From contig JAHEMN010000004.1 of NCBI GenBank assembly GCA_024643645.1, positions 1 through 56,109 on the forward strand: a stretch of DNA of 56,109 nt, in the 5' to 3' direction. Within the stretch, counting starts at the first letter, position 1. Each line of letters starts with the position of its first letter. Of this stretch, positions 1-56,109 are shown in pieces. A program made the position numbers and the translations under genes. This DNA comes from Chitinophagaceae bacterium (GTDB lineage Bacteria; Bacteroidota; Bacteroidia; Chitinophagales; Chitinophagaceae). The notes under the pieces were generated by a model. The model did not search any database. It saw only the letters and a list, made by a program, of their open reading frames with translations, and was not told the origin of the DNA.

Positions 1-1084
1 ATTTAAATAAATATGGGATTTCTTTTGCTATTGTATGTTTTGCTTTATAAGTATAACCCAAAAGTTTGGCTATGGTTTGAGCAAATTGTTGTTGATAAAG
101 TTGCATATCAAACTTCACTTCGCCCTTCGCAGAAACATTAGGCCCCATAACAGCAAACCAAATCTCATTTGCCCCAATTATTTTATTATTATGACTTGTC
201 CATTCATCTTTCACTTTATCTCCCCGACCATGATCTGATGTAATGAGTAATGTTGTTTTGTTTTTATATTGCGGATCAGACTGAACAAAGTTCCAGATAT
301 CTTTTATCCATTTATCAACTTGTTTTCCGGCATCAAGATAAGAACGATAATAGCCGCTATGTGCCCACTCATCAGTTTCTCCATAAGCGATATATAATAC
401 TTTTGGTTTTTTTGATTTCAGATAGTCATAGGCACCATAATGTGTAAATACATCCAAACACTCATCCTCACCCCAGGGTTTAAATGAGTCATTCATCATG
501 TCATTAATTAATTTTTCATCCCCCGATGGGTTATTATTTCCAAATTTATTAAAAGCTGAAAAAACAGGTATTCCACTTCTTTCTTCATTTAAAATTCGAT
601 CAAAAGCTTCCCATGCACAAAATGCAGCAACTTTCCCTTTAATTTTTGGTTGTTGATTTAAGAATTCCAATACTGTAATATTAGGATTGGGAGGATAGCT
701 ATTACTATTGATCGCAGTATCAGCGTAGCCGGTAAATATTTCACTATACCCGGGGTAGCTGAACCAATAAGGGTTTGCATTATTTACTTTGCTGCCGAAA
801 GTTCTGTTTCCATAAACCTGGCCATTCGAAACAATTGTACTCCATAAAAATGGCATCAGCTTTTCCCTTCTTTCATTTTCATCATTACTCCAGTATGTCT
901 TATAAATATATTCACTATCTCCCTGGTTATATTTGGCATTATTAGCAATAGCAGAATCCATCCCTTTAAAAACCTCTTGCCAACGAAAACCATCTGTTGT
1001 TATAATTATAATATTTTCAGTTTGTTGCTGAGCACAAGAGGTAAAGGAGATCAATAGTAAAATATAGAAGTATATTTTTTTCAT
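1..1084 (-). CDS. Alkaline phosphatase/sulfatase-superfamily secreted protein (3' end cut by window)
   Basis: About 361 codons are visible and the frame is still open at base 1, so the C-terminus is missing. The N-terminus starts MKKIYFYILLLISF and reaches SCAQQ, a lipoprotein-type signal peptide. Motifs of the alkaline phosphatase superfamily follow: TTDGFRWQE near residue 30 (first metal aspartate), PGYSEIFTG (nucleophile region), ETDEWAHSG, and TSDHGRGD near the end (metal Asp/His). These enzymes hydrolyse phosphate or sulfate esters in the periplasm or at the cell surface. The substrate cannot be told from sequence. It is divergent from fumC across 176 bp. Confidence 0.8.
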   Translation of the reverse strand, partial: MKKIYFYILLLISFTSCAQQQTENIIIITTDGFRWQEVFKGMDSAIANNAKYNQGDSEYIYKTYWSNDENERREKLMPFLWSTIVSNGQVYGNRTFGSKVNNANPYWFSYPGYSEIFTGYADTAINSNSYPPNPNITVLEFLNQQPKIKGKVAAFCAWEAFDRILNEERSGIPVFSAFNKFGNNNPSGDEKLINDMMNDSFKPWGEDECLDVFTHYGAYDYLKSKKPKVLYIAYGETDEWAHSGYYRSYLDAGKQVDKWIKDIWNFVQSDPQYKNKTTLLITSDHGRGDKVKDEWTSHNNKIIGANEIWFAVMGPNVSAKGEVKFDMQLYQQQFAQTIAKLLGYTYKAKHTIAKEIPYLFK

Positions 1085-1226
1085 AGTGAATCTTGTTTGC
1101 CAATAAATAGAGTCATTTAAAAGTACGGAATTCCAAAAACAAGTTTATTCAATAATTTTTAATTGTTCAGTTTAAAATTTAAAAATAAATGCTGGATAGT
1201 ACTTTTAAAATTGTATGTGATTAAGC

Positions 1227-1234
1227 TACCTTTG
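1227..1234 (+). promoter_or_regulatory. Bacteroidota -7 box upstream of fumC
   Basis: The sequence TACCTTTG matches the TAnnTTTG -7 consensus of the Bacteroidota primary sigma factor and lies 26 bp before the fumC ATG. No well-spaced -33 TTG is obvious. Confidence 0.45.
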
Positions 1235-1260
1235 AGCATCATTAATATAATATTTCAATT

Positions 1261-2661
1261 ATGGAATACCGCATAGAAAAAGATACAATGGGTGAAGTAA
1301 AAGTACCTGTTGATGCATTATATGGAGCACAAACACAGAGAAGTATCGACAATTTTAAAATTGCTCAGGATATAAATAAAATGCCCAAAGAAATTATTGA
1401 AGCATTTGCATACCTGAAAAAAGCTGCCGCAATCACAAATTTAGAGGCTGGAGTATTAACCAAAACCAAATCTGTTTTGATCGGAAAAGTTTGTGATGAG
1501 ATTCTAAAAGGCAAACTGGCTGATAGTTTTCCTTTGGTTGTTTGGCAAACAGGTAGCGGAACACAAAGCAATATGAATGTAAATGAGGTAATTGCTTACA
1601 GAGGACATGTTTTAAAAGGAGGTAAGCTTACTGATAAAGAAAAATTTTTACATCCCAATGATGATGTAAATAAATCCCAGTCTTCAAACGATACTTTTCC
1701 CACAGCAATGCATATTGCTGCCTATAAAATACTTATTGAAACAACGATACCCGGTATAAAAAAACTGAGAGATACACTTGCCAGCAAGAGTAAGCAATAC
1801 ATGAAAGTTGTTAAGATCGGAAGAACTCATTTCATGGATGCTACACCATTGACTGTAGGCCAGGAATTCAGTGGGTATGTTTCACAATTAGATCATGGCT
1901 TAAAAGCCATTAAGAATACACTTGCCCATTTAAGTGAATTAGCACTGGGTGGTACTGCTGTTGGAACCGGAATCAATACGCCGCCAAAATATGCAGAGAA
2001 TGTAGCAAAGCATATTGCCAAACTTACAGGCTTACCTTTTGTAACAGCTGAAAATAAATTTGAAGCGTTGGCTGCGCATGATGCAATAGTGGAAGCACAT
2101 GGTGCATTGAAAACAGTTGCTGTAAGCCTCATGAAGATCGCAAACGATATTCGTATGCTTTCGTCCGGACCCAGAAGTGGAATAGGTGAAATATTTATAC
2201 CGGATAATGAACCAGGTTCTTCTATTATGCCGGGCAAAGTAAATCCTACACAATGTGAAGCGTTAACGATGATAGCTGCCCAAGTGATGGGTAATGATGT
2301 TGCAATTGGCATTGGTGGAAGTAACGGTCATTTTGAATTGAATGTATTTAAACCTGTAATGATCTATAATTTTTTACATAGTGCCAGGCTTATCGGAGAT
2401 GGTTGTGTTTCATTTAATGATAAATGTGCCGTTGGCCTGAAACCAATTGATGAAAACATTAAAAAACACCTGGATAACAGCCTGATGCTAGTAACATCCT
2501 TGAATACAAAAATCGGATACTATAAAGCCGCAGAAATTGCACAAAAAGCTCATAAACAAGGAACTACACTAAAAGAAATGGCAGTGAAACTAGGCTATGT
2601 TACCCCAGAAGAATTTGATCTATGGGTAAAGCCAGTTGATATGGTTGGCAAGCTTAAGTAA
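1261..2661 (+). CDS. fumC: Class II fumarate hydratase
   Basis: This 466-residue protein has the usual length for class II (iron-free) fumarase, which interconverts fumarate and L-malate in the TCA cycle in the cytoplasm. Visible motifs are SGTQSNMN near residue 100, the [13 protein letters not shown] segment near 140, [12 protein letters not shown] near 187, and the fumarase/aspartase signature [11 protein letters not shown] at about 319-329. The motifs and the absence of an aspartase-type tail favour fumarase. It stands alone, with a -7 box upstream. Confidence 0.96.
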
Positions 2662-2800
2662 GAATAGTAAATTAACGATATTGATAGAAAAGGATTGCAG
2701 ATTTAAATTTTTTGCCTGTAAAACTTGCAATTGACTGTACTTTGAATTAATTTGACATTAGAATTGATCCAAACCTATACAAAAACAAAAAATCCGCCAT

Positions 2801-3019
2801 ATGAAAAGTATTGCACCCGTTCTCAATTTATTTAGTCCCAAACTAAAAATTGTTGACAAAGAAATTTCATTAGAACCTCAAAGACAAACTCCTTATTTAA
2901 AAGCTATTCTTTCTGCAACACCATCACCATTGAACGCAGAAAAGAAAATCAATCTTACTTCGCCTGACCTTAATGCAGCGTTACGCTATATCAAGGAAAG
3001 TTCGATGTTAAAAAAATAA
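2801..3019 (+). CDS. Small hypothetical protein (72 aa)
   Basis: I do not recognise this product. It is a 72-residue basic protein with no signal peptide or membrane segment. It starts at an ATG 140 bp after fumC and is followed 27 bp later by a hairpin with a T-run. Codon use resembles neighbouring genes and nothing convincing lies on the opposite strand. The terminator placed right after the stop is the best support that it is a real short gene. Confidence 0.5.
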   Translation: MKSIAPVLNLFSPKLKIVDKEISLEPQRQTPYLKAILSATPSPLNAEKKINLTSPDLNAALRYIKESSMLKK

Positions 3020-3045
3020 TTTATTCCGTTGAGCATTAAAAAGTG

Positions 3046-3073
3046 AAGCCCCACAATGGGGTTTTGCTTTTTT
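3046..3073 (+). terminator. Rho-independent terminator after the small gene
   Basis: Stem AAGCCCCA / TGGGGTTT (with one G-T pair) around loop CAA, followed by a T-run at 3068-3073. It overlaps the end of the convergent lspA gene and may act weakly in both directions. Confidence 0.65.
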
Positions 3074-3782
3074 ACAAAACCTGAGCCCTATCACTCACCT
3101 CAGATCCTGTTTCTAGTGTTGTGTGATTTTCATCGGTTGCATTCTTTTTAAAGAACCGATTTTGAAAAAGTAGTAGTGTAATTACTCCAACAGAAATTGA
3201 AGCATCTGCTATATTGAAGATCGGACTAAAAAATTCAAATTCCTCTCCGCCGGTAAAAGGTACCCAACCCGGAAACTGTCCTTTAAACATCGGGAAATAC
3301 AACATATCTACTACACTTCCGTGTAAGAATGAGGAGTATCCATCAGAAGAAAACTGAGCAATGCCAGCATAACTTAAATAATCATTTATAGCAGCATCAT
3401 AATGAAGACCTTTATCAAATATCATCCCGTAAAACATACTATCAATTAAATTACCAAGTGCACCGGCATAGATCAAGGAAGCACAAATAATAAATCCTCT
3501 TTTATATTTCTGTTTGATGATCTTAGCGATATACCAGGTACCAAATATCACCGCAGCGAGCCTGAATAATGTTAAGATCATTTTTCCGGTCTCATTTCCA
3601 AATTTCCATCCCCAAGCCATACCTGGATTTTCAATAAAATGCAATCGAAACCAATCCATACCAAACACCCTCACTACTTCGCCTGTTGGATGCGATGTTT
3701 TGATCCAAATTTTTAGCGCCTGATCAATAATAATGATCACAGCGATTATTAAAATAACATGTTTACCCTTCAGTGTCTTCAT
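3072..3782 (-). CDS. lspA: Lipoprotein signal peptidase (signal peptidase II)
   Basis: This inner-membrane aspartyl protease removes lipoprotein signal peptides after diacylglyceryl transfer. The first transmembrane helix is followed by IDQALKIWIK. The two catalytic aspartates lie in GALGNLID (residue 114 from this start) and in FNIADAS (residue 193). Several hydrophobic helices span the chain. A periplasmic insert between the catalytic segments makes it longer than the E. coli enzyme (about 165 aa), as is usual in Bacteroidota. The frame is open up to 3818, but I chose the internal ATG at 3782 because MKTLKGKHV gives a normal LspA N-terminus. It lies downstream of murF-alr on the same strand. 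Confidence 0.92.
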   Translation of the reverse strand: MKTLKGKHVILIIAVIIIIDQALKIWIKTSHPTGEVVRVFGMDWFRLHFIENPGMAWGWKFGNETGKMILTLFRLAAVIFGTWYIAKIIKQKYKRGFIICASLIYAGALGNLIDSMFYGMIFDKGLHYDAAINDYLSYAGIAQFSSDGYSSFLHGSVVDMLYFPMFKGQFPGWVPFTGGEEFEFFSPIFNIADASISVGVITLLLFQNRFFKKNATDENHTTLETGSEVSDRAQVL

Positions 3783-3887
3783 AATGGCCACAAATATAGT
3801 AAAGAAAGCGGCAGACATAAGACTAAAGAAGTCTTAAAAGTAAAGGGCAAAAAAGGGTAGTTTTTCATTGTATGAGTCATCATATTT

Positions 3888-6278
3888 CTATTCTTCAAAA
3901 TAGACTCTTTTTACTCTTTGAGATATCCCGGTCATAATCTCATAAGGAATTGTATTTGCCCAAGTGGCAATTTGCTGTACAGGTAATTCCTTACCAAATA
4001 ATATTACATCGTCACCTTCCCTTACCCCCTTAATATCTGTAATATCGACCATAAACATATCCATACATATAGTACCAATAATCGGCGCCAGTTTATTATT
4101 AATCCAAACCTTACCAACACCATTACCTAACCTTCTGGGATAACCATCAGCATACCCGATTCGTATAGTTGCTATGACTGAATCTTTTTCCACAATACCT
4201 TTTCTGTTATAACTGACCGACTCTCCTTTATTTAAATATTTTATTTGTGCAATGGTTGATTTTAATGTTGCAACTGTTTGAAGTTTTAACTTATTACTAT
4301 CTGCACTGTCAACACCATAAAGGCCAATACCTAAACGAACCATATCCATTTGCAATTCAGGATGCCTAACAACAGCTGCAGAATTAGCAATGTGACTAAG
4401 AAATGGATAGCCCAATTTATCTTTTAACTCTTTAACCGCTTTATTGAATACAGTATATTGTTGAAGCGAAAATTCGTCCTGCACTTTTTCTTCACTGGCA
4501 GCAAGATGTGTGAAAACAGTCTGAATTTTAAAAGATGATGATTCCTTTAGCAATACAACAAGCTTTTCTAACTCAGAAACAGAAAAACCAAGCCTATTCA
4601 TTCCTGTTTCCAATTCTAAATGAACTGGGTAATGTTGAATACCTTCCTGCTGCAAAAAAAGATCAAATGAATTTAAAAGTTCAAATGAATATAATTCCGG
4701 TTGTAGATTATGCTCTACTATCGTTTCAAATGCATATGCCTCCGGGTTCATTACCATTATTGGTAAGCCAATTCCAGCTTTTCTAAGTTCAACCCCCTCA
4801 TCAGCATATGCTACAGCCAGGTAATCTACTTTTTGAAACTGCAAAATGCCGGCTATTTCAGCGCCTCCGCTTCCATAAGCAAAAGCCTTCACCATCGCCA
4901 TGATCTTAGTTGACGGCTTTAAACATTTTTGATATTCCTTCAAATTATGAACAATGGCATTCAGATTAATTTCCAAAACTGTCTGATGTGCCTTTTGTTC
5001 CAACAACTGAACGATCTTTTCAAAAGCAAAAACCCTTGCCCCTTTTATAAGAATAATTTCATCTTTAAAATGAGATGTAAGGAAATGTTCCAGAAATTCA
5101 TTTGTCGTTAAAAAGAGTTGTATTTCTATTTCATTACCAGTTGCAGCTATAACTTTTTGTAATTCTTTGGAAATGCCTTTGCCAATTCCAATCAACCTTG
5201 TAACATTATGTTTTTTCAGACTTTTTAAAACATCATCATACAATACACTATCCATAGTAGCACTTTGCAAAAAATCTGAGAGTATAGCCGTACGTTTTGC
5301 GCCAGCACTTTGCTGATCCAGAAAATTCAACGCAATTTCTAAAGAGCTTAGATCAGCACTATAACTATCATTAATTATTGTACAATGATTGATCCCTTTT
5401 TTTAATTCCAGTCGCATATTAACTGGCGTAAGTAATTTCATTCTTTCAGCGATCACTGAATTTTCAATTCCTAAATGCAACATCACCCGCCAGCAGGTTA
5501 TAGCATTTTGAACAGACGCATCATCAATAAAAGGGATTTCTATTAACAAGGATCCCTCATTTCTTAATGCTGAAATACTTGTTTTGGTATGCGTCTTTTT
5601 TATTTCGGTAACTTCTAATGGAGCTGGCATTACCGCATTCTTAAATAGAATTCTTTTTTCCTTCTCTTTTTGTTCTATAGAATCAAATCCTTCACTATGT
5701 GCTTCCCCTATATTGGTAAGAATACCGATTGTTGGTTGAATAATTTTTTCCAGTTTAATCATCTCACCTGGTTGAGATATTCCGGCTTCAAAAATGGCTA
5801 ACGTATGATGCTCAGTCATCTGCCAAACACTTAAGGGAACACCAATTTGCGAATTAAAACTCTTGGGGCTTCTTACAATTGAATAATCCTGATGCAAAAG
5901 CTGATACAACCACTCTTTCACAATTGTTTTTCCATTACTTCCGGTAATTCCAATTACAGGTATTTTAAATCTCTGCCTGTGCTGTGCAGCTAGTTCCTGC
6001 AATGCATCCAACGTATCAGTTACAAATAGAAAATTGGCATCAGGATATTTCTCTACATCAACCTCCTGACTAACAACAAAGCTCCTTACTTCCTTCTTAT
6101 ATAACTCATCAATGAATTGATGGCCATTTCTTCTTTCACCTTTGATCGCAAAAAATAATGAAGATGCTGGAGAGTATACTTTTCTGCTATCTAATAAGAG
6201 ATTCTCAATAGCAACATCATTAACAATAATTGTCTTTGATGAAATAAGTGTAGCAATATGACTGACCGGGTAATTCAA
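3888..6278 (-). CDS. Bifunctional MurF (D-Ala-D-Ala-adding ligase) / alanine racemase
   Basis: The 796-residue chain fuses two peptidoglycan precursor enzymes. The N-terminal half is MurF, which joins D-Ala-D-Ala to UDP-MurNAc-tripeptide. Its ATP-binding loop GITGSNGKT lies near residue 110. The C-terminal half, from about residue 433, is a PLP-dependent alanine racemase: AMVKAFAYGSGG carries the PLP lysine near residue 463, and RIGYADGYPRR near 706 carries the catalytic tyrosine. One polypeptide thus makes D-Ala and uses the D-Ala-D-Ala dimer; Ddl is not in this window. The fusion is known in Bacteroidota. It sits between terC and lspA, all on the minus strand. Confidence 0.95.
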   Translation of the reverse strand: MNYPVSHIATLISSKTIIVNDVAIENLLLDSRKVYSPASSLFFAIKGERRNGHQFIDELYKKEVRSFVVSQEVDVEKYPDANFLFVTDTLDALQELAAQHRQRFKIPVIGITGSNGKTIVKEWLYQLLHQDYSIVRSPKSFNSQIGVPLSVWQMTEHHTLAIFEAGISQPGEMIKLEKIIQPTIGILTNIGEAHSEGFDSIEQKEKEKRILFKNAVMPAPLEVTEIKKTHTKTSISALRNEGSLLIEIPFIDDASVQNAITCWRVMLHLGIENSVIAERMKLLTPVNMRLELKKGINHCTIINDSYSADLSSLEIALNFLDQQSAGAKRTAILSDFLQSATMDSVLYDDVLKSLKKHNVTRLIGIGKGISKELQKVIAATGNEIEIQLFLTTNEFLEHFLTSHFKDEIILIKGARVFAFEKIVQLLEQKAHQTVLEINLNAIVHNLKEYQKCLKPSTKIMAMVKAFAYGSGGAEIAGILQFQKVDYLAVAYADEGVELRKAGIGLPIMVMNPEAYAFETIVEHNLQPELYSFELLNSFDLFLQQEGIQHYPVHLELETGMNRLGFSVSELEKLVVLLKESSSFKIQTVFTHLAASEEKVQDEFSLQQYTVFNKAVKELKDKLGYPFLSHIANSAAVVRHPELQMDMVRLGIGLYGVDSADSNKLKLQTVATLKSTIAQIKYLNKGESVSYNRKGIVEKDSVIATIRIGYADGYPRRLGNGVGKVWINNKLAPIIGTICMDMFMVDITDIKGVREGDDVILFGKELPVQQIATWANTIPYEIMTGISQRVKRVYFEE

Positions 6279-6298
6279 TTTATTTAAAGTGATCTCTT

Positions 6299-7255
6299 TT
6301 ATAATTTAGCATCGGGGGGGACACCTTTTTTATTTATAAAAATAGAATAGAAAATAGAACCGGCTATACAAACCATTATCATTCCCAGAGAAATAATTAC
6401 CTGGATTTGTTTGTCTACTAATTCATTGATCCATTTTTCGGCCAGCATTTTTATTCCGATAAAGACCAATACAATTGCAATTCCCTGTTGCAGGTAATCA
6501 AACTTTGTAACTGCTCCTCTTAATAGAAAAAATAATGATCGTAAGCCAAGTACTGCGAATATATTAGAAGTATAGATCACTAACTTATCCCTGGAAATAC
6601 CCAAAACTGCAGGAATCGAATCTAAAGCAAACACAACATCGATCACTGCCAGCATAATAACAACAACAAAAAGTGTTGTATAAACCGGTTTTCCATTTTC
6701 TATGATCTTGAACTTTCCATCACCATCTTTTGAGGTCAATGGTAAAAATCTTTTAATAAAACGATATACTTTACTTTCCTGGGGATTATATTCTTCATCA
6801 TCATTGGATGAAAACATTTTGTAACCAGTGTAAATAAGGAATGCACCAAAAAGATATAATATCCAATGAAATTTTTCAACCAATGCTACTCCCACTGTAA
6901 TAAAAATGATCCTGAAAACAATAGCCATCAGGATACCAATTAGCAATACCCTTCCATAGTTTTTCTCTTTTACTGAGAATGCAGTGAAAATAAGAATGAA
7001 AACAAAAATATTATCTATACTAAGACTCCATTCCATCAGATAAGCACCCAGATATTCCAGTGCCAACCTTTCACCCTTCTCGATCCACATAAAAATGAAA
7101 AAAGCTAAAGCCAGCCCTACCCAGAAAAAAGTTTGATACAACGCTTGTTTTATTGTAACCTTTTTTCCTTTCTTGCTTAATAAACCAAGATCAAAGATCA
7201 AAGCGATCGTTAACACAACACCAAAAACGAGATATGATATCTGATCGGTCGACAT
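6299..7255 (-). CDS. TerC family integral membrane protein
   Basis: The 318-residue polytopic membrane protein has about eight or nine hydrophobic helices. It carries the TerC-family acidic motifs in EWSLSIDNIFVF near residue 75 and DVVFALDSIPAVLG near residue 205. TerC/Alx proteins are linked to tellurite resistance and, in better-studied cases, to manganese export. A charged loop (SSNDDEEYNPQES) lies in the middle. It starts 59 bp after the end of gldG and ends 21 bp before murF-alr, so co-transcription is possible. The exact substrate is not visible. Confidence 0.88.
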   Translation of the reverse strand: MSTDQISYLVFGVVLTIALIFDLGLLSKKGKKVTIKQALYQTFFWVGLALAFFIFMWIEKGERLALEYLGAYLMEWSLSIDNIFVFILIFTAFSVKEKNYGRVLLIGILMAIVFRIIFITVGVALVEKFHWILYLFGAFLIYTGYKMFSSNDDEEYNPQESKVYRFIKRFLPLTSKDGDGKFKIIENGKPVYTTLFVVVIMLAVIDVVFALDSIPAVLGISRDKLVIYTSNIFAVLGLRSLFFLLRGAVTKFDYLQQGIAIVLVFIGIKMLAEKWINELVDKQIQVIISLGMIMVCIAGSIFYSIFINKKGVPPDAKL

Positions 7256-7313
7256 AGTTACTATTTAAGATATTAAACAAAGATAACCGTGAAATTACTG
7301 TCACTCTCAATGA

Positions 7314-9035
7314 CTAAGCTGCATATTTTCTTTTCCTTACCTGCTGATAGACCCATCCAAAAAATAATACCAAGATCACTGGTAATATTATATTTATAAA
7401 CTGCCAGGTTGTTTTTTGTTCTTTTACTTTTTGTGTATTTAATAATCTAAGAACAATATCTTTATTTCGGGTTTCAATAATACCTGGTTTATTAACTAAA
7501 TACTCCATGCAGTTAAGCAAGAAATCACGGTTGGCAAATTGATATTCGTATTGCGAACCAAGCGTATAGAAATTCATTCCCATTGGTAAAGGCCCATCTT
7601 TCGGTGATACATCGTTCAATACCATATCTCCGTCGCCTACTATTATTATTTTATTATTAGTACTTTCATTTTGGAAAGGATTTCCTAAAGCACTTAAGCT
7701 ATCCATTAGATCTTTTGAGATCCTGTTTCGATAAAAAGAAGTGAATTTACCTTCCAACAAAAAAGCCACCGGAATATTCTTTTTATTGAATTTAATATCT
7801 TCCGGTACATTTTTATTTTCATTAATGCTTATCAATGCAGGAGTACTGATAACTCTTGAATTTGCTGATGAATATAATAAAGGAGTTTTCTTGACACCGG
7901 GTGTATTAATTGTATCAATTGAATTTACAAACCGTCCGGCAACTAATCCAATGTTCTTATTTATTGTATGATTACCATCAGATTCAAATAATGGATAATA
8001 GTTCCATTTCAAAAATTCATATTGTGGATTGTCCGAACTACCACCAACAGCAAATGGCATATAATCACACTGTAAATCCATTACAAGATCAGTATTGATC
8101 CTTACTCCATATCGGAATAACTGATCGGTCAGATTCAGGTTTCTGTCAAATGCTATTGTTTCTGGTTTATATCGAAGACTATCCTGCTCTGCTACAAGGT
8201 TATCAATAAAACACAAAAGTTTACCGCCCCTCATTACATATTGATCAATCTTTAATTTCTCCTCTTCAGAAAATTGTAATGATGGTTTAACGATCAATAA
8301 GACTTTAAATGTATCGGGAATAAAAGGTTGATTATTTAGATTAAGCGTAAACATCTGATAGTCCCGATAAAGAGATTGTTGAAGATCTGCCGTTCTATAA
8401 TCCCGGAGATCGGGTTCGCCATTACCCGATGAATACCCGATCAATGGTTTGGAAGGATTGATAAGACCATCCAATGTTTTTGCAAATTGATATTCCATCA
8501 ACGCTTCTGCACTGTTCATTTCTATTGGAGTTATCATTCTCTTTCCACCCGCATATAAATTTACAAGTGCCTGTCTGTCTTTATATTTAATTACTGCAAC
8601 AGGATATACTCTTTTATTTTCCTCCCCTGCCTTCACTTGAACAGATAAATTAATTGCACTTGCCCCCATACCGATCAATGTATCTTCATACGTTTTATTT
8701 ATCATCCTGGGCATTTCATCCTGCGGAGAAATAAATTGATAGTGGATCTTAGAACTGTTCCTGTCTTTCAATAAACCAAGAAATTCCTCAGTACTATTGG
8801 CCAGTTTTTTAAACCCCGCCGGAAACTCTCCTTTCAGAAATACATCGATCTGCACTTCTTCATCAAGGTCCTTTAACAGCTCCTTAGTGGCTTTACTGAG
8901 AGTATATCGTTTTTCTTTGGTGAGATCAAACCGTGCATGAAAAGTAGAAGCCAGGTAATTAATAATGAATAATACGACCAATAGAAATACCCACCAGTAT
9001 TTTGATCTGAATATTTTATTGATCGCTTGTTTCAT
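7314..9035 (-). CDS. gldG: Gliding-motility ABC transporter auxiliary component GldG
   Basis: The 573-residue protein has an N-terminal membrane anchor (WWVFLLVVLFIINYLAS), a large GldG/ABC-type extracytoplasmic domain (LTKEKRYTLSKATKELLKDL, then DVFLKGEFPAGFKKL), and a C-terminal membrane helix before QQVRKRKYAA. GldG works with permease GldF and ATPase GldA, which were shown to be needed for gliding in Flavobacterium. Many non-gliding relatives keep the genes. The gldF stop codon is followed directly by this ATG (TAAATG), which points to translational coupling. No gldA is in the window. Confidence 0.9.
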   Translation of the reverse strand: MKQAINKIFRSKYWWVFLLVVLFIINYLASTFHARFDLTKEKRYTLSKATKELLKDLDEEVQIDVFLKGEFPAGFKKLANSTEEFLGLLKDRNSSKIHYQFISPQDEMPRMINKTYEDTLIGMGASAINLSVQVKAGEENKRVYPVAVIKYKDRQALVNLYAGGKRMITPIEMNSAEALMEYQFAKTLDGLINPSKPLIGYSSGNGEPDLRDYRTADLQQSLYRDYQMFTLNLNNQPFIPDTFKVLLIVKPSLQFSEEEKLKIDQYVMRGGKLLCFIDNLVAEQDSLRYKPETIAFDRNLNLTDQLFRYGVRINTDLVMDLQCDYMPFAVGGSSDNPQYEFLKWNYYPLFESDGNHTINKNIGLVAGRFVNSIDTINTPGVKKTPLLYSSANSRVISTPALISINENKNVPEDIKFNKKNIPVAFLLEGKFTSFYRNRISKDLMDSLSALGNPFQNESTNNKIIIVGDGDMVLNDVSPKDGPLPMGMNFYTLGSQYEYQFANRDFLLNCMEYLVNKPGIIETRNKDIVLRLLNTQKVKEQKTTWQFINIILPVILVLFFGWVYQQVRKRKYAA

Positions 9036-9755
9036 TTATCGCTTTAATAAATTACGATTAGTGATACTCAAAAACAACAATACCACTGATAGAAAATAAA
9101 ATACATCCCTGGTATCGATCAGCCCACGGCTTATGCTTCTGTAATGAAAATCTATCCCTAGCATCTCCGTATAATAATCAGGCCCGTTACTTAATGCTGG
9201 TAATTTACTGATGGCACTAAAGCCATAATACAGCAATGCACAACCGATGAGGCTGACAATGAACGCAACAACAGCATTATTGGTAAAGCTGCTGCTACAG
9301 ATACTTATAGCCGTAAATACTGATGCAAGAAAAAACAACCCGATATAAGAACCAATGGTAGCACCCATATCCAATCCTTCATTGGCTGATAGACGTTGAA
9401 TAGAAAATATATAAATAATAGTAGGCAGCAATGCAATAAAAACAACGATCAAACTACCTAAATACTTTCCACCGATGATCTGCCATCTCGTTAATGGGCG
9501 GGTTTGTAAGATCTCGTAAGTACCTGTTTTAAATTCTTCTGAAAAGCTGCGCATGGTAATAGCAGGTATCAATAATAAAAGTATCCATGGTGCAAGTTGA
9601 AAGAAACGATCCAATGTTGCATATCCAAAATCAAGAATATTATCATCAAACACAAACAAAACCAGACCATTGACCAACAGGAAAACGATAATAGCAATGT
9701 AACCGGTAAGGCTACTGAAAAATTGACGGAGTTCTTTTATACAAACTGACCACAT
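9036..9755 (-). CDS. gldF: Gliding-motility ABC transporter permease GldF
   Basis: ABC-2 type permease of about 240 residues with six hydrophobic segments. It starts MWSVCIKELRQFFSSLTGY, the usual ABC-2 N-terminus, and carries the conserved stretch TMRSFSEEFKTGTYEILQT near residue 78. The frame is open to an upstream ATG at 9788, but that adds an untypical MLWLILHHSKP, so I prefer the start at 9755. It overlaps nothing and runs straight into gldG. Membrane partner of GldA and GldG. Confidence 0.88.
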   Translation of the reverse strand: MWSVCIKELRQFFSSLTGYIAIIVFLLVNGLVLFVFDDNILDFGYATLDRFFQLAPWILLLLIPAITMRSFSEEFKTGTYEILQTRPLTRWQIIGGKYLGSLIVVFIALLPTIIYIFSIQRLSANEGLDMGATIGSYIGLFFLASVFTAISICSSSFTNNAVVAFIVSLIGCALLYYGFSAISKLPALSNGPDYYTEMLGIDFHYRSISRGLIDTRDVFYFLSVVLLFLSITNRNLLKR

Positions 9756-9821
9756 AGGCTTGGAATGATGCAAAATAAGCCAAAGCATTTATAAAACAAG
9801 CCTGAGGAAGTTAAGGGCAAT

Positions 9822-9846
9822 AAAAAATCCCTCTTTGTAGGAGGGA
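9822..9846 (-). terminator. Terminator of the isc cluster
   Basis: Stem TCCCTC / GAGGGA with a 7-nt loop. On the minus strand it is followed by TTTTTT. It lies 31 bp past the iscA-like stop codon and separates the isc genes from gldF. Confidence 0.7.
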
Positions 9847-9876
9847 CATTTATTTTCAAGCTCGGGATTTAATAAA

Positions 9877-10230
9877 TTATACGGCAAAACTTTCGCCACA
9901 TCCACAGGTTCTGCTGGCATTCGGATTACTGAAATAAAATCCTTTTCCATTCAAGCCATCAGAAAAATCAAGGGTGGTATTCACCAGATATAAGAAACTC
10001 TTCAGATCAGTGACAATCTTTATTCCATTGTCTTCAAAAGCCTGATCCATTGGTTTTACTTCATTATCAAAATCTAATTTATAGCTAAGACCAGAACATC
10101 CGCCACCAACAACACCTACACGAACGAAATAAGATTTATCATCCGAAATTCCGGCGTCTTGCATTAACTGATGCACTTTATCTTTCGCTTTATCGCTTAT
10201 ATATATACTGTTTTCTAACGCTACACTCAT
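9877..10230 (-). CDS. HesB/IscA-family iron-sulfur cluster assembly protein
   Basis: The 117-residue A-type carrier has the three conserved ligand cysteines: Cys45 in GGGCSGLSY and Cys109 and Cys111 in CGCGESF. A-type carriers receive Fe-S clusters from the scaffold and pass them to apo-enzymes in the cytoplasm. It is the last gene of an iscS-iscU-iscA order, 20 bp after iscU, and is followed by a terminator. It could be called IscA, ErpA or SufA; context favours IscA. Confidence 0.93.
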   Translation of the reverse strand: MSVALENSIYISDKAKDKVHQLMQDAGISDDKSYFVRVGVVGGGCSGLSYKLDFDNEVKPMDQAFEDNGIKIVTDLKSFLYLVNTTLDFSDGLNGKGFYFSNPNASRTCGCGESFAV

Positions 10231-10250
10231 CTGATAAGCTATTTATTCTC

Positions 10251-10670
10251 TTAATGAACTATACTCTCTTCAAACTTCAATGCTTCCATTCCATTCTTCT
10301 GACGATAATCATTGATAGCTGCTTTGATAGCATCTTCTGCCAACACTGAACAGTGAATTTTAACAGGAGGTAAATTCAACTCTTCAACGATGGTCATATT
10401 ATCAATTGTTACAGCCTCATCGATGGATTTTCCTTTCAACCACTCAGTAGCCAATGATGAAGAAGCAATGGCTGATCCACATCCAAAGGTTTTGAATTTA
10501 GCATCTTTAATTACACCAGTTGCTTCATCTACTTCGATTTGCAAACGCATTACATCGCCACACTCAGGTGCGCCAACAAGACCGGTTCCAACTGTTGCTT
10601 TACTTTTATCAAGTGTACCTACATTTTTAGGGTTTTGATAATGATCGATAACTTTTTCGCTATATGCCAT
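10251..10670 (-). CDS. iscU: Fe-S cluster assembly scaffold IscU
   Basis: The 139-residue scaffold has ligands Cys37 and Asp39 (ECGDVMRL), Cys64 (FGCGSA) and Cys107 (KIHCSVL). The LPPVK peptide at residues 100-104 is the recognition motif for the HscA chaperone in proteobacteria, yet no hscA or hscB is nearby. Clusters are built here from IscS-derived sulfur. It lies 26 bp downstream of iscS and upstream of the A-type carrier. Confidence 0.95.
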   Translation of the reverse strand: MAYSEKVIDHYQNPKNVGTLDKSKATVGTGLVGAPECGDVMRLQIEVDEATGVIKDAKFKTFGCGSAIASSSLATEWLKGKSIDEAVTIDNMTIVEELNLPPVKIHCSVLAEDAIKAAINDYRQKNGMEALKFEESIVH

Positions 10671-10696
10671 GATTAATTAATTTAATGGTTTTAAAA

Positions 10697-11914
10697 TTAA
10701 TGGTGTGCCCATTCAATTGTATCTAAATCTATGCCTTCCTTAAACATTTCCCATAGAGGGCTCATTTCTCTTAATTTATTAACAGTTTTTGTTACTTGCT
10801 CTATTGTATAGTCGATCTGCTCTTCCGTTGTAAACCTTCCTAATCCAAAACGAAGTGAACTATGTGCAAGATCATCTCCAAGTCCTAATGCCTTTAATAC
10901 ATATGAGGGCTCCAATGAAGCAGATGTACAGGCAGAACCAGATGACAAAGCAATGTTTTTATTAAAGCCCATCAATAAACCTTCGCCTTCCACATGCTTG
11001 AAAGATATATTTGTTACATGTGGAAGCTTATGCTCTTTATCTCCGTTTAAATATGATTCTTCAATCTTTAATAATTCGGTTTGTAATTTATCTCTGAGCT
11101 TACTTACTCTTGCTGTTTCTTCTTCCATTTCGTTTATACAGATCTCACAGGCTTTACCAAAACCTACAATGCCCGGAACATTCAACGTACCACTTCTCAT
11201 TCCTCTTTCATGTCCACCACCATCTAACTGAGCTGTAACTTTAACTCTTGGATTTTTTCTGCGAACATATAATGCACCTACTCCCTTAGGACCATACATT
11301 TTATGCGCTGTAAATGCCATCAGATCAATTCCGTCTTTATTTACATCCACTGGTATTTTACCTACCGCTTGTACAGCATCACTGAAAAGAAGTACACCAT
11401 GCTTTTTAGCAATTGCACTTATTTCTTTTATCGGCATTATAGTTCCGATCTCATTATTTGCATACATAATTGCAATAAGGATCGTTGTAGGTTTTATTGC
11501 TGCTTCTAATTCAGCAAGATCAATAAGGCCATTATCTTTTACTTTAAGATAAGTAACCTCTCCACCTTCTTTTTCAATATGCTTACAGGTATCCAACACT
11601 GCTTTATGCTCAATATTGCAGGTAATAATATGGTTCCCTTTACTTGCATACATTTCAAAAACCCCTTTTAAAGCAAGGTTATCACCTTCAGTAGCCCCGG
11701 AGGTAAAAATGATCTCTTTTGGATCTGCTCCGATCAACTTCGCAACCTGCTCTCTTGCATAATCAACTGCTTCTTCCGCTTTCCATCCAAAAGGATGGTT
11801 ACGGCTAGCCGCATTACCGAAATTATTGGTAAAATAGGGTATCATGGCCTCTACTACTCTTGGATCGCAAGGTGTAGTGGCATTATGGTCTAAATAAATA
11901 GGAAAATCCAGCAT
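10697..11914 (-). CDS. iscS: Cysteine desulfurase IscS
   Basis: The 405-residue PLP enzyme converts cysteine to alanine and a protein-bound persulfide. The N-terminus [19 protein letters not shown] is typical. The PLP lysine lies in [16 protein letters not shown] near residue 203. The catalytic cysteine is near residue 328 in [12 protein letters not shown], on the long mobile loop of the IscS (group I) type. It is first in the iscS-iscU-iscA operon. No IscR repressor gene is adjacent. Confidence 0.96.
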
Positions 11915-11948
11915 ATTCTTATTGTTGTTCGTTTATGTTTCTTAAACA

Positions 11949-11956
11949 CAAAATTA
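11949..11956 (-). promoter_or_regulatory. -7 box for the isc operon
   Basis: On the minus strand the sequence reads TAATTTTG, matching TAnnTTTG, 34 bp before the iscS ATG. A spaced TTG was not found. Confidence 0.4.
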
Positions 11957-12054
11957 ACCTAAAAGGTTCTAAGTGAAAGGGCTATTTTCTCCTAAACGGA
12001 CGATTTTACCAATTTCGCAAAGAGAAATAACAGGTGATTGTATTAAGACGTTAA

Positions 12055-12074
12055 TTCAGTAAAAAAATACTGAA
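12055..12074. repeat. Perfect 7-bp inverted repeat
   Basis: TTCAGTA and TACTGAA are separated by six A residues. It lies between the iscS promoter and the terminator of the upstream secreted protein, so it may be an operator or a second hairpin. Confidence 0.45.
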
Positions 12075-12084
12075 GTATTCATTG

Positions 12085-12128
12085 ATAAAAAATAAAAAAG
12101 GGATAAAGTTTTAAACCTTTACCCCTTT
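12085..12128 (-). terminator. Terminator of the secreted-protein gene
   Basis: On the minus strand AAAGGGGTAAAG pairs with CTTTATCCCTTT (one mismatch) around an 8-nt AT loop, followed by a T-rich tail. It starts 25 bp past the stop of the gene that ends at 12153. Confidence 0.65.
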
Positions 12129-12152
12129 AAATAGTGTTCGTTCCAACGTATT

Positions 12153-13148
12153 TTATAAAAGAATTTGAGAAGTAAATTTATTACCATTTTGATCCATCAC
12201 AGCTACAACATATACCCCTTTCAGGTTTTGATTTACAGACAATATCTGCTGACCGATCGGATTGGAAATAAGTGATTGATTAACAGTATTACCTTGCAAG
12301 GAGATCAATTTAATAGAAACTGCACCTTGAATTTGTGATGAGAAATGAACAAATACATTATTTGCATATCCATTACTGATCTTCACATCTGCAGCTATAT
12401 CCTGATTTTTGATCATTCTTACAGCAGATAAGTCAAAACGACCATCAATATCAACCTGCTTTAAACGGTAATAGACTTTTGAAGCAGCATTTGCTCTATC
12501 CGTATAACTGTATTTAATTATTGAAGATGAATTACCGGCAGCTTTTACTGTTGCAATACCAGACCAGGTAGAGCCATTTTCACTTCTTTCTATCTCAAAA
12601 TAGTCACTATTAAATTCTTGTGCAGTAGACCATTCAATAATATTATTATTCTGCTGACGGGCTACATTAAAACCAATTAGTTTAACCGGAAGCGGTGTAG
12701 CAGATACTGCAAATCCAGTAGGTGAAGTACCTGTAGCTGCATTTGCAACTGCAGGACCAGTTACTAAAAGATCTGATCCTACGAATTTAGAAACACCTCC
12801 AATTTCAATTTTATCATTATTATTTCCACCAACACTGGTAATAGTAGCTCCAGCCATCAGTTCCACCACACTATTTTCACCTAACCTTAATTTTCCGTTT
12901 GTAAACTTCAATACACCATACACTTTTATATAAACATCATCTGAAGACATATTTACATTAGATGCTACAACAATGGTTTTTCCAGCAGGAATAACAATTG
13001 TATCGCCATTTACAGGTATTCTGTTCAAATTCCATGTTCCGGATGAAGTCCAGGTACCATTATTCGTTATTCCATTAATAACCGGTGCGGCAAATGATAT
13101 AATAATTATTGCAAAAAGAGAAAAAAGAGAAAGACATAGTTTTTTCAT
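12153..13148 (-). CDS. Secreted protein with C-terminal T9SS-like sorting domain
   Basis: The 331-residue protein starts with a cleavable signal peptide (MKKLCLSLFSLFAIIIISFAA). The N-terminal half (GTWTSSGTWNLNRIPVNGD) resembles the beta-helical start of many Bacteroidota surface proteins. Next is an LPVKLIGFNVARQ segment, common before T9SS tails, and a fibronectin-like block (EIERSENGSTWS). The last 80 residues (KISNGYANNVFVHF to NKFTSQILL) look like a type A sorting domain, although the usual YPNP motif is replaced. Probably exported by T9SS; the function is unknown. It is monocistronic, with its own promoter and terminator. Confidence 0.75.
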   Translation of the reverse strand: MKKLCLSLFSLFAIIIISFAAPVINGITNNGTWTSSGTWNLNRIPVNGDTIVIPAGKTIVVASNVNMSSDDVYIKVYGVLKFTNGKLRLGENSVVELMAGATITSVGGNNNDKIEIGGVSKFVGSDLLVTGPAVANAATGTSPTGFAVSATPLPVKLIGFNVARQQNNNIIEWSTAQEFNSDYFEIERSENGSTWSGIATVKAAGNSSSIIKYSYTDRANAASKVYYRLKQVDIDGRFDLSAVRMIKNQDIAADVKISNGYANNVFVHFSSQIQGAVSIKLISLQGNTVNQSLISNPIGQQILSVNQNLKGVYVVAVMDQNGNKFTSQILL

Positions 13149-13224
13149 GATACGGATCGATTTTTTAAGTTTTTATATAAGTAATCTAAATAGATACACT
13201 TACTTTTTTGTTAATAGGGTAATA

Positions 13225-13255
13225 CAAATGTACAAAAAACACAATAGATTTACAA
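13225..13255 (-). promoter_or_regulatory. Promoter (-33 TTG and -7 box) of the secreted-protein gene
   Basis: Read on the minus strand, a TTG at 13255-13253 is followed after 20 bp by TACATTTG at 13232-13225. This fits the Bacteroidota TTG/TAnnTTTG layout and lies about 77 bp before the start codon at 13148. Confidence 0.5.
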
Positions 13256-13361
13256 GTAATGATTTGCCCATTTAGTCATATTTGACAAAATAAATATACA
13301 TATACAATTGAATTACAAATTGTTAAAGATTACTTAGTGTTTAAAATACATAAAAGAATGC

Positions 13362-13389
13362 ATTGTTCTTGATCTAGATCAAGCACAAT
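13362..13389. promoter_or_regulatory. Perfect FNR/CRP-like palindrome in a 423-bp intergenic region
   Basis: The core CTTGATCTAGATCAAG is a perfect 16-bp palindrome and contains TTGAT-N4-ATCAA, the textbook FNR/Anr box. Flanking ATTGT and ACAAT extend the symmetry to 28 bp with one mismatch. It is more than 150 bp from the likely promoters of both flanking genes. The rest of 13149-13571 is AT-rich with no convincing gene. Confidence 0.6.
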
Positions 13390-13501
13390 TTCTATGTTTA
13401 AACAACAATTCTTCCAAAAATTGCAAAATGGTAATTACTAAAAGGATCAATTAGCATTAATCAATTAATTGCTAATGCCATGCCACCTATTTCATGAATT
13501 A

Positions 13502-13534
13502 TTGAAAGGCAATTATTTAAAGTTGGTAATTTCG
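13502..13534 (+). promoter_or_regulatory. Likely promoter of methylmalonyl-CoA epimerase
   Basis: A TTG at 13502-13504 and TAATTTCG at 13527-13534 (one mismatch to TAnnTTTG) are 22 bp apart. The box ends 37 bp before the ATG. Confidence 0.4.
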
Positions 13535-13571
13535 GGAGCTTTTATACTACAAATCAGTTCATAAATATATT

Positions 13572-13979
13572 ATGCAAAAAATAGAACACATTGGAATTGC
13601 TGTAAAGAGCCTTGCATCATCCGTGCCTTTATTTGAGAAGCTCTTTAATACAAATTGCTATAAAACAGAAAAAGTAGACTCCGAAAAAGTTAATACTGCA
13701 TTTTTCAAACAAGGAGAAACAAAGATAGAGTTATTGGAAAGCACTGACCCTGATGGTGTAATTGCCCGTTTTATTGAAAAAAAGGGAGAGGGTATGCATC
13801 ATATTGCATTTGATGTAGTTGATATTGAGGCTGAAATGGAAAGACTAAAGAAAGAAGGTTTTAAACTCTTAAATGATAAACCAAAAGAAGGTGCTGATAA
13901 TAAAATGGTCTGCTTTCTGCATCCAAAGAATACAAATGGAGTGTTGATCGAATTATGTATGGAAAAAGTCCAAAAATAA
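13572..13979 (+). CDS. mce: Methylmalonyl-CoA epimerase
   Basis: The 135-residue vicinal-oxygen-chelate protein starts with IEHIGIAVKSL and has KIELLE near residue 56 and GMHHIAFDV near residue 76. These segments carry the metal-binding His and Glu residues of the family. It interconverts (S)- and (R)-methylmalonyl-CoA for the mutase in propionate metabolism. Length and motifs fit the epimerase better than generic glyoxalases. No mutase or carboxylase gene is adjacent. Confidence 0.9.
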   Translation: MQKIEHIGIAVKSLASSVPLFEKLFNTNCYKTEKVDSEKVNTAFFKQGETKIELLESTDPDGVIARFIEKKGEGMHHIAFDVVDIEAEMERLKKEGFKLLNDKPKEGADNKMVCFLHPKNTNGVLIELCMEKVQK

Positions 13980-13986
13980 ATCTTGC

Positions 13987-14187
13987 CTACTTATTCATTT
14001 CATCAATTTTAGCCTGCATCTCGTTTTTTGTCAATTTCCTTTTTTTTCTGTAAAAATTGTTTGTCTGTTAATTATATAATCGCAGTAATCAATTACTGAT
14101 TTATAGGTTACACCATTGGGGCTTTTACAGGACTACCACAGGAAATAAAAAAGAAGCGATAACTATAACCAACAATATCTTATTCAT
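13987..14187 (-). pseudogene. Small lipoprotein-like gene, apparently frameshifted
   Basis: An ATG at 14187 opens MNKILLVIVIASFLFPVVV, a signal-peptide-like start, but the frame stops at 14125. The neighbouring frame continues from 14130 (CKSPNGVTYKSV) for 48 codons with a charged, protein-like composition, ending EMNK-stop at 13987. Removing one base between 14128 and 14132 would give VVVACKSP, a lipobox with cysteine, and a 66-residue product. Either a decayed gene or an indel in the sequence; no family is recognised. Confidence 0.4.
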
Positions 14188-14224
14188 TGGAACAATAATT
14201 TATATTCTCATTTTAAATTATTAT

Positions 14225-14962
14225 CTAATAGTTTTCTGCAATTGAATCAGCATTTACTATACCTAATTTATCTACAGCAACCTGTGCAGCCAACTGAGAT
14301 GCGTCTTTTTTATTAAAAGCTTTTCCTTCAGCTATGTTTTTTCCATCTAACATGGCAGCAACTGTAAATAAACGCCGGCCATTCTCCAGTCGCTCATTCA
14401 ATGTTTCAAACTCAAGCACCTTTCCATTCTTATTCGCCCAACCGTATAATTTATTTTTATGATTGATTTCAAGATTCTCCAGGTCATCCATGAACATATG
14501 TGGTAAAATAATACATTCTAATACCCATTTATTTGTTTTCTTATATCCATGATCAAGATAAATAGCACCTACAAGAGCTTCCAGGGTATTGCCAAATATC
14601 TGGCTCACTTTTAAAGCTCCATCCATTTTATTATATAAGGTAACTTTCTTTAATCCCATCCGAACTGCAATTTCATTCAATTGCTGACGGTTAACCATCT
14701 TACTTCTCATTTCAGTTAAAAATCCTTCTTCTTTATATGGATAACGTTTAAACAGATAATCAGCCACTAATGCACTGAGTATTGCATCACCAAGATATTC
14801 GAGCCGCTCATTATTCTCATCCGGAGTTTCCCTGATGGACCGATGAGTAAGGGCTGTCTGGTAAAGTGAGATATTATCGGGTTTGAAGCCGAGAATATTT
14901 TTTAATTCCTTTTTAAAAGAAGTGCCGGTGTATTTGCCAGAAAAGAATTTTAAAAAATCCAC
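14225..14962 (-). CDS. rnc: Ribonuclease III
   Basis: The 245-residue double-stranded RNA endonuclease has the catalytic signature NERLEYLGDAILSAL at residues 51-65 and the second acidic site GNTLEALVGAIYLDHG near residue 130. A double-stranded RNA-binding domain fills the last 75 residues (HKNKLYGWANKNGK to AAQVAVDKLG). It processes rRNA precursors and structured mRNAs. It follows fabF on the same strand; the acpP-fabF-rnc order is widespread. Confidence 0.95.
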   Translation of the reverse strand: MDFLKFFSGKYTGTSFKKELKNILGFKPDNISLYQTALTHRSIRETPDENNERLEYLGDAILSALVADYLFKRYPYKEEGFLTEMRSKMVNRQQLNEIAVRMGLKKVTLYNKMDGALKVSQIFGNTLEALVGAIYLDHGYKKTNKWVLECIILPHMFMDDLENLEINHKNKLYGWANKNGKVLEFETLNERLENGRRLFTVAAMLDGKNIAEGKAFNKKDASQLAAQVAVDKLGIVNADSIAENY

Positions 14963-15073
14963 AGGTGTTAAGCTACGAAAAAGAGTGGTTACTTAAATAG
15001 ATTTTAGAATAATTTATTCCTTAGAGGAATTTTTCAAATTTTGTATATATGATTTTATCTTATAGATAAACTA

Positions 15074-16327
15074 TCAACCCTGATACTTCTTCACAATTAC
15101 ACAAGCATTATGGCCACCAAAACCAAATGTGTTGCTTAATGCTGCTCTTACAGTCCGCTTCTGTGCTTTGTTAAAAGTGAAATTAAGTTTTGGATCAAGT
15201 TCCGGGTCATCTGTAAAATGATTAATTGTAGGTGGTACAATATCGTTTATCACTGCCTGCATACTGGCTATGGCTTCAATAACACCTGCTGCCCCAAGGC
15301 AATGACCTGTCATTGATTTCGTGGCACTGATATTTAAATTATAGGCATGCTCTCCAAATACTGCTGTAATTGCTTTTACTTCTGCACCATCACCGATCGG
15401 TGTTGAAGTACCATGTGTATTGATGTAATCAATTTCCTCTGGTTTCATTCCAGCATCGTCCAATGCAGCAAGCATTACATTACGGGCACCTAATCCTTCA
15501 GGATGAGGAGCAGTAATATGGTATGCATCTGCAGTAGCACCACAACCACCTATTTCACAATATATTTTTGCACCCCTTGCAATGGCATGCTCTAATTCTT
15601 CTAATATTACTATACCACAGGCTTCTCCCATTACAAAACCATCACGGTCTTTATCATAAGGTCTGCTGGCAGTTTTAGGATCATCGTTTCTTTCACTCAT
15701 GGCTTTCATTGCATTAAAGCCGCCAACACCAGCTTCACTGATAACAGCTTCGCTTCCGCCTGTAACGATGATATCTGATTTACCCAGACGGATCAGGTTG
15801 AAAGCATCCATAATTGCATTCGTACTACTGGCACATGCACTTACTACTGCAAAGTTCGGACCCCGCAGATTATGTCGCATACTGATCTGGCCAGCAGCTA
15901 TATCCAAAATCATTTTTGGAATGAAGAATGGATTAAACCTTGGAGTTCCATCTCCTCTTGCAAAATCAGTTACCTCATGTTGGAAAGTTATCAACCCGCC
16001 AATTCCACTCGCAAATACAACACCTACCCTGTCAGGATTGATATTATCTTTTGTTAGACCGGCATCAGTCATAGCCTGGTCACTTACTACCAATGCTAAT
16101 TGCGTAAACCGGTCAATCTTTCTTGCTTCTTTCCGATCCAGAAAATCAGTTGGTTCAAACCCTTTTATCTCGCAGGCAAATTTGGTACGGAATTTAGATG
16201 CATCAAATAAGGTGATCATATCGGCACCAGGTACACCATTTATTAATCCATTCCAGTAATCCGGAATATTATTTCCGAGTGGTGTTAATGCACCCATTCC
16301 TGTAACAACTACTCTTTTTAATTCCAT
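15074..16327 (-). CDS. fabF: 3-oxoacyl-ACP synthase II
   Basis: The 417-residue elongating condensing enzyme of type II fatty acid synthesis has Cys165 in VVSACASSTNAI as nucleophile, plus the two catalytic histidines in NTHGTSTPIGD and TKSMTGHCLGAAG. The C-terminus NTFGFGGHNACVI is typical of KAS II. It extends acyl-ACP with malonyl-ACP. Upstream is acpP, but a strong hairpin separates the two, so fabF may also have its own promoter. Confidence 0.96.
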   Translation of the reverse strand: MELKRVVVTGMGALTPLGNNIPDYWNGLINGVPGADMITLFDASKFRTKFACEIKGFEPTDFLDRKEARKIDRFTQLALVVSDQAMTDAGLTKDNINPDRVGVVFASGIGGLITFQHEVTDFARGDGTPRFNPFFIPKMILDIAAGQISMRHNLRGPNFAVVSACASSTNAIMDAFNLIRLGKSDIIVTGGSEAVISEAGVGGFNAMKAMSERNDDPKTASRPYDKDRDGFVMGEACGIVILEELEHAIARGAKIYCEIGGCGATADAYHITAPHPEGLGARNVMLAALDDAGMKPEEIDYINTHGTSTPIGDGAEVKAITAVFGEHAYNLNISATKSMTGHCLGAAGVIEAIASMQAVINDIVPPTINHFTDDPELDPKLNFTFNKAQKRTVRAALSNTFGFGGHNACVIVKKYQG

Positions 16328-16392
16328 ATTGCGTTAAGATAATGTATTTAAAAAAAATGTAACTGATCTAATTTAAATAAATATCAGAAAGT

Positions 16393-16431
16393 AAAAAACC
16401 GCCTTCGCTGCTAATAACAGTCGGAAGGCGG
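16393..16431 (-). terminator. Terminator between acpP and fabF
   Basis: CCGCCTTC and GAAGGCGG form a perfect 8-bp GC-rich stem, extended inside by CTG/CAG. On the minus strand it is followed by TTTTTT. It lies 41 bp past the acpP stop and 66 bp before the fabF start, so it could set a high acpP to fabF transcript ratio. Confidence 0.8.
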
Positions 16432-16471
16432 TATAAAAATTTGTTCCCTGCCTCAGCGGGACATCCAATTA

Positions 16472-16708
16472 TTATTTGGCATGCTCTTCCAGGTAAGTAA
16501 CAGCCTGACCAACTGATGTTATGGTCTCTGCCTGCTCATCCGGAATGGAGATATTAAATTCTTTTTCAAATTCCATGATCAATTCAACCGTATCTAAAGA
16601 ATCGGCTCCCAGGTCATTGGTAAATGAAGCTTCGTTCGTTACTTCTGCTTCGTCTACGCCTAGCTTGTCTACGATGATTTTTTTAACTCTTGATGCAATG
16701 TCTGACAT
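16472..16708 (-). CDS. acpP: Acyl carrier protein
   Basis: The 78-residue acidic protein carries the phosphopantetheine site Ser37 in [16 protein letters not shown]. It shuttles acyl chains for fatty acid, lipid A and lipoate synthesis. Length and composition match AcpP exactly. It precedes fabF and rnc. Confidence 0.97.
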
Positions 16709-16734
16709 GTTCTTAAAGTTTTGTTTATTGGGTG

Positions 16735-16742
16735 CAAAAATA
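16735..16742 (-). promoter_or_regulatory. -7 box for acpP
   Basis: On the minus strand TATTTTTG matches TAnnTTTG, 26 bp before the acpP ATG. Confidence 0.45.
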
Positions 16743-16923
16743 TACTTTTTGACTTAATAAGCATCGTAAAGGTTGTTTTTTCCTGATTTATTCCAAATAG
16801 CTGAAAACGAATAATTAATACTCAAAAAACATAATTACACGCAGGTAAAAATAAGCTTCCAATCCGTTGGCAGTATTGTAAGTTCTTTGTATTTTGAACT
16901 TCTGGCTGCTTAATATACAGGTT

Positions 16924-17352
16924 ATGGCATTGAAAATTATTGATCATGGAAGTCCCGAATACTGGCAGATGGTCAAACTGCGGAATGACCTGTTGCGAAG
17001 ACCTCTTGGTTTAGATTTTAATGACCAGGAATTAGCTTCTGAAACTGATAACATGCTTATTGGTGCATTTGAAGATGAAGAAATACTTGGATGCTGTATG
17101 TTAGTTGAAGAAAATCCTAAAATTGTAAGACTTCGGCAGATGGCAGTTTTAAATGATCTGCAGGGAAAGGGTATTGGAAGAGCTTTAATGAGCTTCGCTG
17201 AAAACATAGCCAGGGACCGTGGATATAAAATACTATCCATGCATGCCAGAAAAAATGCACTTGGCTTTTATGAAAAAATGGGTTACAAAATTGCCAGTGA
17301 TGAATTTAAAGAAGTAACCATACCGCACTATGTAATGGAAAAAGAATTATAA
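16924..17352 (+). CDS. GNAT family N-acetyltransferase
   Basis: This 142-residue single-domain acetyltransferase has the acetyl-CoA binding motif VLNDLQGKGIGRALM near residue 75 and the closing FYEKMGYKI motif. Its N-terminus (VKLRNDLLRRPLG) resembles the ElaA/YjcF-like group. The frame opens at 16894, but I chose the ATG at 16924 since MALKIIDHGSPEYW aligns with family starts. The substrate is unknown. It is convergent with the next gene. Confidence 0.85.
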   Translation: MALKIIDHGSPEYWQMVKLRNDLLRRPLGLDFNDQELASETDNMLIGAFEDEEILGCCMLVEENPKIVRLRQMAVLNDLQGKGIGRALMSFAENIARDRGYKILSMHARKNALGFYEKMGYKIASDEFKEVTIPHYVMEKEL

Positions 17353-17356
17353 TTGA

Positions 17357-17836
17357 TCAGCCTTTCTTCACCTTCCCTTTTATAATATTTCTTAATTCAA
17401 ATACTTCGTCAGGATCTTTACATCCGCTTTTTGGTACTAATAAAAAAGAACGACTGTCAAAATATAAATGAAAAAAATGTGGGCTTTCCAGGTAGTTCTT
17501 CAATGCAGTCCATGGCCAGCTTTTAGATCCTTTTTCATGAGCAAGATTAAATCCTTCTTCTTCAAAAGTCATACTGAACTGATGTTTAAAAGTAACTGCC
17601 TTCCTATACACCATTGCAGGAAGTATGTACCAGAAGCTGATCATTAATACTATCCAGAGTAATGAACCTACCAGAAATGCAAGTGGTTGGATCTTTTTTA
17701 AAAAATAAAGAGTGAATGTGGCAATAGCAAATACATTCACCAGTATTATCATTATTCGTATTTCCGGCCGGCTGATAAAATGATATCGTAATGCCTGAAT
17801 TACTTTCTTTTTTTCGTATCCAAAATAGATCGTCAT
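17357..17836 (-). CDS. YcxB-like membrane protein
   Basis: The 159-residue protein has two adjacent transmembrane helices near residues 28-70 (MIILVNVFAIATFTLYFL, then the LAFLVGSLLWIVLMISF segment). A cytoplasmic YcxB-like domain follows, with FSMTFEEEGFNL, SWPWTALKNYLES and FHLYFDSRSFLLVPK. The family is widespread and of unknown function. It is only 12 bp downstream of the PhoD-like gene on the same strand and could be co-transcribed. Confidence 0.75.
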   Translation of the reverse strand: MTIYFGYEKKKVIQALRYHFISRPEIRIMIILVNVFAIATFTLYFLKKIQPLAFLVGSLLWIVLMISFWYILPAMVYRKAVTFKHQFSMTFEEEGFNLAHEKGSKSWPWTALKNYLESPHFFHLYFDSRSFLLVPKSGCKDPDEVFELRNIIKGKVKKG

Positions 17837-17848
17837 TGCTTAAAAGTA

Positions 17849-19195
17849 CTAAGGCATTTTTAAATCTTTTTCCGAAACACTCCACTGCCCCAATTTTTCC
17901 CCTTTGATACCTAAGAATTCTACTGTTAGTTTTCTTTCAGTTCTTTTACCGGTTATTGAAAATCGTCCATAATTCTGTTTTTCATCTACACCTAAAACAC
18001 GGTAAGGATTATTTTTTTCAGGGCCTCCAAATTTATGTGTACCGGAAGTAAGCGGTGAAACAGTAATATCATATAAAGGATAAGCACCTTGCCTGTCCAT
18101 TTTTATTACCTCGCTGTGATGACGATCACCTGTAACAAACACAACACCGTTTACTTTGTGCTCCTTTAAAAAATTAAGCAGCTCATAATACTCTGCGGGA
18201 AAATCCAATAATTTATCATAAGGTGAAACCGTATTCAATACCTGGCTACCGGTTACAATTACTTTAAATGTAGCACCGCTGAAGAGCAAAGCATTCTTTA
18301 ACCATTCGAGCTGTTGTGCACCAAACATAGTTTTAGCTGAATTTGGTTTGCCGTCAATAGAATCTTTTATTCTATCTGCACTACGCCACCAGCGGTCGTC
18401 GAGCATAAAGAAGTCAGCATCTCCCCAACTTGTCATGGTATAAATGCCCTGATCGTTCTCACCTGCTGATGGATTACAGAAATAACTATTGAATATTTTA
18501 CGGCTGGTTTCTTTTAAGATATAATGTTTACCGATATCATTAGGTCCGTAATCATGATCATCCCATAAAGCAAACTGCGGCATAGCTTTTAAAAAGTTCT
18601 GTAATACCGGTACTGCCCTGTCGTGGCTTGCCCTGTACCACAATCCCCATTCACTATAATAATCAACCTCACGGCTGTACCATGCATCTCCTGTCCACAT
18701 CATAAAGGCAGCTTTCTCTTTAGCCATTGTTTCAAAAATGGAAGAATCGCCACCATAAGGTGTACCCGGACGATCATATATCGGTTGATTGGTATATGCA
18801 CAACCACCTACCAAAAAACTAAAATCGGGTGCCGGCTTACGCCATTGCCAGAGATCTTTAGTGGTAAACTCTCCTTCTTTATTAGTAGGCTTTCCGTTAA
18901 TTAAGAATTTATAATTGTATGTTGTATTAAAATCTAACCCCCCAATTACAAAAGTGATAGGATTAAAATCATTACCTAACTCACCTTTATAATTAATTGT
19001 TCTAAGTGTTTTACTATCATTCTTTTTATTATAAAGAATAGAAACTGTTTTTACTTCTGGCGAAACCTCTACCCATACTTTCGCATCTCTTAGCTCTACA
19101 GGCCCAAGCATTGGGCCGGAAATAATTCTTGGCTGAGCAAAGCAATTGATTGAAAATTGTATCAGTAAAACGAGCAACAAATATTTAATTCGCAT
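17849..19195 (-). CDS. PhoD-like alkaline phosphatase D family protein
   Basis: The 448-residue secreted metallophosphoesterase has a signal peptide (MRIKYLLLVLLIQFSINCFA), an N-terminal beta-sandwich (GPMLGPVELRDAKVWVEV) and a PhoD-like catalytic domain. Metal motifs are WTGDAWY near residue 168, ALWDDHDYGPND near 210, and VFVTGDRHHSEV near 355. It likely hydrolyses phosphodiesters or phosphomonoesters outside the inner membrane. The signal is Sec-type rather than the Tat-type seen in classical PhoD. Confidence 0.88.
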   Translation of the reverse strand: MRIKYLLLVLLIQFSINCFAQPRIISGPMLGPVELRDAKVWVEVSPEVKTVSILYNKKNDSKTLRTINYKGELGNDFNPITFVIGGLDFNTTYNYKFLINGKPTNKEGEFTTKDLWQWRKPAPDFSFLVGGCAYTNQPIYDRPGTPYGGDSSIFETMAKEKAAFMMWTGDAWYSREVDYYSEWGLWYRASHDRAVPVLQNFLKAMPQFALWDDHDYGPNDIGKHYILKETSRKIFNSYFCNPSAGENDQGIYTMTSWGDADFFMLDDRWWRSADRIKDSIDGKPNSAKTMFGAQQLEWLKNALLFSGATFKVIVTGSQVLNTVSPYDKLLDFPAEYYELLNFLKEHKVNGVVFVTGDRHHSEVIKMDRQGAYPLYDITVSPLTSGTHKFGGPEKNNPYRVLGVDEKQNYGRFSITGKRTERKLTVEFLGIKGEKLGQWSVSEKDLKMP

Positions 19196-19250
19196 ACTTT
19201 TTAAATTAGGTGCACAAAGTAAGACAGAATTTTAAGTTACCGGAAACAAA

Positions 19251-19277
19251 AAAGCCATCTCGGTTTGAGATGGCTTT
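19251..19277 (-). terminator. Terminator of the collagen-like gene
   Basis: A perfect 11-bp stem, AAAGCCATCTC / GAGATGGCTTT, encloses loop GGTTT. On the minus strand it ends in TTTTTT. It lies 20 bp past the stop at 19297. Confidence 0.85.
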
Positions 19278-19296
19278 AATATTATTAACTGGAAGT

Positions 19297-20004
19297 TTAT
19301 TGTGCAATATGTAATAAACTACAGATCTGGCTGTATGACATGTTTTTTAATTGACTCTCGGTATAAACCTGGCCATTGATTTCAGCCATTTTTTCACTAC
19401 CTATACCCCTGCCGCCAAGTACACCACCTGGGATGATTACATATCTAAACTGATGTGTTGTATTTATTCCAGCCGTATAAAAATTTGTATTATTAACAAA
19501 TTGAATTCTCAAATTTCCAACCCCTGTTGCCAAGGCTGACCATGTATCAATTTGACTTACACTACTAAGATAATAATTAACAATAATCGGCAATTGAGAA
19601 ACCTGATTGGCTGGCCAGACGGAAGTGGTATAACCATTCAACTTTCCATAAGTTAAAACAACACCATTATCTAAAATAGTTTGTGTAATTCCAGGAGCAG
19701 CTTTATCATAATTCCAAGAATCTTGTCCAAAACCATTATTGACAAGAGTATAAGAAGGTGGGGTAAACCAAACAGAATAAATAACATTGGCGGTACCAGT
19801 TGCTCCGGTTGCACCGGTTGCACCAGTTGGACCAGCAGGACCAGTTGGACCCGCAGGGCCTGTTGCACCTGTTGCTCCGGTTGAACCGGTTGGGCCTTGT
19901 GAACCTTGTGTACCTGCAGGACCTTCAGGGCCTTCTTTGGTACAACTAACGGCTAAAAATGTAATTGCTAAAGCTAATAATGGTATAAGTCTGAACTTTC
20001 TCAT
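19297..20004 (-). CDS. Collagen-like (Gly-X-Y) repeat lipoprotein
   Basis: The 235-residue protein has a lipoprotein signal with Cys21 in [10 protein letters not shown]. From residue 25 it carries 16 uninterrupted Gly-X-Y triplets ([16 protein letters not shown] and so on), rich in GAT, GPA and GPT. A C-terminal domain of about 160 residues ([13 protein letters not shown] to [12 protein letters not shown]) follows. Bacterial collagen-like proteins form triple-helical stalks at the cell surface. This one is probably a membrane-anchored trimer with a globular head. No partner gene is evident. Confidence 0.82.
19787..19935. repeat. Short-period tandem DNA repeats encoding the collagen-like stretch
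   Basis: Degenerate 9-bp units such as GGTTGCACC and GGACCAGTT recur and follow the Gly-X-Y codon pattern. Such tracts are prone to slippage, so triplet number may vary between strains. Confidence 0.7.
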
Positions 20005-20186
20005 AGCGTTTTAATTTGGCTGTTTTAATTAGTTTCGGTTTTAAAAGTAAAGGGAATTTTCCGCTTTACCAAGACTAACTAAAGGTAAAGGAAAAAAGTT
20101 CAGATAAAATCAAAATGGTAAAAAATAATTCTCAGTCAAGGCGTTCCATCTATCACCTATATTTGTTCATTAACCAACTACATTTT

Positions 20187-20936
20187 ATGCAAACCCGCAG
20201 CATCTTTACCGTTCTTTTTCTTTCTGTTATATTTTCTGCCAATGCCCAGTTCTCAAAAGGCGATAAAATGGTAGGTGCCTCTATTGGCAGTGTTTACTTT
20301 AATTCCGGCTCTTCCGATGTTTCTTTTCCTTCATTTAACGGATACGAAACTTCCAGCAACGGCTATGGTTTACGGATAGAACCAACCATGGGATGGTTCA
20401 TTTCTGAAAAAACAGCGGTAGGTGGCTCCTTAAATATTAATCCTTCCGGTAGCAAAGTTTCTTACATGGTTAACGGAACCACTTTTCAACAGGATAAATC
20501 CAATACATTTAATATTGGTATCGGAGCTTTTGCCAGAAATTATTTCAGTGCCAATAATACATTTATGCCTTACGGTCAGTTTGGGTTTAATGTTGGTATC
20601 AGTTCTCAAAATACAGAAGGCTTTTTATATACAGGTAGTGGCACTACTGCGAGTAAAGAAACCTATGATGGAAAATCTTCGGGTGGTTTTTTTGCAAATG
20701 CAGCATTACAATTGGGCATGACCAAAATGTTAGGAGAAACAACGGGTCTTGATGTTTTTGCCGGTTATACATACTCGTATAATAAAAATACAATGAAGAC
20801 AACTTCGCAGATCGATGAAGGTAATAACGGAAGCATTGATCAAACAGCGGTAAATGAACCTACTACTAAATTTACCAATCATGGATTTATTATAGGTATA
20901 GGGTTCCAGGTTTTTTTAAAAGGAAAGAAAAAATAG
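20187..20936 (+). CDS. Outer-membrane beta-barrel protein
   Basis: About 249 residues with a signal peptide (MQTRSIFTVLFLSVIFSANAQ). Alternating amphipathic strands follow and resemble the OmpA/OprF-like small barrel fold (GLRIEPTMGWFISEKTAVGG, NIGIGAFARNYF, GLDVFAGYTYSYN). The C-terminus is FIIGIGFQVFLKGKKK. The frame opens at 20115, but the ATG at 20187 gives the clean signal peptide. It is followed by a strong terminator. The role is unknown, perhaps a structural or small porin-like protein. Confidence 0.75.
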   Translation: MQTRSIFTVLFLSVIFSANAQFSKGDKMVGASIGSVYFNSGSSDVSFPSFNGYETSSNGYGLRIEPTMGWFISEKTAVGGSLNINPSGSKVSYMVNGTTFQQDKSNTFNIGIGAFARNYFSANNTFMPYGQFGFNVGISSQNTEGFLYTGSGTTASKETYDGKSSGGFFANAALQLGMTKMLGETTGLDVFAGYTYSYNKNTMKTTSQIDEGNNGSIDQTAVNEPTTKFTNHGFIIGIGFQVFLKGKKK

Positions 20937-20956
20937 AAATAGAAAATATTCAATTC

Positions 20957-20987
20957 AACCCCGCATTTCTGCGGGTTTTTTGTTTTT
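20957..20987 (+). terminator. Terminator after the beta-barrel gene
   Basis: Stem CCCGCA / TGCGGG with loop TTTC, followed by a T-rich tail, 20 bp after the stop codon. Confidence 0.85.
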
Positions 20988-21168
20988 GAAAATTATTCCA
21001 ACTAATTGATTTGAAATTATCTAAGTTCACTTATAGGTTGTTGTGATTAATTACCGGCTTAAAAAATTTGACTTCCCCTCATTAATTCTTACATTCACGA
21101 ACTTCTTTACCCTTTGATGGCGTTAATTCCCCCTCATTATTTTAACTTTTAAAAAAATTAAAACCAAC

Positions 21169-21960
21169 ATGAAAAAAGTGTTTATTATCATGGCAAGTAT
21201 TTTTTTATTTGCCTGTAACAATGAAAAAGACAAGGAAGCTACATCCAATATGCTTCCAAGCGACCTTGAACAAAGTGAATTAAAAGGAGATATTTCCATG
21301 ATTGAAGAAACGCCTTATAAAGTTGATAGTTCAGGTAATATAGGCGAAATGGATAGCTGTTGTATTTCAATAGAAGAGTATGATGAAAATGGCAACCAGA
21401 TGAAGTTTACATCAAAAACCAAAGATGGTGTAATCAGTAATGAAGGTGTTATGACACATCACCCAAATGGAGCATGGAAAGGAATGACTTCCTCCAAAGA
21501 TGGAAAAGTAATGTCAAGCATGGAAACAAGTATGGATGAAAATGGGAATTATACCGGAGCAATAGCGAAAGACTCTACCGGAAATCTGGATGTATATTAT
21601 ACTGATATTACACAAACTGATTTTGGCGCTGTTACCGGTTGGAAGCAATATGATAAGGATAGTGTTTTCAGAATGTCCGGCAAATCCGTATACGATAAAT
21701 ACAGGCAAGTTGAATTCACTTCCATGGATAGTGTTGGTAATGTAAAATCAAGCGGTACATCAAAGTACAATGATAAAGGAGAATTAACAGAACGTACAAT
21801 GACTAATGTTGGTAAAGACTCAACTACAACAAAAGTTACTAAATATACATATGATGCTCATGATGAAATGGGCAACTGGACACAACGTACAACATTGGAC
21901 GAGAATGACAAACCTACAAAAATTACGAAAAGAACATATACTTACAAGAAAGAAGATTAA
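21169..21960 (+). CDS. Lipoprotein with YD/toggle-like repeats, function unknown
   Basis: The 263-residue protein has a lipoprotein signal (MKKVFIIMASIFLFACNN, Cys16). The mature part is hydrophilic and rich in Asp, Lys and Thr, with repeated elements such as EEYDENGNQ, TSMDENGNY, SKYNDKGELTE and YTYDAHDEMGNW, which resemble YD or MORN-like beta hairpins. It is probably anchored to the outer membrane. I do not recognise a named family. The upstream region 20990-21168 holds two copies of a TTCCCC(C)TCATTA element about 54 bp apart. Confidence 0.7.
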   Translation: MKKVFIIMASIFLFACNNEKDKEATSNMLPSDLEQSELKGDISMIEETPYKVDSSGNIGEMDSCCISIEEYDENGNQMKFTSKTKDGVISNEGVMTHHPNGAWKGMTSSKDGKVMSSMETSMDENGNYTGAIAKDSTGNLDVYYTDITQTDFGAVTGWKQYDKDSVFRMSGKSVYDKYRQVEFTSMDSVGNVKSSGTSKYNDKGELTERTMTNVGKDSTTTKVTKYTYDAHDEMGNWTQRTTLDENDKPTKITKRTYTYKKED

Positions 21961-21972
21961 TTGAAATGATGA

Positions 21973-22590
21973 TCATTTCCATTGCATAATATCGATCTTT
22001 TCGTTGCAAAATTCATATTCATGGTGGTCGTTAGAACTAACGATCACCATTCTTTTTTTACAATATTCATTGATCAATTGATTGTAGAGATCTATTCCTT
22101 CAATATCAAAATTGGTACAAGGCTCATCTAACAAAACCATATCCGTATCAGAAAAAATGCATTGCGCCAGTTTTACCCGTTGCCGCATACCAGAAGAAAA
22201 ATTTCTAATCTGTTTATTCCTGGCATTTTCCAAATTAATGGTAGCAATGATCATATCATTTGATATTCCTTGCAATAATGGCTTAAACCCCTGATGAAAA
22301 TTCAGGAATTCAATCAAGGTCATTTCCTCAATTACTTCAAGATAAGGAGCACAAATTGAAACATATTTATAAATATCTTCAACTGCACAAGCTTTATTGT
22401 TCTTTGAAAATTGAATGCTCCCTTCATTAGCATACATGGATCCGCTGATCACCTGTAATAAAGTACTCTTACCAGAACCATTAGGGCCTGTTATAGCATA
22501 TGACCGACCTGCTTCAAATGTGTAATTGAAATGGCGAAAGATCCATTCACGGTTGTAACGTTTACCGGCATCAGTCAACGATACCTTCAT
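21973..22590 (-). CDS. ABC transporter ATP-binding protein
   Basis: The 205-residue stand-alone ATPase has Walker A GPNGSGKSTLL near residue 37, signature FSSGMRQRVKLAQ near 133 and Walker B MVLLDEPCTNFD near 155. The start overlaps the 3' end of lpxA by about 20 bp, so translation is probably coupled. I chose ATG 22590 (MKVSLTDAGKRYN). No permease is adjacent, so the transported substrate is unknown. The chain is shorter than most exporters and lacks a distinct C-terminal domain. Confidence 0.85.
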   Translation of the reverse strand: MKVSLTDAGKRYNREWIFRHFNYTFEAGRSYAITGPNGSGKSTLLQVISGSMYANEGSIQFSKNNKACAVEDIYKYVSICAPYLEVIEEMTLIEFLNFHQGFKPLLQGISNDMIIATINLENARNKQIRNFSSGMRQRVKLAQCIFSDTDMVLLDEPCTNFDIEGIDLYNQLINEYCKKRMVIVSSNDHHEYEFCNEKIDIMQWK

Positions 22591-23380
22591 CACCATTTGT
22601 TTTTGTAAATCGTTTGATGATCCCTCTTTGTGAACTACGGATGAATTGCACTATTTCATCTCTTTCATCTGTTGCAGCAAATTCTTCTTCAAGATATTCC
22701 ACTGCCTGTGAGATATTTAATCCTTTACCATATATAACCCGGTAAATTTCCAGTATATGATTGATCTTTTCTACGGTAAACCCTCTCCTTTTCATTCCTA
22801 TTGAGTTTACACCTGCATAGGATAATGGATTATTCCTTGCTGCTTTAATATAAGGAGGCACATCTTTTCCTACTAATGATCCACCACTAAGCATAGAGTG
22901 CCGGCCAATATTTACAAACTGATGAATAGCACACATACCACCCAATATGGCCCAGTCACCAACCACCACATGACCAGCAACCTGTGTATTATTACTCATT
23001 ATTACATGATCGCCAACAATACAATCATGTGCCAAATGGCAATAGGCCATAATAAGACAATTTTTTCCTACAACAGTCTTCTCTTTATCCTTTGTACCTC
23101 TGTTGATTGTTACAAATTCCCGGATTGTAGTATTATCTCCAATCTCAACGGTTGAGTATTCTCCCTGAAATTTCAGATCCTGCGGAATAGCAGCAATAAC
23201 AGCACCAGGAAAAATGCGGCAATTTCTGCCAATCCTGGCACCTTCCATAATGGTTACATTGGAACCGATCCAGGTACCATCTCCTATCTCAACATCCTGA
23301 TGTATAACGGTAAAAGGATCAATTTTTACGTTAGTTGCCAGCTTTGCATTTGGATGAATATATGTATGCGGATGAATCAT
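22571..23380 (-). CDS. lpxA: UDP-N-acetylglucosamine acyltransferase
   Basis: The 269-residue enzyme transfers a hydroxyacyl chain from ACP to UDP-GlcNAc, the first step of lipid A synthesis. The left-handed beta-helix is made of hexapeptide repeats (IHPNAKLATNVKIDPFTVIH onward). The catalytic His lies in MAYCHLAHDCIVGDHV near residue 125. The C-terminal helical domain carries GVNSIGMKRRGF, a typical LpxA segment. The lpxD/lpxC genes usually near it in Bacteroidota are outside the window. Confidence 0.93.
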   Translation of the reverse strand: MIHPHTYIHPNAKLATNVKIDPFTVIHQDVEIGDGTWIGSNVTIMEGARIGRNCRIFPGAVIAAIPQDLKFQGEYSTVEIGDNTTIREFVTINRGTKDKEKTVVGKNCLIMAYCHLAHDCIVGDHVIMSNNTQVAGHVVVGDWAILGGMCAIHQFVNIGRHSMLSGGSLVGKDVPPYIKAARNNPLSYAGVNSIGMKRRGFTVEKINHILEIYRVIYGKGLNISQAVEYLEEEFAATDERDEIVQFIRSSQRGIIKRFTKTNGDEGIVD

Positions 23381-23534
23381 TTAGCTATTTAAAACCACTT
23401 CCTCCATTTATTTGGAAGTTGCGCAAAGTTAACAGATACAACCATAAACAGAAGTTTTTTTGAACTTATAATGTTAAAATGCTTTTGCCGCCCCTCACAT
23501 CGAAGTTGCACCATTAAAATTGGCAAAAAAAACG

Positions 23535-23542
23535 TAAATTTG
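23535..23542 (+). promoter_or_regulatory. -7 box of the AraC-type regulator, very short leader
   Basis: TAAATTTG matches TAnnTTTG and ends only 9 bp before the chosen ATG at 23552. The transcript may therefore be nearly leaderless. Confidence 0.5.
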
Positions 23543-23551
23543 CACCCTGCA

Positions 23552-24493
23552 ATGCATAATCCTCCAGACATATTAGCCTTGGCTTATAAGCAATCCCTGA
23601 TGCAGGACCAGTTGGTCTTATTGCAGGAAAGAGTACAGGAAATACCTGGTTCGGTGCAGTATACTATCAACCGGTATAATCGTAACCCGCAATGGAATAT
23701 TGAAGATACCGGCATGTTGGTTTATCATTATGAGAAAAAAGATGATAAAAAAAACTACCTGGAACTCCGGTTTTGTGTAAGCGGCAATGTGTATTGCCGT
23801 AAAAAAGACATTGAATGTGATATGTGTCAATTCAGTGCGTCAAAAACCTGTTTGGAAAGGGTAGACAGTGTTGATGTTGTAAGTTTTAAGTTCTCCCCTA
23901 CTCATCTTAGTCATTTTTTAAAACCAAGAAAAGGTGACTCTGTATTGAGCGATGACATTCTGAATTTTACACACCGGTCTTCATTTACCAAGATCCTTCC
24001 ACTATGTGGTAAAACAAGAATGGTATTGGAGGGAGTTTTAAATCACACCTATACTGATACACTGGAAAATATCTATATCAATGCACAAACCCAAATGCTT
24101 TTATTATACAGCCTGGACTGTATGTTGGGTGAAAAAGAAATTGATGTGGTGAATTGTAAATTCCTTGCCAATGAGCAGGACAGGGAAAAGATCGTAAAGG
24201 CAAGAGAAATACTAATTCAACATATTGGCGAACCAATTACCATTAAGGAGTTAAGCCGTAAAGTAGCGATCAACGAATGTTATCTTAAGAAAGGATTTAA
24301 AGAATTATTCGGAACAACAATTTTTGACTTTTACCAAAGCCAACGTATGGAGCATGCAAAATATCTTTTGTATGAAAAAGGATTAAGTGTAACAGAAGTT
24401 TCTTTGTCGCTTGGCTACTCTTCTATTTCCCATTTCTCCACAGCTTTTAAAAAGCATACCGGATTGAAACCTTGCGAATTATTACTTAGATAA
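23552..24493 (+). CDS. AraC-family transcriptional regulator with a cysteine cluster
   Basis: The 313-residue regulator has a C-terminal AraC double helix-turn-helix (residues about 215-313: ITIKELSRKVAINECYLKKG, then VTEVSLSLGYSSISHFSTAF). The N-terminal sensor half has five cysteines within 26 residues: Cys75, 82, 89, 92 and 100, spaced CX6CX6CX2CX7C. That pattern could hold zinc or an Fe-S cluster. The general layout resembles PchR-like siderophore regulators. The ATG at 23552 is preferred over the open frame from 23471 because it follows the -7 box. It sits just upstream of the cytochrome operon, its likely target. Confidence 0.85.
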   Translation: MHNPPDILALAYKQSLMQDQLVLLQERVQEIPGSVQYTINRYNRNPQWNIEDTGMLVYHYEKKDDKKNYLELRFCVSGNVYCRKKDIECDMCQFSASKTCLERVDSVDVVSFKFSPTHLSHFLKPRKGDSVLSDDILNFTHRSSFTKILPLCGKTRMVLEGVLNHTYTDTLENIYINAQTQMLLLYSLDCMLGEKEIDVVNCKFLANEQDREKIVKAREILIQHIGEPITIKELSRKVAINECYLKKGFKELFGTTIFDFYQSQRMEHAKYLLYEKGLSVTEVSLSLGYSSISHFSTAFKKHTGLKPCELLLR

Positions 24494-24558
24494 TTCTACA
24501 GTATTTTATCCCCCTTGTTTGTACTTCTTCTATTTTATTTTTTCATACTGACGTTATC

Positions 24559-24572
24559 TTGATTTAGATTAA
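24559..24572 (+). promoter_or_regulatory. FNR/CRP-like site upstream of the cytochrome operon
   Basis: TTGATTTAGATTAA matches TTGAT-N4-ATCAA with one mismatch. Its centre is about 42 bp upstream of the start expected from a near-consensus -7 box (CATTTTTG, 24594-24601). That is the class II activator position of FNR and CRP proteins. Confidence 0.5.
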
Positions 24573-24593
24573 CCTCAATTTTTCGTATGGCAT

Positions 24594-24601
24594 CATTTTT
24601 G
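24594..24601 (+). promoter_or_regulatory. Near-consensus -7 box of the cytochrome operon
   Basis: CATTTTTG differs from TAnnTTTG at one base and ends 17 bp before the ATG at 24619. A weak box fits a promoter that needs an activator. Confidence 0.35.
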
Positions 24602-24618
24602 GATATTTTATCCCAGCA

Positions 24619-24999
24619 ATGCGAAAGACTTTGGCTATAGCACTGATCAGTATTCATCTAACCGGAACTACCGAGCTAGGCCAGCTAATGCATATACCAC
24701 AATTACTTACTCATTTCTTTCAGCATCACAGAATAAATCCTGATATAAATTTTATTGATTTTATCACAATGCATTACGCTGGTGATGATGGTACTACTGC
24801 TGATGATGACATTGACAATAAATTACCTTTTCATAATACTAATAATAATACTGTTACGATCATATATTCTCCAATGACATGTGGAGCAATTATTAATAAT
24901 ATTGATATAAGAAAAACCAAAAGTTACAACTCACATCTTCCAACCGAAATCACTTCTGCTTTTATTTCCCAAATATTACAACCACCAAGAGTCGCCTGA
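24619..24999 (+). CDS. Small hypothetical exported protein (126 aa)
   Basis: I recognise the type as a short Bacteroidota protein of unknown function. The first 20 residues (MRKTLAIALISIHLTGTTEL) could be an uncleaved signal or anchor. The rest is rich in His, Asn and Asp (HFFQHHRINPDINFIDFITM, DDGTTADDDIDNKLPF), with one cysteine near residue 90. It may bind metal. It is the first gene of the run leading to the cytochromes, and lies just after the FNR-like site. Confidence 0.65.
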   Translation: MRKTLAIALISIHLTGTTELGQLMHIPQLLTHFFQHHRINPDINFIDFITMHYAGDDGTTADDDIDNKLPFHNTNNNTVTIIYSPMTCGAIINNIDIRKTKSYNSHLPTEITSAFISQILQPPRVA

Positions 25000-25164
25000 T
25001 TTTTACAAAAATTATAACCTGAAGCAAAATAATTGCCGGAAAGAAAAAGTTACAATCAATAACCCGTAATACTTTTTTGATTAGCATTTTCAAATAATTG
25101 GCATCGTAATCATTGTATTACAACTTATTTTTTGCTGATTAATTAACTATCACAACCAATTGAC

Positions 25165-25866
25165 ATGAAAAATATAAAGGGCAATAAAATAATTGCAGGC
25201 ATAGTAATTCTGTTTTTTGTAATTGCCTGCCGTCATGAAATATTACAAAATAATACAGAGATAAACCCGGGAACTCCGGTACCAACTTCAAATTGCAGCC
25301 CCGATACGGTCTACTTTGCCAATCAGATCATGCCTATTATCTCTTCTAATTGCACTATGAGCGGTTGTCATGATAATATTACCCATGCAGATGGAGTTAA
25401 CCTGACTTCATACACTAGAATTATGAGGTATGTTGTAGCTGGAAATGCCAATGAAAGTAAATTATTCAAAGTCATAATTAAATCAGATGGCGACAGGATG
25501 CCACCACCACCTATGCCCCCATTATCATCCGAACAAAAGGCATTAATTCAAAAATGGATATCCCAGGGAGCAAAAAATAACACTTGTATCGGAAGTTGTG
25601 ATACAACAGTTTTTACGTACAGTGGATCTGTAAGACCTTTAATAGAAACAAAATGTATTGGATGTCACAACCCTGCTAATCCTGGCGGGAACATTGACCT
25701 TTCCACTTATAATGCTGTAAAAATTGTAGCCTTAAACGGAAAATTATACGGATCAGTTGCGCAACTGCCAGGCTATTCTCCTATGCCAAAAAATTCAATC
25801 AAACTTATCGACTGTGAGATAAGGCAAATTCAAAAATGGATTGCTGCAGGCTCACAAAACAATTAA
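25165..25866 (+). CDS. Di-domain c-type cytochrome lipoprotein
   Basis: The 233-residue protein has a lipobox (FFVIAC, Cys22) and two related cytochrome-c-like domains. The first has CTMSGCH near residue 67, a CX4CH spacing rather than CXXCH. The second has a canonical CIGCH near residue 165. The loops around MPPPPMPPL and SPMPKNS could supply the axial methionine. It probably faces the periplasm as an electron carrier. The second domain is clearly homologous to the next gene, which points to tandem duplication. Confidence 0.85.
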   Translation: MKNIKGNKIIAGIVILFFVIACRHEILQNNTEINPGTPVPTSNCSPDTVYFANQIMPIISSNCTMSGCHDNITHADGVNLTSYTRIMRYVVAGNANESKLFKVIIKSDGDRMPPPPMPPLSSEQKALIQKWISQGAKNNTCIGSCDTTVFTYSGSVRPLIETKCIGCHNPANPGGNIDLSTYNAVKIVALNGKLYGSVAQLPGYSPMPKNSIKLIDCEIRQIQKWIAAGSQNN

Positions 25867-25876
25867 ATCAATTTTC

Positions 25877-26257
25877 ATGAAATTAATTTTTTCAATAGCA
25901 ATATTCATCTGGCTTGTTTCATTGAGTGCCTGCTATTACGATAAAGAAGAACTTTTATATGGAAATAACAATTCGGGGCCTTGTACAGACTCAACAGGTA
26001 TAGTTTCCTATTCTCAAAAAATAATACCTGTATTTCAACAATTCTGCTATAGTTGTCACAACAGCAGTTTCCCATCAGGCAATATAACAATGGGAACTTA
26101 TACTGCGGATAAAGCAATAGGACTTAATGGAAAACTATTTGGCAGTATAAATCACACAACAGGTTTTTCTCCAATGCCTAAAGGAATGGCAAAACTGAAC
26201 AATTGCCATATAGCAACCATTAAAAAATGGATCGATCAGAATATGCCAAACAATTAA
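25877..26257 (+). CDS. Mono-heme c-type cytochrome lipoprotein
   Basis: About 126 residues with a lipobox at LVSLSAC (Cys19) and one CYSCH heme site near residue 61. The tail GLNGKLFGSINHTTGFSPMP matches the second domain of the preceding cytochrome (ALNGKLYGSVAQLPGYSPMP). The frame opens at 25841, inside the previous gene, but the ATG at 25877 gives the proper lipoprotein signal. It lies 10 bp after its neighbour, so the two are surely co-transcribed. Confidence 0.85.
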   Translation: MKLIFSIAIFIWLVSLSACYYDKEELLYGNNNSGPCTDSTGIVSYSQKIIPVFQQFCYSCHNSSFPSGNITMGTYTADKAIGLNGKLFGSINHTTGFSPMPKGMAKLNNCHIATIKKWIDQNMPNN

Positions 26258-26268
26258 AATCAATAACA

Positions 26269-26724
26269 GTGAAAAAGAAAAAAATTCTACAGTATATCGT
26301 TCTGCCAATAGTATTGATCATCGGTGCAATCGCCATTTATTTCTATAAAGAGTATAACCGCACACATAAAGATGTATCTGATCTTAATGCAGACTATGCT
26401 GTTACAGCAACAAACCTCCTTAATGAGTTCGAATCAAATGAACAATCTTCCAATAAAAAATACTGGGATAAAGTAATAGAAGTAGAAGGGATAGCTAAAG
26501 ACCTGGTGAAAGACGCAAAGGGATTTTACACAATTGTATTAGGAGACCCGGAAACTATGTCTGCTGTACGGTGCAGTATAGACAGTGCACATAATAATGA
26601 AGCAAATTCTATTACGAAAGGAAAGAACATTAAAATAAAAGGTATTTGCTCTGGATTTAATTCTGATGAATTATTGGGATCGGATGTAGTACTTGTACGA
26701 AGTGTTGTTCAATCAACTAATTAA
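26269..26724 (+). CDS. Membrane-anchored OB-fold (tRNA_anti-like) protein
   Basis: About 151 residues from a GTG start at 26269 (VKKKKILQYIVLPIVLIIGA), giving an N-terminal membrane helix. The remainder (KVIEVEGIAKDLVKDAKGFY, VRCSIDS, GKNIKIKGICSGFNSDELLG) fits the tRNA_anti-like OB-fold family. These have no known nucleic acid role in the envelope. The ATG at 26227 lies inside the previous gene and is less likely. It is 11 bp after the cytochrome gene. Confidence 0.7.
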   Translation: MKKKKILQYIVLPIVLIIGAIAIYFYKEYNRTHKDVSDLNADYAVTATNLLNEFESNEQSSNKKYWDKVIEVEGIAKDLVKDAKGFYTIVLGDPETMSAVRCSIDSAHNNEANSITKGKNIKIKGICSGFNSDELLGSDVVLVRSVVQSTN

Positions 26725-26747
26725 GATCATCTACTAAAAATAAAACA

Positions 26748-27311
26748 ATGAAAAAAATAATCATAGTATGTATAGCAGCATTAACAGCTATTACAAGTTT
26801 CGGTCAAAAAGTTTTTACAAAAACTGCAGAGGTATATTTCGATGCCACTTCTCCATCATCACCGGAAAAAATTGAAGGTATTAACAGAAGCGGAACTTGT
26901 GTAATTGATACAAAAAATGGCAATATGCAATTCGTAGCATTAATGAAAGGATTTGCATTTGAAAGAGCATTAATGGAAGAACATTTCAATGAGAATTATG
27001 TAGAAAGCCATAAATATCCAAAAGCAGAATTTAAAGGTGATTTAAAAAATATTGATAAAGTTGACTTTACAAAAGATGGCACATATACTTTGAAAGTAAA
27101 AGGCGTACTTTCTTTGCATGGTGAATCGAAAGAGCTTGAAACCGAAGCTAAATTCATTGTTCAAAATGGCAATATAAAAGCATCAACAGCTTTTAGTGTT
27201 CAACTCTCCGATTTTAAGATCTCAATACCTGGGCTTGTGGCAGATAAACTTTCAAAAACAGCCAAAGTAGGCATCAATTGCTCTCTTCAATCTTTAAAAA
27301 CCAACCCTTAA
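26748..27311 (+). CDS. YceI-family periplasmic protein
   Basis: The 187-residue protein has a signal peptide (MKKIIIVCIAALTAITSFGQ) and the YceI lipocalin-like barrel. The barrel shows FDATSPSSPEKIEGINR, FERALMEEHFNENYVESHKYPKAEFKG-type strands and a GTYTLKVKGVLSLHGESKE segment. YceI proteins bind polyisoprenoids such as ubiquinone or related lipids. Next to cytochromes it suggests a quinone or isoprenoid carrier. It is 23 bp after the OB-fold gene. Confidence 0.87.
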   Translation: MKKIIIVCIAALTAITSFGQKVFTKTAEVYFDATSPSSPEKIEGINRSGTCVIDTKNGNMQFVALMKGFAFERALMEEHFNENYVESHKYPKAEFKGDLKNIDKVDFTKDGTYTLKVKGVLSLHGESKELETEAKFIVQNGNIKASTAFSVQLSDFKISIPGLVADKLSKTAKVGINCSLQSLKTNP

Positions 27312-27321
27312 TCATAGCATT

Positions 27322-28233
27322 ATGAAAAGTCTTTTTATCAATTCTCTTATAGTACTATTAGGCTTATTCACTTCATTTACATTATTTGCGCAGCAAGAAG
27401 ATCTGATGAAGCTGCTGGGTGAAGAAAAGCCAGAAAAAGTAAGAGTAAAATATGCTTTTAAATCACCAAGGGTAATAAACGGACATTCAATTGAATTTCT
27501 AAACCCCGGCACTATGGACTTCAGGATACTGCATCGTTTCGGAGAATTGAACCAGGGATATAAGAATTTTTTTGGGCTAGATCAGGCAAGTATGCGTATG
27601 GGATTTGATTTCGGTATTTTACAAAATCTAATGGTTGGTGTTGGAAGAAGCACATACAAAAAAGAATTAGATGCTTATTTAAAATATGCACCTATCAGGC
27701 AATCAACGGGCCCCTGGAGCTCTCCGGTTACTGTAGCTTTGGTTTCAGGAATTACGATGGATGGTCTTCCATGGAGTGATCCGGACAGAAAAAATTTTTT
27801 TACTTCACGATTAGCATACTACTTCCAGGCAATTATCGGACGCAAATTCAGCGAAGGATTTTCACTTCAGGTTTCTCCAACGATGGTACATAAAAACCTT
27901 GTTCAATTACAAACTGATGTAAATAATATTTATGCAATTGGTGTGGGTGGCAGACTTAAACTTTCAAAAAGAATTGCTTTTACCTGGGACTATCATCATG
28001 TAATAATCGGTATGCCCGATAGTGGCTATTATCATCCTGTTTCTGTAGGCTTTGATATAGAAACAGGAGGCCATGTTTTTCAACTTCATTTCTCCAATGC
28101 AACTGGAATGAACGAAAGAGCATTTATAACAGAGACCACAGGGCAATTTGGTAAAGGCGATATAAGATTTGGCTTTAACTTATCCAGAGTTTTCCAGATA
28201 GGAAAGAAAAAAAGAATTAAACAAGTTGAATAA
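27322..28233 (+). CDS. DUF5777-family outer-membrane beta-barrel protein
   Basis: The 303-residue protein has a signal peptide (about residues 1-24, ending LFAQQ) and many amphipathic strands (HSIEFLNPGTMDFRILHRFG, MGFDFGILQNLMVGVGR, YYFQAIIGRKFSEGFSLQVS). These features fit the DUF5777 barrel family, often found beside YceI and cytochrome genes. It probably forms an outer-membrane barrel. It is the last gene of the run and converges on the ChaN-like gene with an 10-bp gap. Confidence 0.8.
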   Translation: MKSLFINSLIVLLGLFTSFTLFAQQEDLMKLLGEEKPEKVRVKYAFKSPRVINGHSIEFLNPGTMDFRILHRFGELNQGYKNFFGLDQASMRMGFDFGILQNLMVGVGRSTYKKELDAYLKYAPIRQSTGPWSSPVTVALVSGITMDGLPWSDPDRKNFFTSRLAYYFQAIIGRKFSEGFSLQVSPTMVHKNLVQLQTDVNNIYAIGVGGRLKLSKRIAFTWDYHHVIIGMPDSGYYHPVSVGFDIETGGHVFQLHFSNATGMNERAFITETTGQFGKGDIRFGFNLSRVFQIGKKKRIKQVE

Positions 28234-28243
28234 TCGAATAGTA

Positions 28244-29140
28244 TTAAAATGTTTTCTTCAAATTTGGGTCTGTTATAATAATGTAATCCCCCAAATGTTT
28301 AAATTTATCCCACCCGATAGCCATCGGGTCAGGATTTGCAAACGAGCTATCACTAAAACTACTGATGTTTATAATTTTTATTCGGGCATTTCTTTTTTGT
28401 AATTGAGCTGCTGTTCCCAATTTTTCATCAGAATGAAAGCGGCCCACCAAATGAAAGATCTTTTTATCCTTATTTTTCTTCCAGTATTTATAAATACTAT
28501 AGCTCATACCTGCATCCCACAAGCTCTGGCTATAATAGATCCTTGGATTGTTTGTACCCGGGCTGCCTCCTCCCATAAATTCTGAAAACTTTTCATAATA
28601 TCTTCCTGCCAAGGTATCATAAGGCAAAGGAGGAAGATATTTTTTGGAGGCCTTTGGTAACCCTTGCAAAGATTCCATACCCGTACTACTGACCATGCTC
28701 ACATATCTTCTTGGTGTATTAGCCGCTATTACAGCTAATTTATTTTCTTTCGCAAATTCCACCGTTGGTTTATAATCCTTATAGTTATTCCATGCTCTTG
28801 CCTCCTTTATAAATCGGGATTCAGCAATAAATCCTGCCAGGTATTCATTCAACACTAATTGACAGTCCGTCTCGAACATTTCCATACTTAAAGCAAGTTT
28901 ACTACCATATTGATCAAACAATGCTTTGAATATTGCTGTTTCCAAATAGTGTCCGGCACTGTCATTATGCTCTTCACCAAAAAAAATAACATCTGCATTG
29001 TTGCAATCAATAGCTATTTGTTCTGGCGTTACAATTTGTTTGGTCTTTGTATTATATATCTTAAAGTGTTGCTCTATGCCTGATTGTGCAATGACAAACT
29101 GATTGGTGAAGAAGACAATTGACAACAAGAATAATTTCAT
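28244..29140 (-). CDS. ChaN-family heme/iron-regulated protein
   Basis: The 298-residue protein has a signal peptide (MKLFLLSIVFFTNQFVIAQ). It shows the ChaN/EreA-like motifs VIFFGEEHNDSAGH near residue 52 and LALSMEMFETDCQL near 82. Campylobacter ChaN binds two co-facial hemes as an iron-regulated lipoprotein. No lipobox cysteine is evident here, so it may be soluble. It lies next to cytochrome and TonB-receptor genes, which fits heme handling. Heme binding itself is inferred. Confidence 0.8.
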   Translation of the reverse strand: MKLFLLSIVFFTNQFVIAQSGIEQHFKIYNTKTKQIVTPEQIAIDCNNADVIFFGEEHNDSAGHYLETAIFKALFDQYGSKLALSMEMFETDCQLVLNEYLAGFIAESRFIKEARAWNNYKDYKPTVEFAKENKLAVIAANTPRRYVSMVSSTGMESLQGLPKASKKYLPPLPYDTLAGRYYEKFSEFMGGGSPGTNNPRIYYSQSLWDAGMSYSIYKYWKKNKDKKIFHLVGRFHSDEKLGTAAQLQKRNARIKIINISSFSDSSFANPDPMAIGWDKFKHLGDYIIITDPNLKKTF

Positions 29141-29205
29141 TTTAATAATTTATAGTAATTATAAATACGTTATTAATATTTACCTGAAAAAATAAAATAG
29201 CTGTT

Positions 29206-29213
29206 TACTTTTG
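29206..29213 (+). promoter_or_regulatory. -7 box of the nitroreductase-SET operon
   Basis: TACTTTTG matches TAnnTTTG, 14 bp before the nitroreductase ATG. Confidence 0.45.
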
Positions 29214-29227
29214 TTCAAATATAATAA

Positions 29228-29812
29228 ATGATCACACCCGAAATTTTTAACCAGTTTGTAAGGAGTCGCCGTTCTACATTTCCTGATCAATTCGAAGCAG
29301 GGAAAAAAGTGGATGATGCTATAGTGAAGGAAATACTTACCAATGCCTGTTGGGCACCAAATCATGGCAAACAAGAGCCGTGGCACTTTACCGTATTTAC
29401 TGATGAGGGCTTACAAAAATTTGCGACTTATCAAAGTGAACTTTATAAAGAGTTGGCAGGGGAAAACTTTAAAGAGATCACTTATTCCAAGTTACAGCAA
29501 AACCCTTTAAAGGCTTCTCACATAATTGCTATTGCCATGAAGAAAACAACGAATAAAAATATTCCAGAAGTTGAAGATATAGCTGCAGTTGCCTGTGCAG
29601 TTGAGAATATTTATTTATCTGTTACTGCCTATGGCCTTGGTGGATACTGGACGACTGGTGGCATAACCTATAAAGACAAAGCAAAAGAATTTTTTGGTCT
29701 GTCAGAAGAAGATAAACTAATGGGATTTTTTTACATAGGGCATATCGCAATACCATCAAGTGGAGCTACCAGAAAACCATTGGAAGAAAAAGTAACCTGG
29801 ATCAAGCATTAA
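29228..29812 (+). CDS. Nitroreductase family protein
   Basis: The 194-residue FMN-type oxidoreductase has the N-terminal SRRSTFPDQF segment, ACWAPNHGKQEPWHFTVF (FMN-binding region) near residue 40, and AVACAVENIYLSVTAYGLGGYW near residue 120. It most likely reduces nitro compounds or quinones with NAD(P)H. The SET-domain gene starts 2 bp after its stop, which suggests joint expression. The natural substrate is unknown. Confidence 0.88.
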   Translation: MITPEIFNQFVRSRRSTFPDQFEAGKKVDDAIVKEILTNACWAPNHGKQEPWHFTVFTDEGLQKFATYQSELYKELAGENFKEITYSKLQQNPLKASHIIAIAMKKTTNKNIPEVEDIAAVACAVENIYLSVTAYGLGGYWTTGGITYKDKAKEFFGLSEEDKLMGFFYIGHIAIPSSGATRKPLEEKVTWIKH

Positions 29813-29814
29813 TT

Positions 29815-30246
29815 ATGGCAAAAGAAATTTTTACTCCAACCTATAAAATTCATTATCCTGTTAAAATTGCTAAGAGCAAGATAGCAGGTAAAGGTGCATA
29901 TGCAATACAACGAATCCCTGCAAAAAGAAAGATCGGTGATCTTGGTGGTGTTATCATCACAATGAAGGAAGCTATGAAGTTGATAAAAGATCTGAAAGTG
30001 ATCAATCTGGTAGAGCTGGAAGATGATCTTGCTTTAAATGCTTCTGACAATCCAAATGAAATGCGGTTTATCAATCACTCCTGCGATCCGAATACTTATA
30101 TGAGAGTATTGAGGAACAGGGTAGAATTTTATGCATTGAAAAATATTAAAAAGGGTGAAGAGCTAAGTTGTGATTATGGAGAAACCCATCATGAAGGCAC
30201 CTTACCTTGCCTATGCGGAGCAAAAAATTGCCGGGAATTCATCTAA
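29815..30246 (+). CDS. SET-domain protein lysine methyltransferase
   Basis: The 143-residue protein is essentially a minimal SET domain. SKIAGKGAYAIQRIPAKRKI is the start, RFINHSCDPNTY near residue 82 is the SAM/knot motif, and GEELSCDYGE near 117 supplies the catalytic tyrosine. The post-SET tail CLCGAKNC is a CXC-X4-C zinc site. It should methylate a lysine using SAM. Bacterial SET proteins are uncommon and their targets are often histone-like or ribosomal proteins. It is coupled to the nitroreductase gene. Confidence 0.88.
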   Translation: MAKEIFTPTYKIHYPVKIAKSKIAGKGAYAIQRIPAKRKIGDLGGVIITMKEAMKLIKDLKVINLVELEDDLALNASDNPNEMRFINHSCDPNTYMRVLRNRVEFYALKNIKKGEELSCDYGETHHEGTLPCLCGAKNCREFI

Positions 30247-30258
30247 ACGTTCTACTGA

Positions 30259-30281
30259 TCAATATCAGCAACTGATATTGA
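30259..30281. repeat. Perfect 10-bp inverted repeat before the cytochrome c peroxidase gene
   Basis: TCAATATCAG and CTGATATTGA are separated by CAA. It lies between the SET stop codon and the ATG at 30308. No T-run follows, so it looks more like an operator or mRNA hairpin than a terminator. Confidence 0.55.
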
Positions 30282-30307
30282 AAAATTGAGTTTATTTGCC
30301 TCCTTCT

Positions 30308-31372
30308 ATGCAAAAAGTATTTGTAATAACAAGTTTATCTTTATTTGTATTGATAGCAGTATCCTTCAGCAATGAAAGTCTGCGTAGTAAATATTCCAGA
30401 CCTGCTTCTCAATGGCCAGTACCGAACATTGATAACGGTATTGAATGGAAAGAATTGGGAATTCTTCCTGAAAGTCCTTTAGAAAACAGTAAAGATTCAC
30501 TTAAAAATATTATTGAATTAGGTAAGTCTTTATTCTTTGATACCAGGTTAAGTGGCTCCGGAAAGATATCATGTGCTACTTGTCATGACCCTGCATTGAA
30601 CTGGACAGACGGAAAAGAAAAATCCATCGGCCACGAAGGAACGATCAATAAAAGGAACTCTCCTACTATTCAAAACACCTGGTTTTTTAAAAGTCTTTTT
30701 TGGGATGGAAGAAGTAAAACCCTGGAAGATCAGGCTTTTGCTCCGATCAATAGTGAATCTGAAATGCATAGCGAAATGCCTGATCTGATAATGAAACTCA
30801 GAAATACAAAAGAGTATCCCGGTTTATTTACAAAAGCTTTTGGCAGCCCCGGCATTAATCCTAATCGAATGACGGAAGCAATAGCAATTTTTGAAAGAAC
30901 AATAGTAAGTAACAAATCAAAGTTTGATCATTTTTTAGCTGGCGAAAGAGAAACATTATCAAATAGCGAATTAAGAGGATTGCATCTATTCCGTACCAAA
31001 GCAAGATGTATGAATTGCCACAATGGGTCATTATTTTCTGACAATCAATTCCACAACAATGGAATTCAGTTAAATGGCAACCCTGAAAACGACAAAGGAC
31101 TTTTTACTGTTACTCATAAAGATGAGGATGTAGGAAAATTTAAAACTCCATCACTTAGGGATGTAACCAAAACAGGACCATGGATGCATAATGGAAAGCT
31201 GCAAAGCATTGAGGATGTACTACATCACTATAATAAAGGAGCAAATAAAAATAGTAGTGCAGATCCTAAGATCAGGGTTTTGCATTTATCAAAAAGGGAA
31301 TTAAAAGATCTTGGGGAATTCCTGAAAGCAATTTCTGCCCCACCCGTTGAGTTTAAAAAACCATCTTTTTAG
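30308..31372 (+). CDS. Di-heme cytochrome c peroxidase (MauG/CcpA family)
   Basis: About 354 residues with an N-terminal signal or anchor (MQKVFVITSLSLFVLIAVSF). Two heme c sites are visible: CATCH at residues 89-93 and CMNCH at 234-238, with FDTRLSGSGKISC before the first and FKTPSLRDVTKTGPWMHNG later, all typical of the family. It reduces hydrogen peroxide with electrons from periplasmic cytochromes, which could be those encoded at 25-26 kb. The ATG at 30308 is chosen over an upstream TTG. Confidence 0.9.
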   Translation: MQKVFVITSLSLFVLIAVSFSNESLRSKYSRPASQWPVPNIDNGIEWKELGILPESPLENSKDSLKNIIELGKSLFFDTRLSGSGKISCATCHDPALNWTDGKEKSIGHEGTINKRNSPTIQNTWFFKSLFWDGRSKTLEDQAFAPINSESEMHSEMPDLIMKLRNTKEYPGLFTKAFGSPGINPNRMTEAIAIFERTIVSNKSKFDHFLAGERETLSNSELRGLHLFRTKARCMNCHNGSLFSDNQFHNNGIQLNGNPENDKGLFTVTHKDEDVGKFKTPSLRDVTKTGPWMHNGKLQSIEDVLHHYNKGANKNSSADPKIRVLHLSKRELKDLGEFLKAISAPPVEFKKPSF

Positions 31373-31444
31373 TAATAAGCAACTAATGCAGCTTTAAAGT
31401 TATCTTTACAAACCGAATATTAAAAAAACATAAAAAAAATAATC

Positions 31445-31924
31445 ATGAAAAAATTGTTGTTTACCGTCGCTATCATTGTGTTAGCTTTCATTTCAAATGC
31501 ACAACCTCCTGAAGGAGATGCAAAAGTGGGAGAATGGTATGGCGAAAAAGTTGCCAATACTACAGAAGCGTTGAATGTTAATGATGTTGTTGCCAAGCTA
31601 AACGGCGGTTCAGAATTTCCTGAAGTAAAAATTAAAGCCAAGATCATAGAAGTTTGTCCTAATAAAGGATGTTGGCTGAAGCTTGAATTAGAAGATGGAT
31701 CAAACGCTACTGTAAAGATGAAAGATTATGGATTTTTCCTTCCATTGGCTGCAAAAGGAAAAAATGTAGTGATTGATGGTGAAGTAAAATTAAAAACAAC
31801 TTCTGTTGCTGAATTAAAGCATTATGCAGAAGATGCAAAAAAATCTAAAGAAGAAATTGCAGCTATCACAAAACCAGAAAAAGAAGTAAGGGTTACTGCA
31901 AAAGGAATAGTAATAGTAGATTAA
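31445..31924 (+). CDS. DUF4920-family exported protein
   Basis: The 159-residue protein has a signal peptide (MKKLLFTVAIIVLAFISNAQ) and the DUF4920 OB-like fold with AKIIEVCPNKGCWLKLELED near residue 65. That segment holds two conserved cysteines and could bind metal or redox cofactor. YGFFLPLAAKGKNVVIDGEV follows. The family is common in Bacteroidota and is uncharacterised. It has its own terminator and sits between the peroxidase and the FecA-like receptor. Confidence 0.82.
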   Translation: MKKLLFTVAIIVLAFISNAQPPEGDAKVGEWYGEKVANTTEALNVNDVVAKLNGGSEFPEVKIKAKIIEVCPNKGCWLKLELEDGSNATVKMKDYGFFLPLAAKGKNVVIDGEVKLKTTSVAELKHYAEDAKKSKEEIAAITKPEKEVRVTAKGIVIVD

Positions 31925-31942
31925 TATTCATTACAAATTATA

Positions 31943-31975
31943 AAAAAAGCTGTTCGAACAACGAGCAGCTTTTTT
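31943..31975 (+). terminator. Terminator after the DUF4920 gene
   Basis: A 14-bp stem with one G-T pair, AAAAAAGCTGTTCG / CGAGCAGCTTTTTT, around loop AACAA. It lies about 20 bp after the stop codon. Confidence 0.85.
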
Positions 31976-32069
31976 ATTTTAACAATGTTTACTTATTGCG
32001 TAAATCGAATTTCTTTTTCCGTAAGCATAATTAATGATCAATCCGGAGTTTTGCACCCAATCTAAAATT

Positions 32070-34283
32070 ATGCTCAGATTAAATATTTTGGCTTTTAGCA
32101 CATTGACATTTACGTTATTATCAAATGCACAGGTTATTAAAAAGCCATTTTCAGACGACTCTACAAAACCTCATCACAAATATTTACCAGATATAACTGT
32201 TGTTGGGAAAAAAAGTAAGAGTGATTATCAACAAATGCCAGAAGTAGTGGGTACTTCTATTTATGCAGGTAAAAAAAATGCATTGATCGTTTTAGATAAT
32301 GTTCAAGGCAATGTAGTAACAAACACTATGCGCCAGGTAATGGCAAAAGTTCCGGGTATACATGTTTGGGAAAGCGATCCAAGCGGTATACAGATCGGTA
32401 TTGCTGCAAGAGGATTAAGTCCTAATCGTAGCTGGGAGTTTAATATCCGACAAAATGGATATGATATTGCAGCAGATCCGTTTGGCTATCCTGAAGCTTA
32501 TTACAACCCTCAGTTACAGGCAGTGCAACGCATTGAAGTGGTAAGAGGACAAGGTGCTTTACAATATGGTCCTCAGTTTGGAGGACTCGTAAATTATATT
32601 TTGAGAAACGGTAGTGAGATCAACAAGAAATTTGAGTTTGAATCTCAGCAAACTGTTGGAAGCAATGCGTTGTTCAACAGTTATAATGCATTCGGCGGAA
32701 AAACTGATAAGTTTCACTATTATACCTTTCTTGATCACCGCAATGGTGAGGGCTGGAGAAAAAATAGTCGTTATTTTTCTAATGCCGGCTATGGTACAGC
32801 CACTTATTATTTCAACCCCAACTTATCGCTGACAGCAGAAATAATGCATTCACATATCCGCAGCCAGCAACCCGGTGGATTAACAGATGATCAGATACAG
32901 GAAAATGCCCAACAAAGTTTTCGCAGCAGAAATTGGTTCGATATAGAATGGACTACACCAGCTTTAATTCTTAATTATAAACTAAGTGAAAAGGCAAGGT
33001 GGAATACAAAACTGTTTGCCACTATTGGCAACCGGAATAGCATTGGCTTTCTGCAAAATATTAATATTAATGACACTATTAATTCTATTACAGGCACATT
33101 CAATAACAGAACATTACAACAGGACAAATACCGTAACTATGGATTAGAAAGTAAATTTTTAGCAGACTATAGGTTGGGTAAAATGGATAATACTGTTTCC
33201 GGAGGAATACGATTATATTCAGGGACTACACATCGGATGGCAGATGGAAAAGGATCAACGGGGACTGAATATGATGCTACAGTAATAGGCGAGTTCCCGA
33301 GAGATATTAATTTCAGATCACATAATGCAGCAGTATTTATTGAAAACATATTCAGAATATCTGAAAAAATATTGATCATTCCGGGAATCCGTTATGAATG
33401 GCTGGAAGGAGAAGCTTCCGGAAGAAACGGATATTCATCAGGTGGCTCATCCATTATATTACAGAACATTAAAAGAAATAGAAATTTTATACTTGCGGGT
33501 ATTGGTGCTGAATACCACATTAATAATTCGACAGAATTTTATACAAATATCTCACAGGCATACAGGCCAATTCAGTTTGCAAATTTGCAGGCCCCACCTA
33601 CAACAGATGTAATTGATGATAACCTGAAAGATGCAAAAGGTTATAATTTCGATTTGGGTTATAGAGGAAAAGTAAAAGATATTCTTCAGTTTGATATCAG
33701 TGTTTTTTATTTACAATACAATAACAGAATAGGAGCTATAACAGTTGCCGGATCTCCATCATACAGACTGGTTACGAATGTAGGAAACAGTAATAGCAAA
33801 GGTTTCGAAGGATATACTGAATTCAATATTGCAAGAATGCTCTCTAAAAAGAAAAATACGGACCTAATAATTTTTGGCTCATACGGATATACAAATGCAA
33901 AATACAGTGATGATCATAAAGATGCAGGTACTAAGGGGAAAAAAGTTGAAAATGCTCCTGAACATATTTTTCGTGGTGGTATTTCGGCAGGTTATAAATC
34001 ATTTTTAATAACAGGACAGCTAAATTATGTTAGTGAAACATTCAGTGATGCAAATAATACTTTAACACCAACTATAAATGGGCAAGCTGGTCTAATTCCT
34101 TCTTATACTATTGCTGACCTGACAGCCACTTATAAAATTTCAAATAGATATAATCTTAAAGTAGGGATCAATAACCTTACAAACAAAATATATTTTACAC
34201 GCAGGGCAGGTGGTTATCCGGGACCCGGAGCCTTACCGGCTGATGGACGAACTTTCTTTTTAAGCGTAGGTGCAAAACTTTAA
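32070..34283 (+). CDS. TonB-dependent receptor, FecA-like
   Basis: About 737 residues from the ATG at 32070 (the frame opens at 32034). A signal peptide (MLRLNILAFSTLTFTLLSNA) is followed by a TonB-box-like LPDITVVGKK. The plug carries MRQVMAKVPGIHVWESD, GIAARGLSPNRSWEFNIRQN and RIEVVRGQGALQYGPQFGG. A 22-strand-type barrel ends with RTFFLSVGAKL. It resembles ferric dicitrate receptors; the ligand is an inference. The gene is bracketed by terminators, so it is monocistronic. Confidence 0.88.
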   Translation: MLRLNILAFSTLTFTLLSNAQVIKKPFSDDSTKPHHKYLPDITVVGKKSKSDYQQMPEVVGTSIYAGKKNALIVLDNVQGNVVTNTMRQVMAKVPGIHVWESDPSGIQIGIAARGLSPNRSWEFNIRQNGYDIAADPFGYPEAYYNPQLQAVQRIEVVRGQGALQYGPQFGGLVNYILRNGSEINKKFEFESQQTVGSNALFNSYNAFGGKTDKFHYYTFLDHRNGEGWRKNSRYFSNAGYGTATYYFNPNLSLTAEIMHSHIRSQQPGGLTDDQIQENAQQSFRSRNWFDIEWTTPALILNYKLSEKARWNTKLFATIGNRNSIGFLQNININDTINSITGTFNNRTLQQDKYRNYGLESKFLADYRLGKMDNTVSGGIRLYSGTTHRMADGKGSTGTEYDATVIGEFPRDINFRSHNAAVFIENIFRISEKILIIPGIRYEWLEGEASGRNGYSSGGSSIILQNIKRNRNFILAGIGAEYHINNSTEFYTNISQAYRPIQFANLQAPPTTDVIDDNLKDAKGYNFDLGYRGKVKDILQFDISVFYLQYNNRIGAITVAGSPSYRLVTNVGNSNSKGFEGYTEFNIARMLSKKKNTDLIIFGSYGYTNAKYSDDHKDAGTKGKKVENAPEHIFRGGISAGYKSFLITGQLNYVSETFSDANNTLTPTINGQAGLIPSYTIADLTATYKISNRYNLKVGINNLTNKIYFTRRAGGYPGPGALPADGRTFFLSVGAKL

Positions 34284-34317
34284 AAAAAGCCGGTTGTTAA
34301 TAGCAACCGGTTTTTTT
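34282..34317 (+). terminator. Terminator after the FecA-like receptor
   Basis: Stem CCGGTTG / CAACCGG, flanked by A-run and T-run that extend the pairing, around a 7-nt loop. It begins at the stop codon. Confidence 0.85.
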
Positions 34318-34482
34318 GTTTAAAGAATTTAATATTTATATGACCTACATCATAACGTTAATTGATAGTGTAACAAAACTCAGTCATTTTTTTGTCAAAG
34401 AATTTTTTACCTCTATTTCATGACAATGCTGTGATAAATAACAATAATTCCTGAAGAACCTTTGTAATGAATTATTGAATAG

Positions 34483-36585
34483 ATGAAAAAATCAACTGCA
34501 ATTTTTATTACATTTTTACTGACAAATATAGTTTTCGGACAAAGCGATACACTATTCAACAAAACGATGGATGAAATCTTTATCACTGCGACCCGCACTG
34601 AAAGAAAGATTGGAAACGTAGCTGTACCTGTCAGCATAATTAATAAAAAAACAATTCAACTTTCCGGGTCACTTAGACTTAATGATATTTTACAAGAACA
34701 AACCGGTTTCCTAATTACAGGTGGTACAGGAAGTAATGCTGTAGGTGGAGGAATATTCGGAAATGGCATACAACTGCAAGGCCTGTCACCTGATCATACG
34801 CTTATTTTATTAGATGGAGAACCATTAATAGGTCGTCAAGGTGGCGTAATGGATTTATCAAGATTTGCTGTAGGTAATATCAGAAAAATAGAAACTGTAA
34901 AAGGTCCTTCATCAAGCTTGTATGGCAGCGATGCAATGGGTGGTGTCATCAATATTATTACAGAATCTGCAATAGGAAAAAGTTTTACAGCTGGAATCAG
35001 AAGTGGCTCTTTTTTTAATTCCGATCTCTATACATCAGGTAATAGCAAAAGAGATAAACTTTCAATTTTTTATTTTATTAATAGAAACAGCAGCAATGGC
35101 TATGAACTCGATAAAACCTCTCCTGAAAAAACACAAGAATCATTTTCTAATAATACAGGACAATTAAAATTTGTTTACCAACTCGACCCAAGAACGAAAA
35201 TTACAACAAACAGTCGGCTTTTCTACGGGTTACAAAAAAGTCGTTATGCTATCAATAGTAGAGAATTAAATGTAAGTGGTGATGGACGTACCTATGATTA
35301 TCTGGTAAACCCTGTTATAACACACCGGTTTAACAATAGTTTTCAAACAAGCCTCCGGTTGCTCACTAGCGGTTACAGTTTTACACAGCAATTAGATAGC
35401 ATCAGCAATAAAAAAGAATATTATTATGACCGGTTCAAACAGAGTTTTTATAGGGTAGAAAATCAAACAGATTTTTCATGGAATGCAAACAATACACTTA
35501 CAACAGGCGGTGGATTTACGCTCCAAACTGTAAATACAACCCGATACAGTAAAAAGCAACAACAGGTAATGTGGCATGCGTTTGCACAACATGAATGGAG
35601 AGGAGTAAAGAATTTAATACTCATTTCCGGATTACGATACGATTATAATACAGCTTTCGCATCAAGACTAAGTCCTAAACTGGCCGCTAAATATTCATTG
35701 AATTCAAAAATAAAATTACTTGCTTCGTATGGCGCAGGTTTTAAAGCTCCCGATTTTCGTCAGTTATATTTAAACTTCACCAACAATGCAGCCGAAGGAT
35801 ACAGCATTTTTGGCAGTAATGAATTCTCACTTCCATTTTTGCAACAACAACAAAACCTGGGTTTCATTTCCACAATATTACCTGCTGCTAATCTTATAAC
35901 AGAATTAAGTCCTGAAACATCACAAGGGTTTAATGTCGGTGCACAAATGATTCCTTTAAGTCCCATAAATATTGAAATCAATGTATTTAGAAATGATATA
36001 AATAATCTCATTAATTATATCCCCGTCGCCACTAATGTAAATGGTACATCCGTTTTCAGTTATATCAATGTAAACAGAGCTTTCACGCAAGGTGCTGAAT
36101 TAAATATCAGTTATAAAGTAAAAGACCTGCAGATCAGCACTGGTTATCAATTCCTTCTTACAGCTGATAAAGACCTGTTAGAAAAAATAAAAAATCAGGA
36201 GGTTTATGGAAGAGACAATGTTAATGGTCCTGCCCGATTAATGAACCGATCTGATTATAGTGGACTACTTAATAGAAGTAAGCACATGGTAAACTTCAGA
36301 ATATTCTGGGAAAAAAATGATAATAAATTGGATGCTTCACTTCGATTTATTTACAGGAGCCGCTTTGGAGTTACTGATAAAGATGGTAACGGATTCGCCA
36401 ATATGAAGGAAGAATTTGCAAAAGGCATGTTACAGGCAAATACAACAATTGGTTATAGGATTAACAAATCGTTCCGGATTCAGGTTGGTATAAATAATTT
36501 ATTAAACCAGATTGATGCCCGAAACTTACCAAACTTACCCGGTACAAATTGGTTTACAGGAATACATTATTCATTTAAAAAATAA
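34483..36585 (+). CDS. TonB-dependent receptor, HmuR-like
   Basis: The 700-residue receptor has a signal peptide (MKKSTAIFITFLLTNIVFGQ) and a TonB box region DEIFITATRTE. The plug shows IQLQGLSPDHTLILLDGEPL and KIETVKGPSSSLYGSDAMGG. The barrel ends GTNWFTGIHYSFKK. The FKAPDFRQLYLNF segment corresponds to the FRAP-type motif of heme and vitamin B12 receptors; a clear NPNL motif is not seen. The HmuY gene follows 11 bp later, the hmuYR pairing of Bacteroidota heme uptake in the reverse order. Confidence 0.85.
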   Translation: MKKSTAIFITFLLTNIVFGQSDTLFNKTMDEIFITATRTERKIGNVAVPVSIINKKTIQLSGSLRLNDILQEQTGFLITGGTGSNAVGGGIFGNGIQLQGLSPDHTLILLDGEPLIGRQGGVMDLSRFAVGNIRKIETVKGPSSSLYGSDAMGGVINIITESAIGKSFTAGIRSGSFFNSDLYTSGNSKRDKLSIFYFINRNSSNGYELDKTSPEKTQESFSNNTGQLKFVYQLDPRTKITTNSRLFYGLQKSRYAINSRELNVSGDGRTYDYLVNPVITHRFNNSFQTSLRLLTSGYSFTQQLDSISNKKEYYYDRFKQSFYRVENQTDFSWNANNTLTTGGGFTLQTVNTTRYSKKQQQVMWHAFAQHEWRGVKNLILISGLRYDYNTAFASRLSPKLAAKYSLNSKIKLLASYGAGFKAPDFRQLYLNFTNNAAEGYSIFGSNEFSLPFLQQQQNLGFISTILPAANLITELSPETSQGFNVGAQMIPLSPINIEINVFRNDINNLINYIPVATNVNGTSVFSYINVNRAFTQGAELNISYKVKDLQISTGYQFLLTADKDLLEKIKNQEVYGRDNVNGPARLMNRSDYSGLLNRSKHMVNFRIFWEKNDNKLDASLRFIYRSRFGVTDKDGNGFANMKEEFAKGMLQANTTIGYRINKSFRIQVGINNLLNQIDARNLPNLPGTNWFTGIHYSFKK

Positions 36586-36596
36586 AAACAATAAAC

Positions 36597-37184
36597 ATGA
36601 ACAAGAGAAATGGAATTTTTGCTATAATGATGATATTATTTTTTACAAGCTGTAAAAAAGATAATATTGATTCAAGTCCGGTAACTGTTAATACAAAAGA
36701 TTTTTTGGTAAATGGCGACCCTTCCGGAGGTAACTATAATTTTTTCAGTTTTGAAACTGCTACAGAAATTACTCCTGCTGATTCAGCTACAAATAAATGG
36801 GATTTTGCAATGCGTTTTGAAACTTTCATTGTTAACAGCAATGCAAGTGGGCCCGGTAATGCAGGTGTACAAATAGTTAACCAGGCGTTTGATGCAGTTA
36901 CATCTGCACCTGCAACAGGTTACAGATATGATACCACTGTTTCACAAAAAGCAATAAAAGGTGCAGATTGGTATAATTATAATCCAACAACACGCAGCTT
37001 TTCACCAATTGCCGGAAAAACATTTATTTTCCGCACAGCGACTGGTAAATATGCAAAACTGGAAGTTTTAAGTGCAGATCCAACAGATGATGCGGGTAAT
37101 CTGGTAGTACCTCCAACAAGGCCAACGAAAATTAAGTATAAAATCAGAGTAGCATTTCAGGGAAATGGCAGCGCCACTTTTTGA
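36597..37184 (+). CDS. hmuY: HmuY-family lipoprotein
   Basis: The 195-residue protein has a lipobox (LFFTSCKKDN) and the HmuY fold signature: YNFFSFETATEITPADS, NKWDFAMRFETFIVNS, and GYRYDT. HmuY of Porphyromonas gingivalis scavenges heme with two histidines and passes it to HmuR. This protein contains no histidine at all, so ligation must use other residues (one methionine lies in DFAMRF) or the cargo differs. It is co-transcribed with the HmuR-like receptor and ends at a terminator. Confidence 0.82.
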   Translation: MNKRNGIFAIMMILFFTSCKKDNIDSSPVTVNTKDFLVNGDPSGGNYNFFSFETATEITPADSATNKWDFAMRFETFIVNSNASGPGNAGVQIVNQAFDAVTSAPATGYRYDTTVSQKAIKGADWYNYNPTTRSFSPIAGKTFIFRTATGKYAKLEVLSADPTDDAGNLVVPPTRPTKIKYKIRVAFQGNGSATF

Positions 37185-37207
37185 TATTTATTCAAATTAA
37201 TCTCAAG

Positions 37208-37237
37208 AAACCACATTCTTCTGGATGTGGTTTTTTT
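37208..37237 (+). terminator. Terminator of the hmuR-hmuY operon
   Basis: Perfect 9-bp stem AAACCACAT / ATGTGGTTT with an 8-nt loop and a T-run. It lies 23 bp after the stop codon. Confidence 0.8.
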
Positions 37238-37254
37238 ACAGACTTTACTTTTCT

Positions 37255-37262
37255 TAACTTTG
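37255..37262 (+). promoter_or_regulatory. -7 box of ileS
   Basis: TAACTTTG matches TAnnTTTG and ends 12 bp before the ileS ATG. Confidence 0.5.
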
Positions 37263-37274
37263 CACCCATTTTGA

Positions 37275-40200
37275 ATGGCTATGAGTGCTAAATACAGAGA
37301 ATTTACTGGGCTGAATTTACCTGCTTTTGAGCAGGAAACTTTAGCTAAATGGGCTGAAAGTCAGGCTTTTGAGAAAAGTGTGTCACTTCGTGATGGGGCT
37401 ACCCCTTTTGTATTTTATGAAGGCCCTCCCAGTGCAAATGGTATGCCCGGCATTCACCATGTGATCTCCAGAACTTTGAAAGATCTGGTATGCCGTTACA
37501 AAACCATGAAAGGTTTCCAGGTAAAACGCAAAGGTGGCTGGGATACACATGGCTTACCCATAGAACTTGGAGTTGAAAAAGAATTAGGAATTACCAAAGA
37601 AGATATTGGTAAAAAAATATCTGTTGAAGAATATAATCAAAAATGCCGTGAAGCGGTATTAAGGTATAAGGACAAGTGGGATGAGATCACCACCAAAATG
37701 GGGTATTGGGTTGACTTGAAAGATCCTTATATCACATTTAAGAATGAATATATAGAAACACTCTGGTGGATACTGAGTGAATTATATAAGAAAGGGTTGC
37801 TGTATGAAAGCGTAAGTATTCAACCCTATTCCCCAGCTGCCGGCACTGGTTTAAGCTCTCATGAGTTGAATCAACCAGGAACCTATAAAGATGTAAAAGA
37901 TACCAGTGCGGTAGCAATGTTTAAAGCTATCAATAATGAGAAATCTAAATTCTTATTTGATGCAGCTAAAGATGAAGAAGTTTTCTTTCTTGCATGGACA
38001 ACAACACCCTGGACCTTACCCAGTAACCTTGGATTAACAGTTGGAGGAAATATTGACTATGCTTTAGTAAGGACGATCAATCCTTATTTGCATAATCCAA
38101 TCAATATTATTTTAGCAAAAGCACTGATCGGAAAATATTTCAAAGCCGAAAATGAAGATCAGGATTTTGCTGAGTATAAAAATGACGGTAAGAACATCCC
38201 CTATAAAATACTTGCAGAATTCAAAGGAAAAGAAATTGAAGGTTGTGAATACGAGCAATTGCTTCCTTACGAAGCCAATTCTTTAGTAGCCATCAAAGAG
38301 ATCACCTCTGATGCTAAACCATTCCAGGTAATGGTAGATTCATTTGTAACAATTGAAGATGGTACCGGTATCGTTCATACTGCTCCTGCATTTGGTGCTG
38401 ATGACTTTAAGGTGGGTAAAAAATATAATATCGGAATCCTTACAATGGTGGACAGGCAAGGTAAGTTTGTAGATGGCCTGGGAGAATTCAGCAACCGCTA
38501 TGTCAAGAATTATAAAGATGCTCCGGATTATGAAGATGTAAATGTTGACATCGCAGTGAAATTGAAAAAAGAAAACAGGGCATTTAAGGTAGAAAAATAC
38601 GAACACAATTATCCGCATTGCTGGAGAACAGATAAACCAATACTTTATTACCCTTTAGATGCATGGTTCATTAAAACCACTGCAGTTAAAGAAAGAATGG
38701 TGGAATTGAATAAGACCATTAACTGGAAGCCAAAATCAACCGGTGAAGGAAGATTTGGTAACTGGCTGGAAAATATGGTGGACTGGAACCTCAGCCGTTC
38801 AAGATTTTGGGGTACTCCATTACCGATCTGGAAAACTGAAGAGGGTGACGAAGAGATTTGCATTGGATCTATTGCAGAATTAAATACAGCTATCCGTAAA
38901 GCAAATGAAGTGTTGGGTGGCGATGTCAATAAAAATTACCTGCATGAAGGTATTCTTGATCTGCATAAACCTTATGTAGATGACATTATACTAGTCAGCA
39001 AATCAGGTAAACCAATGAAAAGGGTTCCTGATCTGATTGATGTATGGTTTGACAGTGGTGCCATGCCTTATGCTCAATGGCATTTCCCGTTTGAGAATAA
39101 AGAAACATTTGAAAAAAGTTTTCCTGCAGATTATATCGCAGAAGGTGTGGATCAAACAAGAGGTTGGTTCTATACTTTGCATGCTATTGCTGTAATGTTG
39201 TTCGATAGTGTAGCTTACAAGACATGTGTTTCAAATGGCTTAGTGCTGGATAAGAACGGCAATAAAATGAGTAAGCGTTTAGGCAATGTGGTAGATCCGT
39301 TCGATACAATTCAAACCTTTGGAGCTGATGCAACAAGATGGTACCTGGTTACTAATGCATCGCCCTGGGATAATATGAAATTTGACCTGGACGGAATCAA
39401 AGAAGTACAACGAAAATTCTTTGGTACACTTTATAATACCTATCAATTCTTTGCACTGTATTCCAATGTGGATGGATTTGCTTTCAAAGAAAAATATATT
39501 CCTTTAGCGGAACGTCCTGAAATAGACCGCTGGATCCTTTCTTCATTAAATACAGTAATAAAGAAAGCCAATGTGTATATGGATGATTTTGAACCTACAC
39601 AAGCCGGCCGTGTAATTGAAGATTTTGTTGATGAACATCTCAGCAACTGGTATGTACGACTATGCCGTCGCCGGTTCTGGAAGGGAGAATATGAGCAGGA
39701 TAAAATCTGTGCTTATCAGACTTTATATGAAAGTCTGGAAACAATAACCAGATTAATTGCACCTATATCACCCTTCTTTAGCGATACTGTATTCCAGAAT
39801 CTGAATGCTGTTACGAATCGTTTCAAGGCAACTTCTGTACACCATGTAGATTACCCGGTTGCAGATGAGTCTGTAATAGATGTATTGCTGGAAGAAAGAA
39901 TGCAATTAGCACAAGACGCTTCTTCATTAATATTATCTCTTCGTAAAAAAGTAAATATCAAGGTTCGTCAACCTTTACAGAAGGTGCTTATACCGGTTAT
40001 GAGTACTTCAATGAAAGCCCAGTTACAAAAAGTAGAAGACCTTATAAAAGCGGAAGTGAATGTGAAAGAAATTGAGTACCTGAACCCGGACAATACTTTT
40101 ATCAGTAAAAAAATTAAACCCAACTTCGTTGCATTGGGTAAAAAACTGGGGCCAAAGATGAAGCTGGTTACAGCAGCTTTAACAAAATTCGCACAAGAAG

Positions 40201-40628
40201 ATATTGCTCAATTTGAAAAGGATGGTGAATTTAATTTGTCAATTGATGGCGAACCAGTAATATTACAACTTTCAGAAGTTGATATTAGCAGTGAAGATAT
40301 TCCCGGGTGGACGGTAGCTAATAAAGGCAATTTAACGGTTGCTTTAGATATTACGATCACTCCGGAACTGGAAGCTGAAGGTAATGCCAGAGAATTTGTT
40401 AACAGAATACAAAAAATCAGAAAAGACAGTGGTTTTGAGTTAACAGACAGGGTAAAAGTAGAGCTATCTGAAGCTGATGGATTAAAAGAATCATTGACAA
40501 AGTATAAAGACTATATTTGCGCCGAAATTCTGGCTGATGAGCTGGAATTTTCCAACTCATTAAACCAAGGAATTAGTATCGATATTAACGAAGTTTCTCT
40601 AAATGTGATTGTTTCAAAAAAAGGGTAA
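37275..40628 (+). CDS. ileS: Isoleucyl-tRNA synthetase
   Basis: The 1117-residue class I synthetase charges tRNA-Ile. GPPSANGMPGIHHVISR near residue 50 holds the HIGH-type motif (GIHH), and KMSKRLGN near residue 663 is the KMSKS loop. Editing domain segments (WTTTPWTLPSNLGL) and the WFDSGAMPYAQW motif are present. Length and the C-terminal extension fit the long, eukaryote-like IleRS type. A second ATG at 37281 is possible. The H1-like gene starts 3 bp after the stop. Confidence 0.97.
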   Translation: MAMSAKYREFTGLNLPAFEQETLAKWAESQAFEKSVSLRDGATPFVFYEGPPSANGMPGIHHVISRTLKDLVCRYKTMKGFQVKRKGGWDTHGLPIELGVEKELGITKEDIGKKISVEEYNQKCREAVLRYKDKWDEITTKMGYWVDLKDPYITFKNEYIETLWWILSELYKKGLLYESVSIQPYSPAAGTGLSSHELNQPGTYKDVKDTSAVAMFKAINNEKSKFLFDAAKDEEVFFLAWTTTPWTLPSNLGLTVGGNIDYALVRTINPYLHNPINIILAKALIGKYFKAENEDQDFAEYKNDGKNIPYKILAEFKGKEIEGCEYEQLLPYEANSLVAIKEITSDAKPFQVMVDSFVTIEDGTGIVHTAPAFGADDFKVGKKYNIGILTMVDRQGKFVDGLGEFSNRYVKNYKDAPDYEDVNVDIAVKLKKENRAFKVEKYEHNYPHCWRTDKPILYYPLDAWFIKTTAVKERMVELNKTINWKPKSTGEGRFGNWLENMVDWNLSRSRFWGTPLPIWKTEEGDEEICIGSIAELNTAIRKANEVLGGDVNKNYLHEGILDLHKPYVDDIILVSKSGKPMKRVPDLIDVWFDSGAMPYAQWHFPFENKETFEKSFPADYIAEGVDQTRGWFYTLHAIAVMLFDSVAYKTCVSNGLVLDKNGNKMSKRLGNVVDPFDTIQTFGADATRWYLVTNASPWDNMKFDLDGIKEVQRKFFGTLYNTYQFFALYSNVDGFAFKEKYIPLAERPEIDRWILSSLNTVIKKANVYMDDFEPTQAGRVIEDFVDEHLSNWYVRLCRRRFWKGEYEQDKICAYQTLYESLETITRLIAPISPFFSDTVFQNLNAVTNRFKATSVHHVDYPVADESVIDVLLEERMQLAQDASSLILSLRKKVNIKVRQPLQKVLIPVMSTSMKAQLQKVEDLIKAEVNVKEIEYLNPDNTFISKKIKPNFVALGKKLGPKMKLVTAALTKFAQEDIAQFEKDGEFNLSIDGEPVILQLSEVDISSEDIPGWTVANKGNLTVALDITITPELEAEGNAREFVNRIQKIRKDSGFELTDRVKVELSEADGLKESLTKYKDYICAEILADELEFSNSLNQGISIDINEVSLNVIVSKKG

Positions 40629-40631
40629 TTT

Positions 40632-41489
40632 ATGGCTACAAAAAATAAAAAGGCAGCGAAAAAAGCCGCCAAAACTAGTCCTAAAGCTGCTGCAAAAAAA
40701 CCGGCAGCAAAGAAAACTGTGAAAAAATCTGCACCCAAAAAAGCGGCAAAACCAGCTCCTAAAAAAGCGGCAAAACCCGTAGCAAAAAAACCGGCTCCTA
40801 AAAAAGCCGCTAAGCCAGTAGCAAAAGCTAAGGTTAAGCCTGTTGCAAAAAAAGCAGCCAAACCTGTAGCCAAACCAGCAGCAAAACCTGTGGTAAAAAC
40901 AGAAGCTCCGGCACCAAAAACTGCATCAAAGAAATCCGGAAAGGTTGATCCTAAATCATTAGTATCAATAAAACAAAAAGTAAAACCTGTGATAAAGAAA
41001 GAACCGCCTAAAGCAACAAAAGTAGTAATCCCAAAAACGACCACTAAGAGTTCAGTAAAATATGAGCCTGATTTTACAAAATCAGTATTAGACCAGAAAA
41101 TTCCACTGTATACCGGACCTTCTATGCGTTATTCAGATAATGACCTTGTCGAATTCAGAGAGATCATTACCAGGAAGCTGGATGCAGCTAAAAAAGAACT
41201 TACTTATCTGCAAGGATTAATTACCCGCAAAGATGAGGGTGGCGATATGGATGAGGCTCGTTATATGACGATGGAAGATGGCAGTGTAAGTATGGAAAGA
41301 GAGCAATTGAGCCAAATGGCAAGCCGTCAGATCACTTTTATTGATCATCTTGAAAAAGCGATGATGCGTATTGAAAACAAAACATATGGCATTTGTCGTG
41401 TTACTGGTCAGTTGATCGATAAAGCAAGATTAAGAGCAGTACCTCATGCTACACTTAGCATCGAAGCAAAGCAAACAATGAATAAATAG
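40632..41489 (+). CDS. Histone H1-like tail fused to a DksA/TraR-like domain
   Basis: The 285-residue protein has a Lys/Ala/Pro-rich tail of about 110 residues with repeated KKAAKPVAK and PAPKKAAKP units, like bacterial histone H1 homologues. A DksA-like part follows from about residue 155: coiled coil (VEFREIITRKLDAAKKELTY, MEREQLSQMASRQITFIDHL) and a degenerate zinc-finger region YGICRVTGQLIDKARL. Only one of the four zinc cysteines remains. It probably binds DNA or RNA polymerase. Three bases separate it from ileS, so they are likely co-transcribed. Confidence 0.85.
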   Translation: MATKNKKAAKKAAKTSPKAAAKKPAAKKTVKKSAPKKAAKPAPKKAAKPVAKKPAPKKAAKPVAKAKVKPVAKKAAKPVAKPAAKPVVKTEAPAPKTASKKSGKVDPKSLVSIKQKVKPVIKKEPPKATKVVIPKTTTKSSVKYEPDFTKSVLDQKIPLYTGPSMRYSDNDLVEFREIITRKLDAAKKELTYLQGLITRKDEGGDMDEARYMTMEDGSVSMEREQLSQMASRQITFIDHLEKAMMRIENKTYGICRVTGQLIDKARLRAVPHATLSIEAKQTMNK

Positions 41490-41505
41490 AAAAATTCATT
41501 ATATC

Positions 41506-41542
41506 AAAAACCCCGTTTAACTTATTAGTAAACGGGGTTTTT
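41506..41542 (+). terminator. Bidirectional terminator between the H1-like gene and ald
   Basis: A perfect 14-bp stem, AAAAACCCCGTTTA / TAAACGGGGTTTTT, around a 9-nt loop. With A-run and T-run ends it serves both convergent genes. Confidence 0.9.
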
Positions 41543-41564
41543 ACTTTTTAAAATGATTTATATT

Positions 41565-42779
41565 CTAACGTTGACTTGCAATCAATAAATTCAGATCTGT
41601 ATATTTCAGATCGAACCGCTGGCTGAGATAAAAATTTGTAAGAGATCCTTTAAAAAGGTAGATGCCATTTCTTAAATGGATCTGATGCCATAACAAATTC
41701 TCAAATCCTCCCTCTTCACCTGCTTCCAGCAATAATGGCATTAATACATTACTAATGGCTTGAGACGCCGTACGGGAAAATCCAGAAGGAATATTAGGAA
41801 CACAATAATGAATCACACCATACTTCATAAAGATCGGATGCTCATGAGAAGTGATCTCTGACGTTTCAAAACATCCGCCTCTGTCTATACTTACATCTAT
41901 CACAACAGAACCAGGCCGCATATTGCTGACCATTTCCTCAGTCACTACCATTGGGGTTCTTCCTGTTTGTGAACTCAATGCACCTACCGCCACTTCACAT
42001 GTTTTTAATTGTTTTGAAAGCATCCGTGGTTCGATAACAGATGTCCATAAACGTTGTCCAATATTATTCTGTAATCGCTTTAATCGATAAACACTATTGT
42101 CAAATACTTTTACTGAAGCCCCTAGTGCTAGTGCTGCCCTTGCGGCATACTCTCCCACTATCCCTGCTCCGATTATTATCACTTTTGTAGGTGCTATACC
42201 CGAAATACCACCCAATAAAACCCCCTTTCCATGATTGGCAGATCCAAGATATTGAGCTGCAATCAACATAACTGCACTTCCAGCAATTTCACTCATGCTA
42301 CGAACAATCGGATAAGAATCACTATCATCCTTCAGGTTTTCAAAGGAAATCGCAGTAACCCGTTTCTGCATCATCGTTGAAAGAATTTCAGCTTTCATTA
42401 CAGAAAGATGAATGGGAGAAATTACGATCTGGTTTAATTGTAACAGTGGCAGATCTTCATCTATTATAGGAGCACTTTTAACCAGAATCGGAGCTTTAAA
42501 AACTGTTTCCCGATCATAAACGATCTTGGCACCTGCCTCACTATAATCTTTATCTCTGAAATGGGAAGCCTCACCTGCATTATGTTCAATTACTACCTGG
42601 TGTCCGTTGCTGATTAAGACACTGACAGCATCCGGCGTTAAGGCAATTCTATTTTCCTGGAAAGCAATTTCTTTGGGTATGCCAATCATCATTCCTTGTA
42701 CTTTTGGCTTTATATCCAGTGTTTCTTCCAGTGTTTCGTAACTAAATGAAGTACTTATTTTAGGCTTTTGTTGGCTCAT
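41565..42779 (-). CDS. ald: Alanine dehydrogenase (AlaDH/PNT family)
   Basis: The 404-residue protein has the AlaDH/PNT N-terminal motif GIPKEIAFQENRIALTPDAV near residue 32. The NAD-binding region VIIIGAGIVGEYAARAALALG lies near 205 and the IDVSIDRGGCFETSE segment near 300. The enzyme oxidatively deaminates L-alanine to pyruvate or runs in reverse. The chain has about 30 extra N-terminal residues compared with classic Ald. A transhydrogenase alpha subunit is less likely, as no beta subunit is nearby. Confidence 0.88.
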   Translation of the reverse strand: MSQQKPKISTSFSYETLEETLDIKPKVQGMMIGIPKEIAFQENRIALTPDAVSVLISNGHQVVIEHNAGEASHFRDKDYSEAGAKIVYDRETVFKAPILVKSAPIIDEDLPLLQLNQIVISPIHLSVMKAEILSTMMQKRVTAISFENLKDDSDSYPIVRSMSEIAGSAVMLIAAQYLGSANHGKGVLLGGISGIAPTKVIIIGAGIVGEYAARAALALGASVKVFDNSVYRLKRLQNNIGQRLWTSVIEPRMLSKQLKTCEVAVGALSSQTGRTPMVVTEEMVSNMRPGSVVIDVSIDRGGCFETSEITSHEHPIFMKYGVIHYCVPNIPSGFSRTASQAISNVLMPLLLEAGEEGGFENLLWHQIHLRNGIYLFKGSLTNFYLSQRFDLKYTDLNLLIASQR

Positions 42780-42845
42780 TTTTCTTGATGATGGTTTCTG
42801 AAAGCAATTTATATACTCTCAATTATAATCGCTATTCAAATGTAC

Positions 42846-43274
42846 TCAAATAATGGCGACTTTTAATCGCCTTGTCGTATCATTTACCAGCTCCAGATAA
42901 GCATGAATTGTATCATCAGGAAACAAGCCGGGAGCCTTTTCAGGCCACTCTACCAAACAAATAAAACCACTATGGAGACAATCTTCCACACCAGCCTTGA
43001 GTGCTTCCTCTTCATCTTTAAGTCTATAAAGATCAATGTGAAATAATATTCGCATTGTTCCATCACAATCATATTGATATTCATTAATAATCGGGAAAGT
43101 CGGACTACCTACTACATCAATTACTCCCTTTACTTCACATAATGCCTGTATAAATGTGGTTTTGCCGGCACCCATAGCCCCATGAAAAGCAAATACTTTT
43201 TTATTACCGGCATTTTTCCAAAATTCAGCCGCTATTGCTTTTATCTCATTTAATGTAAATATCCATTCCATCAT
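42846..43274 (-). CDS. tsaE: tRNA threonylcarbamoyladenosine biosynthesis ATPase TsaE
   Basis: The 142-residue P-loop protein has Walker A GAMGAGKTTFIQAL near residue 32, VGSPTFPIINEY near 54 and HIDLYRLKDEEEA near 75, the family hallmarks. TsaE works with TsaB, TsaC and TsaD in making t6A37 in ANN-decoding tRNAs. It precedes ald on the minus strand and is divergent from the P-type ATPase gene. Confidence 0.93.
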   Translation of the reverse strand: MMEWIFTLNEIKAIAAEFWKNAGNKKVFAFHGAMGAGKTTFIQALCEVKGVIDVVGSPTFPIINEYQYDCDGTMRILFHIDLYRLKDEEEALKAGVEDCLHSGFICLVEWPEKAPGLFPDDTIHAYLELVNDTTRRLKVAII

Positions 43275-43349
43275 TCAAAATTACATTGTTATAGCAACCA
43301 TGTTGTAAACATTTTCCGTTTGTTAAAAACAGTACTCGTTTTCTTGAGA

Positions 43350-43357
43350 TAAATTTG
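43350..43357 (+). promoter_or_regulatory. -7 box of the P-type ATPase gene
   Basis: TAAATTTG matches TAnnTTTG but lies only 4 bp before the ATG, which would give a leaderless transcript. Confidence 0.35.
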
Positions 43358-43361
43358 TAGT

Positions 43362-45491
43362 ATGGAAAAAGTTCAATGGAAAGTTGAAGGGATGGATTGT
43401 ACAACCTGTGCATTAAATATTCATAAATACCTTGAAAAAAAAGGGATGAAGAATGTGAAGGTGAACTTTGCAACGGGTGATGTTATTTTCGATGCTTCAG
43501 AAGGATTTGAAAAAGAAAAAATAAGCTCTGGAATAAATGGCCTTGGATATGTTGTTTTAAATGATGAATTAACAGATACCAACAATACTAAATCATCAAT
43601 TTTTAAAAATTTCCTTTCAACTCATTTACGGCGTTTCTGGTTTTGTTTACCATTTACTTTTTTATTGATACTTCCTATGATACCGGGAGTTCATTTACAT
43701 TGGTTAATGAATCATTGGGTTCAATTAGGTCTAACCATTCCCGTTTATATAGTTGGAATGAATTTCTATGGAAGAAGTGCCTGGAAAAGTATTCGAAATG
43801 GCATGCCCAATATGAATGTGTTGATTGCCATTGGCTCAACTGCTGCATTTATATATAGCTTATACGGCTCCCTAACCGGGCAAGCTGAGCAGTATATGTT
43901 TTATGAAACAGCGGCAGCTATCATTACCTTGGTCTTTCTGGGTAATTACCTGGAGGATGCTTCTGTTGCATCTACCCAAAGAGAATTGAATAAAATGGCA
44001 AAATCACAAAAAGTGATGGCCAATATGATCGCATTTGATGACGAACATAAAGAACAGATATTCCCGATTGAAAATTCTCAATTAAGAGTAGGTGACCTGA
44101 TACTTATAAAAAGTGGCGAACAGGTTCCTATAGATTGTAAGATACTGTGGGGTGATGTACATGTAAATGAAGCAATAATAACCGGAGAAAGTGCCCCTGT
44201 TCATAAATCAAAAAAAGACAAATTAATAGGTGGCAGTGTCATAAGTGATGGATCTGTAAAAGCCCAGGTTACGGCTGTTGGAAATGATACAGTACTATCC
44301 GGAATAATCAATATGGTGAAACAGGCACAGGGTGAAAAGCCACCGATTCAACATCTTGCAGATAAAATTAGTGCTGTATTCATACCGGTTGTTTTGGTAA
44401 TTGCCGCTTTAACATTAACTATCAGTTGGTTGGTATTGAAAGATTTTACTCCGGCATTAATGCGAAGCATCGCAGTACTGGTGATTGCCTGCCCTTGTGC
44501 AATGGGTTTAGCAACTCCTGCAGCTATAGCAGTAGGATTAGGTCGTGCAGCAAAGAATGGTATTCTGTTCAGAAATGCAACCAGTCTTGAAACTTTTAAA
44601 GATATCAGACAAGTTGTTTTTGATAAAACCGGCACATTGACAACCGGTAATTTTATTATTTCAGATTTCGGCTTTTCAGCAGGGGATGAAGTTGAGTTTA
44701 AAAAAATCGTTTATAGTCTTGAAAAATATTCCAATCACCCGATAGCAAAATCCATTACGGAAAAATGGAAGTCAAAAGATGAAATTCGCTGGGATAAAAT
44801 AGAAGAAGTAAAAGGTTTAGGGATGAAGGCAATAGATAAGGAAAACAATACCTGGTGGGCCGGATCTATGAAAACTATAAATAAACAAACTGTGGTTGAT
44901 GAGCATAATATATACATTACAAAAAATGATGAGTTGATCGGCTGGATCGATCTGCATGATGAAATTAGACCAGAAGCAAAAGCAGTGATCAATTATTTAC
45001 ACAGTAAAAACATAATTACAATATTATTAAGCGGTGATCGAATTGATAAATGCAATCAGATAGCAGCTGAGCTAGGAATTGATACTGTAATTGCAGAACA
45101 AACCCCTGAAGAAAAACTTGCAAAAGTTGCAGCATTAAATAAAATGATGCCAACAGCAATGGTTGGAGACGGGATCAATGATGCCCCTGCCCTTGCAAAA
45201 GCCACTGTAGGAGTATCTATGAATGATGCTTCTCAAATTGCTTTAGAATCGGCCCAGGTGGTATTAATGAACCATGGATTAAAAAACTTACCAACTGCAT
45301 TGGGGTTGGGTAAACATACATATATCACCATAAAGCAAAATCTTTTCTGGGCTTTTGCATATAATATTGTTGCAATTCCTGTGGCTGCATTTGGTTTTCT
45401 TACTCCGGCTTTCGGTGCCCTGGTAATGGCATTTAGCGATGTTGTACTGGCAATCAATTCGGTAAGATTATTTATAAAAAAAGTAGTCTAA
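43362..45491 (+). CDS. Copper-type heavy-metal P1B-ATPase
   Basis: The 709-residue transporter has one N-terminal heavy-metal domain with Cys13 and Cys16 (GMDCTTCALN). It has eight predicted membrane segments and the CPC metal-translocation motif at 377-379 (IACPCAMGLATPAA). The phosphorylated Asp421 lies in DKTGTLT, with YSNHPIAKS and GDGINDAPALA later. CPC with a CXXC metal domain points to Cu(I)/Ag(I) export (CopA-type). No chaperone or regulator gene is adjacent. Confidence 0.92.
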   Translation: MEKVQWKVEGMDCTTCALNIHKYLEKKGMKNVKVNFATGDVIFDASEGFEKEKISSGINGLGYVVLNDELTDTNNTKSSIFKNFLSTHLRRFWFCLPFTFLLILPMIPGVHLHWLMNHWVQLGLTIPVYIVGMNFYGRSAWKSIRNGMPNMNVLIAIGSTAAFIYSLYGSLTGQAEQYMFYETAAAIITLVFLGNYLEDASVASTQRELNKMAKSQKVMANMIAFDDEHKEQIFPIENSQLRVGDLILIKSGEQVPIDCKILWGDVHVNEAIITGESAPVHKSKKDKLIGGSVISDGSVKAQVTAVGNDTVLSGIINMVKQAQGEKPPIQHLADKISAVFIPVVLVIAALTLTISWLVLKDFTPALMRSIAVLVIACPCAMGLATPAAIAVGLGRAAKNGILFRNATSLETFKDIRQVVFDKTGTLTTGNFIISDFGFSAGDEVEFKKIVYSLEKYSNHPIAKSITEKWKSKDEIRWDKIEEVKGLGMKAIDKENNTWWAGSMKTINKQTVVDEHNIYITKNDELIGWIDLHDEIRPEAKAVINYLHSKNIITILLSGDRIDKCNQIAAELGIDTVIAEQTPEEKLAKVAALNKMMPTAMVGDGINDAPALAKATVGVSMNDASQIALESAQVVLMNHGLKNLPTALGLGKHTYITIKQNLFWAFAYNIVAIPVAAFGFLTPAFGALVMAFSDVVLAINSVRLFIKKVV

Positions 45492-45577
45492 CCAGTCACT
45501 ACTTAGCAGGATATTTAACTCCTGAGTTTTAAAAGCATCTAATCTTTACTAACTTCAATTGAAAATGTTTTGCTTCA

Positions 45578-47482
45578 TTGAATGACATCCATCAAATATT
45601 AAAACAATACTGGGGATATGATGCTTTTCGGCCATTACAGGAAGAGATCATCAATTCCATATTGAAGGGAAAAGATACTTTAGCACTTATGCCTACAGGT
45701 GGTGGTAAATCATTGTGCTACCAGGTACCGGCAATGTCAACAGATGGGCTCTGCCTGGTAATATCTCCATTGATAGCATTAATGAAAGACCAGGTAGAAA
45801 ACCTAAGAAGAAAAAGTATAACTGCCTTTGCAATTTATTCAGGAATGAGCCGCAAAGAAGTTATCAATACTTTTAAAGTGGCAAGTGAAAGCAACTGTAA
45901 ATTTCTATATGTTTCCCCAGAACGATTGGAATCAAAATTATTTAAAGAATTTCTTCCGGGCCTTGGTATTAGTTTAATTGCTGTAGATGAAGCACATTGC
46001 ATCTCTCAATGGGGATATGACTTTCGTCCTTCTTATTTACGTATTACAGCGATCAGGGATGAGCTGCCAGATATCCCCATACTTGCATTAACAGCATCTG
46101 CAACACCTGAAGTACAAAAAGATATTTGCGAAAAACTTGATTTTACACATGAACATATTTTTCGCCAATCATTTGAAAGAGCAAATCTTTCTTACAGTAT
46201 TTTCAAAGTAGATTCCAAGATCAATAAGATTATTGAAGTTTTACAAAAAGTAAATGGATCTTCAATAGTCTATTGCAAAAGCAGAAAAAGAACCAGAGAA
46301 CTAAGCGAATTATTGAAATTGCAAAAAATTTCTGCAGATTACTATCATGCCGGGCTTCCGCAAGAAGATCGAAATAAAAAACAGGAAGCCTGGATAAGGA
46401 ATCAAACAAGAGTAATTGTGTGTACCAATGCTTTTGGAATGGGTATCGACAAACCGGATGTTAGGTCTGTTATTCATGCAGATGTTCCTGATTGTCTAGA
46501 AAATTATTACCAGGAAGCTGGCCGGGCTGGCAGAGATGGAAAAACTGCATATGCTGTTCTTTTATACGATGACAGGGATTTACTTGAACTGGAAAAACTA
46601 TCAACGCTAAGATTCCCAACGCTGGAAGAGATTCGAAATATTTATCAATGCGTTGCGAATTATTTACAAATCCCAACCGGAACAGGAGAAGGACAATATT
46701 TTGATTTTGATCTGGCCGATTTTCTGAAAAAATTTAAACTTACGAGTCATACAGCCTTGTATTCATTAAAAGCATTAGAGCAGGAAAGCTGGCTGGCTTT
46801 TAATCAGCAGGTTTTTCTTTCATCTACTATCGTATTTACTACTGATAAAAATATTCTTAACTCATTTGAAAAGGGTGAACCTGGATTTGATGAACTTATC
46901 AAAACTTTATTAAGAGCATATGAAGGTATTTTTGACCAGCCTGTTTCCATCTCAGAAAAAATGATTGCCTATTTAATGAAAAAAGAATCAGAAGAAATTA
47001 AAAAACAATTAATTCAGTTACACCATTTAGGAATAATAGAATATCAACCTCAAAAAGACACACCACTTCTTTTCCTGCTTCACAACAGAATAAAAGCTGA
47101 AGATCTTACTATCGATATGGCAGCCTATAAGCACAGAAAAGAACAGTTTTTACGAAGGATGAAACAAATGATAAGTTTTATCAATGAAAAAAGGGAATGC
47201 CGGAGTCGTATTATAGGCACTTATTTCGGAGATAATAAAATAAAAGCATGTGGCATTTGCGATAACTGTTTGAGAGAAAAAGCATCAATGATGAGTAAGG
47301 AAGAATTTGAATCATTACATCATCGTATCATAAATATTGTAAAATACGAACCATTACATACCAAAGACCTGTTATTAAAACTAAATAGTATAAAAAAAGA
47401 AAAAGCCTGGAAAGTAATAGAATTCCTTCAGGCTGAAAATAAAATAAGTGTAAATAAATCAGGAGTTGTTACACTAAACTAA
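45578..47482 (+). CDS. recQ: RecQ-family ATP-dependent DNA helicase
   Basis: The 634-residue helicase has PTGGGKSLCYQVPA (motif I), DEAHCISQWGYDFRPSY (motif II) and QEAGRAGRDGK (motif VI). A RecQ-Ct zinc site follows (CRSRIIGTYFG, ACGICDNC), then a winged helix. No HRDC domain is evident. The frame has a stop 18 bp upstream and no upstream ATG, so the start is TTG at 45578, giving MNDIHQILKQYWGYDAFRPL as in homologues. It unwinds DNA in recombination and repair. Confidence 0.93.
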   Translation: MNDIHQILKQYWGYDAFRPLQEEIINSILKGKDTLALMPTGGGKSLCYQVPAMSTDGLCLVISPLIALMKDQVENLRRKSITAFAIYSGMSRKEVINTFKVASESNCKFLYVSPERLESKLFKEFLPGLGISLIAVDEAHCISQWGYDFRPSYLRITAIRDELPDIPILALTASATPEVQKDICEKLDFTHEHIFRQSFERANLSYSIFKVDSKINKIIEVLQKVNGSSIVYCKSRKRTRELSELLKLQKISADYYHAGLPQEDRNKKQEAWIRNQTRVIVCTNAFGMGIDKPDVRSVIHADVPDCLENYYQEAGRAGRDGKTAYAVLLYDDRDLLELEKLSTLRFPTLEEIRNIYQCVANYLQIPTGTGEGQYFDFDLADFLKKFKLTSHTALYSLKALEQESWLAFNQQVFLSSTIVFTTDKNILNSFEKGEPGFDELIKTLLRAYEGIFDQPVSISEKMIAYLMKKESEEIKKQLIQLHHLGIIEYQPQKDTPLLFLLHNRIKAEDLTIDMAAYKHRKEQFLRRMKQMISFINEKRECRSRIIGTYFGDNKIKACGICDNCLREKASMMSKEEFESLHHRIINIVKYEPLHTKDLLLKLNSIKKEKAWKVIEFLQAENKISVNKSGVVTLN

Positions 47483-47488
47483 AAAGAA

Positions 47489-47560
47489 TTAAAATGTTTT
47501 AATGATAATAATGACAAGAAAAACTATACTTAGCAGTGTCCAGAATACAAACTTTTTCAT
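47489..47560 (-). CDS. Possible 23-residue single-span membrane peptide
   Basis: An ATG at 47560 opens MKKFVFWTLLSIVFLVIIII followed by KTF and a stop. It has positive N-terminal residues and one perfect transmembrane span. An AAAGG sequence directly before the ATG could be a ribosome-binding site. It is antisense-free in a 265-bp gap between recQ and the HerA-like gene and does not overlap either. A chance ORF cannot be excluded. Upstream (47627-47641) is an inverted repeat CTGATA-ACC-TATCAG. Confidence 0.4.
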   Translation of the reverse strand: MKKFVFWTLLSIVFLVIIIIKTF

Positions 47561-47747
47561 CCTTTAAGGTTTTAAAAAAAATAAAAACATTTAACGACTG
47601 TCATTAAATTGTTGCTACGATATTAACTGATAACCTATCAGATAATAATCATTTTCTTAACCTTTGCCTTTATAGTTATAGGATTTTTTAAAAGTCGGAG
47701 TGGTGACTTTAGTACACAAAATAAAAAAAAATATTGACTTTTAAAAA

Positions 47748-49298
47748 TCAGAACAACTTTTTTCTACTTCTACCCCCCAAACCCAACACCCCAAGTAATG
47801 AACGAACAATTTGATTTCCAGCTGTCCTGGTCATACTTCTGACAGTAGGGTCATCAAAAAATCCTTTTTCTTTTTTTGCCGGAGACTTTTTTTCCTCTTT
47901 TGATCTCTCTTCCTCTTGCTTTTCTTTTTCATCCCTTTTAGCCGCCTCTTCTAGCTTTTCTGTTAAAATCTCATAAGCACTTTTATTATCAACAACCTCA
48001 TTGTACTTATTTGCAATTTTAGACTTACTTACCAATACATCTATTTCTGACTCTGTCAATATATCCATCCTGCTTTGTGGTGCCCTTAACATACAATGAA
48101 CTAAAGGTGTTGGAATTCCTTTTTCATTAAGAATTGTTACCAATGCTTCACCTGTACCTAATTGAGTTATCAGATCTTCTGTTTTATAAAATTCTGTTTC
48201 CGGATAATTTTCTGCAGTTTGCTTTATCACTTTTCTGTCTGCAGCAGTAAATGCTCGCAATGCATGTTGTACTTTCAATCCCAATTGCGCCAAAACTGAA
48301 GCTGGCACATCCATTGGATTTTGCGTACAAAAGAAAATACCAATTCCTTTAGAACGAATCAGTTTAATGATCGTTTCAATTTGTTGTAATAAAGCTGTGT
48401 TTGCTTCCTGAAAAATAAGATGAGCTTCATCTATAATCATTACCAGTTTAGGCTTATCCAAATCACCTTCTTCCGGACAAGTAGCATATAATTCGGCCAG
48501 TAACTGCAACATAAAAGTGGAGAATAATTTTGGCCTGTCTTGCAGATCAGTAACCCGAACAATTGAGATCATTCCTTTTCCATCATTATTGATTCGCATA
48601 AGGTCATCTACATCAAAACTTCTTTCACCAAAAAACTGATCGGCACCCTGCTGTTGTAATTCGATCACTTTTCTTAAAATAGTTCCAGTTGATGTAGTTG
48701 ATATCTTTCCATAATCTTTCTCCATATCAGCTTTTCCTTCGTCGCTGACAAATTGCAAAACTTTAATAAAATCTTTCAGATCTAATAATGGCAATTTGTT
48801 ATCATCACAATATTTAAATATCATAGCTACAAACCCACCTTGCGTATCATTCAATCCCAGGATCTTTGATAATAATACCGGGCCAAATTCACTAACGGTT
48901 GCCCTTAATCTTGCCCCTTTCTGGTTACTCAGTGTGAGCAGATCAACCGGATAAGCCTCCGGCTTGAATTCAATATTTAGTTTCTGACAACGATCTGCTA
49001 TCTTATCATTAATAGTTCCGGCTGCTGCAATTCCACTCAGATCACCTTTAATATCCATAAGCAATACGGGAATACTTGCTTCACTAAATCCCTCTGCCAA
49101 TACTTGCAATGTTTTTGTTTTACCTGTTCCTGTTGCACCCGCTATCAAACCATGTCGACTCAATGTTTTGAACGGAATAAATACATCAGCACCACTTACA
49201 ACTTCACCATCAAGCATTGCACAACCAATTTTATAAGATTCTCCTTTAAATGTGTATCCACTATTTACTTTTTCAAGAAATACTTTTTTATCTGCCAT
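47748..49298 (-). CDS. HerA-like ATPase (DUF853 family)
   Basis: The 516-residue ATPase has Walker A GATGTGKTKTLQVLAEGF near residue 55, VLLMDIKGDLSG, and Walker B KLVMIIDEAHLIFQ near residue 290, followed by a KLIRSKGIGIFFCTQNP sensor. It matches the DUF853/YjgR group of HerA/FtsK-type ATPases. A C-terminal charged tail (EKEKQEEERSKEEKK) is likely coiled coil. The function is unknown; DNA or protein translocation is possible. No NurA partner gene is adjacent. Confidence 0.87.
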   Translation of the reverse strand: MADKKVFLEKVNSGYTFKGESYKIGCAMLDGEVVSGADVFIPFKTLSRHGLIAGATGTGKTKTLQVLAEGFSEASIPVLLMDIKGDLSGIAAAGTINDKIADRCQKLNIEFKPEAYPVDLLTLSNQKGARLRATVSEFGPVLLSKILGLNDTQGGFVAMIFKYCDDNKLPLLDLKDFIKVLQFVSDEGKADMEKDYGKISTTSTGTILRKVIELQQQGADQFFGERSFDVDDLMRINNDGKGMISIVRVTDLQDRPKLFSTFMLQLLAELYATCPEEGDLDKPKLVMIIDEAHLIFQEANTALLQQIETIIKLIRSKGIGIFFCTQNPMDVPASVLAQLGLKVQHALRAFTAADRKVIKQTAENYPETEFYKTEDLITQLGTGEALVTILNEKGIPTPLVHCMLRAPQSRMDILTESEIDVLVSKSKIANKYNEVVDNKSAYEILTEKLEEAAKRDEKEKQEEERSKEEKKSPAKKEKGFFDDPTVRSMTRTAGNQIVRSLLGVLGLGGRSRKKLF

Positions 49299-49338
49299 TT
49301 TTTTTATTTTATTCTATTTTAAACTTATTAAATTTTTG

Positions 49339-49710
49339 TTATAAATCTTCTTCCCTTTCCAACATCAATACTGCACTTTGTGGTACGATGTAATATTTTT
49401 CTTCTTCATAAATCACTTCAGTGGCACCACTCATAATAAAGATAGCTAAATCGCCTTCTTTAGCCTGTAATGGCACATATTTAACTTGCTCCTCTTCACT
49501 TTTCCAGCTTTCCTCTTCTACAGGCAAAGGAATTACATAACCTGGGCCTGTTTTAATTACATACCCTTGTTGCACTTTTTCCTTTTCCTGCACACCCGGT
49601 GGCAGGTATAATCCACTGGCAGTTCGTTCATCCGGCCGGGTGGGTTTTATTAATAATCGGTCACCAATTACAATTAATTTCTTTAGCCTGTTGTCATTCG
49701 TTATATGCAT
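49339..49710 (-). CDS. GroES-like co-chaperone, stand-alone
   Basis: The 123-residue protein keeps the GroES core: VIGDRLLIKPTRPDERTASG, a mobile-loop-like GLYLPPGVQEKEK and GYVIKTGPGYVIP. It ends with YYIVPQSAVLMLEREEDL. An acidic insertion (EEESWKSEEEQVKY) makes it longer than normal GroES (about 95 aa). groEL is not next to it. It may be a divergent paralogue rather than the main co-chaperonin. Confidence 0.8.
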   Translation of the reverse strand: MHITNDNRLKKLIVIGDRLLIKPTRPDERTASGLYLPPGVQEKEKVQQGYVIKTGPGYVIPLPVEEESWKSEEEQVKYVPLQAKEGDLAIFIMSGATEVIYEEEKYYIVPQSAVLMLEREEDL

Positions 49711-49881
49711 GGCACAGTTTTTACTATATTAGATTGCTAAAGCTACGTAGTAAGTAGAATTAAGCAAAAGTTGAGAGCAAAAGGTTTGAAAATGAGGTGT
49801 TTTAACAAAATATTCATGTCATATACTTGAACCCCTGAAATGCTTTAACTTTATTTGTCACCAATATAAAACCACCAGAAA

Positions 49882-50580
49882 ATGGAAGCAAAGAAATCTA
49901 AATTATTATTGTGCGAAGATGACCCTAATCTCGGAAGTGTTCTTAAGAACTATCTAGAATTAAATGATTATGATGTAACCCTTGAAAGAGATGGTCGCCT
50001 TGGCCTTGCTGCTTTTCAACGGGAAAAATTTGATCTATGCCTCTTAGATGTAATGATGCCGAATATGGACGGATTTACACTCGCTGAAGAAATAAGAGAT
50101 GTAGATCCTGATATCCCTTTATTCTTTCTGAGTGCAAAAACAATGAAAGAAGATGTAATACAAGGTTACAAACTGGGTGCTGATGATTACATTACCAAAC
50201 CTTTTGATAGTGAAGTTTTGCTATTGAAAATAAAAGCAATTTTAAAAAGAAATGAAGAACAGAATAAAGAAAGTGAGAACAAAGAGTATGACCTTTCCAC
50301 TTATCATTTCAATCCAAAATTGCGTCAGTTAATTCATAAAGACATCACTCAAACATTGTCTCCCAAAGAAAATGAGTTACTTAAAATGCTTGCCGAACAT
50401 TTAAATGACCTGTTACCAAGAGATCAGGCTTTGAAAAAAATATGGGGCAGTGATACTTATTTTAATGGAAGAAGCATGGATGTATATATCGCTAAACTCA
50501 GAAAGTATTTAAAAGACGATGAAAAGATTGAGATTGTGAATATCCATGGTAATGGATTCAGGTTGGTAGTTCAGGAATAA
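49882..50580 (+). CDS. OmpR/PhoB-family response regulator
   Basis: The 232-residue regulator has a receiver domain with acidic pocket CEDDP near residue 12, phosphoacceptor Asp56 in CLLDVMMPNMDG and conserved lysine in DYITKPF near 106. The C-terminal winged helix (residues about 135-230) includes LSPKENELLKMLAEH and SMDVYIAKLRKYL. Phosphorylation should switch DNA binding. No histidine kinase is in the window, so it is an orphan here. A terminator follows. Confidence 0.92.
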   Translation: MEAKKSKLLLCEDDPNLGSVLKNYLELNDYDVTLERDGRLGLAAFQREKFDLCLLDVMMPNMDGFTLAEEIRDVDPDIPLFFLSAKTMKEDVIQGYKLGADDYITKPFDSEVLLLKIKAILKRNEEQNKESENKEYDLSTYHFNPKLRQLIHKDITQTLSPKENELLKMLAEHLNDLLPRDQALKKIWGSDTYFNGRSMDVYIAKLRKYLKDDEKIEIVNIHGNGFRLVVQE

Positions 50581-50623
50581 ACCCCTGGCCCCTAATCGGG
50601 AGAAAAATACTTTTATAACTTCT

Positions 50624-50657
50624 AAATGGTGTTCATAGTCTGAATACCATTTTTTTT
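50624..50657 (+). terminator. Terminator after the response regulator
   Basis: A 12-bp stem (one G-T pair) AAATGGTGTTCA / TGAATACCATTT with loop TAGTC, followed by a T-run. The tail reaches the ruvB stop codon. Confidence 0.75.
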
Positions 50658-51684
50658 ATGAGAATAAATTTCCGGTTGATGATGGTCTTGTCTTTCCTAA
50701 GTGCTCATATGCTTTTGCAGTAACTTCTCTTCCTCTTGGAGTACGTTGCATAAATCCTTCCTGTATCAAAAAAGGCTCATACACTTCTTCCAGTGTGCCG
50801 GCCTCTTCACCTACTGCTGTTGCAATAGTTGTGATACCAACCGGGCCTCCTTTGAATTTTTCAATGATCGTTGATAGAATTCTATTGTCCATATCATCAA
50901 GGCCATGCTCATCTACATTTAATGCTTTTAAAGCATGTTGTGTAATACCAAAATCTATTTGACCATCATTCAATACCTGTGCAAAATCTCTCACCCTTCT
51001 TAATAAGCCATTGGCGATTCTCGGAGTGCCCCGGCTTCTTCTGCCGATCTCACCAACAGCATCGGTAGAAATATTGGTACCCAGAATATTTGCAGAACGT
51101 AGAATGATTTTATTCAATATTGATGAAGTGTAATACTCAAGCCTTGATTTTATGGCAAATCTTGATAATAATGGTGCTGAAAGTAAACCACTTCTGGTTG
51201 TTGCACCGATCAATGTAAAGGGATTAAGATTGATCTGAATACTTCTTGCATTGGGACCACTATCAATCATTATGTCAATCCGGTAATCTTCCATTGCAGC
51301 ATATAGATACTCTTCTACTACAGTACTTAAACGATGTATTTCGTCAATAAATAAAACATCATTTGCTTCAAGGCTGGTCAGTAACCCTGCCAGATCTCCC
51401 GGCTTTTCTATAACCGGACCTGATGTTTCTTTAATATTTACTCCTAATTCGTTTGAAACAATTCTTGATAAAGTTGTTTTGCCTAATCCCGGAGGACCAT
51501 GAAATAAAACATGATCGAGAGCTTCACCACGGATCTTTGCCGCTTTTATAAAAATGCGAAGGTTTTCTATTATCTGATCCTGCCCAGCAAAATCATCAAT
51601 TTGCCCGGGACGAATCGTATTTTCGAAAGCTGCATCAGCTGCTGTCAAATTCTCTTTATCACTACTTAGATTAGGATTGGACAT
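50656..51684 (-). CDS. ruvB: Holliday junction branch-migration helicase RuvB
   Basis: The 342-residue AAA+ motor has [20 protein letters not shown] leading into Walker [14 protein letters not shown], then Walker [11 protein letters not shown] and sensor region [18 protein letters not shown]. The C-terminal winged helix ends [20 protein letters not shown]. It drives branch migration with RuvA; ruvA and ruvC are not in the window. It is convergent with the response regulator gene. Confidence 0.97.
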
Positions 51685-51756
51685 GAATTTGTAAAAATTG
51701 AATAATTGTAAAGCTAATTATTAATCAAGAGAAGTTAATTGTAACTTAATATTTAC

Positions 51757-52467
51757 TTATGAAATAAACTTATTCATTTGCAAAATAATATCAGGATCCG
51801 GGCTGTTGTCAAGCCATTTATCTTTTTCTGAAAATTTACAAACACCTGGGTAATCTCCTTTAAGATCGCCAATATCAAGTATTATTTGAAAATGTAAATG
51901 TGGGGGCCAATGTCCATTTTCGATCGGAATACCAAAATCGGTAAATACTTCCCCTTTTTCGACATACTGACCTTCATGTAAATTTTTAATCGAGGCTAAA
52001 CTTAAATGACCATATAAAGTATAGAAGTGTATTTCTTCTAAAGGATGTACAAGAATTATTGTAGCCCCATAATCACCAAAATCATTATTAAAAGCAAAAC
52101 TGTGTATACGACCTTCCAAAGGTGCCATTACAGCTGTATTCGGCTTACCCCAAATATCTATTCCCAAATGAAGCCTTCTCGGTTCATCATCCACATCCCT
52201 GCCATCAAACACTTTACTTACTTTATAAATATTACGATGTTCGCCATAACCTCCGATTCCATATCGGGCATTATTTGCATGAAGCAGATCGTCTAAGTAG
52301 TTATTGAAAAGAGTGGTATCATTTAATATTTCCGGACTTATTGCTTTATTATTATCAGTAAAATCCAGCGGTAATAGCTTTTCAGTAGTTGGGTCAAAGG
52401 GTACTACCTGGTGAAATTCTTTTTGATATTTTTTAATGACTTCTACTATTGATTTCTGAATATCCAT
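51757..52467 (-). CDS. M23 (LytM-type) metallopeptidase-like protein
   Basis: About 236 residues from the ATG at 52467 (the frame opens at 52503). The M23 metal motifs are present: LHLGIDIWG near residue 105 (His and Asp) and HWPPHLHFQ near 190. FYTLYGHLSL supplies another active-site His. M23 enzymes usually cut peptidoglycan, but no signal peptide or membrane anchor is visible, so the site of action is unclear. It precedes ruvB on the same strand with a 72-bp gap. Confidence 0.8.
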   Translation of the reverse strand: MDIQKSIVEVIKKYQKEFHQVVPFDPTTEKLLPLDFTDNNKAISPEILNDTTLFNNYLDDLLHANNARYGIGGYGEHRNIYKVSKVFDGRDVDDEPRRLHLGIDIWGKPNTAVMAPLEGRIHSFAFNNDFGDYGATIILVHPLEEIHFYTLYGHLSLASIKNLHEGQYVEKGEVFTDFGIPIENGHWPPHLHFQIILDIGDLKGDYPGVCKFSEKDKWLDNSPDPDIILQMNKFIS

Positions 52468-52496
52468 ACTTCTTAAAGTTAAGTAGGAAAAATAAA

Positions 52497-52535
52497 AAAG
52501 CATCCCATCTCACTTTAAACGAGATGGGATGCTTT
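52497..52535 (-). terminator. Terminator of the large T9SS protein
   Basis: A perfect 15-bp stem, AAAGCATCCCATCTC / GAGATGGGATGCTTT, with a 9-nt loop. On the minus strand it ends in TTTTTTATT. It lies 20 bp past the stop codon. Confidence 0.9.
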
Positions 52536-52554
52536 GCAATTAATAATTATAAAT

Positions 52555-55500
52555 CTAATTTCTTCCTATCACAACAGGGAAGGTCTTCTCAGAAGTCCTT
52601 ATACCATCGTCATAGAAGAATTTAACCATATAAGTGCCAGAAGGCAGGAATGTCAAATCAATTGGTAAAACGGTGCCATAAGTCAGGCCTTTAAAGATCT
52701 GAGATTTAACTAATTGACCCGATGTTGAATAAACATACATACCCATATAATTATACAAGACACTGTTGATGCGTATATTGAAATTACCATTATTTGGATT
52801 CGGATATAGGATTATCGCATTATCTCTCAATAACCTAACCCTTTCCTGGCATTCTTCCACTTTAGCATTAAGTGTTGCTGTGGCAGTACATCCAAATGTA
52901 TTTGTATATGTATAGGTCAATGCGTAAGTACCCACAGCTGTTGAAGCAGGAACGAAATTAAATCCCGATACTCCAATGCCACTCCATGAACCACCAACAG
53001 GCGAACCACTTAAAGCAATCGGACCATCACTCAGGCAGATCTTACCTGCAAAAGGAGTAGTTGTTACAACTGGTGTCGGATTTACTGTTAATATGGCATT
53101 AGCAGAGTTTACTGTCTGACCACAAATGTTGGTAACAACACAACGATACCAGTTTCCACTTTGAGTAGTAGTAGTTCCTGTAATTGTAAATGTTGTTGTA
53201 TAAGAACCACCGGTTGTAAGGTTTGTCCATGTACTTCCTGCATTTGTACTTACCTGCCATTGATAAATAGTAGGCGATGGCACTCCGCTGGCAACTACTG
53301 TGAAACTTGTATTTGTACCAGAACAAACTGTACGGCTTGTAGGCTGTGTTGTTATAGTTGGCGCTGTAGCAACAACTAAAGTAACAGCATTTGAAGTTGC
53401 AGATGGAGTACAAGTACCTGTAACCACACAACGGAATAAATTTCCATTTTGTGCAGCTGTTACACTTAATACAGTTAAAGCATTTGTTGTAACACCGCTA
53501 TACTGCGGACCATTTGCAATATTATTCCAAGGTCCACCGGTACCTGCAGTACTTAATTGCCATTGATAGGTAATGCCAGTTCCCCCTGCTGTAACCGAAT
53601 AATTTGCATTAAAACCAGGGCATATTGGTGATGCAGCAGCTACAGGTTGTACTAATATAGATGGAAGAGCATTGACTGTTACATCAACTGTGAAAGTATT
53701 TGTACAGCCAGAAGCTGTTGTATTTGTAACAGTATATCTTACAACTCCTGTATTGGTACCTGTATTGGTTAAAGTATGAGCAATTGAACTTCCACATCCT
53801 GTTGAACAATTACTGAAACCTGTGATTGTACCCCCTGAAGGTGCTGTTTGTATAGCTGCAGTCCAACTAAAAGTAGAACCAGCTACAGTAGAACTCAAAG
53901 GAATATTTGTTGTTTGACCACTACAAATTGTTTGAGGCGATGCTGAACCAACAGGTGTTTGGTTTACAGTAACACTGATCGGACTTGTTACAGAACAACC
54001 CATTACATCTGTAGAAGTAAACGAGAAAGTATGTGTACCAGCTGGCAAGTTAGTTACGCTAAAATTACCGGTGCTATTATTTGTACCGGTGGAAGCATTT
54101 TGAGTAATTGTTCCTGGCCCTGTCAAAGTATGTGTATAGTTACCTGAAACTGGTCCAAGAATCTGCCAATCTACAAGGGTTCCAAGATCTCCACCACCAT
54201 TATCAGAAACATTAAGAGTCCAGGTTCCTGCGGCTGCACAAGGGAATGTAATGCCTGCCCAATTATGCGCATTTCCAGCCGCATCAGAAGGTTTATAAAC
54301 CCCTGATGCAATAAATCCACTACCTCCTGTTGTTTCCGGAAGAACAGTTGCACCTCCTACATCAAAAGTATAAACTGCGGGAGGAGGTGTAGATGCACTA
54401 CTTGTACCGAGATTATCGCTATTACCAAATGTACTTGCAGGTACTCCTGGTCTGTCAAATAAATAAGTTACACCACATGGGCTTGTTAGTTTAAAGACTA
54501 AGTCACCAACCCAGCTATGATTAGCATTGATTCTTACTTTCAGACTTGCAGCATTCGGAATATTAACTGCAGATAATGTAATAGCACTATTCACTCCTGC
54601 CGGATTATTATCGGGAATAGCTACTGAAGTTGTGTTTGTACCTATTACACCAATACCACCTACTGTAATACCATTCGCAACAGTTGCACTGATAGCTGTG
54701 GGTCCAGGTGTACAGAATGTTGAAGGTATTGCAGTAATAGATGTATGTATAGGCTTATCTACATTAACTACAAATTCGCTGGTTGTTGACGACATACTAC
54801 TATACTGACAGGTAACTGTACAAACGAAATAGGCTGTTGCATTGGTAGTAAAAGTGTAAGTATTATTGGTTGCCCCAGAAATAGAAGTATAAGGCCCACC
54901 AGATGTTGCCGATTGTTTCCATTGGAAAGTAACCCCTGATACACCAGTTGTGTAACCACTTAATGTTAGCATTTGCGATGTATTTGTACACACAATTGCA
55001 GTTGGGCCCGTAATAAATCCAGGTGAAGGAACACCTGTACATTGTGGCAAACAAGTTCTTGTCAAAGTATAGTTTCCGGAAGCAGTTCCAAAACCAGTAA
55101 CCAAAACATAATAGGTAGTGCCAAATGATGTTGGAACAGTTATCTGTGATTGTAATCCGCAACCAGCAAAGTCATCATTACCTCCAACACAAACTAATGC
55201 ACCACAAGTTCCACTGAAAATTCCAATCTTAGTATCAAATCCAGAACCACAAAGACTTAATGTATTTGCCGCACCATCACCTGTAAACTTATACCATACT
55301 CCTGGTGCAGTACCCAAAGAAGTAGAACAAGTTCCTACTGCATCCGCGGTAGCCCCAGCTGTTGTACCATTAATTGTTTGGCCACAGTTAATATTAATTG
55401 CTCCGGAACAATCTTCATTAGGATAGACACATGTCATTGCTAAGTTAAAACTACCTGAAGCTGTACCGAAACCCGTAACCAAAACATAATAGGTAGTTCC

Positions 55501-56109
55501 GAAAGTAGTTGGTACTGTAACTGAAGATTGCAAACCACAAGCATCGTCATTACCAGCTACACATGTTAATGCTGCACATGTTCCACTGAAAACACCAATC
55601 TTAGTATCATAACCAGAACCGCAAAGGCTTAAAGTTGTTGTAGCACCTGTACCTGTAAATTTATACCAAACACCCGGTGCTGTTGTTAAATTTGTTGTAC
55701 AAGTTCCTGCAACAGGATCTGATGTTGCTCCTGCTGTAGTTCCAGCAATTGTTTGGCCACAGTTTATATTGATAGCTCCAGAACAATCATCATTAGGAAC
55801 AGGAGGTAAACATGTTCTGGTAAGTGTAAAGGCACCCGAGTTAGTTCCAAAACCTGTTACAATAACATAATATGTAACACCAAGGGTTGTGGGCACCGTA
55901 ACTGATGATTGTAAGCCACAGGCATCATCATTACCACCTACACAAACCAACGCTGCACATGTTCCTGAGAATACTCCAATTTTAGTATCATAGGAAGAAC
56001 CACAAAGGCTTAATGTATTTGAATTACCATCTCCAACAAAAGTGTACCAGACACTTGGTGCTGTACCCAAAGAAGTACCACAAGTTCCTACAGCATCAAG
56101 GGTAGCACC
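52555..56109 (-). CDS. Giant T9SS-secreted repeat protein (5' end beyond window)
   Basis: At least 1184 residues are visible and the frame is open at 56109, so the N-terminus is missing. Reading N to C, there are three Cys-rich units of about 125 residues (NDDCSGAININCG, GVWYKFTG, LSLCGSGYDTKIGVFSGTC, TTYYVLVTGFGTASG). An Ig/PKD-like domain and a proprotein-convertase P-like domain follow (HSWVGDLVFKLTSPCG, GTWTLNVSDNGGGDLGTL, roughly 54160-54600). More PKD/Ig-like repeats come next. The C-terminal type A sorting domain has AIILYPNPNNGNFNIRI and SSGTYMVKFF-like strands. It is probably exported by T9SS to the cell surface as an adhesin or enzyme; the missing N-terminus may hold the catalytic part. 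Confidence 0.85.
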   Translation of the reverse strand, partial: GATLDAVGTCGTSLGTAPSVWYTFVGDGNSNTLSLCGSSYDTKIGVFSGTCAALVCVGGNDDACGLQSSVTVPTTLGVTYYVIVTGFGTNSGAFTLTRTCLPPVPNDDCSGAININCGQTIAGTTAGATSDPVAGTCTTNLTTAPGVWYKFTGTGATTTLSLCGSGYDTKIGVFSGTCAALTCVAGNDDACGLQSSVTVPTTFGTTYYVLVTGFGTASGSFNLAMTCVYPNEDCSGAININCGQTINGTTAGATADAVGTCSTSLGTAPGVWYKFTGDGAANTLSLCGSGFDTKIGIFSGTCGALVCVGGNDDFAGCGLQSQITVPTSFGTTYYVLVTGFGTASGNYTLTRTCLPQCTGVPSPGFITGPTAIVCTNTSQMLTLSGYTTGVSGVTFQWKQSATSGGPYTSISGATNNTYTFTTNATAYFVCTVTCQYSSMSSTTSEFVVNVDKPIHTSITAIPSTFCTPGPTAISATVANGITVGGIGVIGTNTTSVAIPDNNPAGVNSAITLSAVNIPNAASLKVRINANHSWVGDLVFKLTSPCGVTYLFDRPGVPASTFGNSDNLGTSSASTPPPAVYTFDVGGATVLPETTGGSGFIASGVYKPSDAAGNAHNWAGITFPCAAAGTWTLNVSDNGGGDLGTLVDWQILGPVSGNYTHTLTGPGTITQNASTGTNNSTGNFSVTNLPAGTHTFSFTSTDVMGCSVTSPISVTVNQTPVGSASPQTICSGQTTNIPLSSTVAGSTFSWTAAIQTAPSGGTITGFSNCSTGCGSSIAHTLTNTGTNTGVVRYTVTNTTASGCTNTFTVDVTVNALPSILVQPVAAASPICPGFNANYSVTAGGTGITYQWQLSTAGTGGPWNNIANGPQYSGVTTNALTVLSVTAAQNGNLFRCVVTGTCTPSATSNAVTLVVATAPTITTQPTSRTVCSGTNTSFTVVASGVPSPTIYQWQVSTNAGSTWTNLTTGGSYTTTFTITGTTTTQSGNWYRCVVTNICGQTVNSANAILTVNPTPVVTTTPFAGKICLSDGPIALSGSPVGGSWSGIGVSGFNFVPASTAVGTYALTYTYTNTFGCTATATLNAKVEECQERVRLLRDNAIILYPNPNNGNFNIRINSVLYNYMGMYVYSTSGQLVKSQIFKGLTYGTVLPIDLTFLPSGTYMVKFFYDDGIRTSEKTFPVVIGRN
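55045..56109 (-). repeat. Three tandem repeat units of about 371-382 bp
   Basis: The GVWYKFTG/GVWYTFVG codons recur at about 55291, 55673 and 56044, and the CSGAININC codons at about 55384 and 55759. The DNA is nearly identical between units, which suggests recent duplication or gene conversion. The array probably continues past the window edge. Confidence 0.85.

Follow-up and report, generated by a model that had tools for sequence, protein, structure and literature searches.

Gene organization of the locus

The analyzed sequence, hereafter the window, is a 56,109-nt stretch of contig JAHEMN010000004.1 from Chitinophagaceae bacterium GCA_024643645.1, in which the operon region occupies positions 24559–28233. 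All six ORFs reported in an initial annotation of this region were present on the + strand. The features are as follows.

23555..24493, + strand: AraC-family regulator gene (Pfam HTH_18, E 1.6e-20; ORF listed from 23471)
24559..24572, + strand: FNR/Crp-like dyad TTGATTTAGATTAA, pointed out in the initial annotation
24586..24608, + strand: conserved cis-element TATGGCATCATTTTTGGATATTT, promoter or operator (aligned loci of relatives)
24619..24999, + strand: small His/Asp-rich protein, probably exported (relatives aligned; no Pfam or NCBIfam family match)
25165..25866, + strand: diheme cytochrome c lipoprotein (PSCyt1, Pfam; mature N-terminus CRHE)
25877..26257, + strand: monoheme cytochrome c lipoprotein (CXXCH, iterated profile; mature N-terminus CYYDKEE)
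26269..26724, + strand: tRNA_anti-like OB-fold protein bearing a single membrane helix at its N-terminus (Pfam, alignment, model)
26748..27311, + strand: YceI lipocalin-like periplasmic protein (Pfam; motif FxFExxLMxEHFNENYxES)
27322..28233, + strand: predicted 12-strand outer-membrane beta barrel of the DUF5777 family (Pfam, alignment, structure model)

The tight order claimed for six genes held for five of them, the diheme cytochrome, monoheme cytochrome, OB-fold, YceI, and DUF5777 genes, which follow one another with gaps of 10, 11, 23, and 10 nt; the small gene lies 165 nt away from this block. The small gene is nonetheless real, with 17 invariant residues common to the window protein and seven relatives from the fetched loci, whereas its export, as proposed earlier, is only probable. 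Farther downstream, the window encodes a MauG-like diheme peroxidase (30296–31372; Pfam).

Features of the encoded proteins

Both cytochromes contained haem motifs and lipobox-like signals, in agreement with their initial description as lipoproteins. The first matched PSCyt1 with 42.8 bits (Pfam cut-off 22) and carried a CX4CH motif at 25351–25371 and a CXXCH motif at 25654–25668; the second carried one CXXCH motif at 26045–26059, giving three haem motifs in all. The second cytochrome had no Pfam match at E 0.1 and was grouped with the family of the first by the iterated profile; its start is most likely ATG 25877. With a lipobox pattern that we defined ourselves, 188 of 206 cytochrome genes were positive.

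The anchored OB-fold protein was likewise borne out by a tRNA_anti-like match of 88.9 bits (Pfam cut-off 23.5) and a single N-terminal membrane helix. Its start is most likely GTG 26269 and not ATG 26227, because its relatives begin there. Two cysteines were near-invariant (alignment A6), and structure comparison of the model (pLDDT 94.7) placed the predicted fold closest to 3f1z, followed by CcmE and other OB folds.

The remaining two assignments also stood. The window YceI scored 45.9 bits against PF04264 (cut-off 23.7), and the alignment of its subfamily (A3) matched the solved YceI structures in the PDB weakly by sequence (best E 6e-8). The DUF5777 protein scored 309.1 bits against PF19089 (cut-off 23.1) over the full length of the profile (positions 1–247 of 247) and was modeled as a 12-strand barrel (pLDDT 90.2), in which the invariant residues D117, K175, Q183, R211, D245, and E247 were predicted to face inward. 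DUF5777 had no sequence match to any solved structure. Conservation of its extracellular loops was considered and found unsupported, the long-loop side averaging 2.61 bits versus 3.06 for the strands. In the literature searched, no paper found named DUF5777, and a search by titles and abstracts found none on a cytochrome–YceI–DUF5777 cluster.

Conservation of gene order and distribution

The gene order was conserved in other Bacteroidota, far outside the family and far beyond chance. Among 135 distinct DUF5777 genes that were mapped (duplicates L146, L148, and L160 removed), 120 had a cytochrome or YceI neighbor; a cytochrome or other CXXCH-type neighbor was found at 107 of these loci and a YceI neighbor at 99, and YceI was directly upstream of DUF5777 in 88. 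No YceI was labeled in the fetched stretch at 30 of the 135 loci, some of these labels being lost to ORF thinning and contig ends, and at least one of these loci, L039, contains a YceI that the profile missed. The in-class loci were hand-picked from the best-scoring rows, with another set comprising the best 80 of 588, and both samples are biased toward close DUF5777 relatives. The first 60 stretches contributed 58 DUF5777 loci, L040 having been fetched for a YceI; L079 and L127, fetched for a DUF5777 match, were uncounted because greedy ORF thinning kept no DUF5777 ORF. Mirror-tree correlations with DUF5777 (r = 0.62 for YceI, 0.53 for OB, and 0.49 for the cytochrome) were left unused, as shared phylogeny was uncontrolled.

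In other classes, the cytochrome, YceI, and DUF5777 genes were directly adjacent in 12 of 16 fetched stretches, which were hand-picked from 15 of 26 positive genomes. The OB gene was not seen in these 16 stretches, and the OB protein seems to be an addition in the class Bacteroidia. Of the 295 Bacteroidia genomes sampled, 259 carried DUF5777, whereas outside the class it was absent from 56 of 82 genomes. Within the class, it was absent in 10 of 12 genomes without a haem-copper oxidase match, versus 26 of 283 oxidase-positive genomes (kinship uncorrected); this association may reflect only a few anaerobic families.

Gene families occupying a fixed place by the core in at least five loci comprised LytTR, kinase, ECF sigma, and AraC regulators, SprB-type cytochromes, and the small gene. 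ABC ATPase, SDR, and other families occurred in 5–7 loci each, at scattered places and on either strand around the core. These recurring families were named by eye except where profile-scanned.

Regulatory region

The AraC protein, for which most relatives support a start at the Met at 23555 or close to it, contains a cysteine cluster (C-x6-C-x2-C-x7-C). A relative of its gene directly precedes the operon in L043, L098, L099, L101, L102, L103, L105, and L128. The protein is likely a local regulator.

The core TGGCATCATTTTTG of the 24586–24608 block was kept in seven of the eight small-gene loci (set A4, window included), and at ≤3 mismatches the block had a unique place in the genome. From its sequence, the 22-nt block looks conserved as DNA: an upstream mini-ORF within it was rejected by eye because all three codon differences were non-synonymous. 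The block contains TGGCA-N6-TTG, with sigma54 -24/-12 spacing, in 7/8 A4 loci. Among 337 control segments from nearby upstream DNA, one had this pattern; the controls were taken 30–110 nt before start codons, whereas the window block ends approximately 17 nt before the small gene. The sigma54 consensus has TGGCA at -24 and TTGC, with its C at -12; this C was absent from the block, the position being G, A, or T in 7/7 loci. The genome encodes rpoN. The available part of a transcriptome study of Flavobacterium psychrophilum describes a sigma54 motif whose -24/-12 elements are typical, but nothing there ties it to the present operon (PMC9723704).

Oxygen- or redox-dependent control had been proposed from the FNR-like site. 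This site was not kept letter by letter in the intergenic DNA of L098, L099, L102, and L103, which retain the AraC and small genes. Within the window, TTGAT-N4-ATCAA with ≤1 mismatch occurred 6 times versus 7.3 expected. The exact TTGAT-N4-ATYAA gave five matches (one palindrome counted twice) versus 1.6 expected; since 4 of 100 shuffles also reached five, a single FNR-like site is hardly beyond chance. FNR itself is an Fe-S protein with N-terminal cysteines. Three proteins in the genome matched the HTH_Crp_2 profile, two receiver-Crp fusions and one 205-aa protein, and none had an FNR-type N-terminal cysteine cluster, in a search that used this profile alone on an assembly 94.5% complete. The case for FNR control in its initial form is weak, and such control was not accepted as shown.

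A loose dyad, TGA-N6-TYA, chosen after the data had been seen, was located upstream of the conserved block in five of seven loci, window included. In the test to rely on, that against 337 matched control segments, the loose dyad was present in 43 controls (P = 6e-4), and among near-relative controls in 12 of 80 (P = 1e-3); the strict dyad, found in 3/7 loci, gave P = 0.008 with all controls or 0.06 with near-relative controls. Across all operons, dyads showed no clear excess (0.81 vs 0.68 per kb). Shuffle tests (5/7 loci vs 0.95 expected, 0/5000 shuffles as high; 18/115 operons vs 5.8 expected) overstate the case because other intergenic stretches at these loci also often contain such dyads. 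The pattern weakly suggests that a Crp/Fnr-family regulator may act at the operon.

Functional interpretation

Known envelope systems resemble the operon in part. MtrCAB, in which a large outer-membrane barrel surrounds a multihaem cytochrome, likewise combines an outer-membrane barrel with outer-membrane cytochromes. Unlike MtrCAB, the locus pairs a barrel of 12 predicted strands with cytochromes bearing three haem motifs, and the modeled DUF5777 barrel seems too small to enclose a chain of haems.

Closer parallels concern YceI. According to the available part of one study, a YceI relative was purified together with ubiquinone-8 and YceI proteins have a link to a cytochrome b561, and in Burkholderia cenocepacia the YceI lipocalin BcnA and its linked cytochrome b561 guard against lipid peroxyl radicals (PMC9113575). 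BcnA-LcoA and the present operon thus both tie a YceI lipocalin gene to a cytochrome gene, with an envelope redox role for the former; the partner of BcnA is a membrane b561, whereas here the partners are c-type lipoproteins, an outer-membrane barrel, and the OB protein. In Cbp2D/Cbp2E of Cellvibrio japonicus, as far as the accessible sections describe them, a YceI-like quinone-binding domain (X158) is joined with c-type cytochrome domains (X183/X132) in Cbp2D, and electron transfer with a role in LPMO reduction was proposed (PMC8981238). Cbp2D differs in being one multi-domain carbohydrate-binding protein, a barrel partner being undescribed in those sections. Elsewhere, one YceI gene increased by 1.16 log2 in RNA-seq of Riemerella under iron limitation, operon membership not being visible in the part of the report available (PMC5429918).

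The movement of electrons between a lipid carrier, cytochromes, and the outer membrane, as initially envisaged, is plausible in light of these partly available precedents (PMC9113575; PMC8981238) and gains support from the conserved gene order. We tentatively favor the interpretation that the operon encodes an envelope electron relay, at somewhat under an even chance. YceI, a periplasmic lipocalin, would carry an isoprenoid quinone, the quinone of the phylum Bacteroidota being menaquinone, and would relay electrons between the inner membrane and the membrane-anchored, probably outer-membrane, cytochrome c lipoproteins. DUF5777 would be the outer-membrane partner of these cytochromes, a narrow, charge-lined barrel that docks them or passes a small redox compound, and the OB protein may anchor or assemble the set at the inner membrane. 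Additional haem proteins with tails for surface export may, in some relatives, lengthen the chain to the cell surface. Such proteins were found in a minority of loci: proteins with a T9SS tail and CXXCH adjoined the core in L115, L121, L052, and L219, with a homologue in L119, and L103 has a SprB-repeat cytochrome whose homologues occur in L100, L106, L114, and L041. In this lineage, expression would start at the conserved element beside the AraC regulator. The lipobox counts, the barrel model with its inward invariant residues, and the frequent lack of DUF5777 in genomes without an oxidase match also favor this reading. Counting against it are the weak match of this YceI subfamily to solved structures, the solute-porin character of many small 12-strand barrels, the lack of DUF5777 in many out-of-class and in 26 oxidase-positive class genomes, the loci with no labeled YceI, and the rarity of the surface-export proteins.

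The BcnA-LcoA precedent also bears on antioxidant repair of outer-membrane lipids, in which YceI would bind peroxidized lipids or a radical-quenching quinol and the cytochromes would re-reduce its load. A mechanism of this kind was proposed for that pair, which protects against lipid peroxyl radicals according to the available part of the report (PMC9113575), and the aerobe bias of DUF5777 and the MauG-like peroxidase gene are consistent with such repair; however, a Pfam scan of ten window proteins (23471–31921) revealed no b561 family, and the cytochromes here are c-type lipoproteins, and we regard this explanation as rather doubtful.

Structure comparison showed that the fold likenesses of DUF5777 are solved small 12-strand barrels, which are often solute porins. 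The KdgM/NanC porins resemble it in strand number and overall fold, but share only 8–9% sequence identity; their lumen is charged, and that predicted for DUF5777 is charge-lined likewise. DUF5777 could be imagined as a substrate-specific porin, with YceI carrying a hydrophobic or anionic compound that the cytochromes oxidize or reduce. The fixed-place neighbors are, however, regulators, SprB-type cytochromes, and the small gene, and occurrence in 259 of 295 class genomes is unlike a specialized uptake trait, which makes a solute channel unlikely.

For this lineage at least, a copper- or metal-stress system was also considered, in which the small protein would sense or bind metal and the operon would protect or supply redox enzymes. 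Among the 30 best loci of relatives of the small gene, a CusA/CzcA-type metal-efflux gene was located downstream in 25 (3/3 tested matched TIGR00914), and YceI or cytochrome genes of the operon type followed in four. The link between small gene and operon was nevertheless seen only in near relatives and one other genus (L049, L185–L187), and visual inspection of the families that recur next to the core revealed no metal gene, so that metal stress appears quite improbable. Haem delivery, with the OB protein as a chaperone resembling CcmE in its N-terminal membrane helix and OB fold and the cytochromes as its clients, is highly improbable, given that the model Z score ties with tRNA-synthetase OB folds, that no histidine was invariant or at least 90% conserved among 43 OB proteins whereas CcmE has a conserved haem-binding histidine, and that the OB gene was not seen in the out-of-class stretches.

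The electron relay, if correct, would mean that many Bacteroidota own an envelope redox system, and YceI proteins would have defined partners and could be assayed directly; should it be wrong, an outer-membrane protein of most sampled Bacteroidia remains without a function. A broader proposal, which we advance with considerable reserve, is that a phylum-wide, unnamed relay runs from quinone-loaded YceI to surface cytochromes held by the 12-strand barrel, as a small-barrel alternative to multihaem porin–cytochrome conduits.

Gene organization and conservation of the operon

The region examined comprises a block of five genes and two genes lying upstream of it, as listed below.

Genes of the operon region in the window
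23555–24493: AraC-family gene, upstream of the small gene
24619–24999: small gene, 165 nt upstream of the five-gene block
25165–28233 (five-gene block), + strand, first gene: diheme cytochrome c lipoprotein
+ strand, second gene of the block, likeliest start ATG 25877: monoheme cytochrome c lipoprotein (cytochrome 2)
+ strand, third gene, likeliest start GTG 26269: tRNA_anti-like OB-fold protein (OB)
+ strand, fourth gene: YceI
+ strand, fifth and last gene: DUF5777

The initial annotation had described six genes in tight order; this holds for the five genes of the block, which are separated by 10, 11, 23, and 10 nt, and the small gene stands apart from them. The gene next downstream of DUF5777 is convergent. 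Every protein family of the block is already known, and no description of the conserved five-gene set as a unit was found in the open-licence papers searched. The genome encodes four DUF5777 genes, and the paralogue on contig 156 (L038) belongs to a further complete set, ordered cytochrome–cytochrome–OB–YceI–DUF5777. Positions 28244–31924, downstream of the block, encode a ChaN-like haem-binding protein, a MauG-like diheme peroxidase, and a DUF4920 protein; in locus L100, the DUF5777 gene is followed by a series of genes whose sizes resemble these.

Of 295 Bacteroidia genomes, 259 carried DUF5777; in the phylum sample of 109 genomes the number was 45, including, by a hand count of the listing, 26 of its 82 genomes from other classes. 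For mapping of gene neighbours, 60 stretches were used, 56 of which came from other genomes of the class and were hand-picked among the best matches, and further loci were the best 80 of 588 named loci; removal of three duplicates left 135 distinct DUF5777 genes, including that of the window and its three paralogues. Of these 135, 99 had a YceI gene on the same strand as DUF5777, 107 had a cytochrome gene or another of the CXXCH type, 120 had either YceI or a cytochrome, and 76 had an OB gene, counts that err low rather than high owing to contig ends and ORF thinning. YceI lay directly upstream of DUF5777 in 88/135, and 47/135 had precisely the order cytochrome(s)–OB–YceI–DUF5777.

The initial annotation had proposed looking for the gene order in other Bacteroidota, and its core proved to be kept beyond the class. 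The 16 stretches examined there, chosen by hand, represent 15 of the 26 out-of-class genomes with DUF5777; in 12 of the stretches cytochrome, YceI, and DUF5777 followed one another directly, with a pair of YceI genes in two cases. The remaining four comprised one cytochrome–DUF5777 pair, one with an upstream cytochrome and an intervening opposite ORF, one that stops at a contig end, and one with neither cytochrome nor YceI. Because of these neighbour counts inside and outside the class, the cytochrome–YceI–DUF5777 core looks old and the OB gene looks like an addition within Bacteroidia; judged from the same gene orders, the AraC and small genes are part of the version found in the window's lineage. 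All seven genes occurred in the same order in L098, L099, L102, and L103.

Association with oxidases and possible function

A haem-copper oxidase subunit I was matched in 283 of the 295 class genomes. DUF5777 was missing from 10 of the 12 genomes without an oxidase match versus 26 of the 283 with one (Fisher P 1e-8), the 12 genomes spanning eight families, with five in one, and the independent evidence being smaller than this P value suggests.

Protein families and precedents point to a YceI–cytochrome electron relay as the best single reading. YceI would relay electrons with the cytochromes; which way the electrons flow, which lipid and acceptor take part, and what the predicted outer-membrane barrel DUF5777 does are parts of this reading that we infer. 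YceI proteins have been found with ubiquinone-8 and linked to a cytochrome b561 (PMC9113575), and Cbp2D joins YceI and cytochrome c domains in a single protein (PMC8981238). The main rival is antioxidant lipid repair of the BcnA–LcoA type, most of whose chemistry is common to the electron relay.

Haem proteins with possible surface-export features

A CXXCH protein was encoded between OB and YceI in L115, L119, and L121. Those of L115 (6533–7384) and L121 (6507–7346) matched a choice-of-anchor V domain as well as a type IX secretion tail, and that of L119 is a close homologue. A choice-of-anchor V/type IX tail protein with one CXXCH-type motif adjoins DUF5777 in L052 (3304–4128), and L219 encodes another type IX tail protein bearing CXXCH. 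Immediately downstream of DUF5777, L103 (6845–8884) encodes a SprB-repeat cytochrome-family lipoprotein, with homologues at the same position in L100 (1050–2600) and L106, four genes upstream in L114, and three genes past DUF5777 in L041, from the window's own genome. As far as these tails and repeats are reliable, some haem proteins of the neighbourhood would reach the cell surface in a minority of loci.

Beside the cluster of L121 (551–4796), a second YceI gene is followed by a two-component propeller histidine kinase (Reg_prop, Y_Y_Y, His_kinase) and a LytTR response regulator; judged by size and order, similar arrangements occur in L115, L119, L128, L134, L136, L137, and L139. YceI is thus a possible component of a sensor.

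The small gene family

No Pfam model was found for the small-protein family, which was present in 99 of the 295 class genomes. The small protein is His/Asp-rich, with conserved HxxxH, HY, D...D, and C-terminal QPP in the alignment of small-gene loci (A4). Downstream of the small gene, 25 of the 30 best loci (L184–L213) had an RND gene of the CusA/CzcA type, in a few cases separated from it by a single gene. All three such genes tested matched TIGR00914 over the available part; since the loci break off within the gene, the scores fell short of the whole-protein cut-off. The small gene preceded cytochromes or YceI in four of the 30, namely in the window and in three genomes from a single other genus. 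Judging from this distribution, the redox operon may have been joined by a metal-response leader or sensor. The motif TA-N2-TTTG occurred within 60 nt upstream in 24/30 family loci versus 80/1565 background windows and was missing upstream of the window's own small gene.

Upstream regulatory elements

Shortly before the small gene lies a 22-nt block that was nearly identical in L098, L099, L102, and L103, with diverging flanks. Its core, TGGCAT-N-[AG]TT[TA]TTG, was found in seven of the eight small-gene loci of A4, window included, and was absent in L049; no second copy of the block was found in the window's genome with up to three mismatches. The looser TGGCA-N6-TTG, although frequent by chance in bulk DNA, occurred in one of 337 upstream control segments. 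Its spacing is that of sigma54 −24/−12 elements, and the genome encodes rpoN and two strong sigma54 activators. Because the −12 C is missing in all seven loci with the core, a sigma54 promoter would be no likelier than an AraC operator or a promoter of another type.

In the window, as in six near relatives (L098, L099, L101, L102, L103, and L105), the AraC protein has the cysteine cluster C-x6-C-x2-C-x7-C; this cluster is missing from the protein of L043, a same-genus relative. It is possibly a redox, metal, or Fe-S sensor. An 11-nt direct repeat, TATTTTATCCC, occurs at 24502–24512 and 24604–24614, 102 nt apart, in the stretch between the AraC and small genes.

The FNR-like site of the initial annotation (TTGAT-N4-ATTAA, 24559–24572) is present, but near-sites were no commoner in the window than expected, and the site itself showed no letter-by-letter conservation in L098, L099, L102, and L103. 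Its ATYAA form was somewhat over-represented in the window. Crp/Fnr-like dyads lay within 80 nt upstream of the conserved block in five of seven loci, window included, versus 43/337 controls (P 6e-4) or 12/80 near-relative controls (P 1e-3) for this loose form, the motif having been loosened after looking. The strict dyad occurred in 3/7 loci (P 0.008 against controls; 0.06 against near-relative controls), and across all operons such dyads showed little excess. FNR-like cysteines were found in none of the three genome proteins detected with the HTH_Crp_2 profile. Two of these three are receiver-domain–Crp fusion regulators (L231, 667–1725; L232, 1489–2544), the receiver being judged by eye.
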